A stretch of DNA of 49,370 nucleotides from Chloroflexota bacterium (lineage in GTDB: Bacteria > Chloroflexota > UBA5177): the NCBI GenBank assembly GCA_025449555.1, contig JANWJD010000030.1:1-49370 (forward strand), written 5' to 3'. A model generated the notes under the pieces. That model saw only the letters and a list, made by a program, of their open reading frames with translations. It did no database searches and was not told the origin of the DNA. Below are positions 1 through 49,370 of the stretch, piece after piece (the first letter of the stretch is position 1; each line of letters starts with the position of its first letter). A program made the position numbers and the translations under genes.

Positions 1-219
1 CCAGGAGGCGGAAAAGTTCAGAACAACCGGCCGGCCGCGTAGCTGCGCGAGCGAAACGGTTCGATTTCCGTCGATGTCTCGCAGTACAAATCCGGCAGCC
101 GGTTTGTGCACCAGAGGTGAGGAGATGGCGTTGGGATCTTGGCGAAAACCGGTCGCCAGCAAGACGAGAAATAGTGCTGCCGTGACGCCAATGGTCAGTG
201 CCCAAAACCTACGTTTCAC
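1..219 (-). CDS. ccmG: CcmG/DsbE-type thioredoxin-like protein (cytochrome c maturation), C-terminus cut by window edge
   Basis: The ORF track misses this gene because it runs off the window. It starts at GTG 219, inside the ccmF stop codon (GTGA overlap), and 73 codons are visible. The protein begins with a short basic stretch and one membrane anchor (ALTIGVTAALFLVLLATGF). It continues with DPNAISSPLVHKPAAGF and ends in VVLNFSASW, just where the family carries its WCxxC active site. CcmG keeps apocytochrome c or the heme-handling thiols reduced in the periplasm. The assignment rests on the N-terminal pattern and the position after ccmF. The CxxC motif itself lies outside the window, so it cannot be checked here. 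Confidence 0.85.
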   Translation of the reverse strand, partial: MKRRFWALTIGVTAALFLVLLATGFRQDPNAISSPLVHKPAAGFVLRDIDGNRTVSLAQLRGRPVVLNFSASW

Positions 220-2336
220 GCCGTTACTTCTTCTGCATGGACTCGCAGCTCGGGGACCACGGCGCTCACGCGCCGGCGCTGGCGCGCTGGAAGAAGCGCG
301 GCTGCGCCACCCAGTCCCAGCAGAAACCCACCTAGCCAGATGAACCCAACCATGGGATTCACCATAACTTGCAGCAGGATGGGGCGCCTGGAATTATGCG
401 TGCTCGCATTTTGCGTGTCGATGCCCTGCAGCACGACGTATAGATCCTCAAATGGATTCCGACCGTGGACGAGTTGGGCCAGATCGGGCAGCGGATTCCG
501 GCCTTGCACTACTCCGGTTACCATATCCCAGGGTTGTTCCAGCACTGCCGGCGTGACCACCGGCTGCTGCACGGTGGCGTAATAGTTCAGCGAGGGAGTC
601 AACCTCCCAAGATCTTGATTGGCCCGTGAGGCGCTGAGGTTCGCCTGCAAGACCATGCGATTCGACTCCCGGCGAGGCTCGAAACCAAGGTAGCGCACAG
701 TGTACCCGCCAACGCTCACCGTCTGGCCGGGCACCAGAGTCGCCGAGGTACGGAGCACGTACGCTTGTGAGGCTGCGATCCCAATCACGGCCAGGATGAC
801 GCCGACATGGGCCAGATATCCGCCGTAGCGGCGAGGATTGGCCCGCACGAGGCGGCGACCGGCCCCGAGCCAGGTCTCGCCGGTATTGCTGCGTCGTGAT
901 CCGACGTCGGCGCCCATGCTTGACACCGTGACCACCAGCACGAATGCTGCGAGTCCGAAGGTCACCAGCGGGCCGATGCCTCGCACTCCAATTGCAAGCA
1001 GGACGAACACCACACCGACGCCTGCGATCACCGGACCGAGCAACCGGTACTGCAGCTCCGAGAGCCGGGCGGCGCCCCAGGGCAAGGCTGGACCGATTCC
1101 CATCAGGAAGAGCAGCGCGAATCCAATTGGCACCGCGATGTGATTGAAGTATGGAGCTCCAACCGAGAGTTGAGAGCCCTGAACCGCCTCCGCCAGGAGC
1201 GGAAAGATTGTACCGAGCAAGATCGTAAAGGTAATGGCAACCAACAACAGGTTATTTACGAGAAAGGCCGTTTCTCGACAAATGGTCGCGTCGAGCGTCC
1301 CGGCCACCCCTAGGTCTCTGCTTCGCGCCACCAGGAGCGCCGCCGAAGCGAGGAGAAAGAAGCCGAAAAAGGCCAGGAAGACTGGTCCAATGGCTGTCTG
1401 CGTGAACGAATGGACCGATTGAAGTACACCGCTGCGAGTCAAAAACGTGCCAAAGATGCTCAGCAACCAGGCGGCCACAATCAACGACATCGTCCAGGTC
1501 TTGAGCATGCGACGGCGCTCCTGCACTTGCAGCGAATGAAGAAAGGCGGTGGTCACCAGCCAGGGCATCACCGATGCGTTTTCGACCGGGTCCCAGCTCC
1601 AATAGCCGCCCCAGCCCAGGACGGCATACGACCACCACATGCCGGCCGTAATGCCGAGCGAGAGGAAGATCCACGGCACCAGAGCCCACCGCCTGATCAG
1701 CCTAAGCACCTCGGGGGAGGTCGAGCCGCAGAGAAGTGAAGCCATAGCGATGGCATACGGGACCGATAGACCGACGTAGCCCAGGTAGAGTAGCGGAGGA
1801 TGAAGACCCATCATGGGATGGTTCTGCAAAAGGGGATTCGGTCCGCAGCCATCTGCCGGGCATCCGGCTGCGGGCGCCGCCGGACTTACGAGTGCAAACG
1901 GATTGCCCGGGAAGGCGATGACGAAGAGAAAGAAGGCCGAGATGAGAAGCAAGACGCCGGTCGCATACGCCTGCAATTCAGCGAAGCGATCTCGCATCAG
2001 CGACAGAAACAGCGCGGTATAGCATGACAACACCAACGCCCAGAAGAGGATCGAGCCTTCGAGTGCCGCCCACAGCGAAATGACAGTGTAATACAGGGGA
2101 GTCGATCGGCTCCCGACGTCGGACACATATTTCACCGAGAAGTCATGGGTAACCAGGGCCAGAATCATGAGCCCGGTCGCAAAAGCCACCACTCCCAGTA
2201 CGAGGAAGGCAGCACGACGGCCCCACAATGCCCAGGTCGGCTGGTTGGCGGGCTGTGCAAGCAGCGAGGCGGCCGCTCCCAGGAGCGCCACTGCCAGACC
2301 GCACAGAATGCTGAGGTGACCGAAAAAGGAAATCAT
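216..2336 (-). CDS. ccmF: Cytochrome c heme lyase subunit CcmF
   Basis: This 706-residue polytopic membrane protein matches CcmF, the System I component that takes heme from holo-CcmE and ligates it to apocytochrome c on the outer face of the membrane. The tryptophan-rich WWD-type motif WGGYWSWDPVENASVMPW is intact around residue 240. Many hydrophobic segments flank it, and a long extracytoplasmic part precedes the final membrane span. ATG 2336 overlaps the ccmE stop by four bases, and the stop overlaps the GTG of ccmG, so translation is probably coupled. The length is slightly above the usual 630-660 residues. CcmH/CcmI would be expected beyond the left window edge. Confidence 0.96.
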   Translation of the reverse strand: MISFFGHLSILCGLAVALLGAAASLLAQPANQPTWALWGRRAAFLVLGVVAFATGLMILALVTHDFSVKYVSDVGSRSTPLYYTVISLWAALEGSILFWALVLSCYTALFLSLMRDRFAELQAYATGVLLLISAFFLFVIAFPGNPFALVSPAAPAAGCPADGCGPNPLLQNHPMMGLHPPLLYLGYVGLSVPYAIAMASLLCGSTSPEVLRLIRRWALVPWIFLSLGITAGMWWSYAVLGWGGYWSWDPVENASVMPWLVTTAFLHSLQVQERRRMLKTWTMSLIVAAWLLSIFGTFLTRSGVLQSVHSFTQTAIGPVFLAFFGFFLLASAALLVARSRDLGVAGTLDATICRETAFLVNNLLLVAITFTILLGTIFPLLAEAVQGSQLSVGAPYFNHIAVPIGFALLFLMGIGPALPWGAARLSELQYRLLGPVIAGVGVVFVLLAIGVRGIGPLVTFGLAAFVLVVTVSSMGADVGSRRSNTGETWLGAGRRLVRANPRRYGGYLAHVGVILAVIGIAASQAYVLRTSATLVPGQTVSVGGYTVRYLGFEPRRESNRMVLQANLSASRANQDLGRLTPSLNYYATVQQPVVTPAVLEQPWDMVTGVVQGRNPLPDLAQLVHGRNPFEDLYVVLQGIDTQNASTHNSRRPILLQVMVNPMVGFIWLGGFLLGLGGAAALLPARQRRRVSAVVPELRVHAEEVTA

Positions 2337-2767
2337 TGGGTTGAGTTGTCGACGTAGGTATCCGGGACGGGGGTTTGCCCCGGTTTCGGAGCTCGATAGG
2401 CGTTCGAGTGCTTCACCATGAGATTGGTGGCACTGAATAATCTTCCGGTATACGTGCCTTCCACCACGACGCCGATGCCGGCCCGAAACATTTGGGGAGG
2501 GAGGTCATGGCTGACGACTTCGACCGACGCCTTTGGATCTTGCAACACAAAGCGCAGGAACCGGATCTTGGGATTCAACTGCACGGAACCCGGTCGAACC
2601 TGTCCACCCAGTCGAAAGCTCTGCCCCGTGATGTTTTGTTTCGTCAGCAATTCACTTGGGGTTATGTAGTACACGAGATTGTTTGAAAGCCCTTGATAGA
2701 TCAAGACGCCGACGACGCCAATGATCAAGGCGCTACCAATGATTAAGGAGCGGGTGGGGTGTCGCAT
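2333..2767 (-). CDS. ccmE: Periplasmic heme chaperone CcmE
   Basis: CcmE (144 residues) binds heme covalently after CcmABCD load it, then hands the heme to CcmF. The protein has one N-terminal membrane anchor (SLIIGSALIIGVVGVLIYQGL) and then an OB-fold domain with the family phrases YYITPSELL and GGQVRPGSV. The heme-attaching histidine is present in LMVKHSNAY; the classical form of the motif is AKHDxxY, so only the flanking residues differ. The C-terminal tail is short and proline-rich. The gene overlaps ccmD upstream by 25 bases and ccmF downstream by four. Confidence 0.95.
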   Translation of the reverse strand: MRHPTRSLIIGSALIIGVVGVLIYQGLSNNLVYYITPSELLTKQNITGQSFRLGGQVRPGSVQLNPKIRFLRFVLQDPKASVEVVSHDLPPQMFRAGIGVVVEGTYTGRLFSATNLMVKHSNAYRAPKPGQTPVPDTYVDNSTQ

Positions 2768-2961
2768 ACCGTGCCGTCCTTGTCGACGGCCTGCATCTCA
2801 TGCTCAAGTGACTTCTGCAAAGCCCGTGTGACATCCCGCGCCTGAGCGACACGGCGCGCCAGCAAGACCGCGTACGCCGCCACAGAACCCCAGACCAGGG
2901 TATATGCAATCGCAACGAAGCCCCAGTTAGACAACCCGGGCCTCCTCCCAGAGGACTTCAT
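2743..2961 (-). CDS. ccmD: CcmD-like small membrane protein
   Basis: This small protein (72 residues from ATG 2961; the track shows a TTG start at 2976) sits between ccmC and ccmE and overlaps both. It has one hydrophobic helix (WGFVAIAYTLVWGSVAAYAVLLARRV) followed by a charged, coiled tail. CcmD is a single-pass helper that releases holo-CcmE from the CcmABC complex. It is poorly conserved in sequence, so size, topology and exact position in the ccm operon carry the assignment. I chose ATG 2961 over the weaker TTG, and it still overlaps ccmC by 35 bases. The C-terminal extension with a Cys-containing tail is longer than in short CcmD proteins. Confidence 0.75.
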   Translation of the reverse strand: MKSSGRRPGLSNWGFVAIAYTLVWGSVAAYAVLLARRVAQARDVTRALQKSLEHEMQAVDKDGTVCDTPPAP

Positions 2962-3625
2962 CCCGGCGTTGTTCAAGTTGCGCGAGCTTCAAGCGCTGCC
3001 CCAGCAAGAAGACGAACAGCACGGTGAAGGCGAAGAGATTGACAAACAGCGCGACCTCCATACGCGGATCGAGCGGCGCGTTCCCCAGGTTCGGCTGCAA
3101 GATGGTGGGAGCCTGATGCAGGCTCCTCCACCACAGCACCGACATATGAACGATCGGGATGTCAATAAATCCGATGATTCCTACTATGGCGGACTGTTTC
3201 GCCCGCGAGCGAGGATCTGCCGCCAGAGTACGTAACATCAGATAACCGGCGTAGATGACGAACAGGATGGCGGTCGTGGTCAAGCGCGGATCCCAGGTCC
3301 ACCACACTCCCCACACCGGTTTGGCCCACACTGAACCGACGGCCAGGGTGAGTGCGGTCAACAGTACGCCCAGTTCTGCCGCGGAACCCGCCAGGCGGTC
3401 CCACTTGAGGTCACGCTTCCAGAGGTACAAGACGCTTCCCACCAGTACCAGAAAGTACGCGAGATACGCTGTCCAGATAGTGGGCACGTGCATGTAGAGA
3501 ATCCGCATGGCATCGCCCTGATCGACATCCGGTGGAGACCACACCAGACCAAGGTACGCGCCGATCGCCATCGAGCCGAAAGCGGTCAATCCAAGCAGGC
3601 GTCCCTGCCTTTGTATCCATTCCAT
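2927..3625 (-). CDS. ccmC: Heme exporter / CcmC, cytochrome c maturation
   Basis: CcmC (232 residues from ATG 3625) delivers heme to CcmE at the outer face of the membrane. Six hydrophobic segments are visible, and the heme-handling tryptophan-rich motif is intact as GVWWTWDPRLTTT. Conserved histidines lie in LYMHVPTIW and in IVHMSVLWWRSLHQ, as expected for the heme ligands. The track starts at TTG 3640; ATG 3625 is preferred because GGGGAG lies seven bases upstream of it and the homologous start is there. About 130 bases separate it from ccmB upstream. This is the only real gap in the ccm cluster and could hold an internal promoter, but I found no convincing one. Confidence 0.95.
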   Translation of the reverse strand: MEWIQRQGRLLGLTAFGSMAIGAYLGLVWSPPDVDQGDAMRILYMHVPTIWTAYLAYFLVLVGSVLYLWKRDLKWDRLAGSAAELGVLLTALTLAVGSVWAKPVWGVWWTWDPRLTTTAILFVIYAGYLMLRTLAADPRSRAKQSAIVGIIGFIDIPIVHMSVLWWRSLHQAPTILQPNLGNAPLDPRMEVALFVNLFAFTVLFVFLLGQRLKLAQLEQRRDEVLWEEARVV

Positions 3626-3757
3626 TTCCGTGCTCCCCAATCAGTGTATAACCCAACGCCGATGCAGGCGAAGACTCCTTATGTCAAATAGAAATCGCGG
3701 CCGGCGGCCAATGGCGGCGCACACGCAGCTCGCCGAGCACTCGTTCAACATGGCTCC

Positions 3758-4438
3758 TCATGTGCTTACCGCGCTGTCGTACAGCAACAAGCCGGCAGTG
3801 ATGAAGACGATATCAAAGGCGATGAGAACCTCAATCCATAACCCGACATCCTGCCGCTGGCCTGTGAGCACGTACGAGGTGGCCTTGACGGCTCCCAGAA
3901 TCACCGGCACAGTCACCGGAAGCATCAACAGTGGCAACAATACCTCCCTGGCGCGCAGTGCCATCGTCAAGGCGCCATACAGGGCGCCGATGGCTGAGAA
4001 TCCGAGCGTGCCCAGCACCCCGATCAACAAGAGTGCGGGAATCGATCGCCACAGATCGATGTTGAAGAGGATCGCCATGAGAGGGAGAATCACCGCCTCG
4101 ATGAATAGCATGACGGCGGCAGCTCCACACAGTTTGCCCGCGTAAATGGCGCTGCGGTTTTCCGCGATCAGGAGTAACCCCTCGAATGCGTTATTTTCGG
4201 TTTCGAGTTGATACGAACGGCCGAATGCGAGTAGACCGGCAAAGATAAAAGCGAGCCATAGCAAGCCGGCCGCGGCGGTGCGCAAACGCGCCGGATCCGG
4301 GCCGAGCGCAAAGCTGAAAATGAGCAGCACCGTGCCGGCGAAGAAGAGCATGGCATTGAGGTTGACCTTGGTGCGCAGCTCGACCACGACATCTTTGCGG
4401 AATACGGCCCATGCCTGACTAGCCCACGTGGAGTGCAT
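3758..4438 (-). CDS. ccmB: Heme ABC exporter permease CcmB
   Basis: CcmB (226 residues from ATG 4438) is the membrane subunit that pairs with CcmA. About six hydrophobic segments are visible, beginning with NAMLFFAGTVLLIFSFALG. The family phrase FAGLLAFGRSYQLETENNAFEGLLL is followed by KLCGAAAVMLFIEAVILPLMAI. The ORF track begins 21 codons earlier, at 4501. ATG 4438 is preferred because AAGGGGG lies just upstream and the encoded N-terminus (MHSTWASQAWAVFRKD) fits the family. It overlaps the ccmA 3' end by 20 bases. With CcmA it forms the ABC unit that uses ATP to release holo-CcmE from CcmC. Confidence 0.93.
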   Translation of the reverse strand: MHSTWASQAWAVFRKDVVVELRTKVNLNAMLFFAGTVLLIFSFALGPDPARLRTAAAGLLWLAFIFAGLLAFGRSYQLETENNAFEGLLLIAENRSAIYAGKLCGAAAVMLFIEAVILPLMAILFNIDLWRSIPALLLIGVLGTLGFSAIGALYGALTMALRAREVLLPLLMLPVTVPVILGAVKATSYVLTGQRQDVGLWIEVLIAFDIVFITAGLLLYDSAVST

Positions 4439-5114
4439 GCGCCCCCTTGTATCCATGGACGGGACCTGCGTATTGCACGACGCCTCGGTCGAGATAGGCA
4501 ACCAGATCTGCCAGGGCCGTGATGCGCTTCGCGTCGTGCGTCGCGACCACTACCGCGCCACCAGAGCGGGTGACGCCGCGGATCCAGTCGTCGATCATGT
4601 CGGCGCCGTCCGCGTCCAGGCTATTGTATGGCTCATCAAGCAGCAGCAAGCGTGGCTCGAGTACTTGCACGCGAGCGACCGCGAGACGACGTTTCATGCC
4701 GCTCGAGAAGGACCGGACGCGATCATCGGCGTGGGACGCGAGTCGCACCGCTTCAAGCGCGTCTGAAACCTGGCTCTTGGTGGCCTTGCGTCCTGCCATC
4801 GTGAGGGTAAAGTGCAGGTTTTCGGCTGCTGTGAGGTCATCGTAGAGGTACGTCTCGCCGGCGAGCAGTCCGATTTGCACTCCGGCGCGACGCGCACCGT
4901 CCCAACCATCGTGACCGAACACCTCAACCGTACCCGCCGTAGGCGCAATGGCACCGGCCACGATCTTGAGCAGCGTCGTCTTCCCGGAGCCGTTAGCTCC
5001 CAGCAGCGCGAGCGACTGCCCGTGGTCGAGTTGAAGCGTTACCGCTCTGAGCGCAATGGTGCGCCCAAAGAGTTTCGATAATCCTCCGATTTCGAGCGCA
5101 GAGGGGACAGGCAT
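4419..5114 (-). CDS. ccmA: Heme ABC exporter ATP-binding subunit CcmA
   Basis: This 231-residue ABC ATPase has the Walker A motif GANGSGKTT near residue 39, the signature FSSGMKRRLAVARV near residue 137, the Walker B motif LLLLDEPYNSLD, and the switch histidine in VVATHDAKR. Its short size and its position directly ahead of ccmB identify it as CcmA, the cytosolic motor of the CcmABC complex. GGAGG lies three bases before the ATG. The gene begins 20 bases after the encapsulated-ferritin-like gene on the same strand, so the two are probably on one transcript. Confidence 0.94.
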   Translation of the reverse strand: MPVPSALEIGGLSKLFGRTIALRAVTLQLDHGQSLALLGANGSGKTTLLKIVAGAIAPTAGTVEVFGHDGWDGARRAGVQIGLLAGETYLYDDLTAAENLHFTLTMAGRKATKSQVSDALEAVRLASHADDRVRSFSSGMKRRLAVARVQVLEPRLLLLDEPYNSLDADGADMIDDWIRGVTRSGGAVVVATHDAKRITALADLVAYLDRGVVQYAGPVHGYKGAHALHVG

Positions 5115-5134
5115 GGTCCTCCGGCCAACGGCCG

Positions 5135-5458
5135 TTACTCAACCTTCTCTTCGGCGTCCTCTCCGGCTGAACCGAGCGCCACGATATCCCCGTCGTGGAA
5201 GAGAATAGATTGCAATGCCGCTCTCCACTTGGGCTCCCGGCGAAGCAAAAACTCGAGGTCCATGCCGAAATGTTTGAATTCTTCCTCTTGGGCAGCGGCC
5301 ATGATGTTCCGGGCATCGACATCCGGTTCGACCGACATGCGCTGCTGATACCAATTGATGGCCTCAGCCTCCTCGGTGAGGGATGTAATTATCCGGGCGA
5401 AGGTGCGCGTCTCCTGCGATAACTCGCTCGCCGGCTCGTGGTACTGTTCTGTCGGCAC
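5135..5458 (-). CDS. Encapsulated-ferritin-like (EncFtn-type) iron-binding protein
   Basis: The product (107 residues from GTG 5458) resembles the encapsulated ferritins, two-helix proteins that form ring-shaped oligomers and oxidise Fe(II). The family layout is visible: HEPxxxL near the N-terminus, then EExExxxWY in helix 1 (E29, E30, E32, W36) and EExxH in helix 2 (E59, E60, H63), which are the ferroxidase-type ligands. The track starts at GTG 5485; the later GTG is preferred because AGAGGAG lies nine bases upstream of it. The C-terminus ends in an acidic tail and lacks the encapsulin-docking peptide seen in classical EncFtn. No shell gene lies in this window. The gene heads the ccm operon, which suggests a role in iron or redox supply for heme protein assembly. 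That role is inferred. Confidence 0.8.
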   Translation of the reverse strand: MPTEQYHEPASELSQETRTFARIITSLTEEAEAINWYQQRMSVEPDVDARNIMAAAQEEEFKHFGMDLEFLLRREPKWRAALQSILFHDGDIVALGSAGEDAEEKVE

Positions 5459-5597
5459 GATAACTTCTCCTCTCGGTCGCGACACTCAACGTGACACCTA
5501 CGCCTGGGCACCCAATTCGGCGCACAAGCAGCGGCCAGAGCGCGAGTGCCGGCTTCGGCGACTGTGTTCTCACCTCTATGCTAAAGCCTGGAGCCGA

Positions 5598-7250
5598 CTA
5601 TGCTTCCCGTTTGAGCATGCCACCGATGGAAGGCAATCGAATCGGGTCCTCGGATTGTGCGATCGCCAGAGCAAGCTTCGGAATCTTGAGAACATCTCGG
5701 TACGCCAGGTAACGACTGCACCAGTTCGGCGCAAACTTATCGTTGAACTGGTAGAGGGATTTCAACTGATAGAACGACGAGAGGTGATCGAACAGGAACC
5801 GTCTGGTTTCATCGATGGCCTTCGAATCTATGTCATTGGCGGCGTTTGAGAGTGTGGCGAAGTTGAGGCTCAAACGGCAACTTCCTCGAGCCATATAAGT
5901 CTCGGCGGCGGCAATCACCAAAAACTCCATCAATCCATTTGGGCTATCAGGACGTCGCCGCATCGAATCGAGCGACCAGGCATTTCCCTGGTAGACCGGT
6001 GCCAGGGAGAGAAACCCGAAGACCGTATCGCCCTGTTGCGCCACGATCAGTTCGCAGTCCTTGTCCGCGGCTCGAGGCAACCGACCGAGCGTCATGGAGA
6101 AGCCGCGTTCACTCCCGCCTTTAGCCCGCACCCACGCCCGGGAAATAGTACGCACCTGGCTCATGATGTGAGGCGGCACCTGGTCTCGCCGGTATGTCAC
6201 GGCGGAAAATCCGAGGTCCGAGACGTGTCGCGCCGCCCGGCGAACCTTTCTCTTGAGCGACGACAGGTTGAATTCAGCCAGATCTATGACCGCTTCCTCT
6301 CCCACTTTGAGTGTCCCCAACCCCAGCGAACGATAGAGGTGAGCGGAGTTTCCAGAGATCCCAAGAAAACACGGCTCGAGGCCGTTGCCGACGGCAAACT
6401 GCATGAACGATGCGATGAGATCACGGTGGCGCTCGGGAGGTCCAACCGGGTCGCCGGCCACCAACGCAACGTTACCCCATACGCGATACGAGACAAACGC
6501 CGTTTTGGCGCTATCAAAAAAGTAACTTCTGCCGTCTTGCAACGAAAAGTATGCGAGCGTGTCCGATGCATACTGCTCAACGAGTTTGCGCGCGCGCGCG
6601 CGCTCCCATGCGGTGGCGCTGTGCTCGGGAATGAACGGCCGCAGCACCCGCAGGACCACGTACAACGCCACGCAGCAAGCGAAACCGGTGATCGAACGCT
6701 CGAACCATCGTGCTTGCGGAGTGAGATAGTGGTAGTACGCCGCGTCACTCAGCAAACGGAGTGGTTCCTGCACGACGTGAACCATGGACGGAGCCGGAGA
6801 GATATAACGCCGCAGAATGACGAAGCCCGCCACGACGTAGGTGACGTAGAGGACCACGATGGCATGTACACGCGAAAAAAGCCGGCCCGGAACGGCCATC
6901 CGGCTGGGCACGCTGAATGTATCACGCCCGCGAGTCAGCAGCCAGGCGAGTGACAGTGCCATAATCGCCTCCTCGAAATCGAGGCCCTTCGTCAGATGGA
7001 ACAGCGCGGAGAGCAAGAGCGCAGCGACCGCAATCTGAAGTGCTCGTTGACGTCGTTTGCGCAATCCATCTGCCACCAACACAAGCGCGAACCCAAGCAG
7101 TACGGTGGCGGATTGAGCACCTCTAATCACAGTAAGAGGAAGAATGTCGGCCAGAATCTCCATACGCGCCGGGACAGCGGGATACAGGGCCGAAACAATG
7201 TTCATAACGCCGGCCAGTGCGGTCAATAAGGCGCCGAGTCGCCTGGTCAC
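5598..7250 (-). CDS. MprF-like phosphatidylglycerol aminoacyltransferase (DUF2156 C-terminal domain)
   Basis: The C-terminal ~320 residues match the aminoacyl-phosphatidylglycerol synthase domain (DUF2156, GNAT fold), which moves an amino acid from aminoacyl-tRNA to a membrane lipid. Recognisable stretches are YFFDSAKTAFVSYRVWGNVA, LVAGDPVGPPE, FLGISGNSAHLYRSLGLG, LKRKVRRA and SRYLAYRDVLKIP. About five or six membrane helices precede it, fewer than in full-length MprF, so lipid flipping may be reduced or absent. The track extends the ORF to 7586. Those extra 112 residues have no membrane or family character and contain an inverted repeat, so GTG 7250 is used (about 550 residues). The start remains uncertain. 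Bases 6588-6603 are a (GC)8 repeat within the coding region. The lipid and amino acid substrates cannot be read from sequence. Confidence 0.82.
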   Translation of the reverse strand: MTRRLGALLTALAGVMNIVSALYPAVPARMEILADILPLTVIRGAQSATVLLGFALVLVADGLRKRRQRALQIAVAALLLSALFHLTKGLDFEEAIMALSLAWLLTRGRDTFSVPSRMAVPGRLFSRVHAIVVLYVTYVVAGFVILRRYISPAPSMVHVVQEPLRLLSDAAYYHYLTPQARWFERSITGFACCVALYVVLRVLRPFIPEHSATAWERARARKLVEQYASDTLAYFSLQDGRSYFFDSAKTAFVSYRVWGNVALVAGDPVGPPERHRDLIASFMQFAVGNGLEPCFLGISGNSAHLYRSLGLGTLKVGEEAVIDLAEFNLSSLKRKVRRAARHVSDLGFSAVTYRRDQVPPHIMSQVRTISRAWVRAKGGSERGFSMTLGRLPRAADKDCELIVAQQGDTVFGFLSLAPVYQGNAWSLDSMRRRPDSPNGLMEFLVIAAAETYMARGSCRLSLNFATLSNAANDIDSKAIDETRRFLFDHLSSFYQLKSLYQFNDKFAPNWCSRYLAYRDVLKIPKLALAIAQSEDPIRLPSIGGMLKREA

Positions 7251-7492
7251 GTGGCACGCCCCGGAGTGAGATGGGTGGACATTGAATCTCTTTACTTCAA
7301 AAATAGGCAGCCTCGACCGCACGGCCCTGGAGCAGCACATCAAGGAACGTGAGCCGTCGCGATTTACCGGTGCCAGTCTGATCCGGTTTTGCGCTACATA
7401 GAGTATCAGATACCGGTCTACCTGGGGGATAGATGCATTCGAGGCGAATGTCCTGACTTGCACGGGCCTTCTGCCTCTATCACCTTCCCTTT

Positions 7493-7513
7493 CACTGACG
7501 CTATATGTCAGTG
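7493..7513. promoter_or_regulatory. Inverted repeat in the mprF / orphan-gene divergent intergenic region
   Basis: CACTGAC and GTCAGTG form a perfect 7-bp inverted repeat around GCTATAT. It lies in the 366-base divergent gap between the probable mprF-like start (7250) and the gene at 7617. It is compatible with a dimeric repressor operator or a small hairpin. I see no confident promoter in this gap. Confidence 0.3.
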
Positions 7514-7616
7514 ACGGGACATTGCCCGCACCCACATGGAGACTTACGTCTTTCTCCAGCGACGGAAGAATGTACCTATGTGCCATTGACTAAGGCTGGA
7601 GCACCGGAGGAATGCG

Positions 7617-8153
7617 ATGCACATACTTGACATGGACCGAGCGGGCATAGACAGCGGAGTCTTTGCGTTTTCGACCGAGTTTTACACTGAACACTTCGTC
7701 GTGCACGCGAGATTATCGAGTCCGGAGCGGAGACTGTCCGACCACCTCAACGGTTCGGTAGCATCGGTTGACATTCGACCAGTGTCCGCCCTGCAGCTCA
7801 ACACGGGAGTGTCAGCGGAATTGGGCAGAACGCACGCCCAGATTACAAAGGCGCGCATCCTGTTCGTCGTACCGATTTCCGAACCGGATCGTCCCAGCGG
7901 ACAGAGCAATGCGGCGTGGAAAGCAACGTCGAAGTACGGCGCCTGGGCCGGCGTGGGACCCTACAGCATCAGCGGGACCATTCACACCGATGCGGGGCGC
8001 GACCCGCAGATTGCGCTCCGGCTGCTCGACAAGCAATTTCTTCCGTTCACCGCCGTGACGATCACATTCCCCGACGGTGAAAAGAAACACTTCCCGACGA
8101 TCATCGTCAATCGCCAATACCTCGACCTGCTGGCGCTGGAGGCAGGCACGTAG
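7617..8153 (+). CDS. Conserved-looking hypothetical protein
   Basis: The product has 178 residues and no signal peptide or membrane segment. It starts at ATG 7617 behind a good ribosome binding site (GGAGGA). I do not recognise a named family with certainty. It reads as a compact alpha/beta protein with the phrases FSTEFYTEHFVVHARLSSP, GRTHAQITKARILFVVPI, YGAWAGVGPYSISGTIHT and ALRLLDKQFLPF. Similar proteins of this length that start with an F-xTEFY-like phrase are, as I recall, widespread and uncharacterised in Chloroflexota; I could not check this. It ends only 20 bases before the promoter of the aromatic operon and is probably transcribed separately. A function cannot be given. Confidence 0.7.
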   Translation: MHILDMDRAGIDSGVFAFSTEFYTEHFVVHARLSSPERRLSDHLNGSVASVDIRPVSALQLNTGVSAELGRTHAQITKARILFVVPISEPDRPSGQSNAAWKATSKYGAWAGVGPYSISGTIHTDAGRDPQIALRLLDKQFLPFTAVTITFPDGEKKHFPTIIVNRQYLDLLALEAGT

Positions 8154-8173
8154 GTTATGCCGGCGTCGAGTGC

Positions 8174-8202
8174 TTGACTGAAATGTGGGCTCCGCCTATA
8201 CT
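8174..8202 (+). promoter_or_regulatory. Sigma70-type promoter of the aromatic operon
   Basis: TTGACT (8174-8179) and TATACT (8197-8202) are separated by exactly 17 bases and are each one base from consensus. Transcription would start near A8210. That leaves about 23 bases before the leader peptide ATG and about 210 before the first enzyme gene. Confidence 0.85.
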
Positions 8203-8232
8203 TCCAATCAAGAAGCAGGAGTTTTCATAGTC

Positions 8233-8295
8233 ATGGCACTCCACGGGTCGGCGTCGGCCGATCGGTATTATTGGTTTTATAGGGGCATAACGTGA
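8233..8295 (+). CDS. Aromatic amino acid leader peptide (attenuation), 20 residues
   Basis: This ORF is too short for the ORF track. ATG 8233 follows GCAGGAG by 11 bases, and reading runs to TGA 8293-8295. The product contains the run RYYWFYR: two Tyr, one Trp, one Phe and one Tyr as five consecutive codons (8266-8280). It lies between a near-consensus promoter and an intrinsic terminator, upstream of the genes that make Tyr, Trp and Phe. This is the architecture of leader peptides such as those of the trp and pheA operons, where ribosome stalling on scarce charged tRNA decides whether transcription continues. Chance occurrence of five aromatic codons in a row at this position is very unlikely. 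Translation of the peptide has not been shown, and the way stalling acts on the RNA fold is inferred. Confidence 0.88.
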   Translation: MALHGSASADRYYWFYRGIT

Positions 8296-8338
8296 CGGTT
8301 CTATAAGAGGAACCGCCCCTCACGTTATGCCCTTTTTT
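8281..8338 (+). terminator. Attenuator: intrinsic terminator overlapping the end of the leader peptide
   Basis: GGGCATAACGTGA (8283-8295) pairs perfectly with TCACGTTATGCCC (8320-8332) and is followed by six T (8333-8338). Inside it a second stem, CGGTTC (8296-8301) with GAACCG (8310-8315), leaves a CCCC bulge. The 5' arm starts three bases after the last aromatic codon and contains the leader stop codon, so a ribosome held on codons 14-16 would cover this arm. Two competing pairings are visible: 8273-8282 with 8301-8314 (ten pairs, four-base bulge), and AGGGG 8281-8285 with CCCCT 8316-8320. Which of them acts as antiterminator needs RNA folding or probing. Confidence 0.9.
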
Positions 8339-8370
8339 GACCGGAGGTTTTCACCTCCGGTCTTCTTTTT
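8339..8370 (+). terminator. Second tandem intrinsic terminator in the aromatic operon leader
   Basis: GACCGGAGGT (8339-8348) and ACCTCCGGTC (8353-8362) form a perfect 10-bp stem with a TTTC loop, followed by TTCTTTTT. It begins directly after the T-run of the first terminator. A ribosome on the leader peptide would not reach it. It is therefore either an extra brake that lowers read-through or has its own control. Confidence 0.85.
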
Positions 8371-8420
8371 GCCTCACCAAGGAGAATCCCGTGATCGCGG
8401 TAGCAGAGGAGATTGGGAAT

Positions 8421-9434
8421 ATGATCATCGTCATGCAGAGCCATGCCGGCCCGGAGCACATCCGCAGCGTGGTACAGCGCATCGAGGAGATGGGATACCG
8501 ATCCAATGTCTCGGAAGGTGAGGAGACCACGATCATTGGCGTGATCGGACATAGCTCTCCGGATCAATTGGCTTCACTGGAATTCATGCCGGGTGTAGAC
8601 CGGATGGTCCCCGTCACCAAACCGTACAAACTCGGCAGCAGGGATTTCCGACCGAAGAGTACAGTGGTGCAGGTAGGTGACGCTCGCTTCGGCGGCGAAG
8701 CACTGGTTATGATCGCCGGTCCCTGCTCGGTCGAAAGTGACCACCAACTATGGGAGGCGGCACGCGCCGTCAAGGCAAGCGGCGCCCAGGTGTTGCGCGG
8801 TGGCGCTTTCAAGCCGCGTTCCTCTCCATACAGTTTCCAGGGACTCGGCAAGCCGGCCCTCGAGATGCTCGACCAGGTGGGCGATGAGTTGGGCCTCCAG
8901 GTGATTACCGAGGTGCTCACACCGGACGATGTCGACCTGGTCGCCTCATACGCAGACATCTTGCAAGTTGGCGCACGAAACATGCAGAACTTTACGTTGC
9001 TGCAGGAAGTTGGCCGCTCAGGTCATCCGGTGCTGCTCAAGCGTGGGATGAGCGCTACTCTGGAAGAACTGCTCATGTCGGCGGAATACATTCTGGCCAA
9101 CGGAAATGACAACGTGATCCTGTGCGAACGTGGCATCCGGACGTTTGAGGATTCCACCCGATTCACCCTGGACATCAGCGCGATTCCAGTGCTCAAACAC
9201 CTCACCCACCTTCCCGTCATCGTCGACCCGAGTCATGCCACCGGTAAGTGGGCGTTCGTGCCGGCGGTGGCCAAAGCGGGTGTAGCGGCGGGGGCGGACG
9301 GTCTCATCATTGAAGTTCACCCGCGACCCGAGGAGGCGTTGTCGGATGGGCCACAATCGCTGAAACTCGAACGATTCGCGCAACTCATGATTGAGTTGAA
9401 GCCTCTTGCCCTCGCGGTCGGCAGGTCCCTGTGA
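8421..9434 (+). CDS. aroF: 3-deoxy-7-phosphoheptulonate (DAHP) synthase
   Basis: This enzyme joins phosphoenolpyruvate and erythrose 4-phosphate, the first committed step of aromatic synthesis. The protein (337 residues from ATG 8421) has an N-terminal ACT-like regulatory domain ([20 protein letters not shown]), as in Thermotoga-type enzymes. The catalytic barrel follows, with [26 protein letters not shown] and DPSHATG. The regulatory domain usually gives feedback inhibition by Tyr or Phe. An in-frame GTG at 8391 with AAGGAG six bases upstream would add ten residues. I prefer ATG 8421 because homologues begin with M-I-I/V-V-M and it has its own AGAGGAG. The stop overlaps the tyrA GTG (GTGA). 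It is the first structural gene after the attenuator. Confidence 0.95.
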
Positions 9435-10276
9435 CCCAACGCCGAGTAGCCGTGATCGGCCTCGGCTTGATCGGGGCGTCGTTGGGAGGAGCGCTGCGCG
9501 CTCGGGGCTACCTCGTGAGCGGGCTGGACCATGATCCAGCTACCATGCAAACGGCTCTGGATCGAGGTCTGGTCGACGTCGTCTCCGATGACTTGAGGGT
9601 GGTTCTGAAGGAAGCGGATCTGGTGATCCTCGCCATGCCCGTCCTCTCCATCATCGATACGCTGCCTCAGATCGATGAACTGTCGCGTCCCGGTGCCGTT
9701 ATCATGGACGTCGGCAGCGTCAAAGGACCGGTGGTTGACGCCATGGAACGGCTGCCGGGTGCGGGGCGGATGATCGGTGGACATCCCATCGCGGGCAAAG
9801 AACAATCGGGACCCGGCGTGGCCGATGTCTCGCTTTTCCAGAGACGTTCATTTGCGCTGGTGCCGAGCGGCGCGACGAGCATTCCCACCCTTCACACTGC
9901 CGAGTCAGTGGTTCGAGCGGTAGGGGGTGTTCCGGTCGTCCTCGCGGCCGTGGAGCACGACCGCATGGTCGCCATGACCAGCCACCTTCCGCAACTGCTT
10001 GCGACGGCCCTCGCGCTCTCAGTCGAGCCGCGCGATGAGAGTCTGGCCGGGCCAGGGCTGCGCGACATGACCCGGCTGGCGGCGAGCGGGGCAAGCATGT
10101 GGACAGATATTCTGGTGTCGAATGCCGACAATATTGCGGCTGCGCTCGGGGGGTGTGTGGCGCAACTTCAAAACCTGAGCACGATGGCAAGCGCCGGAGA
10201 TACGGTGGCACTGGAAGGTGCCATGACGCTCGCCAACGAACGTGCCGCCACGATCGCCGGTTCGGTGCCCTCGTGA
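9431..10276 (+). CDS. tyrA: Prephenate dehydrogenase
   Basis: The product oxidatively decarboxylates prephenate to 4-hydroxyphenylpyruvate using NAD(P), leading to tyrosine. The N-terminal Rossmann motif is clear ([21 protein letters not shown]), and the substrate-site phrase [12 protein letters not shown] sits near residue 117. The helical C-terminal dimerisation region follows. At 281 residues it is a monofunctional enzyme without a fused chorismate mutase (the mutase is the separate aroH at 15501) and without an obvious ACT domain. GTG 9431 overlaps the previous stop by four bases, and its stop overlaps the aroA ATG by one base. Confidence 0.94.
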
Positions 10277-11553
10277 TGTGGCGCGTGCGTCCGTCCACGA
10301 TTGGTGGCTCGGCGTCCGTGCCGGGAGATAAATCTATCGCCCATCGAGCTTTGATGCTGGCCGGGCTCGCTCGAGGTACCTCCGTCATCCAGAATCTGCC
10401 GAGCGGCGAGGACGTCCGATCGACTGCGTCATGCATGGGTCGATTGGGCGTCGTACTCGACCTGCAATCCGGCAGCGCACGACTGGATTCGGCAGGCGAA
10501 CTGCGTGCACCCGAGCAAGAACTCAATGCGGGAAACTCGGGCACTACTATGCGATTGCTCGCCGGCATGCTCGCGGGCCAGACGTTCTCCAGCCGGCTGA
10601 CCGGTGATGCATCGCTCCGACGCCGTCCCATGGGAAGGGTGGTCGATCCTCTGCGCCAGATGGGAGCCTTGATTGCCACTCGCGACGGTTGCGCACCGCT
10701 CGATATCGCCGGCAGCAATCTCCACGGAATCACCTACACCTTGCCCGTCGCGAGCGCTCAAGTGAAGTCGGCGGTGCTGCTGGCGGGACTCTTCGCGACC
10801 GGCACGACCACGGTGATCGAGATCGTACCGGCCCGAGACCACACGGAGCGGATGCTCACTGCGTTGGGTCTGAACGTGCGACGACATGGGATGTCGGTCC
10901 AGGTCGAACGCGGCACACCTCCGAACGGATTCGAGCTGACGGTTCCGGGTGATATCTCATCCGCCGCATTTCTTTTGGCGGCTGCAGCCGTCACGGATGG
11001 CGCAGTGTCGCTGGATTCGATTGGGTTGAATCCTACTCGAACCGCCATTCTCAGTGTGCTCGAGCGGATGGGAGCTTCCGTCACTGCCGCGATAGAGCGA
11101 GAAGAGACCGGTGAGCCACGCGGATCAATCGCCGTGAGCGGCCGCATCGAGCGCCCGATCTGCCTCTGTGCGGAGGATGTCCCAGGGTTAGTGGATGAGC
11201 TCCCGTTAATCGCCCTGCTCGCCACCCAGGTCGCGGGTGAAAGCGTGATCGAAGGGGCAGCGGAGTTACGCGTAAAAGAAGCTGACCGGATCGCGGCGGT
11301 CACACAAGAACTTCAGGTGCTGGGAGCCGATATCGAGGAGAGACCGGACGGGTGGCGCATTCATGGCAAGAGACCGTTGCGAGGCAGAAAGGTGCAGAGT
11401 CACGGCGACCACCGCCTGGCTATGATGCTTGCAGTCGCGGGAGCGTGCGCCCAGGGAGAGACCACCATCGAGGGCGCCGAGGCAGCCGATGTCTCGTTTC
11501 CCGGGTTCGCCTCAGTCTTTGCGTCGCTGGGAGCCGCGATTGATGAAGATTGA
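10276..11553 (+). CDS. aroA: 3-phosphoshikimate 1-carboxyvinyltransferase (EPSP synthase)
   Basis: EPSP synthase transfers the enolpyruvyl group of phosphoenolpyruvate to shikimate 3-phosphate. The protein (425 residues) carries the family motifs PGDKSIAHRALMLAG at the N-terminus, NAGNSGTTMRLLAG near residue 85, LRRRPMGRVVDPL and ARDHTERML, and the C-terminal GDHRLAMMLAVAG and SFPGFASVF. The track begins far upstream, at 10099, but the family start is ATG 10276, which overlaps the tyrA stop (TGATG). The last 11 bases overlap aroE. Confidence 0.96.
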   Translation: MWRVRPSTIGGSASVPGDKSIAHRALMLAGLARGTSVIQNLPSGEDVRSTASCMGRLGVVLDLQSGSARLDSAGELRAPEQELNAGNSGTTMRLLAGMLAGQTFSSRLTGDASLRRRPMGRVVDPLRQMGALIATRDGCAPLDIAGSNLHGITYTLPVASAQVKSAVLLAGLFATGTTTVIEIVPARDHTERMLTALGLNVRRHGMSVQVERGTPPNGFELTVPGDISSAAFLLAAAAVTDGAVSLDSIGLNPTRTAILSVLERMGASVTAAIEREETGEPRGSIAVSGRIERPICLCAEDVPGLVDELPLIALLATQVAGESVIEGAAELRVKEADRIAAVTQELQVLGADIEERPDGWRIHGKRPLRGRKVQSHGDHRLAMMLAVAGACAQGETTIEGAEAADVSFPGFASVFASLGAAIDED

Positions 11554-12391
11554 TCGATTCGTGGTGATCGGCGACCCGATTGCGCACAGCCTGTCGCCGG
11601 TGATGCATCGTGCCGCCTTCGCCGCCGCGGGTGTCGACGCCACGTACGAGAAGGAACGGGTTTCCCCCTCCTCACTCGGTACGTGGGTTCAAGCCGCACG
11701 GGAGCGACCACTTGCCGGCTTCAATGTCACCATTCCGCATAAGGAATCGATCGGCTCATACGTCGACGAGCTGGACGAATCCGCTCGACGCGTGGGCGCC
11801 GTGAACACAGTCGTTAACCGCGACGGCGTGCTGACCGGATACAACACCGACCTTGCGGGCTTCATTGCTACGGTGCGATCTCTCGAAGTGGGACTGCGAG
11901 GGCAGCCGGTGGTGGTGATCGGAGCCGGGGGGTCGGCCGGAGCGGTCGTGCGGGCTCTGGACGATCTAGGCGCGCACGTGACCATCTGCAATCGACACGA
12001 AGGCAACGCCCGCAATCTGGCCGGGAGGCTTTCGATCCCGGCGACGACCATGGAACTCCATAGTTCCGCAGCACGACACGCCATCGAAAGTTCTCGTCTG
12101 GTGGTCAATACCACACCGCTTGGAATGAGCCATTTGCCGGTGTCGCCGCTTCCAAACGAGACGTATCTGAATCGACGAACGGCGGTCATTGACCTGGTGT
12201 ACGGGCTGACGACACCGCTCGTCACGCAGGCTCGGGCCGCGGGTTGCCTGGTGCTCGACGGGATTGAGATGTTGGTCCAGCAAGGCGCCGCTAGTTTCGA
12301 GCTATGGACCGGCGTGGCGCCGGACCTGGACGTCATGCGGGCAGCCTGCAGGCACTCATTCAGGGAGGTAGATCGATGCTCCGTTTCCTGA
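11543..12391 (+). CDS. aroE: Shikimate 5-dehydrogenase
   Basis: AroE reduces 3-dehydroshikimate to shikimate with NADPH. The N-terminal substrate domain has GDPIAHSLSPVMHRAAF and FNVTIPHKE with the catalytic lysine, and the matching aspartate lies in GYNTDLAGF. The nucleotide-binding loop reads VIGAGGSAGAVVRAL, followed by ICNRHEGNARNLA. The closing phrase GIEMLVQQGAASFELWTG is typical. The start is ATG 11543 (282 residues), not the track's 11429; it overlaps aroA by 11 bases. The 3' end overlaps aroC by 16 bases. Confidence 0.95.
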   Translation: MKIDRFVVIGDPIAHSLSPVMHRAAFAAAGVDATYEKERVSPSSLGTWVQAARERPLAGFNVTIPHKESIGSYVDELDESARRVGAVNTVVNRDGVLTGYNTDLAGFIATVRSLEVGLRGQPVVVIGAGGSAGAVVRALDDLGAHVTICNRHEGNARNLAGRLSIPATTMELHSSAARHAIESSRLVVNTTPLGMSHLPVSPLPNETYLNRRTAVIDLVYGLTTPLVTQARAAGCLVLDGIEMLVQQGAASFELWTGVAPDLDVMRAACRHSFREVDRCSVS

Positions 12392-13491
12392 CCGCCGGTG
12401 AGTCGCACGGTCCCTCCCTCACCGGCATCCTCGAAGGCATGCCGGCCGGCCTGCAGGTCGATACGCACTTGATCGACCGCGATCTGGTTCGCCGCCAGGG
12501 AGGCTATGGACGCAGCGGGCGCCAGAAGATCGAAAAAGATCACATCGATTGGCTGTCGGGCATGGAAAATGGCTGCTCGACCGGAGCGCCCATCGCGATG
12601 AGAATCGAAAACCGAGACTATGCGAATCAGCAAAAACGCGAAAAGCCGGTGTTGACTGTGCCGCGACCGGGACACGCCGACCTGGCGGGCGCCACCAAGT
12701 ATCGATTGGCAGACATGCGAACCGTGCTCGAACGAGCAAGTGCACGTGAGACGGCTATGCGGGTTGCGGTGGGAGCGCTCGCCAAACGGTTGCTCAGCGA
12801 GTTTGGGATCGTGGTGGCGGGCCAGGTCATTTCAATCGGCGATGAAGTAGTGCAAGGCGCGGATCTCGCGGATCCTGCAGTCCGTGATCGCATTGAAGTA
12901 TCAGAAGTACGTGTGGCCGATCCGGAGGCGGAACGGCGCTTCATCGAGCGGATCGACCAGGCCCGGCGTGACCGCGATACGCTGGGTGGCGTGTTCGAGG
13001 TGCAGGTTCTCGGCGTGCCGGTGGGCCTGGGGAGCTATGTGCAGTGGGATCGCAAATTGGACGGCCGGCTGGCGCAAGCAGTCATGAGCATCCAGGCGAT
13101 CAAGGGAGTCGAAATCGGCGCAGGGTTTGAGAACGCGCGGACGCCGGGCACCAGGGCGCACGATGCGATTCTGCCGGGTGAGAGCGGTCCGCAACGTGGC
13201 AGTAATCGCGCCGGGGGCCTGGAGGGCGGCGTGACCAATGGCGAACCGGTCATCGTGCGAGGGGCCATGAAGCCGATATCAACGACTTTGACTCCCATGC
13301 AGAGCATCGACGTCCGGACCGGGGAGGGCGCGCTGGCGCAGTATCAGCGATCCGACATCTGCGCCGTTCCTGCCGCTTGCGTGGTAGGCGAGGCGATGGT
13401 GGCGTTCGTCATGGCAGACGCGGTATTGGAAAAGTTTGGCGGTGACAGTATTGCTGAAATACACGAACACTTCAAATCGGTGGCGCGGTGA
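12376..13491 (+). CDS. aroC: Chorismate synthase
   Basis: Chorismate synthase uses reduced FMN as a catalyst to eliminate phosphate from EPSP and yield chorismate, the branch point for Phe, Tyr, Trp and other aromatics. The 371-residue protein begins MLRFLTAGESHGPSLTG and carries RRQGGYGRSGRQKIEKDHI, RPGHADLAGATKY, a RASARETAMRVAVGA stretch and the C-terminal YQRSDICAVPAACVVGE. ATG 12376 has GGGAGGT six bases upstream, inside the aroE 3' end; the longer track start at 12304 is not supported. The stop overlaps the GTG of aroKB (GTGA). Confidence 0.97.
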   Translation: MLRFLTAGESHGPSLTGILEGMPAGLQVDTHLIDRDLVRRQGGYGRSGRQKIEKDHIDWLSGMENGCSTGAPIAMRIENRDYANQQKREKPVLTVPRPGHADLAGATKYRLADMRTVLERASARETAMRVAVGALAKRLLSEFGIVVAGQVISIGDEVVQGADLADPAVRDRIEVSEVRVADPEAERRFIERIDQARRDRDTLGGVFEVQVLGVPVGLGSYVQWDRKLDGRLAQAVMSIQAIKGVEIGAGFENARTPGTRAHDAILPGESGPQRGSNRAGGLEGGVTNGEPVIVRGAMKPISTTLTPMQSIDVRTGEGALAQYQRSDICAVPAACVVGEAMVAFVMADAVLEKFGGDSIAEIHEHFKSVAR

Positions 13492-15059
13492 GGAACCTGA
13501 TTCTGACCGGCTTCATGGGGACTGGAAAGACCACGGTTGGCCGCATTTTGGCTCGTCGCTTCGGCCTGGAATTTCTGGACACGGACGATGAGATCGAGCG
13601 CACATGCGGTTGTAGTGTGGCCGAGCTATTTGCCCGCGACGGCGAGAGCTGTTTCCGCCAACTGGAAACGCAAATATTCAGTGAGGCGCTTCAGGCGTCC
13701 GGGCAAGTGATCGCCACGGGCGGGGGAACGCTCTTGAGCGGGAGCAACCGTCTGCTCCTGGGGTCCGACCAGGAGGTCGTGTGCCTGACCTGCGACCCGG
13801 ATACCATAGCGCAACGCGTCGGCGATGCACGCCAGCGTCCACTGTTTGACCCGCGGCAACCCCGGAAGGTAAGAACCCTGCTGGCGGAACGTGAGCCCGT
13901 TTACTCTCTCTACTCGCAGGTGGACACTACCAACAGATCGCCGGAGCAGGTTGCCCAGGCAGTCACAGATTTGATCCCGCTGGCTGAAGCCGCTGCCTTC
14001 GACCTCACCCAGACCCAGCAGTCGAGGGTTCTGTTCGAAGCCGGACTGTTGCCGCGTGCCGGCACGACTCTGGCGCGACATGGCTTGACGGCTTCGGTCC
14101 TGGTGCTCACCGATTCCACGGTAGCCGGCCTGCCCATCTTCAACGCGATGCGAGCGTCGCTCGCAGCCGCGGGGCTCGACACTCACGTCCACACGATCCA
14201 TCCGGGAGAGGAGCATAAAACGCTTCAGACCATGGACGGCGTCTACCAGGCAGCAATGCAGGCGAGACTGGATCGCTCCTCCACCGTGTTGGGAATGGGC
14301 GGCGGCGTCGTGGGAGACATGGCCGGTCTGCTGGCGGCAACCTACCTGCGCGGACTGAACCTGGTGCTGGCTCCGACGACGTTGCTGGCGCAGGTGGATG
14401 CGGCGATTGGCGGCAAGGTCGGCGTCGACTTTCATGCGGCGAAGAACATGATCGGGGCTTTCAAGCCGGCCAATCTGGTACTGATCGATCCAGCCGCCCT
14501 CCGGACGTTACCGGCCTCGACCCTCGCGGAAGGGTTGGTGGAAGTCATCAAGATTGGGTTCATGTGCTCCCAAGCCTTGATCTCGCAGCTGGAAGAAGTC
14601 ACGCTGGATGACGTGCTCGAGCACCCGCAGATCATTCGAGCCGCCGCTCATCAGAAGGTTGAGATCGTGCAGCGCGACCCACTCGAGCGCGGCGACCGGA
14701 TGCTGCTGAACTTCGGACACACCATCGGCCATGGGCTGGAAGCGGCCAGCGCATACCGGCTCTCGCACGGACAGGCGGTGAGTATCGGCATGGTGGCGGA
14801 GACGCGCCTGGCCGTGACCCACGGCTGGTGCGCCGAGTCGACGCTGGAGACTCTTCGCTCGCTGCTTGCTCGATTTTCGCTGCCGACTGAGGTCGGGCAC
14901 ATAGACTGTGACGCAGTCTTACGCTTCGTGGGTCAGGACAAAAAGCGACGGGCAGGCGCGATCCGGCTGGCGATTCCGCGAGACATTGGGGACGGGGCCG
15001 TGGTCGAGGTTTCACTCGACGATGTGCGATCGGCATTGACCGAAGGCGCGAAGGTGTAA
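13488..15059 (+). CDS. aroKB: Bifunctional shikimate kinase / 3-dehydroquinate synthase (AroK-AroB fusion)
   Basis: Two shikimate-pathway enzymes are fused in one 523-residue chain. Residues ~1-165 are shikimate kinase: P-loop [20 protein letters not shown], a substrate arginine in CFRQLE, and ATGGGTLL. Residues ~175-523 are 3-dehydroquinate synthase: [37 protein letters not shown], a metal-ligand stretch [10 protein letters not shown], and [12 protein letters not shown]. The two activities are not consecutive in the pathway (step 2 and step 5), so the fusion fixes stoichiometry more plausibly than it channels substrate. The GTG start overlaps the aroC stop, and one base separates it from aroQ. 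I see no frameshift or gap at the domain junction. Confidence 0.95.
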
Positions 15060-15060
15060 C

Positions 15061-15504
15061 GTGGCCTCGATCCTCGTCTTACACGGCCCGAACCTCAACT
15101 TGACCGGCACGCGTGAGCCGGAAATTTACGGACGCACCACACTGGCCGAAATCGATGAACGACTCCACGCGGTGGCGCGAGAACGTGGCGCCGTCATTCG
15201 CACGACGCAGTCAAACCACGCAGGGGTGCTGATTGATACGCTGCATGAGGTGCGGAACTGGGCCAACGGGTGCATATTCAACCCCGGTGCGTTCACACAC
15301 TACAGTTACGCCCTGCGAGACGCGGTCGCGGCGGTTGACTACCCAGTGGTGGAGGTCCATATGTCGCTCCCGGCGGCCCGCGAAGCGTTTCGTCACACGT
15401 CGGTCATCGCTCCGGTCTGTCTGGCACAGGTGGCCGGTTTCGGGGCACGCAGTTACGATCTGGCATTGCTCGGGTTATTGCAGAGCCTGGAGGGACGAAC
15501 GTGA
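15061..15504 (+). CDS. aroQ: 3-dehydroquinate dehydratase, type II
   Basis: Type II dehydroquinase removes water from 3-dehydroquinate by anti elimination and forms a dodecamer. The 147-residue chain has the flexible active-site lid [17 protein letters not shown] with the catalytic tyrosine, then [29 protein letters not shown] and the catalytic histidine in VVEVHMSLP. The GTG start follows the aroKB stop by one base, and the stop overlaps the GTG of aroH by four bases. No type I enzyme (AroD) is seen in the window. Confidence 0.96.
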
Positions 15505-15857
15505 AGGCGCTGCGCGGCGCGATCACTGCACATGCCAACACGGAAGAGGCGATCATCGATGGTACCCGTACCCTGCTGTCATGCCTGGTGGAGCGTAACC
15601 ACCTGACTCTCGAGGAAGTCGTCAGCGTCTTCTTCACGTTGACGCCGGATCTCAATGCGTGTTTCCCCGCACGTGCTGCGCGCGAGATGGGATGGGATGT
15701 GCCGATGCTGGACATGCAAGAAATCGACGTGCCCGGGGCCCTGGCGTTCTGCATTCGGGTTCTCGTGCACGCAGAAATCAACCGGCCGCCGCGCCATGCG
15801 TACCTGCGCGGTGCGGTCAGCCTTCGTCCGGACCTTGAAACAGAGAGTGCACCATGA
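15501..15857 (+). CDS. aroH: Chorismate mutase, AroH type
   Basis: This 118-residue protein matches the trimeric Bacillus-type AroH chorismate mutase, not the helical AroQ fold. AroH converts chorismate to prephenate, the entry to Phe and Tyr. Recognisable phrases are [37 protein letters not shown], the active-site run [21 protein letters not shown], and the C-terminal [17 protein letters not shown] 15501 overlaps the aroQ stop, and its stop overlaps the trpE ATG (ATGA). Together with tyrA in this operon it covers chorismate to 4-hydroxyphenylpyruvate. No prephenate dehydratase (pheA) gene is present here. Confidence 0.94.
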
Positions 15858-17305
15858 ACAACGACTATTTCCCCTCCCTCGGGGAGTGCCGGCGAATCGG
15901 TATGACCGGCTACCCGATCGCCATTTCCCGGGAAGTCTTCGCCGATCTCGACACGCCGGTGTCCGCCTATCTGAAAGTGCGCGAAGCCGGGCCGAGCTTC
16001 CTCCTGGAAAGCGTGGAAGGCGGTCAGAGCCTTGGCCGATACTCCTTCATCGGGTCACGTCCACGCCGCGTCTTGCGCGTGGCCGGTGGGATGCGCCGCT
16101 TCGACGATGATCCTCCCATTCTCTGTCCGGATCCACTCCAAGCGATTCGCGCGATGGTCGACGCCTACGGTCCTTCACCGGCCCCAGATGCTCGCTTTGC
16201 GGGCGGCGCGGTGGGTTACCTGAGTTATGAAGCCGCTCGCTGGTTCGAACGGATTCCGCTGGCCCCGGAAGATCCATTGGGACTTCCGGATGCGGTATTC
16301 CTCGACGTCGATACTGTCCTGATTTTCGACCACGTGCGCCGCAAGATTCGCATCGTGAGTCATGCCTGGCCGTCCGCATCGATCGAACGGTCGTACGGCT
16401 GTGCGGCCGATCGAATCGACGAGATCGCGGAGCGCCTGGAGCGCCCGGTGGATGCTCCGCCGCTGCCGCCGCCGGTGCACCTGCAACCGAGCAGCAACCT
16501 CGAGCCGTCGGAGTTCGAGGATATGGTGGTCGCCGGCAAGAAACATATCCGAGCCGGCGACATACTGCAAATCGTACTGTCGCAACGTTTGAGCATGCCG
16601 CTGGAGGGCGACCCCTTCGGGCTGTATCGGCGGCTTCGCACCGTCAGCCCTTCACCGTATATGTATTATCTCGACCTGGGTGACCATCAATTAGTAGGTG
16701 CTTCACCCGAATTGCTCATCCAGGTGGAGGACGGAGTCGTCTCGAGCAGGCCGATTGCCGGTACACGACGACGCGGCAGGAATCGCGAAGAGGATATGGC
16801 CCTGGCCAGGGATCTGGTCGAGGATGAAAAGGAGCGAGCCGAACACCTCATGTTGGTCGACCTCGCGCGGAACGATGTCGGACGGGTGAGCGCGGCGGGC
16901 ACGGTCGAAGTATCGAATTTCATGGGCGTGGAACAGTTCTCACATGTCATGCATCTGGTCTCGGATGTGACCGGCCGCCTCGGAGCGGACTTTTCGCCCT
17001 ACGACGCGCTACGCGCCGCGTTTCCCGCCGGCACGGTGTCCGGAGCGCCAAAAATTCGGGCGATGCAGATCATCTCCGAACTTGAACGTGACCAGCGCGG
17101 CTCCTACGCCGGAGCGGCCGGATTCATCGGCAAAGGCGGCAACATGGAAACCGCCATCACGATTCGAACGGGTCTGATCAAAGGTGGTGTGCTCCACCTG
17201 CAGGCCGGAGCGGGCATCGTGGCGGACTCGGTGCCGGAGCGGGAGTACGGCGAATCCATGAATAAGGCGCGGGCCATGTTGGAAGCCGCGGGAGGCGCAG
17301 CATGA
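15854..17305 (+). CDS. trpE: Anthranilate synthase component I
   Basis: TrpE makes anthranilate from chorismate and ammonia, the first step of the Trp branch. The 483-residue chain has the N-terminal LLES element (PSFLLESVEGG), which forms the tryptophan feedback site. The catalytic domain follows: AGDILQIVLSQRLSMP, SPSPYMYYLDLG, RPIAGTRRRGR, MLVDLARNDVGRVS, FPAGTVSGAPKIRAMQII and the terminal AGAGIVADSVPEREY. The assignment over PabB is supported by LLES and by trpG directly behind it. ATGA overlaps join it to aroH upstream and to trpG downstream. The remaining trp genes (trpD, C, F, B, A) are not in the window. Confidence 0.95.
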   Translation: MNNDYFPSLGECRRIGMTGYPIAISREVFADLDTPVSAYLKVREAGPSFLLESVEGGQSLGRYSFIGSRPRRVLRVAGGMRRFDDDPPILCPDPLQAIRAMVDAYGPSPAPDARFAGGAVGYLSYEAARWFERIPLAPEDPLGLPDAVFLDVDTVLIFDHVRRKIRIVSHAWPSASIERSYGCAADRIDEIAERLERPVDAPPLPPPVHLQPSSNLEPSEFEDMVVAGKKHIRAGDILQIVLSQRLSMPLEGDPFGLYRRLRTVSPSPYMYYLDLGDHQLVGASPELLIQVEDGVVSSRPIAGTRRRGRNREEDMALARDLVEDEKERAEHLMLVDLARNDVGRVSAAGTVEVSNFMGVEQFSHVMHLVSDVTGRLGADFSPYDALRAAFPAGTVSGAPKIRAMQIISELERDQRGSYAGAAGFIGKGGNMETAITIRTGLIKGGVLHLQAGAGIVADSVPEREYGESMNKARAMLEAAGGAA

Positions 17306-17877
17306 TCTTGTTGATCGACAATTACGACAGCTTCACTTACAACCTATATCAAGTGCTGTCGGTGCTCGGGGCTGAAGTTCGGGTAGAGCGCAATGACGCG
17401 ATCTCGGTTGAGGAGGTTGTACAACTTCGGCCGGACGGAATCGTGGTCTCGCCCGGTCCCGGCAATCCGGGAGAGGCAGGAATATCGTGCCGGCTCATGC
17501 GCGAAGTGGGGCCATCGATTCCCACACTGGGTGTCTGCCTGGGCCATCAGTGCATCGCCGCCGCGTTTGGCGGTAACGTGGTCGGTGCTCCGGTTCTGAT
17601 GCACGGCAAGACCTCCCAGGTCTTTCATACTCAGGCCGGCGTATTGGCGCGACTGCCGTCGCCGTTCCAGGCCGTCCGGTACCATTCGCTGACGGTCGAC
17701 GAATCGTCCTTGCCCGCGTCGTTGGAGGTGACGGCTCGCTCCGAAGATGGGACCATTATGGCATTGCGCCATCGCGAATACCCCATCGAGGGTGTGCAGT
17801 TTCACCCCGAATCCGTGTTAACGCTCGACGGGCCGCAACTCCTCAGCAATTTTGTCGCCATGTGTCGCCGGCCATAG
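17302..17877 (+). CDS. trpG: Anthranilate synthase component II (glutamine amidotransferase)
   Basis: This 191-residue class I glutamine amidotransferase supplies ammonia to TrpE. It begins ILLIDNYDSFTYNLYQ and has the nucleophile Cys in LGVCLGHQCIAAAFGG. The His and Glu of the triad lie in EGVQFHPESVLT. Proteins of this type often serve both anthranilate and aminodeoxychorismate synthesis, so a dual role with an unlinked pabB is possible. The ATG overlaps the trpE stop. It is the last recognised pathway gene of the operon. Confidence 0.95.
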   Translation: MILLIDNYDSFTYNLYQVLSVLGAEVRVERNDAISVEEVVQLRPDGIVVSPGPGNPGEAGISCRLMREVGPSIPTLGVCLGHQCIAAAFGGNVVGAPVLMHGKTSQVFHTQAGVLARLPSPFQAVRYHSLTVDESSLPASLEVTARSEDGTIMALRHREYPIEGVQFHPESVLTLDGPQLLSNFVAMCRRP

Positions 17878-17880
17878 CGC

Positions 17881-18024
17881 GTGCTGGAACTCGAGATGCC
17901 GTTCGATCCGATCGCACTCACGGTACTCGGAACGATTTTCAGCGCGGCGGTTGTCCTGTTGCTGGTCGTCGTTTTCGTGCCGACCACCGTCATTGTCTGG
18001 TTCATTACCCGGCCACGTAACTGA
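17881..18024 (+). CDS. Small single-pass membrane protein at the operon end
   Basis: This 47-codon ORF (GTG 17881 to TGA 18022) is below the ORF-track cut-off. It begins three bases after the trpG stop. After an acidic start (LELEMPFDPIA), residues ~12-43 are one continuous hydrophobic helix (TIFSAAVVLLLVVVFVPTTV is its core), and the chain ends in FITRPRN, a basic tail. An internal ATG at 17896 is the other possible start. No strong ribosome binding site is visible, so translation would depend on coupling to trpG. The function is unknown. It ends five bases before the convergent PIG-L gene. Confidence 0.5.
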   Translation: MLELEMPFDPIALTVLGTIFSAAVVLLLVVVFVPTTVIVWFITRPRN

Positions 18025-18029
18025 GCGCG

Positions 18030-18878
18030 CTACGCCAGAGCCTCGCTCGTGGCGACGGGCGCGAACAGATCGGTCTCCCGCTCACCAGCCATGGGTGGAG
18101 GCAGGACTCGAACGAAATACTCCACACCCGATCCAGCCGCGAGCGCTTCGTCAGGGATCTGCAAGTAAAAGAAGTCCGGTCGAATTTGCGTCCGGTGGAC
18201 TGCGAGGGCCTGCTTCTTGAGGCCGACAAACGGTTCGACGTCGATATGCGCGGTGATCTCCGCGTCCGGCACGCCGTATTCGTCGAAATTGAAATCTCCG
18301 TCGATCCACGGGACGGTCAACCCGTGCTCCTTGATGGCCTCCACGTAGCGGCGAAAGCCCTCCCGGGAGCGAGCTGAATAGTAGAGTTTGCGCGGGGCGT
18401 CGGGTTCCCCCTGGAGTTTTTGAAACGCTTCGACTGCGATGCGGTGCGCCATGATGTGGTCAGGATGACCGTATCCGCCCTCCTCATCGTACGCGATCAT
18501 GACCTGCGGTTGCGTCGTTCGGATGATCCCGATCAGGCGTTCGGTCGCCTCGTCAAGCGCTGCATTGGCAAACGCGGCCGGATGGGTGTTCTCCTCGGTA
18601 TCCTTCATGCCGGAGTCGCGATACCCGAGAAACATTACATCGGTTACGCCCAGTAACGCGCACGCTTTGCGGGCCTCCTCCATGCGGATCTCACCCAGCC
18701 GGGGTATCGCTTCGTCCGCCACGAGGTCCTCGTCGTGCATCTCACCCGCTTCCCCGTTCGTGCAGTACACCACGACCACCCGATCACCCTGCTGCGCGGA
18801 CTTGGCTAGGATGCCGCCGGTTGAAAACACTTCGTCATCGGGGTGCGCATGCACCGCCATCAAGCATCGATTTGCCAT
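18030..18878 (-). CDS. PIG-L / LmbE-family deacetylase, mycothiol-conjugate-amidase-like
   Basis: The 282-residue protein has the zinc motif HAHPDDE at residues ~10-16 and the second motif GHPDHIM near residue 137. The family phrases VYCTNGEAGEM and LGYRDSGMKDTEENTHPAAF are also present. This zinc-dependent family removes acetyl groups or cleaves amides of amino-sugar substrates. The HAHPDDE plus RDSGM pattern and the length are closest to mycothiol S-conjugate amidase and MshB. It could therefore act in low-molecular-weight thiol metabolism or detoxification, but sugar-lipid deacetylation is equally possible. It is convergent with the aromatic operon. About 60 bases separate its start from the glcE-like gene upstream on the same strand. 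Confidence 0.85.
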   Translation of the reverse strand: MANRCLMAVHAHPDDEVFSTGGILAKSAQQGDRVVVVYCTNGEAGEMHDEDLVADEAIPRLGEIRMEEARKACALLGVTDVMFLGYRDSGMKDTEENTHPAAFANAALDEATERLIGIIRTTQPQVMIAYDEEGGYGHPDHIMAHRIAVEAFQKLQGEPDAPRKLYYSARSREGFRRYVEAIKEHGLTVPWIDGDFNFDEYGVPDAEITAHIDVEPFVGLKKQALAVHRTQIRPDFFYLQIPDEALAAGSGVEYFVRVLPPPMAGERETDLFAPVATSEALA

Positions 18879-18940
18879 TACACGCCACCACGTTCTCTGA
18901 AATCAAAACAGGTTTGTCAGCGGCATTGTATCAATGCCGG

Positions 18941-20095
18941 TTAGATGTCTCCGACGAACCTGCCGGGACTCATGATGCGCTGTGGATCGAAGACCGATTT
19001 GACGGCACGCATTAACGTCAGCTCTGTACCCACCTCGCCCCAGGTCGAGGCATGTTCGAGGGCCGGCGAACGGCGCCACACCATTACATTTCCGCCGGAA
19101 CGCGCCGCGTCTCGGCGCAATGTAGTTACATTGTCACCGTTCCAATCGGGGGCAAAAAGGAAAGAGGTACCAATGGTGGGATACGAGAGTGCCTCCACCG
19201 AAGACGAGTCGGCGGCGCTCACATGAGGACGGGACATGCGGGCCGAGAGCCGCACGGTGGCACGGCCGGGGAAGTCTCGCATGGCTTGCATCACGGCATC
19301 TGACTCCGAATCGTCCAGCACCCGGACATTCTGAGCCGGCGCCTGGGAGCAGATCTCTGCCATCAACTCTGCTGTTGCCTCGGCCGTACCGCCCAGCAGA
19401 GCGATGGTCGACGCTCCCTCCAGCTGCATTACTCCGGCGAGTCGATCATTCACGACAGCCAGAGAGAGCAAACCGGGACCGAGCCTCGCCACGCCTACGG
19501 CGAAATCCATCGCATTCGAAACACCGGCCGCCGGGACGACGAGCGCACGCCGGGTGAGTGGAAGTGGAAACACCTTGAAGGCCGCCTCCACGATGATTCC
19601 GAGCGTGCCAAACGATCCGATGAAGAGCTTCGACAGATCGTAGCCGGCCACGTTTTTCACCACGCGCCCACCGCTTTTCGCTACGTGCCCACTGGGCAGT
19701 GCCACCCGCGTGCCGATGACCGCATCTCGTATCGAACCGTATGCCAGGCGCAACGGTCCACTCACATTCGCGGCCAGGGTACCGCCGATAGTCGCCCGTT
19801 CCGGAAACGGTGCCTGCACCGACAGGAATTGGCGGTGTGGGCGGAGTTCGGCTTCGACCTCGGCCAGGGTCGTGCCGGCGCGCACCACAATCGTGAGGTC
19901 ACCGGGGTTGTATTCCACGATGCCGGTGAGGCGGTCGGTGGCGACGGCGACCGCGTAGCGGGACGGCGCATTGCCCACATCCAGCAGCGTTGCCCCGCCA
20001 ACCGGTACAACCGCGTCCTCCGCCTGTTGGGCGGCGAGAAGCAGCTGTGCCGCCTCCCGCTCGTCGGCGGGATGGAGTACCCGCTCGGGGATCAT
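18941..20095 (-). CDS. glcE: Glycolate oxidase FAD-binding subunit GlcE-like
   Basis: The 384-residue protein is an FAD-linked oxidase of the VAO/PCMH fold. It shows VVPVGGATLLDVG, then LSVQAPFPERATIGGTLAANVSGP and VVKNVAGYDLSKLFIGSFGTLG, the last being typical of GlcE. GlcE works with GlcD and GlcF, which lie about 20 kb away at 39832-42621. The start is unclear. ATG 20095 has GGAG only two bases upstream, and the reading frame upstream of it (AATSAESAQYSIGE) still looks like the GlcE N-terminus. There is no ATG, GTG or TTG upstream in frame, but an ATT at 20146 lies eight bases after GGGAGG. An ATT start is therefore a real possibility. Confidence 0.85.
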   Translation of the reverse strand: MIPERVLHPADEREAAQLLLAAQQAEDAVVPVGGATLLDVGNAPSRYAVAVATDRLTGIVEYNPGDLTIVVRAGTTLAEVEAELRPHRQFLSVQAPFPERATIGGTLAANVSGPLRLAYGSIRDAVIGTRVALPSGHVAKSGGRVVKNVAGYDLSKLFIGSFGTLGIIVEAAFKVFPLPLTRRALVVPAAGVSNAMDFAVGVARLGPGLLSLAVVNDRLAGVMQLEGASTIALLGGTAEATAELMAEICSQAPAQNVRVLDDSESDAVMQAMRDFPGRATVRLSARMSRPHVSAADSSSVEALSYPTIGTSFLFAPDWNGDNVTTLRRDAARSGGNVMVWRRSPALEHASTWGEVGTELTLMRAVKSVFDPQRIMSPGRFVGDI

Positions 20096-20179
20096 CTCTC
20101 CGATGGAGTATTGCGCCGATTCCGCCGAAGTCGCCGCCGTCGTAATCGCCCTTACCTCCCGATGCCATCCATCGTATAC

Positions 20180-20227
20180 AAAAAAGGCCGCGACCCTTGC
20201 GAACGCAAGTTCGCCTGGATCGCGGCC
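20180..20227 (-). terminator. Intrinsic terminator of trxA
   Basis: Read on the minus strand, GGCCGCGATCC pairs with GGTCGCGGCC (one bulged base), and a nested stem CTTGCG/CGCAAG lies inside. Six T follow the outer stem. It lies 19 bases after the thioredoxin stop codon. Confidence 0.88.
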
Positions 20228-20245
20228 CTCTGAAGCTCGATGGAG

Positions 20246-20587
20246 TTAGGCGGTAGCGGTAGCACCAATATGGGGCCGAACCTTGCCGAGCAAGCGCTCT
20301 TTGGGCATGTACCCTACGATGCGCTCTACCGGTTCGCCGTTCTTGAACAGAATCAAAGTGGGAATACTCTGCACACCGAACTTCATCATCGTCTTGGGAT
20401 TGGCGTCCACGTCGAGCTTGACGATTTTCAGGTTGTCAGAATACTCGTCAACCATGGACTCAAGGATGGGAGCGATCATGCGGCACGGGCCGCACCACTC
20501 TGCCCAGAAGTCGACCAGGACAGGCTTGGATGCATCGACGACCTCGCTCTGAAACGAGTTGTCAGATATGGCAACAGGATGGGACAT
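20246..20587 (-). CDS. trxA: Thioredoxin
   Basis: The 113-residue protein has the classical active site VDFWAEWCGPCRMIAP, with cysteines near residues 32 and 35. The cis-proline region follows (VQSIPTLILFKNG), and the C-terminal phrase RIVGYMPKERLL is typical. It is a cytosolic disulfide reductase. It is monocistronic: its own promoter lies in the divergent region shared with the HxlR-type regulator, and an intrinsic terminator follows. No thioredoxin reductase gene is in the window. Confidence 0.95.
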   Translation of the reverse strand: MSHPVAISDNSFQSEVVDASKPVLVDFWAEWCGPCRMIAPILESMVDEYSDNLKIVKLDVDANPKTMMKFGVQSIPTLILFKNGEPVERIVGYMPKERLLGKVRPHIGATATA

Positions 20588-20609
20588 TCGAATCTCCTCT
20601 CAGGAATCT

Positions 20610-20648
20610 TTACTAACCAGTATATAGTAACTACCACTTTGATAGCAA
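20610..20648 (-). promoter_or_regulatory. trxA promoter with overlapping inverted repeat (candidate HxlR-type operator)
   Basis: On the minus strand TTGCTA (20648-20643) and TATACT (20624-20619) are 18 bases apart, a good promoter for trxA. An inverted repeat TTACTA (20610-20615) / TAGTAA (20625-20630) brackets this -10 element. A further TATAGTAA copy lies at 20654-20661, before the regulator gene. The overlap suggests the divergent regulator controls trxA and perhaps itself. Confidence 0.6.
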
Positions 20649-20687
20649 CGTGCTATAGTAAGGGATGAAGGCTAGGAGGTGCATGGA

Positions 20688-21032
20688 ATGGGCCGGGTGA
20701 AAACGCGACATGCATCCGTCTGCCCGATTGCCAATGCGGCTCGGCTCCTGGGAGACCGGTGGACCCTCGTCATTTTGCGCGATCTGGCGGAAGGTTCGAT
20801 GCGCTTCTCCGAACTCGAGGACGCCTCGGGTGGTATTAGTCCCCGCACATTGGCGGACCGGCTGCGCCAAATGGACGGCGATGGAATGATTCAGCGTGAG
20901 TCATTTCGCGAAATCCCGCCGCGTGTGCAGTACACGCTCACAGCCAAAGGGGTCGCGGCCCTGCCTGTCATCGAGGCGCTACGTGCATTCGGAGATGCAT
21001 GGCTGACCGACGCGGAAAAAGAGTGCTGTTAG
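20688..21032 (+). CDS. HxlR-family (DUF24) winged-helix transcriptional regulator
   Basis: The 114-residue protein has the HxlR/YodB layout: an N-terminal Cys in ASVCPIANAARLLGDRWTL, then ILRDLAEGSMRFSELEDA, the recognition region GGISPRTLADRLRQMDGDGMI, and a wing with VQYTLTAKG. In characterised members such as YodB and HypR this N-terminal Cys (here C12) senses quinones, aldehydes or disulfide stress. ATG 20688 has AGGAGG eight bases upstream and is preferred over GTG 20679. The C-terminus carries a further CC pair. Divergence from thioredoxin, with repeats between the genes, suggests a thiol-stress circuit; this is inferred. Confidence 0.88.
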   Translation: MGRVKTRHASVCPIANAARLLGDRWTLVILRDLAEGSMRFSELEDASGGISPRTLADRLRQMDGDGMIQRESFREIPPRVQYTLTAKGVAALPVIEALRAFGDAWLTDAEKECC

Positions 21033-21147
21033 CGCGATTGGATTGAAGTCGGATCCGCCTTCACCAATTGGATCGCGATGCGACCCCGAAGCGTCGTAGC
21101 CTGCGAGGCGTACTGTACAATTCCTCCTGCCCCTGGAGGACCGAGCT

Positions 21148-22713
21148 ATGCGCTTCATCATCCCGTTGTTGGTGCTCGCCCTGTTCATTGACGGCTGTGG
21201 CTCGAAGAGCCCGACGGTCGTTGGTCAGGCAGGTCCTACAACGCAACCAGCAACGACAACCGTGCAGTGGGGATTGGCAGGCATTTCCGATGTCCCCACG
21301 CTCGATCCCGCTCTGGCTTCGGATCCTACGTCGATCAGCGTGGCATCGCTGGTATACGGCGGATTGGTACGGTTCGATCAACACTTACGGGTCCAACCTG
21401 ACGGCGCTTCACACTGGACTATTTCGCGCAACGGGAAGACCTACACCTTCTTCCTGCGCCGCAACCTGCGGTACGCCGACGGCAGCAAAGTAACGGCGAA
21501 TGATTTTGTGGCCGCCCTGGACCGTGCCCTCGGCCCGGAAGGGCCGGCCGGAACAGCTCCGTTTTACCTTCAGCTGATCGTCGGGAGCACTTCCGGCACG
21601 AAGCCACGCGGCATCGTAGCCGTGAATTCCTCGACGGTGCGTATCACGCTGACGCGGCCCGCCGCACACTTCCTGTCGGAGCTCGCGTTTCCGGCCGCGT
21701 TTGTGCCTCAGCCGACACTTGTGTCAAAGTTCGGCACTTCGTGGACCGATCACGCCATGGGCTTCGGTCCCTACATGGTGAATGTCTGGCGCCACAGTCG
21801 CTACCTAACCCTGGTGCAGAATCCGCATTACTACGGCGGTACGGTTGCGCCACGCCGCATTACGCTCCGCTTTTACCCGCAGCGGAACGCCGTGACCGCA
21901 TACGATCGCGGCGCACTTGACGTCGTTTCAGGGCTGCCGGCCGGTGAAACGCTCGGTTCCCATCCACCCGGGACACAACGACTTCCGGCACTCGCACTCG
22001 ACTACCTCGCATTGAATACCTCCCGACTGCCGTTCAAGCGACTCAATACCCGACGGGCCTTCGCAGCCGCGATTCAACCGGGTGTGGCCCGCCTCACCAT
22101 GGGCGCAAGCGTGTTTCCCAGTAGCGGTCTCGTTCCGTCCGCGCTCGACATGCCGCTTGCAAGATGGTCGGCCTCGGCCTCGGCGTCCACATACCTGGCG
22201 CGTGCCAGGTATCCGCATGGCAATAAGTTTCCGCCGATCGTTCTGGTGCTTCCCCAGGACGCACATCTGCACGCGCTGGCCCGTGCGCTAAAACTCGACT
22301 GGTTTCGCACCTTGAAGGTTGATGTTCGGATCCAACCGGTCAATGCCACCAACTACACGCAGATATTGAACGCCCACGCTTTTGACCTGGCCCTCGTGCG
22401 ATGGGGTGGTGATTATCCGGACTCACAAGATTTTCTGGGAACGCAACTCGGCGCCTCGCCGTACAACGTCACCGGGTGGTCCAAGCCGAGCTACAACGCG
22501 GCGGTGCAGCTTGCCGACTCGTACAGCCCCTTGGATCCGCGGCGTCAAACGCTGTTGAAACACGCGGCATTCGTCGCGACCCGTTCACTTCCCATCATCC
22601 CCCTGGATGAGCCGGCGGTGACAGCCATCATCCGGCCCGGGCTGCAGGGATTCGCCCTCACCGCGCTCGGCACGATTGTCATCCGGCACGCTGCGCCGGC
22701 AATCACTCGCTGA
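21148..22713 (+). CDS. Family 5 extracellular solute-binding lipoprotein (OppA/DppA-like)
   Basis: The 521-residue protein starts with a lipoprotein signal (MRFIIPLLVLALFIDGC, Cys 17). The Asp at -2 of the lipobox is unusual. The mature part follows the SBP_bac_5 pattern: LDPALASDPTSISVASLVYGGLVRFD, WTISRNGKTYTFFLRRNLRY, DGSKVTANDFVAALDRAL, LTLVQNPHYYGG and a C-terminal LALVRWGGDYPDSQDF. Such proteins bind peptides, sugars or metal chelates for ABC importers. No permease or ATPase genes are adjacent, so it either uses a remote transporter or works as an orphan receptor. The 3' end overlaps the convergent NUDIX gene by 11 bases. Confidence 0.92.
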   Translation: MRFIIPLLVLALFIDGCGSKSPTVVGQAGPTTQPATTTVQWGLAGISDVPTLDPALASDPTSISVASLVYGGLVRFDQHLRVQPDGASHWTISRNGKTYTFFLRRNLRYADGSKVTANDFVAALDRALGPEGPAGTAPFYLQLIVGSTSGTKPRGIVAVNSSTVRITLTRPAAHFLSELAFPAAFVPQPTLVSKFGTSWTDHAMGFGPYMVNVWRHSRYLTLVQNPHYYGGTVAPRRITLRFYPQRNAVTAYDRGALDVVSGLPAGETLGSHPPGTQRLPALALDYLALNTSRLPFKRLNTRRAFAAAIQPGVARLTMGASVFPSSGLVPSALDMPLARWSASASASTYLARARYPHGNKFPPIVLVLPQDAHLHALARALKLDWFRTLKVDVRIQPVNATNYTQILNAHAFDLALVRWGGDYPDSQDFLGTQLGASPYNVTGWSKPSYNAAVQLADSYSPLDPRRQTLLKHAAFVATRSLPIIPLDEPAVTAIIRPGLQGFALTALGTIVIRHAAPAITR

Positions 22714-23215
22714 CGCGTCGGCCCGCCTGGATATCGAGCGGTTCCTCGTGCACTACATGTTCCATGGCAGCGGGTAACCGGCGCAGTGCAGAGGTCAGGA
22801 ACGTGGGCACGAGCTTGACATCGTCCAGATGTTCCAGCGGAAACCACTTGAAGGTGAGAGGTGCTACATCTGCCTCCAGGCCCGTGTAGATTTCTGTCTT
22901 GTTCAGATACGACGAGCCGACAGGTAGATCTATGAGGTAATAGAGGCCGAGTTCGTGAAACTGGCGGGTTTCGAACTTAAAGAAGTTTTCGACGACCCAG
23001 AGCACGCGGCGGACGCACACCGTGACACCCAATTCTTCCTGCATCTCACGAACGACAGTGGTCCGCGACGATTCGAGTATCTCTGCCCTACCGCCCGGCA
23101 GCGACCAGAAGTTCTCATAGTCGGCGCGATGGAGCAGGACGTATCCATCGTCAATGCACACGGCAACGATCCGATAGCTAAAGCGTCGTCCTGGCTCAAA
23201 ATCCAACGAGATCAC
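22703..23215 (-). CDS. NUDIX hydrolase
   Basis: The NUDIX box is complete (GRAEILESSRTTVVREMQEE, then LG), matching Gx5Ex7REUxEExGU. The enzyme hydrolyses nucleoside diphosphates linked to another moiety; the substrate cannot be read from sequence. The start is taken as GTG 23215 (170 residues), which overlaps the stop of the upstream M20 peptidase gene (GTGA). The track's 63 extra N-terminal residues lie antisense-free but out of family and are rejected. Two phrases, LPGGRAE and VLLHRADYENFWSLPGG, suggest the MutT/ADP-ribose-like branch. The gene forms an operon with the peptidase. Confidence 0.88.
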   Translation of the reverse strand: MISLDFEPGRRFSYRIVAVCIDDGYVLLHRADYENFWSLPGGRAEILESSRTTVVREMQEELGVTVCVRRVLWVVENFFKFETRQFHELGLYYLIDLPVGSSYLNKTEIYTGLEADVAPLTFKWFPLEHLDDVKLVPTFLTSALRRLPAAMEHVVHEEPLDIQAGRRVSE

Positions 23216-24402
23216 GCGCGCTGAACCTCGATGCCGGACGCCGGCCGAGAACAGAACTCGAACGCCATCCGGGTGAGGATTTCGGCGCAATTCTCCACCT
23301 CGGACAGTGAGGCATACTCCGTCGTCGCGTGCGCACCCGCCCCTCCCGGGCCAAAAACCACCGTGGGAATCCCGGCAGCCGACAGTAGGGCCGCATCCAT
23401 CCAAGGTGTGTCTCCGTACGTTTCTGGGGACTCGCCGGTCACCGACCGCGCAGCTCCCTCTAGGGCACGCACTACCAGTTCCTCTGACGCCACCTCGAAC
23501 GGCTCCCTCCAGACGGTGAGTCGAAAGGTACCGTTGAAACGGTCATCGCGGGCATGGAGACGATCGAGCAGTTCTACGATTTCACGGATCACACCGGCCT
23601 CAGTCTCCCCTGGAATAGTTCGACGTTCAACCTGGAGACGACACAATTCCGGATAACTACTCAACTCCTGTCCGCCTTCGATCAGCGACGCATGAACCGA
23701 GCCGGTTCCGAGGAGCGCATGTCCTGTCCTCGCGGCGAGCACCATCCCCAGACCCTCGAGTTCGCTCAGGAAGCGCCCCATGTGCGCAATGGCGTCCACT
23801 CCCAATTCCGGTTTACTCCCATGCGCGGCTCGTCCTCGCGTCTCGATCTCCAGCCAGGCGAACCCTTTGTGAGCCAGACAGAGGCGTAGACCGGTGGGCT
23901 CCGTGACCACCGCGCCGTCGGTCTTGAGCTTCTTCACAACCGCCTGCGTGCCCAGGCTGGCGTACTCTTCGTCCATCACCGCGGCGACCAACACATCGCC
24001 CTCGGCTCCGCCGGCCTGCGCCACGCTTCTGCCGGCCAACATGGCGGCGGCCAGTCCGGCCTTCATGTCATAGGCGCCACGCCCGAACAGGCGGTCTCCT
24101 TCGATGCGTGGCCGGAGAGGATGCGCCATACCGACGACGCCCACGGTGTCGAGATGAGCGTTGAGCATGAGGCTACGACCACCCGAGTGCCCCGCCACCC
24201 GTGCCACCACGTTGGGCCTACCGGGCAACACTTCGACGATTTCGACGTCGAGCCCATGCCTGGACAGCCATTCCGCCACGAAACGTGCAATCTCCCCTTC
24301 ACCAGCGGCACCCGGCACAAGTGAGGGATTGACTGAGTCGATCGCGACCAGATCCGACAACAAGGAAGCAACATCGTCACGTTGCAAACGCTGGTACGCC
24401 AT
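23212..24402 (-). CDS. M20-family metallopeptidase / amidohydrolase (ArgE/DapE/CPG2-like)
   Basis: The 396-residue protein has the M20 metal-site motifs LMLNAHLDTVG (near residue 80), the general-base region AAVMDEEYASLGTQ (near 145), and an internal dimerisation domain starting around WLEIETRGRAAHGSKPELG. The last ligand region is VVFGPGGAGAHATTEYASL. Members cleave N-acyl amino acids or small peptides: acetylornithine, succinyl-diaminopimelate, carnosine or aminoacylase-type substrates. Nothing nearby selects among these. It is the first gene of a two-gene unit with the NUDIX hydrolase. Confidence 0.9.
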   Translation of the reverse strand: MAYQRLQRDDVASLLSDLVAIDSVNPSLVPGAAGEGEIARFVAEWLSRHGLDVEIVEVLPGRPNVVARVAGHSGGRSLMLNAHLDTVGVVGMAHPLRPRIEGDRLFGRGAYDMKAGLAAAMLAGRSVAQAGGAEGDVLVAAVMDEEYASLGTQAVVKKLKTDGAVVTEPTGLRLCLAHKGFAWLEIETRGRAAHGSKPELGVDAIAHMGRFLSELEGLGMVLAARTGHALLGTGSVHASLIEGGQELSSYPELCRLQVERRTIPGETEAGVIREIVELLDRLHARDDRFNGTFRLTVWREPFEVASEELVVRALEGAARSVTGESPETYGDTPWMDAALLSAAGIPTVVFGPGGAGAHATTEYASLSEVENCAEILTRMAFEFCSRPASGIEVQRA

Positions 24403-24677
24403 GCGCGCGACGCTCCTTTGCCCACAGTATCACGCCGCAAATGCTGCCACGATATGTGCACAATGGTGTCTCACCACCGGTCAAGACTGCTCGACCCGAC
24501 TGCCGCGCTCAACCTTCGACGGTTCGAGACATCTTTGACGTTAGTGTGTTACAAGATGCGGCCATTCAGCGTTGAGTCTTTTGAGGGAGACAATATTTTC
24601 AATCGAAAAGGTCGACCGAGACTGACGAGCGACGGCTCTCAGGGTGTGGAAACGGTTCTCGTGTTCAGGAGGAAGCA

Positions 24678-25943
24678 TTGGACAGATCGTGGGTAGCGGG
24701 TATACGCATCATGTGCCTGGCACTCTTCATAGCAGTAGCCGGGCAAACTCTGCAGCCGGCTCACACGTTCGCGGCCGGCGAAGCGATTACAGTCACTCCC
24801 AATTCAGGAACAGTCGGCAGCTTATTTACGGTCAACGGTAGCGGATTCGCAACCAGTTTGGTCTCGGTCTATTTCAACGGCACGTTTCTTGGCAATGCGG
24901 GCGTGTCGGGCGGAAACCTCGTCAATGCGACGTTCCAGGTTCCTAATGTGGCGGCCAATCAGATGTATAGCGTCGCCGTGGCGAGTGGACCTTTGAACTT
25001 TTCCCAGAGCGCCAATTACACCGTGGTGGCCAGCACTACCTCGCTCGGTAATTTCGGATTGAGCAAGTTTGTCCAGACCAGCTCCGGCTTCACGTCCTGT
25101 CCAAACGGCGGAGGCTGCACGATCCAGAACTCGGCAGGCGCTACTGAGACCTACGCCGTTCAGTACCAGAACACGGCGAACGCAGCGATCGCACAGTTGA
25201 CAATCACCGACACGCTGCAAGCCGGCCAGACCTTGGTCAATGCCTCGGCCGGGTGCACGGCGAGTGCCACCTCGCCCATGGTCGTCACGTGCACGGTGTC
25301 AAACGTGCCGGCGAGCCCTCAAAATGGTTCGACCAATAGCGTATTGATCACGACCCGACCGGCGGCCGGGTTCGCGGGCGTTATGACGAATCAAGCATGT
25401 GCGACGGAATTGGGGTTTGTGGGCCAAGCGTGTTCCAACACCACGTACTTAACGGTAGGTGGCACCGCGGCAGTCGGCACCGGGACGCAAATCTGCGGTC
25501 TGGTGACCTTCTACACTCCGCCATCGCTCTTTACTAACTCGTACGGACCGATCACGATTGGCGGGCAAACCTTCACGATCGCTCCCAATGCGCAGATTTC
25601 GAGCACGATCACGATCCAGCCTCCGGCCAACAACGTTTGCATCACGTTCACCTTCGTGAACCAGGCGGCTACCGTGCTGACCGTCACGCCGAATCTGGCA
25701 ACCTCGAATGTGGTGTGTGGGATTCTCACGCTTCTGTCACCGAGCACGTCAACCATCGCGGTAGGCAATATCTCCTATCCCGCGCTCGGCAGTGTGACGT
25801 CAGGAACCCTCCTGGTACTTGGGCAGTCGTACTGCTTCCTGATCCAGAACAACACCATCGTGGGAGTCTTGACCGGTGTTCCCACTGAAGCGCATGCCGT
25901 GGCCGGTGCCGGTTACCACCGCGGCCTCATGATCGCCGAATAA
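24678..25943 (+). CDS. Secreted surface protein with TIG/IPT-like and DUF11-like domains
   Basis: The start is TTG 24678, six bases after AGGAGGAAG. A signal peptide occupies residues 1-33 (IMCLALFIAVAGQTLQPAHT). A TIG/IPT-like Ig domain follows (ITVTPNSGTVGSLFTVNGSG, residues ~37-118). Next comes a DUF11-type repeat (LSKFVQTSSGFT, then YAVQYQNTANAAIAQLTITD, LQAGQTLVNASAGC). The last ~160 residues are Ser/Thr/Val-rich with paired cysteines and no recognised domain. No sortase signal or C-terminal anchor is seen, so it is probably released or held by other means. A role in the cell surface is inferred from domain content only. Confidence 0.8.
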   Translation: MDRSWVAGIRIMCLALFIAVAGQTLQPAHTFAAGEAITVTPNSGTVGSLFTVNGSGFATSLVSVYFNGTFLGNAGVSGGNLVNATFQVPNVAANQMYSVAVASGPLNFSQSANYTVVASTTSLGNFGLSKFVQTSSGFTSCPNGGGCTIQNSAGATETYAVQYQNTANAAIAQLTITDTLQAGQTLVNASAGCTASATSPMVVTCTVSNVPASPQNGSTNSVLITTRPAAGFAGVMTNQACATELGFVGQACSNTTYLTVGGTAAVGTGTQICGLVTFYTPPSLFTNSYGPITIGGQTFTIAPNAQISSTITIQPPANNVCITFTFVNQAATVLTVTPNLATSNVVCGILTLLSPSTSTIAVGNISYPALGSVTSGTLLVLGQSYCFLIQNNTIVGVLTGVPTEAHAVAGAGYHRGLMIAE

Positions 25944-25963
25944 GGTCAACCGACCCTGAGGGG

Positions 25964-25991
25964 AGAGGGCGTGGCCCCGGCCACGCCCTCT
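25964..25991. terminator. Strong hairpin between convergent genes
   Basis: AGAGGGCGTGG and CCACGCCCTCT pair perfectly around CCCCGG, 21 bases after the stop of the secreted-protein gene. The sequence downstream (TGTCTATTCG) is only weakly T-rich. It may end transcription from the left, but it is not a textbook terminator. Confidence 0.6.
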
Positions 25992-26088
25992 GTCTATTCG
26001 ACTGAATTGCGGGCACCCTCGGATGTCGCGTGGTGTGCCACGGGACGGTGAGTCGATCTGCTGCTGGACAAGCGATGAGGCAGACCGG

Positions 26089-26766
26089 CTACAGTTGCAT
26101 GAATCCGTGTCGAAGCGCGTACACCACCGCCTGAGCTCGATCACGCAATTCCGCTTTGCTGAAGATATTGTTGATGTGCGTCTTTACGGTCGCCTCTGAT
26201 ACGACGAGGCGCTGCGCAATTTCGCTATTGCTGAGCCCTTCTGCGATCAAGCACAGCACCTCAGCTTCACGGGAAGTAATCCCGTCGGGATATGCCGGCT
26301 CGGAACTCGAGCGACGCGCCGGCATGCCACGAACCTGCTGAATCAGGCGGCGCTGCACGGTTGGATCGAGCAGTGCCTCGCCGGAGTGGACGGTCCGGAT
26401 CGCCTCCTGGATCTCACGAGCGCCGGCATCCTTGGTGAGATACCCCATCGCGCCCGCTTCGAGCGCGCCGAAGATGGATTCATCATCGGCATACGTGGTG
26501 AGAACCACCACGTGAGTCGATGGATGTTCGCGCACGATACGACGCGTGGCCTCGACTCCATCGCACCGGGGCATTCTCAGGTCCATGAGGACGACATCGG
26601 GTTTGACCTCGGCGACCAGCCGGATAGCCTGGTCGCCGTCGTTTGCCGTAGCCACGACCTCGATTCCCGGGCTCAACCCAAGCAGCATCTCGAGCCCCTC
26701 GCGAATGAGCGCCTGGTCATCCGCAATCAGGACGCGGATCGGTCGCTCGGATCGGTCGGTAACCAT
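26089..26766 (-). CDS. NarL/FixJ-family response regulator
   Basis: The 225-residue protein has a receiver domain (VLIADDQALIREGLEMLL, phospho-acceptor Asp in VVLMDLRMPRCDG, then VVVLTTYADDESI and the lysine in GYLTKDAGA) and a C-terminal LuxR-type helix-turn-helix (TSREAEVLCLIAEGLSNSEI, VSEATVKTHINNIF). It overlaps the 3' end of the histidine kinase gene by 40 bases, so the pair is translationally coupled. The targets are unknown. Confidence 0.93.
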   Translation of the reverse strand: MVTDRSERPIRVLIADDQALIREGLEMLLGLSPGIEVVATANDGDQAIRLVAEVKPDVVLMDLRMPRCDGVEATRRIVREHPSTHVVVLTTYADDESIFGALEAGAMGYLTKDAGAREIQEAIRTVHSGEALLDPTVQRRLIQQVRGMPARRSSSEPAYPDGITSREAEVLCLIAEGLSNSEIAQRLVVSEATVKTHINNIFSKAELRDRAQAVVYALRHGFMQL

Positions 26767-27929
26767 AGACAGACCCTGAAACCTCCGGCCGTGGGACCGG
26801 CCTCCAACTTTCCATGAAGAAGCTCAGCTCGCTCACGCATCCCGGCTACCCCGTACCCGCCGCCTGGAAGGTGAGAGGTAACAGAGACACCTTCATTCTC
26901 AATCACCAATTCGACGGTGTCCACCGTGCTGCGCAGCGTGATGTCGACCACGGAGGAATCCGCATGTTTGCGCACGTTGGTCAACGCTTCCTGGGCGATC
27001 CGGTACAAGGCAAGTCTAGCGTCAGCAGACAGTTCAACCGGCGTCCCCTCGATGCGCAGGCGACATTGCGCGCCGGTGTCGCGCTCGAATTCCTGAGCAA
27101 GCTGAGGCAAAAGATCCGGACCCGGGAGTGTCTCCCCTCGCAGCGACCCGACGGCGCGCCGTGCCTCACCCAGTCCCTCCTTTGCGAGACCCGAAGTCCG
27201 GTTAAGAGCGGTCACCACGGCTGGATCGCACGCGCGCTGCTCAGCCAACAGGCGGGCGCCCTCCAACTGAAGACTGAGTGCCGACAGGGTATGCGCCAGC
27301 ACGTCGTGCATCTCTCTTGCCAGGTGCGCGCGCTCATCGAGCGCCGCAGCCCGAATCACCGCATCGCGTCCCTCCAGGACCTCTTGAAGCAGTTCCTGAG
27401 TCCTCTGTTGCTCCACTCGTAGGCGACGCATCGCGGTGGACCCCAGGTAGGTGAAGAGAAGAGCAGGTATCAATGACACGATCGCGAGCAACGAAAGAGG
27501 ATGCGGGCTGATGGCACTGGCAGCCAGGAAACCGATGCCGCTCAGCCCTGCTGCAACACGCGCCAGGTCCGAGTCAAGTCTGAGGCTCGCCACGGCGATC
27601 GAAGCCACGACGGCGACGAATGCGCCGTTGCCCGGCGCCAGGAACTGCATCGCAACCGCTGCCAGGCCGCTGACCACGATGAGTTTTCCGGCCGTGGGGC
27701 GGGTGACTACGAACGAGAATGTCCCCAAAAAGACGACAGCGCTGATCCAGGCGGCTGCGCCTCGGACGGTTAGCGACTGTGGGACGGCCCCAACCATCCC
27801 ATATATCACCGACAACCAGCAGGCCATAAGCAGGACTCGACCGACCCGGGGTGGGACGATCGAGCCTGGTGTGGTCATGGTCGGTGATGCGTTCGCCGGG
27901 AGAGTGTGTCGAAGAAAACGGATCAGCAT
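26727..27929 (-). CDS. Membrane sensor histidine kinase (HisKA_3 type)
   Basis: Residues ~30-170 hold about six hydrophobic segments without a large extracytoplasmic loop, so sensing is probably within the membrane or through a partner. A short coiled region leads to the HisKA_3 dimerisation helix, with the phospho-acceptor His in LAREMHDVLAHTLSALSLQ near residue 210. The ATP-binding domain follows (YRIAQEALTNVRKHADS, then GYGVAGMRERAELLHGKLEA). The track's TTG 27935 is replaced by ATG 27929; ATG 27878 (MTTPGSIVPP) is another option. This kinase family pairs with NarL-type regulators, as found here directly downstream. Confidence 0.92.
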   Translation of the reverse strand: MLIRFLRHTLPANASPTMTTPGSIVPPRVGRVLLMACWLSVIYGMVGAVPQSLTVRGAAAWISAVVFLGTFSFVVTRPTAGKLIVVSGLAAVAMQFLAPGNGAFVAVVASIAVASLRLDSDLARVAAGLSGIGFLAASAISPHPLSLLAIVSLIPALLFTYLGSTAMRRLRVEQQRTQELLQEVLEGRDAVIRAAALDERAHLAREMHDVLAHTLSALSLQLEGARLLAEQRACDPAVVTALNRTSGLAKEGLGEARRAVGSLRGETLPGPDLLPQLAQEFERDTGAQCRLRIEGTPVELSADARLALYRIAQEALTNVRKHADSSVVDITLRSTVDTVELVIENEGVSVTSHLPGGGYGVAGMRERAELLHGKLEAGPTAGGFRVCLWLPTDPSDRSAS

Positions 27930-27973
27930 CTGCAAGCCCCAGTTTCGCGCATCATCAGTGTGCAGTGTGTTGA

Positions 27974-28501
27974 TTACGACTCGAGAGCCGAACCCACCGT
28001 AGACGGTCGTACCAGCAGCAAGGCACGAACCGCAACCACCAGGGTCCGAGTCAGTACCATCGACAGTGCCATGAAGACGAAGGCGGCAGTCCAGGCGGCG
28101 GAGCTGGTGATCTGATGCTGGATGGAAAATTGCGCGACCTGGTGTGACCAGAGATTGGAAGCGGCCCAGGCAAACGCCAGCCGTCCGCCGAACACGATTG
28201 CCCAGAGGGCAGCGTACGTGATTCCCGCCTCCGTCACGATCGAGCCCGTCTGATCGTCGCGCTCGACGTCCATGAAGCCCGCGGCGAGGATGCCACAGAG
28301 GGCGCCGGCGAGGCTCAGAGTAACTTCGAAGTCGAGGTCGCCTCCGACCGTCGGAACTCCTTGGAGGTAATGGTAGCCCACGAGGACGACGGCCACGAAG
28401 GGGAGCAAGAGACGGCGAAGGGTGAGACGGCGGCGCCCCATCTGGGTGGCGATGATGAAGGTCGCGAGGCCGGCAAAGGTGACGATTTCGGTGGTGTTCA
28501 T
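27974..28501 (-). CDS. Integral membrane protein, possibly DUF1453-like
   Basis: This 175-residue protein has about four or five hydrophobic segments, beginning with MNTTEIVTFAGLATFIIATQ. ATG 28501 has AGGAGG six bases upstream. The order of a short first helix, RRRLTLRRLLLP, and then FVAVVLVGYHYL recalls the DUF1453/CcdC group of small membrane proteins, but I hold this loosely. It is the first gene of an apparent three-gene unit with the histidine kinase and response regulator (38-45 bases between this gene and the kinase). A link to signal input is plausible but only inferred. Confidence 0.7.
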   Translation of the reverse strand: MNTTEIVTFAGLATFIIATQMGRRRLTLRRLLLPFVAVVLVGYHYLQGVPTVGGDLDFEVTLSLAGALCGILAAGFMDVERDDQTGSIVTEAGITYAALWAIVFGGRLAFAWAASNLWSHQVAQFSIQHQITSSAAWTAAFVFMALSMVLTRTLVVAVRALLLVRPSTVGSALES

Positions 28502-28689
28502 CTCGATCCTCCTGGAGTAATCATTGTTTCTACGGGTTTCACTCTAGAGGAAGATCGAGTCGTCGTCATCGGAGCGGGTATGGATTCTCGGGAAGTGGCT
28601 CCCTCCACCCGAGGGTGGACGAGCGCGGCTACCCGTATCGTTTACCATGACTCCAATCAGTACACGTCAGTACGCAGTGGAGGTATCTT

Positions 28690-28947
28690 ATGGCACTCGT
28701 GCGCTCGCTCGTGTTTTCAATCCTGGCATCGGTTCTTGCAACCTTGGTTGCGCGTCGCGTTCTGTCGGCTACCTCCGTGCCCGACCTCGATGGACGTGGG
28801 ACGGCGCTGGGCGATCGGGCCGTCGTGGTCGTGGTGCCGGTGTTCGTGGGCAATAGCAACAATCGAATTGGCTGGATCAAAGAAGAGCATCATCACCATC
28901 GCGGCCGACCACGCTTCGGTAGCCGGCATCACCTCAAGAGGCGATGA
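28690..28947 (+). CDS. Small hypothetical protein with a membrane helix and His-rich tail
   Basis: The product has 85 residues. GGAGG lies seven bases before ATG 28690. One hydrophobic N-terminal segment (LVRSLVFSILASVLATLV) could be a signal or anchor. A second valine-rich run follows (AVVVVVPVFVG). The tail EEHHHHRGRPRFGSRHHLKRR is rich in His and Arg and could bind metal or nucleic acid. I recognise no family. The good ribosome binding site and the lack of a better overlapping ORF favour a real gene. The gene is convergent with the next one, 20 bases away. Confidence 0.45.
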   Translation: MALVRSLVFSILASVLATLVARRVLSATSVPDLDGRGTALGDRAVVVVVPVFVGNSNNRIGWIKEEHHHHRGRPRFGSRHHLKRR

Positions 28948-28967
28948 GGTTGCCGGTAGATCCGGCC

Positions 28968-30695
28968 CTATTCGACGGCCAGCGTGGTCGAAGCCTGAAC
29001 CTTTTTCCCGTGCAGCCGCACGACGGCGAGAACCCGAACCGATTGAGTGCGATGTGCGGACGGCAGCAGCTTGAAGTGCAGCTTGACCCAGCCGAGTTTG
29101 CCGGTCGTGCCGCGCAATCGCTTCTCCTTTCCATTCGTGGCTCTCAGCGTCACTGAGACCGCCGTATGAGCCCTGGTATGTACCAGGATCGCTCCCTTGC
29201 CGCCTGCGGGCAGGATGCGAGGTTGCGCGACCACATCGATCTCTCCGTATCCGATCGTGTACTGGACGGACATCGTGGCGCTGCCAGACGCTGTCGTCGC
29301 GGTGACTTCCACCCTGGCTGTGAGACTTCGGCGGGTTAATTTGCTGTCTGCTTGTACGAACACAAATTGCGAATGACCTGTTGGATCAGACGTGGCATGC
29401 CCTTGCATCACTTCGCCATCCGGAAAGATCACGCGAATCTGAATAGACGTTGCCGGCACAAGATTGCCGATCGAGATGCGCTGCGCCGCACCTGGCTTCA
29501 CAACTCCTGAGAGCGAGATCAGCGCCGGCACGGGAGGGTGCGTTGGTACGGGCATGGAGGTGGCGGTGGAGGTGGGTAACGGGGTCGAAGTGGCAGTCGA
29601 GGTTGGCGTTGCCGTAGCCACCGGTTGAGGGGTAGACGTTGCCGTTGGCTCGGGTGTATCGGTCGCAAGCGGGGGCGTGGTTTGGACGTTTCCGGCTGCG
29701 GCCGAACTTTGCAGTGTCACTGACCCATCGCCGACGTAGCCCAGGGTCGCGGGAATCCCGCTGTCGCTGCTGGTGCCGTATCCCGCGGCGCGCAAGGTCG
29801 AAATCGCGGCCGAAACGCTCTGGCCGGTGCCCATCACATTGAAGAATGCAGCCGCCGACAGGTAATCGTCTTTGGCGGCTCCGTTCTGGTCCCAGCTCAC
29901 CAGTGCGGCGGCGCCCCGGCTGTGGAGTGCCTGCCAGAAGGTCGTCGATCGTAGCAGGGCGCATCCGTTCAGAAACAGCAGGGAGCCGGCGGGAAAGTTT
30001 CCTTCGTGACGGGTAATAAACGCGCCGGTGATGCCGTAGTACTGTTGCGGGCTGCCGGCAACTCCCACCGCGATCACGCTGCCGTCGCTGAGATACGGCG
30101 CAACGGCTGGATCGCCGTTGACGGGCTCCCCACTTGCCACGATGCCATCCCCTGCCGCGCTGACGCCCGAGTGGGTATGCATATACACCACGTTAAAGCG
30201 GGAGAGCGTCGCTATCTGGGCGACCGTGACGCTGGTATCGTACTTCTGGTCCACCCCGAAACCGGCGGCCTGTAGCTGCTGCACTTCGATGTCGCCGGCA
30301 TGTGGACCGAGGCCCAGCTCGGCTGCGAACGGCTCCCAGACAGCGGCCTGTGCAGCGGGTGCGGCACTGGGTGCACCGGGCCGAAGCAGCGGCCGGAGTC
30401 CGGGCACGGCCACGTCCCGCTGCGACCTCCCCAGAATCGCGGCTCGGGGTCCGTCACGGAAGTGGATGGAGATCGTCTGGCGATCCCGGCCCACGGCCGC
30501 GGACGAGACCGCACGCTGGGAACGCAACCAGCGAACGACGGACACGGGCGAAAGGAGCCCTGACCGAACCGATGCCCTGGCCAGGATCTGCGTGTCGCTG
30601 TGCCCCGAGGCGGCGGCCACGGAATCGTGGGAATGTGCAAACGACAGGCAAACCGCCGCGATCATCGCCACTATGGCAGTAATCTTCATTGACAT
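28968..30695 (-). CDS. Secreted protein with a caspase/gingipain-fold-like domain, Thr-Pro linker and Ig-like C-terminus
   Basis: A signal peptide (residues 1-29) precedes ~100 residues without a recognised domain. Residues ~120-330 show an alternating alpha/beta pattern. It contains FNVVYMHTHSGVSAAGDG (His 173/175) and SLLFLNGCALLRSTTFWQAL (Cys 245), then GAAALVSWD and a helix with AAAFFNVMGTGQSVSAAI. A His-Gly followed by a Cys at the end of the next strand is the dyad arrangement of clan CD peptidases (C25 gingipain, CHAT, caspase). A low-complexity Thr/Pro/Ala linker spans ~340-390, and the rest looks like one or two Ig-like beta domains. Peptidase activity is a hypothesis from this pattern; I cannot match a family firmly. 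It is divergent from the GT51 gene. Confidence 0.65.
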   Translation of the reverse strand: MSMKITAIVAMIAAVCLSFAHSHDSVAAASGHSDTQILARASVRSGLLSPVSVVRWLRSQRAVSSAAVGRDRQTISIHFRDGPRAAILGRSQRDVAVPGLRPLLRPGAPSAAPAAQAAVWEPFAAELGLGPHAGDIEVQQLQAAGFGVDQKYDTSVTVAQIATLSRFNVVYMHTHSGVSAAGDGIVASGEPVNGDPAVAPYLSDGSVIAVGVAGSPQQYYGITGAFITRHEGNFPAGSLLFLNGCALLRSTTFWQALHSRGAAALVSWDQNGAAKDDYLSAAAFFNVMGTGQSVSAAISTLRAAGYGTSSDSGIPATLGYVGDGSVTLQSSAAAGNVQTTPPLATDTPEPTATSTPQPVATATPTSTATSTPLPTSTATSMPVPTHPPVPALISLSGVVKPGAAQRISIGNLVPATSIQIRVIFPDGEVMQGHATSDPTGHSQFVFVQADSKLTRRSLTARVEVTATTASGSATMSVQYTIGYGEIDVVAQPRILPAGGKGAILVHTRAHTAVSVTLRATNGKEKRLRGTTGKLGWVKLHFKLLPSAHRTQSVRVLAVVRLHGKKVQASTTLAVE

Positions 30696-30816
30696 GTCTC
30701 ATTCTAGGATGACTCGGTTGCTGGCCGGACGACTGTATAACGTCGCGTCCAGCGGCGATGTGACGCCGCCGCACCGGCCGAACCTGGTCCAAGTCATTCT
30801 GGTATCCTGCCACCAT

Positions 30817-31629
30817 ATGGCCTCACGATCGACTGAGACGAGAACGCGGGCTCGTCACACCTGGGTCCAGCCGGCGCGACCGCACACCAAGCAGCGGCGA
30901 TATCGTCGCCTACGACGCTTCATCAGCGTCGTTGTGGTGTTGGCACTGCTACTGCTCGCCTGCTGGATCTACGTGCTGCATGTCTACGCGCCAGGCTTGC
31001 GAACCGAGGTGCGCGCGATACCGACGCTGGTGAAGGCGGAAGTCGTGGCCAATGGTGGCACTTACGTGACCGAGAGCCAGATTTCTCCGAATTTACTGCA
31101 CGCGATCGTGGCCATTGAAGACTGGCGCTTCTACTATCACCCGGGGATCGATCCGCTCGGCATCGCACGAGCCTTATGGATCAATACCAAACACGAACAC
31201 ATCGATCAAGGCGGAAGCACGCTGGAAGAGCAGTTAGCAAAGCGAGCGATCGTGCACGACGACAGCACGATTCGGGCGAAGCTGCGCACGATGGCGTTGG
31301 CTTGGGCCATCGACCAGGAATTCACCAAGTCGAAAATTCTTGAGGAATACCTCAATGCGGCGTACTTCGGGCAGGGCGCCTACGGCGCGGCCGCCGCTGC
31401 TCGGGTGTATTTCGGCACCGACGTCGCCCATCTGACGATTCCCGAGGCTGCGTTTCTGGCCGCTCTGCCCCAGGCCCCGTCCATATACGGAGACCACCCC
31501 AACGCACCGGTCGTGGTCGCACGCAAGAACACCGTTCTGAGCGACATGGCCAAGTACGGGTACATTTCCGCCACCCAGGCCGCGGCTGCTCAGAGTACCC
31601 ACCTGACTTTTGCCCTGCCGAACCCGTGA
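30817..31629 (+). CDS. Monofunctional peptidoglycan glycosyltransferase (GT51)
   Basis: GT51 enzymes polymerise lipid II into glycan strands. The start is ATG 30817 (270 residues), not the track's 30118, which runs antisense to the neighbouring gene. After a basic cytoplasmic N-terminus there is one membrane anchor (RFISVVVVLALLLLACWIYV). The catalytic domain has AIVAIEDWRFYYHPGIDPLG with the first catalytic Glu (E101), GGSTLEEQLAKRAI, KLRTMALAWAIDQEFTKSKI and LEEYLNAAYFGQGAYGAAAA. The second motif reads TLEEQL where TxxQQL is usual, a notable change near the active site. There is no transpeptidase domain, so cross-linking must come from other proteins. Confidence 0.93.
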   Translation: MASRSTETRTRARHTWVQPARPHTKQRRYRRLRRFISVVVVLALLLLACWIYVLHVYAPGLRTEVRAIPTLVKAEVVANGGTYVTESQISPNLLHAIVAIEDWRFYYHPGIDPLGIARALWINTKHEHIDQGGSTLEEQLAKRAIVHDDSTIRAKLRTMALAWAIDQEFTKSKILEEYLNAAYFGQGAYGAAAAARVYFGTDVAHLTIPEAAFLAALPQAPSIYGDHPNAPVVVARKNTVLSDMAKYGYISATQAAAAQSTHLTFALPNP

Positions 31630-31744
31630 ATTCGTCGCAGCGCGCAGCCGCGCAATAGGTAAGCACCACGCGAGTGCCCTATAGTTGCCTAAGCCCTGGA
31701 ACAAAGTTTGCAACCGAGCATGGAAATCAAAGGAGACCGTCAAA

Positions 31745-32050
31745 ATGGAAAGCGAGAAGGTTGATCGGCTCTCCGCACTCAGCGCCCTGCAAATTGCAGG
31801 ACTGGCTATTGCGGGTAGCACCCTGATTGCCGTTGCCACGTTGATCGGATTGCGGCGACTTGGTTTGGTGAGAAGTTTACCGCAGGAGAACGCAGGGACT
31901 GGAGAGCCGCAGCCGGCAGTTCCGGTCGCGACGTCGGCCTCGATTCCCAAGCACTTTAGTGAGAATGTCGTGGTACCCGGCATCACGTACACCGGGGCCG
32001 ATGTTCGGCGGCAGGATGAACAGGACGGTCGCAGCCCGGAAGGCGTCTAA
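31745..32050 (+). CDS. Small membrane protein of unknown function
   Basis: The product (101 residues from ATG 31745) follows AAGGAG at a slightly long spacing; the track's longer start at 31685 has no support. One membrane segment lies at residues ~13-36 (ALQIAGLAIAGSTLIAVATL), followed by an Arg-rich turn (GLRRLGLVRS) and a polar, Pro-rich tail that ends acidic. I recognise no family. It is convergent with ychF, with four bases between the stop codons. Confidence 0.6.
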   Translation: MESEKVDRLSALSALQIAGLAIAGSTLIAVATLIGLRRLGLVRSLPQENAGTGEPQPAVPVATSASIPKHFSENVVVPGITYTGADVRRQDEQDGRSPEGV

Positions 32051-32054
32051 ATCG

Positions 32055-33161
32055 CTACACATTGAAGCGGAAGTAGACAACGTCGCCTTCCTGCATCACG
32101 TAATCCTTACCCTCCACTCGGGTGAAGCCGAGTTCTTTCGCTTTCGCCTCGCTCCCCGCCGCCACCAATTTGTCGAACGGGGTGGTTTCGACTCTGATGA
32201 AGCCGCGTTCGATATCGGAGTGGATCACACCGGCCGCCTCCGGCGCCTTTGCGCCCTTGCGGACCGTCCACGCTCTCACCTCCGGCGTCCCGGCGGTTAA
32301 GAAGGTCAACACGCCGAGCTCGCGATACGCTGCCTTGATGAATCGAGACAGACCGGTATCAGCGACTCCGATGCTTGCCAGATACTCCATGGCATCTTCC
32401 GGTTCCAGCTCCGCGAGCTCCGATTCCAGCAAGGCGCTCACCACCGCAACTTCGGCTTCGTACTGCTGCGCTGCCGATTCGATGGAAGCGATCACTTGGC
32501 GAATACCGGTGGAATCCTCGGCTGCCGGGTTGTACAGGATCGACAGATCCTCTTCCGAGACATTGGCGACGATGATGAACGGTTTGAGTGTGGTCAGAGC
32601 GAGGTCCTTGAGACTCTGCAATTCCGTATCAGACAGCTCGACGCTGCGAGCGGAACGTCCGGCATCGAGCGCTTCCCGCAGCGCCAGCAGAGCCTGCTCC
32701 TCGCGCTGGGCCAGCGGATCGCGCGACCGTGCCGCCTTCGAGGTACGTTCGAGTCGCTTGTCGACCCGTGCCAGGTCCGAGAGCTGTAATTCGAGGATGA
32801 TCCCTTCCAGATCGCTCAGTGGTTGCGCTTTGTCGGGACCAAACCCAATGTCGGGGCGATCGTACAGGCGCAATACGATGGCCAAGGAATTTACCGGCTG
32901 TAACTGCCCCAGGAACTGACCACCCAGTCCGCCGTCTTTCGAACCCCCCTTGACGAGCCCGGCCACATCCACCATCTGGACTCCGGTCGGAACGACTCTC
33001 TTGGGTTTATACATCTGGGCCAGCGTATCGAGACGTTCGTCCGGGACCGGCAGTGTCGCCGTGGTGGACCGGCCGCTGATTGTGCTCTTTCGGGTCAAGG
33101 CGTTGAACAGCAGGGTTTTTCCTACATCCGGAAGCCCCACGATGCCTACACTTATGTTCAT
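32055..33161 (-). CDS. ychF: YchF/OLA1-family redox-regulated ATPase
   Basis: The 368-residue P-loop protein has G1 as GLPDVGKTLLFNALT, G3 in MVDVAGLVKGGSKDGGLG and the YchF-specific region (VLRLYDRPDIGF). The G4 region reads IIVANVSE instead of NKxD, which is the usual reason YchF prefers ATP over GTP. The C-terminal TGS domain ends with GFIRVETTPFDKLV and MQEGDVVYFRFNV. YchF binds ribosomes and is linked to stress and antioxidant control. It is convergent with the small membrane protein gene and divergent from the acetyl-CoA synthetase-like gene. Confidence 0.95.
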   Translation of the reverse strand: MNISVGIVGLPDVGKTLLFNALTRKSTISGRSTTATLPVPDERLDTLAQMYKPKRVVPTGVQMVDVAGLVKGGSKDGGLGGQFLGQLQPVNSLAIVLRLYDRPDIGFGPDKAQPLSDLEGIILELQLSDLARVDKRLERTSKAARSRDPLAQREEQALLALREALDAGRSARSVELSDTELQSLKDLALTTLKPFIIVANVSEEDLSILYNPAAEDSTGIRQVIASIESAAQQYEAEVAVVSALLESELAELEPEDAMEYLASIGVADTGLSRFIKAAYRELGVLTFLTAGTPEVRAWTVRKGAKAPEAAGVIHSDIERGFIRVETTPFDKLVAAGSEAKAKELGFTRVEGKDYVMQEGDVVYFRFNV

Positions 33162-33321
33162 TCTGATTCACCCCGCTTACAGTATCGGTCACTTCGCCAC
33201 TCGACCAGATTCTGCGGCGTACGGAGCAGAGTCTCGGAAAGTCAAGCAAATCCGGCGCGCACCCACCACACGGATTCCGTGGTACCGTCGGGATAGGTCA
33301 CTCCAGGAAGGAGCGCTTCCC

Positions 33322-35277
33322 GTGTCGATTGAGACGACGCCTGACATCATCTGGCAACCGGGCCAGCGGTACCTCGACCAGAGCCGAGTGCTCCGTCTCA
33401 TGCGCCACCACGGAATTGAGCGGTACGAAACATTCTATGCGCGGTCGATCGACGATCCCGAATGGTTCTGGGAAACGGTGGTCAAGGAGGAGCTCGAGCT
33501 CGAATGGTTTCGACCGTACGAGCGGGTGCTCGACACGTCCCGGGGACCCGCATGGCCCCAGTGGTTCACCGGCGGCAGGTTCAATTACGTAGCCAATGCG
33601 GTGGACCGGCATGCCGAAGGGGCGCGTGGCACCCACATGGCAGTTACCTGGGAGGGAGAAGAGGGGGCCGTACGTGGCCTCACCTATCGAGAACTCCAGT
33701 ACGAGGTGAACCGCCTCGCCGCCGGCCTGCGTGAACTGGGCATCCAAAAGGGTGATCGGGTAGGCATCTTCATGCCGATGGTGCTCGAAACCGTGGTGGC
33801 AACACTCGCGTGCTCCAAGATCGGTGCGATTTACATTCCAACCTTTTCGGGGTACGGATCGGAAGCGGTGGCGCTCCGGCTGCGGGATGCCGAAGCGAAG
33901 TTGTTGATTACGGCTGACGCTTTCTACCGACGCGGCAGAAAGATCGAGATGAAAGCGACCGCCGACCGCGCCGCGGAGCTCGCGCCGTCCATCGAACGTG
34001 TCCTGGTGTGCACGCGCGTGGCTGGGGAGATGCCCTGGACTGAGGGCCGGGATGTCCACTGGTCCGAGTTAGTAGAGCGGCAGGCCGGTGATCTGGCGAC
34101 GGAGCAAACCGAAGCCGACGATCCGTTCATGATCATCTACACGTCCGGGACCACCGGGCGTCCCAAAGGCACGTTCCATATCCATACAGGGTTCCCGATC
34201 AAGGCCGCGCAGGACATGGCACATTGTTTCGATGTCCACGACAGCGACACACTCTTCTGGCTCACCGATCTTGGCTGGATGATGGGGCCGTGGGCGATCA
34301 TGGGAACGCTCATGCTGGGCGCCACCTTATTCCTGTACGACGGAACCCCCGACTATCCGGAGCCGGATCGGATCTGGCGGATGGTCGACCGGCATCGCCT
34401 GTCGGTGCTCGGCATATCACCCACCGTGATTCGCGCCTTGATGCCGCACGGCGAACAGTGGCCCCACAATCATGACCTCTCGTCACTGCGTGTCCTGGGC
34501 GGATCCGGCGAGCCATGGAACCCGGGTCCCTGGATCTGGTACTTTCAGCAAATCGGCAATAGCACCTGCCCAATCATCAACTACTCCGGTGGAACCGAGA
34601 CCTCGGGCGGCATTCTCGGCTGCAATACCATACTGCCGCTGCGCCCTACATCGTTCTCGACGCCGGTACCGGGTATGGCGGCTGACGTCTTTGACGAACG
34701 TGGTGAGTCCGTGCGGGGCGTGGTGGGCGAACTCGTGGTGAGGAAGCCATGGGTCGGCATGACTCATGGGTTCTGGCAGGACGCGGAACGCTACGAAGCA
34801 ACCTATTGGTCCAGATTCCCCGGTACCTGGACTCACGGCGACTGGGCGCTGGTCGACCGGGACGGCTTCTGGTACATCCTGGGCCGTTCCGACGACACAT
34901 TGAAAGTCGCCGGCAAGCGCGTCGGTCCGGCGGAAGTTGAGTCGGCCGCGGTAAGCCACCCCGCCGTGCAGGAAGCAGCCGCTATCGGAGTTCCACACGA
35001 GGTCAAGGGCGAAACGGTCACGCTTTTTGTCATCCTGGGACGGGAACACGTTCCGAGTGAAGCCCTGCGGGAAGAAATTCGCCAGGAAGTGGGCCGACAC
35101 CTGGGCAAAGCGCTATTGCCGCAGGAGGTACGGTTCTGCACCGATTTCCCGCGGACGCGCAATGCAAAGATCCTACGACGGGTCATCCGAGCGCGCTATC
35201 TCAACCAGGACGATCTTGGTGACCTTTCCTCGCTGGAAAACCCATCAGCGCTCGAGGCTATAGCCGCTTCTACCTGA
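33322..35277 (+). CDS. Acetyl-CoA synthetase-like AMP-forming acyl-CoA ligase
   Basis: The 651-residue ANL-superfamily enzyme activates a carboxylate with ATP and then forms the CoA thioester. GTG 33322 follows AGGAAGGAG by eight bases; the track start at 32950 runs antisense through ychF. An ACAS N-terminal segment leads to the P-loop MIIYTSGTTGRPKGT, NYSGGTETSGGI, the hinge GRSDDTLKVAGKRVGPAEVE and the catalytic Lys in FPRTRNAKILRRVIR. The set and length fit acetyl/propionyl-CoA synthetase relatives. The W-rich ring (NSTCPIINYSGGTE) differs from textbook Acs, so another short or branched acid is possible. A Lys in this C-terminal site is commonly acetylated in Acs. Confidence 0.88.
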   Translation: MSIETTPDIIWQPGQRYLDQSRVLRLMRHHGIERYETFYARSIDDPEWFWETVVKEELELEWFRPYERVLDTSRGPAWPQWFTGGRFNYVANAVDRHAEGARGTHMAVTWEGEEGAVRGLTYRELQYEVNRLAAGLRELGIQKGDRVGIFMPMVLETVVATLACSKIGAIYIPTFSGYGSEAVALRLRDAEAKLLITADAFYRRGRKIEMKATADRAAELAPSIERVLVCTRVAGEMPWTEGRDVHWSELVERQAGDLATEQTEADDPFMIIYTSGTTGRPKGTFHIHTGFPIKAAQDMAHCFDVHDSDTLFWLTDLGWMMGPWAIMGTLMLGATLFLYDGTPDYPEPDRIWRMVDRHRLSVLGISPTVIRALMPHGEQWPHNHDLSSLRVLGGSGEPWNPGPWIWYFQQIGNSTCPIINYSGGTETSGGILGCNTILPLRPTSFSTPVPGMAADVFDERGESVRGVVGELVVRKPWVGMTHGFWQDAERYEATYWSRFPGTWTHGDWALVDRDGFWYILGRSDDTLKVAGKRVGPAEVESAAVSHPAVQEAAAIGVPHEVKGETVTLFVILGREHVPSEALREEIRQEVGRHLGKALLPQEVRFCTDFPRTRNAKILRRVIRARYLNQDDLGDLSSLENPSALEAIAAST

Positions 35278-35337
35278 CTTCCTCGGCTTGAATCAGCCGA
35301 CGGCCCTGCCCGACGGAAACCTGGCCGAATATCGTGC

Positions 35338-36483
35338 TCACTCGTCGCGGAGCAAATCGTCGGCAATGATCATGCGCTGTATTTCGCTGGTTCCCTCATA
35401 GATGCGGACGATACGGGCATCCCGGTACATGCGTTCGATATCGAACTCCTTCATGTATCCCATGCCGCCGTGTACCTGCACCGCACGATCCACCACGCGA
35501 TTCAGCATTTCGCTGCAATAGACCTTCACCACCGCCGCCTCATGCGATGCCCGCTGACCGGAGTCAATCTTCCAGGCAGCGTGATAGGTCATCCAGCGTC
35601 CGGCGTGCACATCCACCTCGGAGTCGGCCAGCATCCATTGGATCGCCTGGTTGCTGGCAATCGGTCGCCCGAACTGCACGCGTTGCCGGCTCCATTGGAT
35701 CGACATAGTGAGGGCGGTCTGCGCCTGTCCCACACAGCTTGCCCCGAGCGCGATTCTGCCTCCGTCCAGGGTCTGCATGGCGACTCGAAAGCCACGCCCC
35801 TCCTCCCCGATGACATTCTCGGCGGGCACGCAGCACTCATCGAAAAAGATCTCGCTCGTCTTGGATCCGCGCAGCCCCATTTTTTCGTCGACTTTTCCGA
35901 TGGTCAGACCCGGTGTGTCGCGATCCACGACAAAGGCGGTTACCCCTTTCGAGCCTTGTTCCTTGTCTGTGACCGCAAAAACCGTGTAGAGATCCGCCAT
36001 CGGACCATTGCTGACCCAGAGCTTCGATCCGTTCAGGACGTAGTGGTCTCCGTCGCGGCGGGCAGTCGTCTGAATGTGGGCCGCATCAGATCCGGCGTTC
36101 GGCTCGGTCAGCGCAAAGGCTCCCAGCTTCTCACCTGTCGCCATGGCGGGAAGGTAGCGTTGCTTCAAGTGGTCGGAACCGGCCAACGCGATGGCCGCGC
36201 CGCTCAAACTGCAGTGGCCCCCGATGATGTTGGAATATGCAGCGTTGACAGCTCCCAGCTCTTCCATGGCCACACAGTAGCCGAGTTCACCGAAGCCCCC
36301 GCCACCGTACTCTTCGGCGAACGGAATCGCGAACAACCCGAGATCCTTCATTTCCTGCAAGACTTCGGATGGAACGGCGTCATCATGTTCCACCTGCATG
36401 GTGAGCGGCGCCAGACGATCGCGCACGAACTCGCGCACCGTCGATTGCAGCAATTTCACATCGTCGGGAACGGAAAAATCCAA
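35338..36483 (-). CDS. Acyl-CoA dehydrogenase
   Basis: The 381-residue flavoenzyme inserts the alpha-beta double bond into acyl-CoA. Visible are the N-terminal helical domain (LFAIPFAEEYGGGGFGELG), the FAD/substrate phrase AFALTEPNAGSDAAHIQTTA, the beta domain (YVLNGSKLWVSNGPMADLY) and the C-terminal QVHGGMGYMKEFDIERMYRD and RIYEGTSEIQRMII. The start is TTG with GGGAG upstream. Chain-length preference cannot be read. No beta-oxidation partners are adjacent, but the acyl-CoA ligase is convergent with it. Confidence 0.93.
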   Translation of the reverse strand: MDFSVPDDVKLLQSTVREFVRDRLAPLTMQVEHDDAVPSEVLQEMKDLGLFAIPFAEEYGGGGFGELGYCVAMEELGAVNAAYSNIIGGHCSLSGAAIALAGSDHLKQRYLPAMATGEKLGAFALTEPNAGSDAAHIQTTARRDGDHYVLNGSKLWVSNGPMADLYTVFAVTDKEQGSKGVTAFVVDRDTPGLTIGKVDEKMGLRGSKTSEIFFDECCVPAENVIGEEGRGFRVAMQTLDGGRIALGASCVGQAQTALTMSIQWSRQRVQFGRPIASNQAIQWMLADSEVDVHAGRWMTYHAAWKIDSGQRASHEAAVVKVYCSEMLNRVVDRAVQVHGGMGYMKEFDIERMYRDARIVRIYEGTSEIQRMIIADDLLRDE

Positions 36484-36551
36484 CGTCTGTCTCCCGTCAA
36501 ACTGAGGTTACGCCCCTCAGCTCAGCACCAGGTGCGTTCCAACCCCTGACT

Positions 36552-36965
36552 TTAGCCGAAAAAAGCGCTCCACCATTGATTCCAGGTGGCCGGTTGCGGG
36601 GGCGGGGGCGTCACCGGTGCTGGTCTGAAGTGCTCGACTACCGCCTGGGTCGGCGCCAGTTGTACGAGAGTTTCTCCCGGTTTCGTATACCCCAGGACAG
36701 AGCGGGCGATGTTCTCGACGTAGGCCGGCGATTGATAGCCACGGATGGCAGCCTGCGTATTCGTGCGGTCTCTCTCTAGCGCAAGATTCTGCTGCTGCAG
36801 CGCAACCTCCTGAGAGGTCAAGCTCTTAATCTGGTCGGTCTTCTGTACAAATTTGAAGGCAAAGAGGCCCATCAGAAGAATGAGCACCACATAGGCGGGG
36901 CGAAATCTGAAGCGCTTTCGGCTCTCCGGAGCCTGCTTGTTCTTGCGTTGTGTTACAGTCGGCAT
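36552..36965 (-). CDS. FtsB/DivIC-like septum formation initiator family protein
   Basis: The 137-residue protein has a basic cytoplasmic N-terminus, one membrane helix (AYVVLILLMGLFAFKFVQ) and a coiled coil (IKSLTSQEVALQQQNLALER). The family phrase YVENIARSVLGYTKPGETLV follows. This is the layout of DivIC/FtsB, the divisome linker that works with FtsL and FtsQ. A Pro-rich tail ending in NQWWSAFFG is unusual. It lies six bases after the LOG-like gene on the same strand. Confidence 0.85.
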   Translation of the reverse strand: MPTVTQRKNKQAPESRKRFRFRPAYVVLILLMGLFAFKFVQKTDQIKSLTSQEVALQQQNLALERDRTNTQAAIRGYQSPAYVENIARSVLGYTKPGETLVQLAPTQAVVEHFRPAPVTPPPPQPATWNQWWSAFFG

Positions 36966-36971
36966 CGATCC

Positions 36972-37448
36972 TTACCTTCCCAGGAGCGCGAACACATGGT
37001 CGACCGCAGCTTGGGGCGTGTCCGCCTGCACCAAATCATCGGACTCTCCATCGGGCCGCGCGCAGCGCCAGGTGTGCAAGCCCACGACCGGCTTTCCAGT
37101 CTTGCGAGCAAGAGCAATCTCTGACAGAGTGCCCCACTCACCGGCGACGGCAATCACAGCCCCCGCGCTACTCACGATCAGACCGTTCCGCAACTGTCCC
37201 ATTCCAGTTGGAATGGCGACTTCGACCCACGCATTCGCCGCAGCCGGATCAGCCCCGGCCAGAATTCCGACGACCAATCCCCCGGCCGTGTGAGCGCCCC
37301 GGGAGGCTGCTTCCATCACGCCGGTCGATCCGCCAGTAATCAGGATGGCACCTCTCTCAGCGATTAATCTGCCGACTTCAGACGCCAGAGCGGCAGTGTC
37401 GGCATCACATTCTCCGGATCCAACGACCGCGACCGCGACTCGTGCCAC
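36972..37448 (-). CDS. LOG-like / TIGR00725-family Rossmann protein
   Basis: The 158-residue protein has a single Rossmann-like domain with VAVVGSGECDADTAALASEVG, ILITGGSTGVMEAASRGAHTAGG, PTGMGQLRNGLIVSSAGAVIAV and GEWGTLSEIALA. This pattern matches TIGR00725, a relative of the cytokinin-activating LOG and DprA/Smf nucleotide-binding folds (SLOG superfamily). The PGGxGTxxE motif of true LOG enzymes is reduced to GEWGTLSE, so phosphoribohydrolase activity should not be assumed. GTG 37448 has AAGGAG just upstream. Confidence 0.82.
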   Translation of the reverse strand: MARVAVAVVGSGECDADTAALASEVGRLIAERGAILITGGSTGVMEAASRGAHTAGGLVVGILAGADPAAANAWVEVAIPTGMGQLRNGLIVSSAGAVIAVAGEWGTLSEIALARKTGKPVVGLHTWRCARPDGESDDLVQADTPQAAVDHVFALLGR

Positions 37449-37580
37449 GCCACGCCGCTCCTTCCGAGATATGGTGTTAGTGTACCGAGGGCCATTTCAC
37501 AGAAGCAATACATCTCGCGAGGAATGTGCCCGCATTCGACCGGCACCAGACACATTGCCCGGGCCACTGGCGAGCTGCAC

Positions 37581-38546
37581 ATGACCGTAACGCTGATTCA
37601 CGGCGACAACCAAATCGAAATAGACGACGCACTTCACACGATTCGCGCGCCCTTCAATGACGCGGACATCCTCACCTTTGACGGCGCGGTCGTGGGATTG
37701 GGTACCCTCTCGGAAGCCTGTTTGACGGCGGGTCTCTTCGATCCCGAACGCCTCGTGATCGTGCATGACCTTCAAGAGCGCCTGAAGGGCACCAAAAAAG
37801 ACGCGGGCGAAACGCAGGAGATTCAGAACATCCTGTCCGGCGTGGCTCCAACCACCACGCTGCTTTTGCTGTCAGCCGGAATGCCGGCAGACAACCCCCT
37901 GGTTTCGCTCGTACGAAAGGCGGGAGGCGAAGTGCGCACCCTCACGGTGCCACGCAAGAACGACCTGCCACGTTGGGTCATCGGCCGAGGCAAGCAGCAC
38001 GATGTGACGGTCGATCGCGATGCAGCCATATTGCTCACGGACCTCGTGGGTGCTGACACAGTGTCACTGGATACCGAGCTCGAGAAACTCGCGACCTTCG
38101 TGGGAGCGGAGGCGCGCATTACGGTGCCGGTGGTGGATTCGCTAGTCGGCGCTGTACCCCAGGATTCGATCTTCGCGCTGGTGGATGCGATCGCGACCGG
38201 AGATCACAAAAACGCATTTAGGCTCCTGCATGCCCAACTCGATTCTTCCTCGACCAACGCCGTCGAATTCGCGTTGTATCTGATTCGAATGCTGGCTCGA
38301 CAGGTGCGGATTCTCCTGCGCATCCGGTTGGGGCTGAGTGCGGGGAAGCCGCAAGGCGTCATCGCCTCGGAATTGCGACTCGCTCCGTACTACACCGAGC
38401 GGTATTTTCGGCAGGCGAAACGACTGTCCAATGACCGATTGAGAGATGCCTTTGAGACACTCGCCGCCCTGGAATACGCGCTCAAGCAAGGGAAAATGGA
38501 CGCATCCGCGGGTCTGGACCTGCTGGTGGCGGAACTCTGCGCGTGA
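37581..38546 (+). CDS. holA: DNA polymerase III subunit delta
   Basis: The 321-residue protein matches HolA, the clamp-loader subunit that opens the sliding clamp. The N-terminal part has TVTLIHGDNQIEIDDALHTI and LTAGLFDPERLVIVHDLQER. The AAA-like middle has LLLSAGMPADNPLVSLV and YLIRMLARQVRILLRIRLGL. The C-terminal helical collar follows (FRQAKRLSNDRLRDAFETLA, then ALKQGKMDASAGLDLLVAEL). ATG 37581 is used; the track's 37524 adds 19 residues without support. It is followed by rpsT on the opposite strand, a neighbourhood common in bacteria. Confidence 0.93.
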   Translation: MTVTLIHGDNQIEIDDALHTIRAPFNDADILTFDGAVVGLGTLSEACLTAGLFDPERLVIVHDLQERLKGTKKDAGETQEIQNILSGVAPTTTLLLLSAGMPADNPLVSLVRKAGGEVRTLTVPRKNDLPRWVIGRGKQHDVTVDRDAAILLTDLVGADTVSLDTELEKLATFVGAEARITVPVVDSLVGAVPQDSIFALVDAIATGDHKNAFRLLHAQLDSSSTNAVEFALYLIRMLARQVRILLRIRLGLSAGKPQGVIASELRLAPYYTERYFRQAKRLSNDRLRDAFETLAALEYALKQGKMDASAGLDLLVAELCA

Positions 38547-38579
38547 GTGTGGTGGTCATGCTCGAGGGAGCTCAATGCG

Positions 38580-38609
38580 AAGACCCCAGCTCGGTTGAAC
38601 CGGGGTCTT
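38580..38609. terminator. Hairpin between convergent holA and rpsT
   Basis: AAGACCCC (38580-38587) and GGGGTCTT (38602-38609) form an 8-bp stem, with CGGTT/ACCG pairing possible inside. It sits midway between two convergent stop codons. No long T-run follows on either strand, so it may be a weak bidirectional terminator. Confidence 0.5.
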
Positions 38610-38649
38610 GAGCAATCCTACTCATGCGACCGCGAAGCGGCTCGCCTGG

Positions 38650-39000
38650 CTACTTCTTGGTCGCTCGGGTCTTTGTACCAGTCGCTTTCGCCCGCGAAGG
38701 CTTCTTCGCCTCGGGCGCGACCTCCGGCGTCGCTTCCACGGCGATCGCCGCGTTGAACGCCTTCATCAATCGAGATTTCCGGCGAGAGGCGTTGTTCTTA
38801 TGAATGACACCCTTTTTTGCCGCTTTATCGAGAGCAGAAATCGCCGCGCGAAGATCGTCCTGTGCTTCGGCGGCATTTGTGTTGATCACCGCACGAGCCT
38901 TCTTGACGAAGGTTCTGGTCGACGATTTCACAGCCACGTTACGCGCGTGCCGCTTCTCGGCAATTTTCTCGCGCTTGATGGCCGATTTCGTATTGGCCAT
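38650..39000 (-). CDS. rpsT: 30S ribosomal protein S20
   Basis: The N-terminus MANTKSAIKREKIAEKRHAR is diagnostic for S20, which binds 16S rRNA early in 30S assembly. The chain has 116 residues, longer than the usual 85-90, because of a C-terminal extension (EVAPEAKKPSRAKATGTKTR) rich in Ala, Lys and Arg. A strong promoter lies 78 bases upstream. AGGAGG is 12 bases before the ATG, a long spacing. In some bacteria S20 regulates its own translation, and the short leader here has a small stem (AGGGC/GCCCT) that could take part; this is inferred. Confidence 0.97.
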   Translation of the reverse strand: MANTKSAIKREKIAEKRHARNVAVKSSTRTFVKKARAVINTNAAEAQDDLRAAISALDKAAKKGVIHKNNASRRKSRLMKAFNAAIAVEATPEVAPEAKKPSRAKATGTKTRATKK

Positions 39001-39077
39001 ATGAGTTACTTTCCTCCTGCCGCAGTGCCCTAAACAGTAAAGGGCTACGCGGCCCTGCAGACGGCGTAGCTAGGAGG

Positions 39078-39107
39078 ATTATACCAGCCGCTCTGAATGC
39101 AGGGCAA
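39078..39107 (-). promoter_or_regulatory. rpsT promoter with extended -10
   Basis: On the minus strand the -10 is consensus TATAAT (39083-39078), preceded by TGG (extended TGn). TTGCCC (39107-39102) lies 18 bases upstream as the -35. This is the best match to a housekeeping -10 in the window and fits the high expression of a ribosomal protein. Confidence 0.85.
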
Positions 39108-39161
39108 CGCACGACGGGTATCAATCAAGCGGGCGGATAGATTCCATGGCGCAGACGTCGT

Positions 39162-39410
39162 TTACTGTGGTGACAACGGGGTGCCACCGATGCGTTGTTG
39201 CAAAAGTCTCCGATGGACTCCGGGAAGCGGCTTTCCAGACGTGCGGTGGTGAACAACGGACGGACGCATACGATCGCCGGGCGTCGCCCCAACAGCAGTG
39301 CCGCCCAGCGTCCCGGTGATCAGCGCTATGCCCAGAATGAAAGATGCGATCCAGAGCGTGGCCACCAAAGATCGTCGCTTCGGCCAACTTCCGCTCGAAA
39401 CCACCTTCAC
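39162..39410 (-). CDS. Possible small exported or membrane protein
   Basis: This GTG-initiated ORF of 82 residues has an N-terminal basic stretch (SWPKRRS), then the hydrophobic segment LVATLWIASFILGIALITGT ending near GTAVGATPGD, which looks like a signal peptide or anchor. The remainder is short, basic and unrecognised. The ribosome binding site is weak, and an overlapping ORF in another frame (39121-39447) is of similar length. It is listed because of the hydrophobic pattern, with low confidence. Confidence 0.33.
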   Translation of the reverse strand: MKVVSSGSWPKRRSLVATLWIASFILGIALITGTLGGTAVGATPGDRMRPSVVHHRTSGKPLPGVHRRLLQQRIGGTPLSPQ

Positions 39411-39429
39411 CTCGCCACAGGATGCCTCG

Positions 39430-39831
39430 ACCCGTTCCTGACCTCACTGTAACGGTCCATAGACGTATCTACAAGGTCGATCCGACGTCAACCGTGTGGC
39501 TGGTCGACCTCCCACAAGCCTGACCCGCGGTAGGGAGGGCCGCGCAGCAGTGCTCCTCCGCCCTCACGGTCGCTTCCGGAGAAAACGACCGAAGCGGCGG
39601 GCCACTGCGGCTGACGCCGCGGGCGTGCCCTACCGAAGCGAAGTGGAGGCGCCATGCAATCACACAAGCGGCAGCATCCACTCCCATCGGTCGGGCCTCA
39701 CGGTGCTGCCCCCACTCACATCTCACATCGCCTGATGCGCGCGGCCCGCACGGGACGCTACCCTAGAGTCACAGGTGCCGCACGGCTGCGAGGCTGGAGT
39801 GCGGCGCAAACCGATGAGGAAGGACTGAGTA
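39430..39831. other. GC-rich intergenic stretch with nested inverted repeats (possible structured RNA)
   Basis: No supported gene lies here. An outer repeat CGGTAGGG (39528-39535) / CCCTACCG (about 39628-39635) encloses further pairing: GCAGTG with CACTGC, CCGCC with GGCGG, and a hairpin CGGTCG...CGACCG around 39568-39592. A second repeat GGCAGCA...TGCTGCC lies at about 39669-39710. I compared it by eye with SRP RNA, RNase P RNA, tmRNA and common riboswitches and found none. It precedes glcF. Confidence 0.4.
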
Positions 39832-41166
39832 GTGGTAGCAGGCACGACGCCACTGGAATCGGGTGATCCGACACCTCGCGTCGGCGGGCCGACTGAAGAA
39901 GATCTCGCGAAATGCGTGCACTGCGGCCTCTGCCTGAATGCCTGCCCGACGTATCGTGCCACCGGTCTCGAAACGGAGTCGCCCCGCGGGCGCATCTATC
40001 TCATGCGGGCGCTACATGACGGACGCATTGATCTGGACGACAGCTTTCATACGCACATGGATCTCTGTCTGGTATGCCGTGCGTGCGAGACCGCGTGTCC
40101 GTCAGGAGTGCCGTTCGGACGCATGATGGAAGCGACGCGCGACCAGATGTGGAACGAGCCGGTGGGACCGCCCGCCCAACGCGTCGCCAATCGGCTCACC
40201 TTCGAGTTCGTGTTTCCACACAGGCGACTCTTTCAAAGACTGTTTGCCGCGATGCGTATCTACCAGCACTCCGGACTACGGAGCATCGTGCGCCGCTCGG
40301 GCCTGCTGCGGAAGATGCCGGGAGGGTGGGGCGAACGGGAAGCGCTCATGCCACTCCTGGATTCGGCTTCCTTTGTTGTCCAGGACGCAATACCTCCACG
40401 GCTGCCGGGCGTACCTCGGGTTGGATTTCTGGCGGGTTGTGTGATGAGTACCGCCTTTGGCGACGTACAGCGCGCTTCAGTTCGTGTCCTCGAACGTTTC
40501 GGTTGCCAGGTCGTGGTCCCACCGGGCCAGGGCTGCTGCGGTGCCCTGAATGTCCATGCGGGCGAGCGTGCCCGTGCCAAGATCATGGCGAAGGCGGTCG
40601 TCGAGTCCATGCTCGAAGCCGACCTGGACGTGATTGTGGTCAACTCCGCCGGCTGCGGGTCGACCATGAAAGAGTACTCGGAACTATTTGCCGATGAGCC
40701 CGACTACCTGCCGAGAGTGCGCCAGTTCGAGCGCCTGGTGCGCGACTTCAGCGAATTTCTGGCCGAGTTGCCATTTCCCAGGGTCTCCGGTCCCGGATCG
40801 AAGGAATCGGACGGCGTGATCGCGGTGTATCAGGACGCGTGCCACCTGCGCCACGCGCAACGCATCGCCGCGCAGCCCCGCGAATTGCTGAAACAGGTGG
40901 ATGGTCTACAAACGGTGGAGTTGGCGTATCCCGATCTCTGCTGCGGTAGTGCCGGGGTGTACAACTTGCAACATCCTGCGATGTCGCGCGAAATCCTCAA
41001 TGCCAAGCTGGACGACATTCGCGCGAGCGGTGCATCGTTGGTGGTCAGTGCCAATCCGGGATGCATCATGCAACTCCGCAAGGGAGCCGAGGAGGCCCAA
41101 CTTCCAATCCAGGTTCGACACATTGCGGAGGTACTCGACGAAGCGCTGAACGGTCGGGATGGGTAG
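39832..41166 (+). CDS. glcF: Glycolate oxidase iron-sulfur subunit GlcF
   Basis: The 444-residue protein has two 4Fe-4S ferredoxin-type motifs near the N-terminus: CVHCGLCLNACPTYRATG (residues ~25-42) and CLVCRACETACPSGVPFG (~75-92). Two CCG domains follow (GQGCCGALNVHAGE and the pair CHLRHAQRI / YPDLCCGSAGVYN). This matches GlcF, which passes electrons from the flavin subunits to the membrane quinone pool. The GTG start follows AGGAAGG. Three bases separate it from glcD. The usual third partner, GlcE, is at 18941-20095. Confidence 0.94.
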   Translation: MVAGTTPLESGDPTPRVGGPTEEDLAKCVHCGLCLNACPTYRATGLETESPRGRIYLMRALHDGRIDLDDSFHTHMDLCLVCRACETACPSGVPFGRMMEATRDQMWNEPVGPPAQRVANRLTFEFVFPHRRLFQRLFAAMRIYQHSGLRSIVRRSGLLRKMPGGWGEREALMPLLDSASFVVQDAIPPRLPGVPRVGFLAGCVMSTAFGDVQRASVRVLERFGCQVVVPPGQGCCGALNVHAGERARAKIMAKAVVESMLEADLDVIVVNSAGCGSTMKEYSELFADEPDYLPRVRQFERLVRDFSEFLAELPFPRVSGPGSKESDGVIAVYQDACHLRHAQRIAAQPRELLKQVDGLQTVELAYPDLCCGSAGVYNLQHPAMSREILNAKLDDIRASGASLVVSANPGCIMQLRKGAEEAQLPIQVRHIAEVLDEALNGRDG

Positions 41167-41169
41167 GGC

Positions 41170-42621
41170 ATGAGACGATTCGAACGGGACTCGACGCAGT
41201 TGGTGGCCGAACTTGTGGCGGTCGTGGGAGCAGAGCATTTGCTGCATAAGCCGGAGGATACGATCGTCTACGAGTCCGACGGCACGGCGGAACGGGGTAT
41301 TCCGACCGTCGTCGTGTTGCCTGATTCGGCAGAGCAGGTAGAGGCGGTCGTTCGAGTCGCACGGCGTCACGGATTGCCCATTGTTCCCAGAGGAGCCGGC
41401 ACCGGTTTGAGCGGTGGGGCCGTGCCGGATTCAGGTGGAGTCTTGATCGGCACCGCGCGGATGCGCCGCCTGCTCGAGCTCGACGTACGCAACCAATTCG
41501 CCATCGTGGAGCCGGGCATGGTCAATGCGGAGCTCTCGGCGCTGGTGGCCCGCCACAATCTGTTTTACGCGCCGGATCCATCAAGCCAGAAGGCGTGTAC
41601 GATTGGCGGTAACGTGGCCGAAAACTCAGGTGGCCCCCATTGCCTGATGTACGGCATGACCACGAACCACATTCTGGGCCTCGAAATCGTCACGGTGGAC
41701 GGCGAACGAATGTGGATCGGCGGGGCGAATCCGGATCCGGTCGGCTATGACCTGGTTGGCGCAATTGTTGGGTCGGAGGGAACGCTGGCGCTGGTTACCA
41801 AGATCATGGTTCGACTCCTGCCCAAACCGCCTGCGACCCGGACCATCCTGGCAATTTTTCCGACCATGGACGCCGCGTGCGACGCCGTGTCTGCCATCGT
41901 GAGCGCCGGCATCGTACCCGCCGCGATGGAAATGATGGACGCCGTGACCACGAGCGCGGTCGAAGCCGCCGTACACGCCGGTTACCCGCTCGATGCAGGA
42001 GGAATCCTGTTGGTGGAGCTGGATGGAACGGCGACGACGCTGGCGGCGCAGGCAGCGTCGATCGAGGCGGTGTGCAGAAACCACCAGGTGCGCGAGGTGC
42101 GAGTGGCGGATCGCCAGGAGGAGCGGGACCGGCTCTGGGCGGGCCGAAAAGGGGCTCTCGGGGCGTTGGGCAGACTGGCGCCGAACTATTTCATTCAGGA
42201 CGGCGTGGTGCCCCGCACGAAGCTACGGGAGGTTCTGCAACGCGTGCAAGAAATCGGCGAGAGGTATGGCTTGGTGGTCGCCAACGTGTTCCATGCGGGC
42301 GACGGGAACCTTCATCCCAACATCCTGTTCGATGCGCGAACTCCCGGAATCCGAGATTGGGTGAGACAGGCCGGGGCGGAAATCCTGCGTGTCTGTGTCG
42401 AGGCCGGTGGCAGCATCACCGGCGAACACGGCGTCGGAGTCGACAAACAAGACTATCTGGCCTGGATGTTCACCCCGGTCGAGATCGACGTGATGAGGGA
42501 ACTCAAGGCGGCGTTCGACCCACAGGGCATTCTTAACCCCGGCAAGATCTTTCCCGGCGCCAAGGGGTGCGGTGAGATACAAGGCGTGGATCGGCGACTC
42601 GCGCTCGCCGCCATGGTCTGA
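41170..42621 (+). CDS. glcD: Glycolate oxidase FAD-linked subunit GlcD
   Basis: GlcD (483 residues) oxidises glycolate or a related 2-hydroxy acid such as D-lactate. The PCMH-type FAD domain has VPRGAGTGLSGGAVPDSGGV, then the covalent-site region ACTIGGNVAENSGGPHCLMY and IVGSEGTLALVTKIMVRLLP. The C-terminal half has VFHAGDGNLHPNILFD and GGSITGEHGVGVDKQDYLAW. It forms a two-gene unit with glcF. In this subfamily glycolate, lactate and 2-hydroxyglutarate oxidases look alike, so the substrate is not certain. Confidence 0.93.
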   Translation: MRRFERDSTQLVAELVAVVGAEHLLHKPEDTIVYESDGTAERGIPTVVVLPDSAEQVEAVVRVARRHGLPIVPRGAGTGLSGGAVPDSGGVLIGTARMRRLLELDVRNQFAIVEPGMVNAELSALVARHNLFYAPDPSSQKACTIGGNVAENSGGPHCLMYGMTTNHILGLEIVTVDGERMWIGGANPDPVGYDLVGAIVGSEGTLALVTKIMVRLLPKPPATRTILAIFPTMDAACDAVSAIVSAGIVPAAMEMMDAVTTSAVEAAVHAGYPLDAGGILLVELDGTATTLAAQAASIEAVCRNHQVREVRVADRQEERDRLWAGRKGALGALGRLAPNYFIQDGVVPRTKLREVLQRVQEIGERYGLVVANVFHAGDGNLHPNILFDARTPGIRDWVRQAGAEILRVCVEAGGSITGEHGVGVDKQDYLAWMFTPVEIDVMRELKAAFDPQGILNPGKIFPGAKGCGEIQGVDRRLALAAMV

Positions 42622-42624
42622 AAT

Positions 42625-42731
42625 AAAAAAACCGGGCGGTGCGCGCCTCCCCAGGCTACACCACCCGTTGGCAATCCCCCACCTCCGCAGATTGCCAAGA
42701 CCTACTATAAGGATCTCGCCGGAATACTCAA
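42625..42731 (-). ncRNA. Candidate small RNA: promoter, two stem-loops and T-run
   Basis: Read on the minus strand, TTGAGT (42731-42726) and TATAGT (42709-42704) are 16 bases apart. A transcript starting near 42698 would hold stem TTGGCAATC/GATTGCCAA (42698-42668). A second stem follows, CGGGTGGTG/CACCGCCCG (42667-42633), then seven T (42631-42625). One pair is G-U on the minus strand but a C-A mismatch on the plus strand, which supports minus-strand direction. Both loops are purine-rich (GGAGGTGGGG and GGGGAGG). The second stem alone could simply terminate the nitrilase transcript, which ends about 290 bases upstream. Confidence 0.5.
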
Positions 42732-42843
42732 TGGCTGCGAGCCGAGATTCGGCCGGTTCGCAGATGTTATGTCGAGCGTGGCGGCCCATAGCGACGGTGG
42801 CATTGAGGTGACGATGTCGAAAGAATGTCAGTAGTCGAGGGAT

Positions 42844-42890
42844 TTATCCACGACCTGTGGACGAGCCTCAGAGCTCATCCACAGAAGTGT
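42844..42890. other. Cluster of DnaA-box-like 9-mers
   Basis: TTATCCACG (42844-42852), TGTGGACGA (42856-42864, reverse) and TCATCCACA (42875-42883) differ from TTATCCACA by one, two and one bases. A weaker TCCACG core follows. All lie within about 50 bases of the glcD-nitrilase gap. No dnaA, dnaN or gidA is near, so a main origin is not supported. A DnaA-titration site or an operator for another protein (note the inverted TCCAC/GTGGA) is possible. Confidence 0.35.
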
Positions 42891-42956
42891 CCACGAGATT
42901 ATGCAGATGTGACATGACCGGCGAGCCCGAGGTAGATTGTTTGCCGGCGAGTCGGC

Positions 42957-43955
42957 TCAGTCGTCCGACAACGACGCGGCAAATGACTCATCCGCGGAGT
43001 ATTCCATGCTGATCATCGGGTGCATGCCGGCGTGCACCACCAATTCGAACACATCGGGCCGCGCGTAATGCCCGGCTACGTCCAGTGACGACCGGGCCGC
43101 ACGCGCCTCCCTGGGATCGACCTGGGCGTACAGGATTCCCTCTTCGGCTTCGAGCGGACCCGCGATGAAGGTGCCATGGGGATTCACAATGGCACTGCGA
43201 CCAACGTTGATCCATTCATCCGCCTGCCCGTAGAACCGTTGCTTCATCGCCAGCGAGTCCGGACTATCCGACAACCTGAGTGCCATGCAACTGCTGATCA
43301 CGTGCACTCGTCCCTCGCGCGCGATGTGTTGAATGGTTGCCTGCCAGCCGTCGCCGCGATCCCAGGTGGAGGCGATATACAGTTGCACGCCCCAGGCATA
43401 CAGGGTGTACCGGGCGAGCGGCATGTAATTTTCCCAGCAGATCAAACCACTCAATCTGCCGTAGGGAGTATCGAACACCTGAAGTGTACTGCCGTCCCCC
43501 TGCGCCCAGATCAAGCGCTCACCGCCGGTGGGAACGAGCTTACGATGCTTGCCCATAATATTGCCCTGGTCATCGATGTACAGGAGCGTGTTGTACAGGC
43601 TGGTGCCGCTGGCTTCGGCGTTACATTCGTTCAGGCCCACCACCACAAAGGCGTTCGCCGCCTGTGCCGCCGCACAAAGATCGTCCGTCGATTGGCTAGG
43701 AATGGTGACCGAATTGGCGAGCAGGCGTCCGTACAGGTGATCGAGCGTATCACTATCTCCCGCCGGCACCGCCCACACCCAATCGGGATAGGTTGGAATG
43801 TACGCCTCGGGAAACACGATCACACGGGCTCCCCGAGATCCAGCGTCCTGAATGAGACGGCAAGCTTTGGCGACGGTCGCTTCGCGATTCAAGAACACCG
43901 GCGAGGCCTGTACAGCGGCAACCGTGAATGGTACATCCAGCGGGAGATTATCCAT
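42957..43955 (-). CDS. Nitrilase-family carbon-nitrogen hydrolase
   Basis: The product (332 residues from ATG 43955) has the Glu-Lys-Cys triad of the nitrilase superfamily: VIVFPEAYIPTYPDW, KHRKLVPTGGERLIW and LICWENYMPLARYTLYAWG. The phrases FPEAYIPTYP and CWENYMPLAR fit true nitrilases (nitrile to acid plus ammonia) better than amidases or cyanide hydratases. The track's start at 44258 reads through the neighbouring pseudogene and is rejected. No strong ribosome binding site is visible. It stands alone, so the natural substrate (aryl-acetonitrile, cyanide or plant nitriles) is open. Confidence 0.9.
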   Translation of the reverse strand: MDNLPLDVPFTVAAVQASPVFLNREATVAKACRLIQDAGSRGARVIVFPEAYIPTYPDWVWAVPAGDSDTLDHLYGRLLANSVTIPSQSTDDLCAAAQAANAFVVVGLNECNAEASGTSLYNTLLYIDDQGNIMGKHRKLVPTGGERLIWAQGDGSTLQVFDTPYGRLSGLICWENYMPLARYTLYAWGVQLYIASTWDRGDGWQATIQHIAREGRVHVISSCMALRLSDSPDSLAMKQRFYGQADEWINVGRSAIVNPHGTFIAGPLEAEEGILYAQVDPREARAARSSLDVAGHYARPDVFELVVHAGMHPMISMEYSADESFAASLSDD

Positions 43956-44085
43956 GGTCGAACTCGAAATGGAGTTGTGGTGCCTCCTGATGGTAGTAAG
44001 TTCGGTCTTGCATGATGCGCCTCTCCGTGCCGCTGAACGATCGCAAGTCCTAGCACGGCAACCATAACGCCGGATTGTGATCTTG

Positions 44086-44398
44086 TCAAAGAGCGGCAGG
44101 TGCGTGTCTCGCTTTGTGCATGCCGTTAAACGCTCGGGCCGCACCCTGCCTGGAAAGACGGGTACGTAAGGGTCGCTCCCGGGCAAAGAATGCGTATAAC
44201 AGCGAGGCTCCGACGAGATAGCAGCCGGTCCCCATGAGAAATGCCGGAGTGAAGTCACCGACTTTTTTCAGCTGCCCGCTGACCGCCGGCGAGCAGTACG
44301 GGACGCCGTACGACCCGATCGGCCAGGAATCCTAGCGGGAGGCTGACCAGCAAGACGGCCGGCGAAACAATCCAGGATACTGACCCTGTGTCACGCAC
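44086..44398 (-). pseudogene. Remnant of a major facilitator superfamily transporter
   Basis: Minus-strand translation gives two MFS fragments in different frames. From 44398 down to about 44275 the frame reads GSVSWIVSPAVLLVSLPLGF followed by LADRVVRRPVLLAGG. This is helix 2 plus the loop 2-3 signature (GxLADRxGRRPxLL). From about 44275 to stop 44088-44086 another frame reads VSGQLKKVGDFTPAFL and MGTGCYLVGASLLYAFFARE, matching the last helix region. About 300 residues between them are missing, and a six-A run lies at the joint. It is an internally deleted, frameshifted transporter, possibly once partnered with the nitrilase or the amidohydrolase. Confidence 0.7.
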
Positions 44399-44418
44399 TT
44401 TGATCCCGGAGAAAAGCT

Positions 44419-46038
44419 ATGCCCGATGAAGCCACTCTGTACAGCAACGGAATCATTCACACCATGCGAGCAGGGGAAGGCCCTGCCGAGGCGTTCCTGG
44501 TGCGCGGCGAGCGCGTTGCCGGGGTGGGGAGCCGAGAGGACCTTCTGGCGCTAGCGGGGGGAGCGGCCCGCGTTGATCTCGACGGATGTACCGTCATTCC
44601 GGGCTTCAACGATTGTCATGCGCACCTCCTTTCCTTTGGGCTCGCGCTCGATCAGCTCGATGTCAGCGCGGACTCCGTTCACTCGATCGCAGACATCGTC
44701 GGCGCCGTGGAACGGCGTGGTCGGGACACCGGTTCACACGCGTGGATACACGGTCGCGGTTACAACCAGAACGAACTGGTTGAGGCCCGACATATCACGC
44801 GACTCGAGCTCGATGCGGTCAGTAGCGCGCGGCCCGTAGTACTCGATCACACCTCCGGTCATGTGCTGGTATGCAATACAGCGGCGCTGGAACGGGCCGG
44901 AATCGCACGCGACACCGAAAATCCGGCCGGTGGGGAGATCGAGCGCGATGAGCACGGTGATCCAACGGGATTGTTAAAAGAGTCCGCCATGGATCTACTG
45001 CGCCGTGTGATCCCGACAACCACCGAAGTGGAGGGCCGGGACGCGATTTTGAAAGCAATGGCAACGCTGTCGACATTCGGCATCACCAGCGCCTCGGACG
45101 CGTGGACGGGACACGGCCCATCGATCGAGGGAGAGCTGGCCATGTATCGCGCTTCGGTGCGCAGCGGTCGGCTGACGGCTCGGATCACCCTCATGCCGCT
45201 GATTTCATATGTCGTTCGAGATGACTCCGACCGTGTGCGACTCCCATCTGACTTCGACGTCGGCTCGGATCCGGCCTGGCTCACCATTGGTGCAACCAAG
45301 ATCTTTTCTGATGGAGCGCTTTCCACCCGCACGGCTGCCATGCGCGAACCGTACGCCGATGATCCGTCGAACCGGGGGATTCTCTTCTGGGAGCGACCGG
45401 CGTTGGTAAGCGTGATGCGCCGTGCCCACGAGGCAGGCTGGCAGATTGCAACGCATGCCCTGGGCGATCGGGCGGTCGAGATGGTACTGGACTGCTACGA
45501 CGGGGCCATTCGCGACAGACCCCGGGCCGATCATCGGCACCGTATCGAGCACTGTATGTACGCCGACGAGACCATGGCGCGCGCAATCCGGGATCTGGGC
45601 ATCGTGCCGTCCTTGCAGCCGGACATCTACCGACTTGGCGATGCCTACGTGGCGGCGCTCGGACTGGAGCGCGCTGCTGAGAGCATTCCAATCGGGCTCT
45701 TTCGGCGGTTCGGGATCGAGTTGGCGCTTAGTTCCGACCTTCCGGTGATCCCGGGGCGACCGCTCGACGTTATCCGTTCCGCCATGGAACGAACGACTCC
45801 GAGGGGAGTGGAATTGGGCCCGCACCATGCCATCCCCGCCATGGACGCGATCCGGGCCTACACCTGGGGTGGCGGGTATGCGACGCACTCCGAGCGGATA
45901 AAAGGGACCCTGGCCCCGGGCATGCTCGCAGACTTCATCGTGCTGTCCGGTGATCCCGCCCAGACGGAACTTGATGACTGGCAGACGATCCAGGTGGTAC
46001 GGACAGCGGTTGGAGGACAGCTTATGTACCGGGGCTAG
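44419..46038 (+). CDS. Amidohydrolase 3-family metal-dependent hydrolase (YtcJ-like)
   Basis: The 539-residue protein has an N-terminal beta sandwich (TLYSNGIIHTMRAGEGPAEA), then the first metal motif PGFNDCHAHLLSFG. It continues with GYNQNELVEARHITRLELDA, then KIFSDGALSTRTAAM, IATHALGDRAVEMVLDCYD, HRIEHCMYADETMAR and a C-terminal GTLAPGMLADFIVLSGDP. This is the YtcJ/NfdA group of exoenzyme-like amidohydrolases; known members act on formamides and other amides. GGAG lies upstream of ATG 44419. The substrate is unknown. The neighbouring nitrilase and MFS remnant hint at an amide or nitrile theme. Confidence 0.9.
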   Translation: MPDEATLYSNGIIHTMRAGEGPAEAFLVRGERVAGVGSREDLLALAGGAARVDLDGCTVIPGFNDCHAHLLSFGLALDQLDVSADSVHSIADIVGAVERRGRDTGSHAWIHGRGYNQNELVEARHITRLELDAVSSARPVVLDHTSGHVLVCNTAALERAGIARDTENPAGGEIERDEHGDPTGLLKESAMDLLRRVIPTTTEVEGRDAILKAMATLSTFGITSASDAWTGHGPSIEGELAMYRASVRSGRLTARITLMPLISYVVRDDSDRVRLPSDFDVGSDPAWLTIGATKIFSDGALSTRTAAMREPYADDPSNRGILFWERPALVSVMRRAHEAGWQIATHALGDRAVEMVLDCYDGAIRDRPRADHRHRIEHCMYADETMARAIRDLGIVPSLQPDIYRLGDAYVAALGLERAAESIPIGLFRRFGIELALSSDLPVIPGRPLDVIRSAMERTTPRGVELGPHHAIPAMDAIRAYTWGGGYATHSERIKGTLAPGMLADFIVLSGDPAQTELDDWQTIQVVRTAVGGQLMYRG

Positions 46039-46225
46039 CCGGCTGACGAGGCACCGTACAACCACATATGTCAGGCGTTCCAACCCGGCTCCGGGCGTGG
46101 ATTGCGCTGGCCCTGTTAGAAACTCACACCGATGAGTAACTAGACTGAAATCGGAGAGCCGTGAGCGGACCCCGCATCAGCAAACGACTGCGGTAGACGC
46201 CAGGGCAGGATGCTTCCGAAGGGGT

Positions 46226-47212
46226 GTGGCTAGCGACGCCATAGCCCCGGTACGGTTGCATTCACGCCTACCGCCTCTCGTTTTGCCTATCCTCAGGGTG
46301 GAACGTGGCCTGCAAAACGACTCTCCACCATCCATAACGAACAAAGAGGCCCGCACGAAACAAATCGAGTTCGGAACGTCAAGCTTACTTGCGGACGGGG
46401 CCATGGGAACCGAACTCTTGCGACGTGGCCTACCGGCGTCGTGTTGTCTCGAAGCCGCCACGCTGACTCACCCCGACTTGGTGAGGTCAATCCATCGTGC
46501 GTACCGCACGGCAGGAGCGCAACTGCTGACCACGAACACCTTTGGTTCGAATCGCTTTCGGTTAGCGCGTCGCGGTCTGACCGACCATACCGGTGATTTC
46601 AATCGGGCAGCAGCGCGACTCACTCGCTCGATTGCGGGTGACGCCCTCATAGCCGGCTCGATCGGTCCCAGCGGCGAGCAGGACCGGCTTCCACCCGAGA
46701 ATGATCTGCGTGCTGCATTTCGTGAACAGGCGTCGGCGCTGGAACAGGGAGGGGTCGACCTATTTCTGTGCGAAACGTTTGGCGACCCGGGCGAATTGAG
46801 AGCGGCCGTGCTTGGGATCCGTGACATGTCTGCTCTTCCTATTATCGCCAGCATGTCCTACGGCCCTGATGGGCGCACGTTGACCGGGGTCGAACCGGCT
46901 GCCGTCGTCGGGACACTCGGTGATCTGGATATTACCGCCTTCGGTGCGAACTGCTGCATCGGCGATGGGACGATTGAGCAGGTCATCACTGCACTGCATG
47001 AGCTGACCGCACTGCCGCTGGTGGTTCGCCCGAATGCGGGTCAGCCAAGACTCGTCGGGGGGCGCTGGACGTATCCACTCGGCCCGCGGCAATTTGCTGA
47101 ACTGATAGCTCGCCTGAAGGGAGCAACCCGGCTGGTGGGAGGCTGTTGTGGTACCACGCCGGCACACATCGCCGCGCTGCACGACGGCTGGAACTCGATC
47201 GCGCCCAATTGA
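46226..47212 (+). CDS. Homocysteine S-methyltransferase family protein
   Basis: The core begins LLADGAMGTELLRRGLPASC and continues with LLTTNTFGSNRF, LFLCETFGDPGELRAAV and MSYGPDGRTLTGVEP. The Zn-binding cysteines are in FGANCCIGDG and LVGGCCGTTPAH. This matches the pfam S-methyl-transferase barrel that transfers a methyl group from S-methylmethionine, betaine or methyltetrahydrofolate to homocysteine. The start is unclear: only GTG 46226 and GTG 46298 are in frame, and the first ~40 residues are not family-like, so 46298 may be the real start (about 304 residues). It lacks fused MTHFR or cobalamin domains. It is convergent with nadE. Confidence 0.88.
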   Translation: MASDAIAPVRLHSRLPPLVLPILRVERGLQNDSPPSITNKEARTKQIEFGTSSLLADGAMGTELLRRGLPASCCLEAATLTHPDLVRSIHRAYRTAGAQLLTTNTFGSNRFRLARRGLTDHTGDFNRAAARLTRSIAGDALIAGSIGPSGEQDRLPPENDLRAAFREQASALEQGGVDLFLCETFGDPGELRAAVLGIRDMSALPIIASMSYGPDGRTLTGVEPAAVVGTLGDLDITAFGANCCIGDGTIEQVITALHELTALPLVVRPNAGQPRLVGGRWTYPLGPRQFAELIARLKGATRLVGGCCGTTPAHIAALHDGWNSIAPN

Positions 47213-47242
47213 CACAGGGCGATCTGAAACGTCGGATCGTCG

Positions 47243-49090
47243 TTACCGCACGCCCGTGTCGCGTTCGCTCCGTGCCTGCACCTCATCTTCGGCCTGACGT
47301 GCCACGCGCTCAAGCAGGGCGCGATCGTCGACCTCCGGGAGATCGCGATAGTGGTTGGCAATCGGCAGGCGTCGATCCTTGCCGAAGGCGCGCGTGCTGA
47401 TCTTGATGCCGGGGGGCGCCTGTCGCCGTTTGTACTCGTTGTGGTCCACCATGTTGATCACCCGGGTCACTACCGCTGCGTCGTAGCCACGCGCCACGAT
47501 GTCGGATGCGCTGCGATCCTCTTCCACATAGAGCTTGAGAATAGAGTCGAGCACGTCGTACGGCGGTAACGAATCCTGATCCTTCTGCTCGGGCCGGAGC
47601 TCGGCGGACGGTGCCTTTTCGAGCACGGCGGCCGGGATGATCTCCCGGCCCGCCGATTCATTCTTGTACCGGGCCAACTCGTACACCTTGGTCTTGAACA
47701 CGTCCTTGAGCATCGAGAAGCCTCCCGCCATGTCACCGTAGAGCGTGCTATAGCCCACCGCCATCTCGCTCTTGTTCCCGGCGGTCAACACGATGCCACC
47801 GAACTTGTTGGTGAGTGCCATCCAGATGTTGCCGCGGATGCGGGCCTGGATATTCTCTTCGGCGAGGTCCATGGGACGGCCCTGGAACGGGCCCTCGAGC
47901 GTCTGCAGGTATGCTGCATAGATCTCCTCAATCGGAATGCTCGTGAACCGAATGCCCAGGTTCTCGGCCAGTGCCTGGGCATCGGTTCGGCTCCCCGCGG
48001 AGGAGTAGCGGGAGGGATTGGAGATGCCGAGGACGCACTCCGGCCCCAGCGCATCGACCGCCACGGCGGCGGTGAGACTGGAATCGATGCCTCCCGAGAG
48101 GCCGATGATGACCTGCCTGAAGCCGGATTTGCGGACGTAGTCACGTGTGCCGAGTACGAGCGCGCCATAGATCTCCTCCAGCGGCTCCGGCAAGGGGCAC
48201 AGGTGCGGCGGCAACGGGTCACGCGTCAGTCGTTCCAACGGCGCGGCGAGTGGCGTTGCCACGACCCGGCCGGGAGCATCCAGCCATGCGTCGGCGTGTA
48301 CCACGCTCTGGCGTCGCCGGGCATCATGCAGCCGGGCATTGAACACCGAGTCGACATCGAGATCGACCACCAGAAAATCTTCCGCAAAGAATGCACCGCG
48401 CTGCAGCAACGACCCGTCCTGATCGAACACCATACTGGCGCCTTCGAAGATCAATTCATCCTGACCGCCGACGGAATTGAGATAGCACACGTAGGTCAAC
48501 TCGTCCATCGCTCGGGTCGAGACCATGCGATAGCGCTGCTCGTACTTGCCGCTGCGGAAGGGGGAGGCATTGATGTTGAGGATCACCTCGGCGCCACTGA
48601 GTGCTTCCAGTGCGCCGGGGCCGACCGGGTACCAGATGTCCTCGCAAATCGTCACTCCCACCTTGACGCCGCGAATGGTATAGACGGCCCACTCGCTGCC
48701 GGCGCGGAAGTAGCGCTGCTCATCGAAGACCGAGTAGTTGGGCAGGTAGAACTTGCGGTGGCGTCCGACGATCTTCCCCTGCTGAATGATGGCGGCGGCG
48801 TTGTAGATGTCGCCGCCATCCGTGTCGACGAAACCGACCACGGCCGTGATATCGGCCACCGCCTCGGCGATGCGATCGAGTTGACGTAGGTTGTCTCGGA
48901 TGAATTCGGGCTTGAGGACCAGGTCTTCTGGTGGGTACCCGGTGACCGCCAACTCGGGGAACGCCACGATATCGGCGCCTGCTTCCTCGGCCCGCTTGAC
49001 CCACTCGATCATGCGGTCGGCGTTCTCTTCCAGCCCGCCCACCACCGTATTCATTTGTGCCAGAGCAACTCGCAGTGTGCGCATAGACAT
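47243..49090 (-). CDS. nadE: Glutamine-dependent NAD(+) synthetase
   Basis: This 615-residue two-domain enzyme makes NAD from deamido-NAD with glutamine as nitrogen donor. The N-terminal nitrilase-fold glutaminase has the triad Glu in VAFPELAVTGYPPEDL, Lys in RHRKFYLPNYSVFDE and Cys in VTICEDIWYPVGPG. The C-terminal synthetase (from about residue 310) has the pyrophosphate loop IIGLSGGIDSSLTAAVAVD, then LTAGNKSEMAVGYSTLYGDM. ATG 49090 is used; a second ATG two codons on is equally likely. It is not linked to other NAD genes here. Confidence 0.96.
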   Translation of the reverse strand: MSMRTLRVALAQMNTVVGGLEENADRMIEWVKRAEEAGADIVAFPELAVTGYPPEDLVLKPEFIRDNLRQLDRIAEAVADITAVVGFVDTDGGDIYNAAAIIQQGKIVGRHRKFYLPNYSVFDEQRYFRAGSEWAVYTIRGVKVGVTICEDIWYPVGPGALEALSGAEVILNINASPFRSGKYEQRYRMVSTRAMDELTYVCYLNSVGGQDELIFEGASMVFDQDGSLLQRGAFFAEDFLVVDLDVDSVFNARLHDARRRQSVVHADAWLDAPGRVVATPLAAPLERLTRDPLPPHLCPLPEPLEEIYGALVLGTRDYVRKSGFRQVIIGLSGGIDSSLTAAVAVDALGPECVLGISNPSRYSSAGSRTDAQALAENLGIRFTSIPIEEIYAAYLQTLEGPFQGRPMDLAEENIQARIRGNIWMALTNKFGGIVLTAGNKSEMAVGYSTLYGDMAGGFSMLKDVFKTKVYELARYKNESAGREIIPAAVLEKAPSAELRPEQKDQDSLPPYDVLDSILKLYVEEDRSASDIVARGYDAAVVTRVINMVDHNEYKRRQAPPGIKISTRAFGKDRRLPIANHYRDLPEVDDRALLERVARQAEDEVQARSERDTGVR

Positions 49091-49311
49091 AGTTCCGATC
49101 CGTGCCGTACTTTCCGCTATTCTACCGACCGGTCGCGGAGCGTAGGCTGTTTCCGCATCGAAGCCCTACGGACGCGTTCTTCGTACTGCATCCGAGTTTC
49201 GAGTTATTCAGTAACCAACCATGCATCAGTGGCGCTACTTCCGGTATACGTCATTAAGACAGATTCGCCCCTGCTTTGCGTCAGACCAAGGGCGAGACAC
49301 AATCTGGGTCT

Positions 49312-49370
49312 ATGACCCACATTTCCCCGGCGAATGCCGAGTTCGCGATCGTCTCTTTTGAGGGACCGGA
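49312..49370 (+). CDS. 5' end of a probable glycosyltransferase gene, truncated by window edge
   Basis: From ATG 49312 the last 59 bases encode MTHISPANAEFAIVSFEGP before the window ends. The phrase AIVSFEGP, in my memory, opens GT4-type or glycogen-synthase-like glycosyltransferases, which continue with D-x-YSxAGGLG. No strong ribosome binding site is visible. The call rests on a very short stretch. Confidence 0.4.
   Translation, partial: MTHISPANAEFAIVSFEGP

Follow-up and report, generated by a model that had tools for sequence, protein, structure and literature searches.

Leader peptides that sense several amino acids are known from Escherichia coli, where ilvL senses Ile, Val and Leu and thrL senses Thr and Ile. 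The E. coli trpL and pheL leaders carry codons that match the products of their operons and are followed by an intrinsic terminator before the first gene, with overlapping 1:2, 2:3 and 3:4 hairpins in between. For the aromatic pathway, the precedent in Corynebacterium glutamicum is the aroR-aroF attenuator (Neshat et al. 2014, as given in PMC11802643 and PMC4046766), in which a Phe-Tyr-Phe leader lies directly before aroF and the reported response is to Phe, not Tyr. A 2010 survey knew leader-peptide attenuation from Proteobacteria and Actinobacteria only and added a case from Firmicutes (PMC2965389). In the open-licence literature, we found no leader-peptide attenuator from Chloroflexota and no aromatic case from Chloroflexota or Acidobacteriota.

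The locus presented here lies in a 49,370-nucleotide window, the whole stretch of DNA that was analysed and a contig of a 3.68-Mb draft Chloroflexota genome. On the evidence of sequence and comparison, we consider it highly probable that the element, which includes two adjacent hairpins, controls the aroF-...-trpEG operon by ribosome-mediated transcription attenuation. Its features are as follows.

8174 to 8202, forward strand: sigma-70-type promoter, TTGACT-N17-TATACT, read from the sequence, with similar promoters in two relatives (G004 and G002)
8217 to 8221, forward strand: likely Shine-Dalgarno sequence of the leader ORF, AGGAG, 11 nt 5′ of the ATG, read from the sequence
8233 to 8295, forward strand: leader peptide ORF of 20 codons, MALHGSASADRYYWFYRGIT followed by the stop, read from the sequence, with the aromatic run kept in G001–G005
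8266 to 8280, forward strand: codons 12–16, five aromatic codons for Tyr-Tyr-Trp-Phe-Tyr, read from the sequence, with a Tyr-Trp core invariant in six genomes
8281 to 8338, forward strand: hairpin 1, including the leader stop codon and a U run, from folding and compensatory changes in relatives
8339 to 8370, forward strand: hairpin 2 (T), 8339–8348 paired with 8353–8362, and its U-rich tail at 8363–8370, the conserved intrinsic terminator, from the sequence and relatives
8391 to 9434, forward strand: aroF, DAHP synthase, with a GTG start at 8391 and an alternative ATG at 8421 (NF006421, 1.3e-149)
9431 to 10276, forward strand: tyrA-like prephenate/arogenate dehydrogenase (profile match, as for all genes below)
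10273 to 11553, forward strand: aroA, EPSP synthase
11549 to 12391, forward strand: aroE, shikimate dehydrogenase
12376 to 13491, forward strand: aroC, chorismate synthase
13488 to 15059, forward strand: aroK-aroB fusion, shikimate kinase / dehydroquinate synthase
15061 to 15504, forward strand: aroQ, type II dehydroquinate dehydratase
15501 to 15857, forward strand: aroH-type chorismate mutase
15854 to 17305, forward strand: trpE, anthranilate synthase component I
17302 to 17877, forward strand: trpG, anthranilate synthase component II

As in C. glutamicum, a mixed aromatic run precedes the gene for DAHP synthase and control would be by ribosome-mediated attenuation; the likeness is one of function and position only. 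aroR belongs to another phylum and its run lacks Trp, whereas Tyr and Trp are both invariant in the order of the window, and the operon described here spans the whole common pathway together with tyrA and trpEG. The preliminary description knew of no leader before the common pathway that mixes all three residues in one run. The Phe-Tyr-Phe leader is a precedent for such a mixture, but we found no report in the open-licence literature of a leader that combines Tyr, Trp and Phe, nor of the element itself. Like ilvL and thrL, a single peptide would sense several amino acids, though the amino acids and the pathway differ. In contrast to trpL and pheL, the hairpins lie next to each other and we found no competitor of the 2:3 type. 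The locus thus places leader-peptide attenuation in a phylum without a described case in the searched literature, and suggests that one peptide can report on several aromatic amino acids and gate their common pathway.

The promoter and the 20-codon ORF with its five aromatic codons are present as the preliminary description had given them, and the element includes a short, putatively translated ORF that carries a run of end-product codons. A TTGACT-N17-TATACT promoter was observed once against 0.4 expected from shuffles; its counterpart in G004 reads TTGACA-N17-TATACT, and that of G002 is likewise readable. Within the ORF, immediately 5′ of the aromatic codons, a small GC hairpin occurs at 8246–8263, with similar ones in G001, G002 and G003 and none in G004 or G005. 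The downstream genes proved to be the shikimate operon claimed earlier, in the order aroF-tyrA-aroA-aroE-aroC-aroKB-aroQ-aroH-trpE-trpG, with gene ends that overlap or touch. The aroK and aroB matches, fused in the window, also adjoin in G001, G003 and G005. Just upstream of the locus, a phosphatidylglycerol lysyltransferase-like gene (LPG_synthase_C) occupies 5598–7586 on the opposite strand. The same genome holds a second aroF-type DAHP synthase, 56% identical (L002, G000:C3:28926-29948), which has a promoter-like TTGACA...TATACT upstream and no visible aromatic leader or terminator.

To place the element in its lineage, we compared the window with five relatives of the same family and order. 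The element stands directly before aroF in all six genomes, and its identity between them is 56–85%, with an upstream flank close to the background level of shuffled sequence. The relatives' leaders end in GYYYWFYRGMT, GHYYWFNTGHMVTVL, GCYYWWT, GNYYWYMTGV and DIWYWRRKGMT, each followed by the stop codon. Across the six leaders, Tyr followed by Trp is invariant, and after this pair come Phe in three leaders and Trp, Tyr or Arg in one each; Tyr codons alternate between TAT and TAC, as expected of coding selection. The earlier claim that one peptide senses Tyr, Trp and Phe fits best for the first two, which match the tyrA and trpEG genes of the operon, and less well for Phe, which occurs in the run of only three of the six leaders. 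pheA is absent from the window's aroF operon and was found elsewhere in four related genomes; a search near pheA in four genomes gave no aromatic leader.

Folding of the leader gives −62.2 kcal/mol (z = −6.1; none of 200 shuffles equally low). Hairpin 1 spans 8281–8334, with an outer stem P1 (8281–8295/8320–8334) and an inner stem P2 (8296–8302/8309–8315), and is followed by UUUUUU at 8333–8338. Hairpin 2, which the earlier list of hairpins had omitted together with its U tract, has the sequence GACCGGAGGT-TTTC-ACCTCCGGTC at 8339–8362, then TTCTTTTT. Both hairpins covary among the six genomes: 12 pairs are changed on both sides, a number reached in none of 500 shuffles, and 93% of positions pair, against 34–48% when the alignment is slid. 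The search among relatives that had been proposed at the outset thus recovered both the aromatic-rich short ORFs before aroF and covarying hairpins, and this conservation supports the original reading, in which a shikimate operon is preceded by a leader-peptide attenuator whose codons mix aromatic residues. The terminator had been placed in the hairpin just after the aromatic codons. That hairpin is strong and contains the stop codon, as claimed, but the intrinsic terminator that relatives conserve ahead of aroF is hairpin 2, present in six of six genomes and in other families. From the sequences, the ancestral terminator was most likely hairpin 2, because its U-rich tail is kept in all six, whereas the U run after hairpin 1 is full only in the window, a weak UUUUC in G004 and missing from the other four. 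With its own full U run, hairpin 1 of the window may serve as an additional terminator, one open to direct masking by a stalled ribosome.

A covariance model built from the six sequences was searched for matches beyond the order and recovered the element ahead of aroF in further families of Chloroflexota (L136, L095, L100, L171, L154, L207, L215, L220 and L209). The run is WYYYF in L136 (E = 8.8e-14), FYF in L095, FYFY in L100 and FWFYYF in L154; many Chloroflexota families outside the order have the same layout before aroF, mostly with Phe/Tyr leaders. Weak R1 matches at L124 and L125, and the phylum matches listed with them other than L136, had no adjoining aroF motif; they look like ordinary terminators or other sequence and were set aside. 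Of 108 Chloroflexota aroF upstream regions, 24 held an aromatic-rich short ORF, where shuffled regions gave 2.35 and the reverse strand 3; stricter criteria left 11 ORFs, against 0.1 and 0, respectively. As these counts are far above both controls, aromatic ORFs before aroF are not due to chance. Over the 24 leaders, the run lies 0–8 nt from hairpin 1 and hairpin 1 lies 0–6 nt from T, with one clear exception, L107, and hairpin 1 is mostly 47–65 nt long. The position of the stop codon ranges from 5′ of hairpin 1 to the hairpin loop, and the frame in which the hairpin sequence is read varies while the aromatic run stays. The sequence of hairpin 1 is not strictly conserved, with GGCAU replaced in several leaders. 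Comparison thus establishes, at the level of sequence, a predicted element made up of a leader ORF, its codon choice, both hairpins, a fixed spacing and a position before aroF.

Codon choice also varies with gene content. trpEG lies inside the aroF operon in the four genomes of the order that were read that far, the window's own, G001, G003 and G005. trpE was present in 4 of 6 operons with Trp in the run and in 0 of 9 without (Fisher p = 0.011, on hand-entered counts uncorrected for relatedness). In two genomes whose runs lack Trp, G138 and G114, trpE sits close by on the opposite strand and is preceded by a T-box-like leader; the T-box motif GGGUGGCACCGCGG precedes both genes (L238 and L239), where RF00230 scores of 57.8 and 59.9 bits fall short of the gathering cut-off, and no Trp leader was found before trpE in either genome. 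Separate trpC loci with upstream T-boxes occur in G001 (97.3 bits) and G005 (56.9 bits), and aromatic ORFs at trpC loci did not recur between genomes. Codon choice that tracks gene content in this way agrees with a leader that reports on the products of its own operon, and it seems to change when trpE changes operons.

Ribosome-mediated attenuation is very likely on these grounds, since the layout is conserved, the codons track gene content and trpE can have a T-box of its own where the run lacks Trp; a stalled ribosome best accounts for the codons, for their position at the base of hairpin 1 and for the terminator. In this scheme, RNA polymerase would start near 8210 and a ribosome would translate the 20-codon leader. 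Where charged Tyr-tRNA or Trp-tRNA is scarce, or in this genome also Phe-tRNA, the ribosome would stall at codons 12–16, at the foot of hairpin 1; with all aromatic tRNAs plentiful, it would translate as far as the stop, which lies within hairpin 1, and then depart. The state of hairpin 1 as polymerase passes hairpin 2 would then set termination at 8363–8370 or read-through into aroF. We infer from the layout the stalling, the direction from scarcity to read-through, and a physical link between the two hairpins.

With a ribosome modelled on the first, middle or last aromatic codon, or at the stop, the 5′ arm of hairpin 2 was held upstream by 4–5 kcal/mol on average at every position, and T folds at −13 to −29. 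A trp-type antiterminator sharing the terminator arm was not found in these equilibrium foldings, which gave weak pairings that did not depend on ribosome position and which leave room for a kinetic effect. The 3′ arm of hairpin 1 was less complementary to the 5′ arm of hairpin 2 than shuffled partners were (1977 of 2000 as low). Two candidate pairings were rejected. One, via the 3′ end of hairpin 1 (GCCCC with GGaGGC), was seen in a consensus fold with the base of hairpin 1 blocked, and was weak and not above shuffles; the other, between the aromatic codons and the 5′ arm of T (CUGGU with ACCGG), was marginal (24 of 2000 shuffles as low) and would reverse the response. In the absence of an equilibrium antiterminator, either a kinetic effect or an action of hairpin 1 on polymerase itself would be needed, and side-by-side hairpins without an evident antiterminator pose a clear mechanistic question.

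Two more specific switches were weighed, neither of which we think likely. As first proposed, hairpin 1 (8281–8338) would itself be the regulated terminator, and a ribosome stalled on codons 14–16 would cover its 5′ arm and allow read-through. The six U after hairpin 1 in the window and a 5′ arm that begins one to three bases past the aromatic codons suit this arrangement, but four of the five relatives have no U run there and the fifth has UUUUC, while hairpin 2 and its U-rich tail occur in all and would still halt polymerase. Masking by the ribosome can thus apply to hairpin 1 only, because no classical antiterminator was found for hairpin 2 and its arm is beyond the reach of a stalled ribosome. 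It is equally doubtful that hairpin 1 is an active anti-terminator, folding promptly behind polymerase when the ribosome stalls upstream and carrying it through hairpin 2, and unfolded by a ribosome that moves on to the stop, so that T terminates. This improbable reading would give Chloroflexota a leader-peptide switch of non-textbook design, with hairpin 1 acting on polymerase, no shared terminator arm, and folding set by ribosome position. The aromatic run just 5′ of hairpin 1, the stop codon usually inside it, its abutment on T, its persistence despite a varying reading frame and the failure to find a base-pairing antiterminator all point this way; its loosely conserved sequence does not, nor does the need for a put-like action on polymerase, which is not known in Chloroflexota. 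Under this reading alone, the element would resemble the put RNA of HK022 (PMC9378689), an RNA that acts on polymerase against termination; put is a phage element without a leader peptide, and the likeness is one of action, with no sequence relation evident.

Readings that dispense with the leader peptide fare worse. A T-box or riboswitch that binds tRNA or a metabolite, with the ORF incidental, is very improbable: T-boxes are common in these genomes before trp genes, but no Rfam family, RF00230 included, matched the window at its gathering score, and the aromatic codons are kept with synonymous variation and persist where the hairpin frame varies. Least credible of all is the idea of two terminators that serve the upstream gene without regulation, the aromatic ORF between them being fortuitous. 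That gene (7617–8153) is on the same strand as the leader and its end lies 20 bases upstream of the promoter, as this reading would have it; against it, the promoter intervenes, aromatic ORFs are far above chance and, in a check that we ran, the element is conserved at a constant position ahead of aroF, without conservation of the upstream flank.

Ribosome-mediated attenuation, the preferred reading, may extend to other phyla in a different form. Acidobacteriota aroF leaders, such as SSFSFRFWPFA and SSFSYRFWHFA (each followed by the stop), are rich in Phe, Tyr and Trp and by inspection have the textbook layout, in which CGAGUGGCGUUGG pairs with either the leader start or the terminator arm CCAACCCACUCG. 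Leaders of this kind, with mutually exclusive hairpins, are apparently a separate attenuator type. Such Phe/Tyr/Trp leaders, e.g. MALSYASSFSFRFWPFA, lie upstream of aroF at the Acidobacteriota loci L038, L042, L054, L077, L081 and L048. Lastly, in deltaproteobacterium MLS_D (L015), a leader ORF with the run LYFWYFYF, followed by two U-tailed hairpins, lies roughly 250 to 140 nt ahead of aroF.
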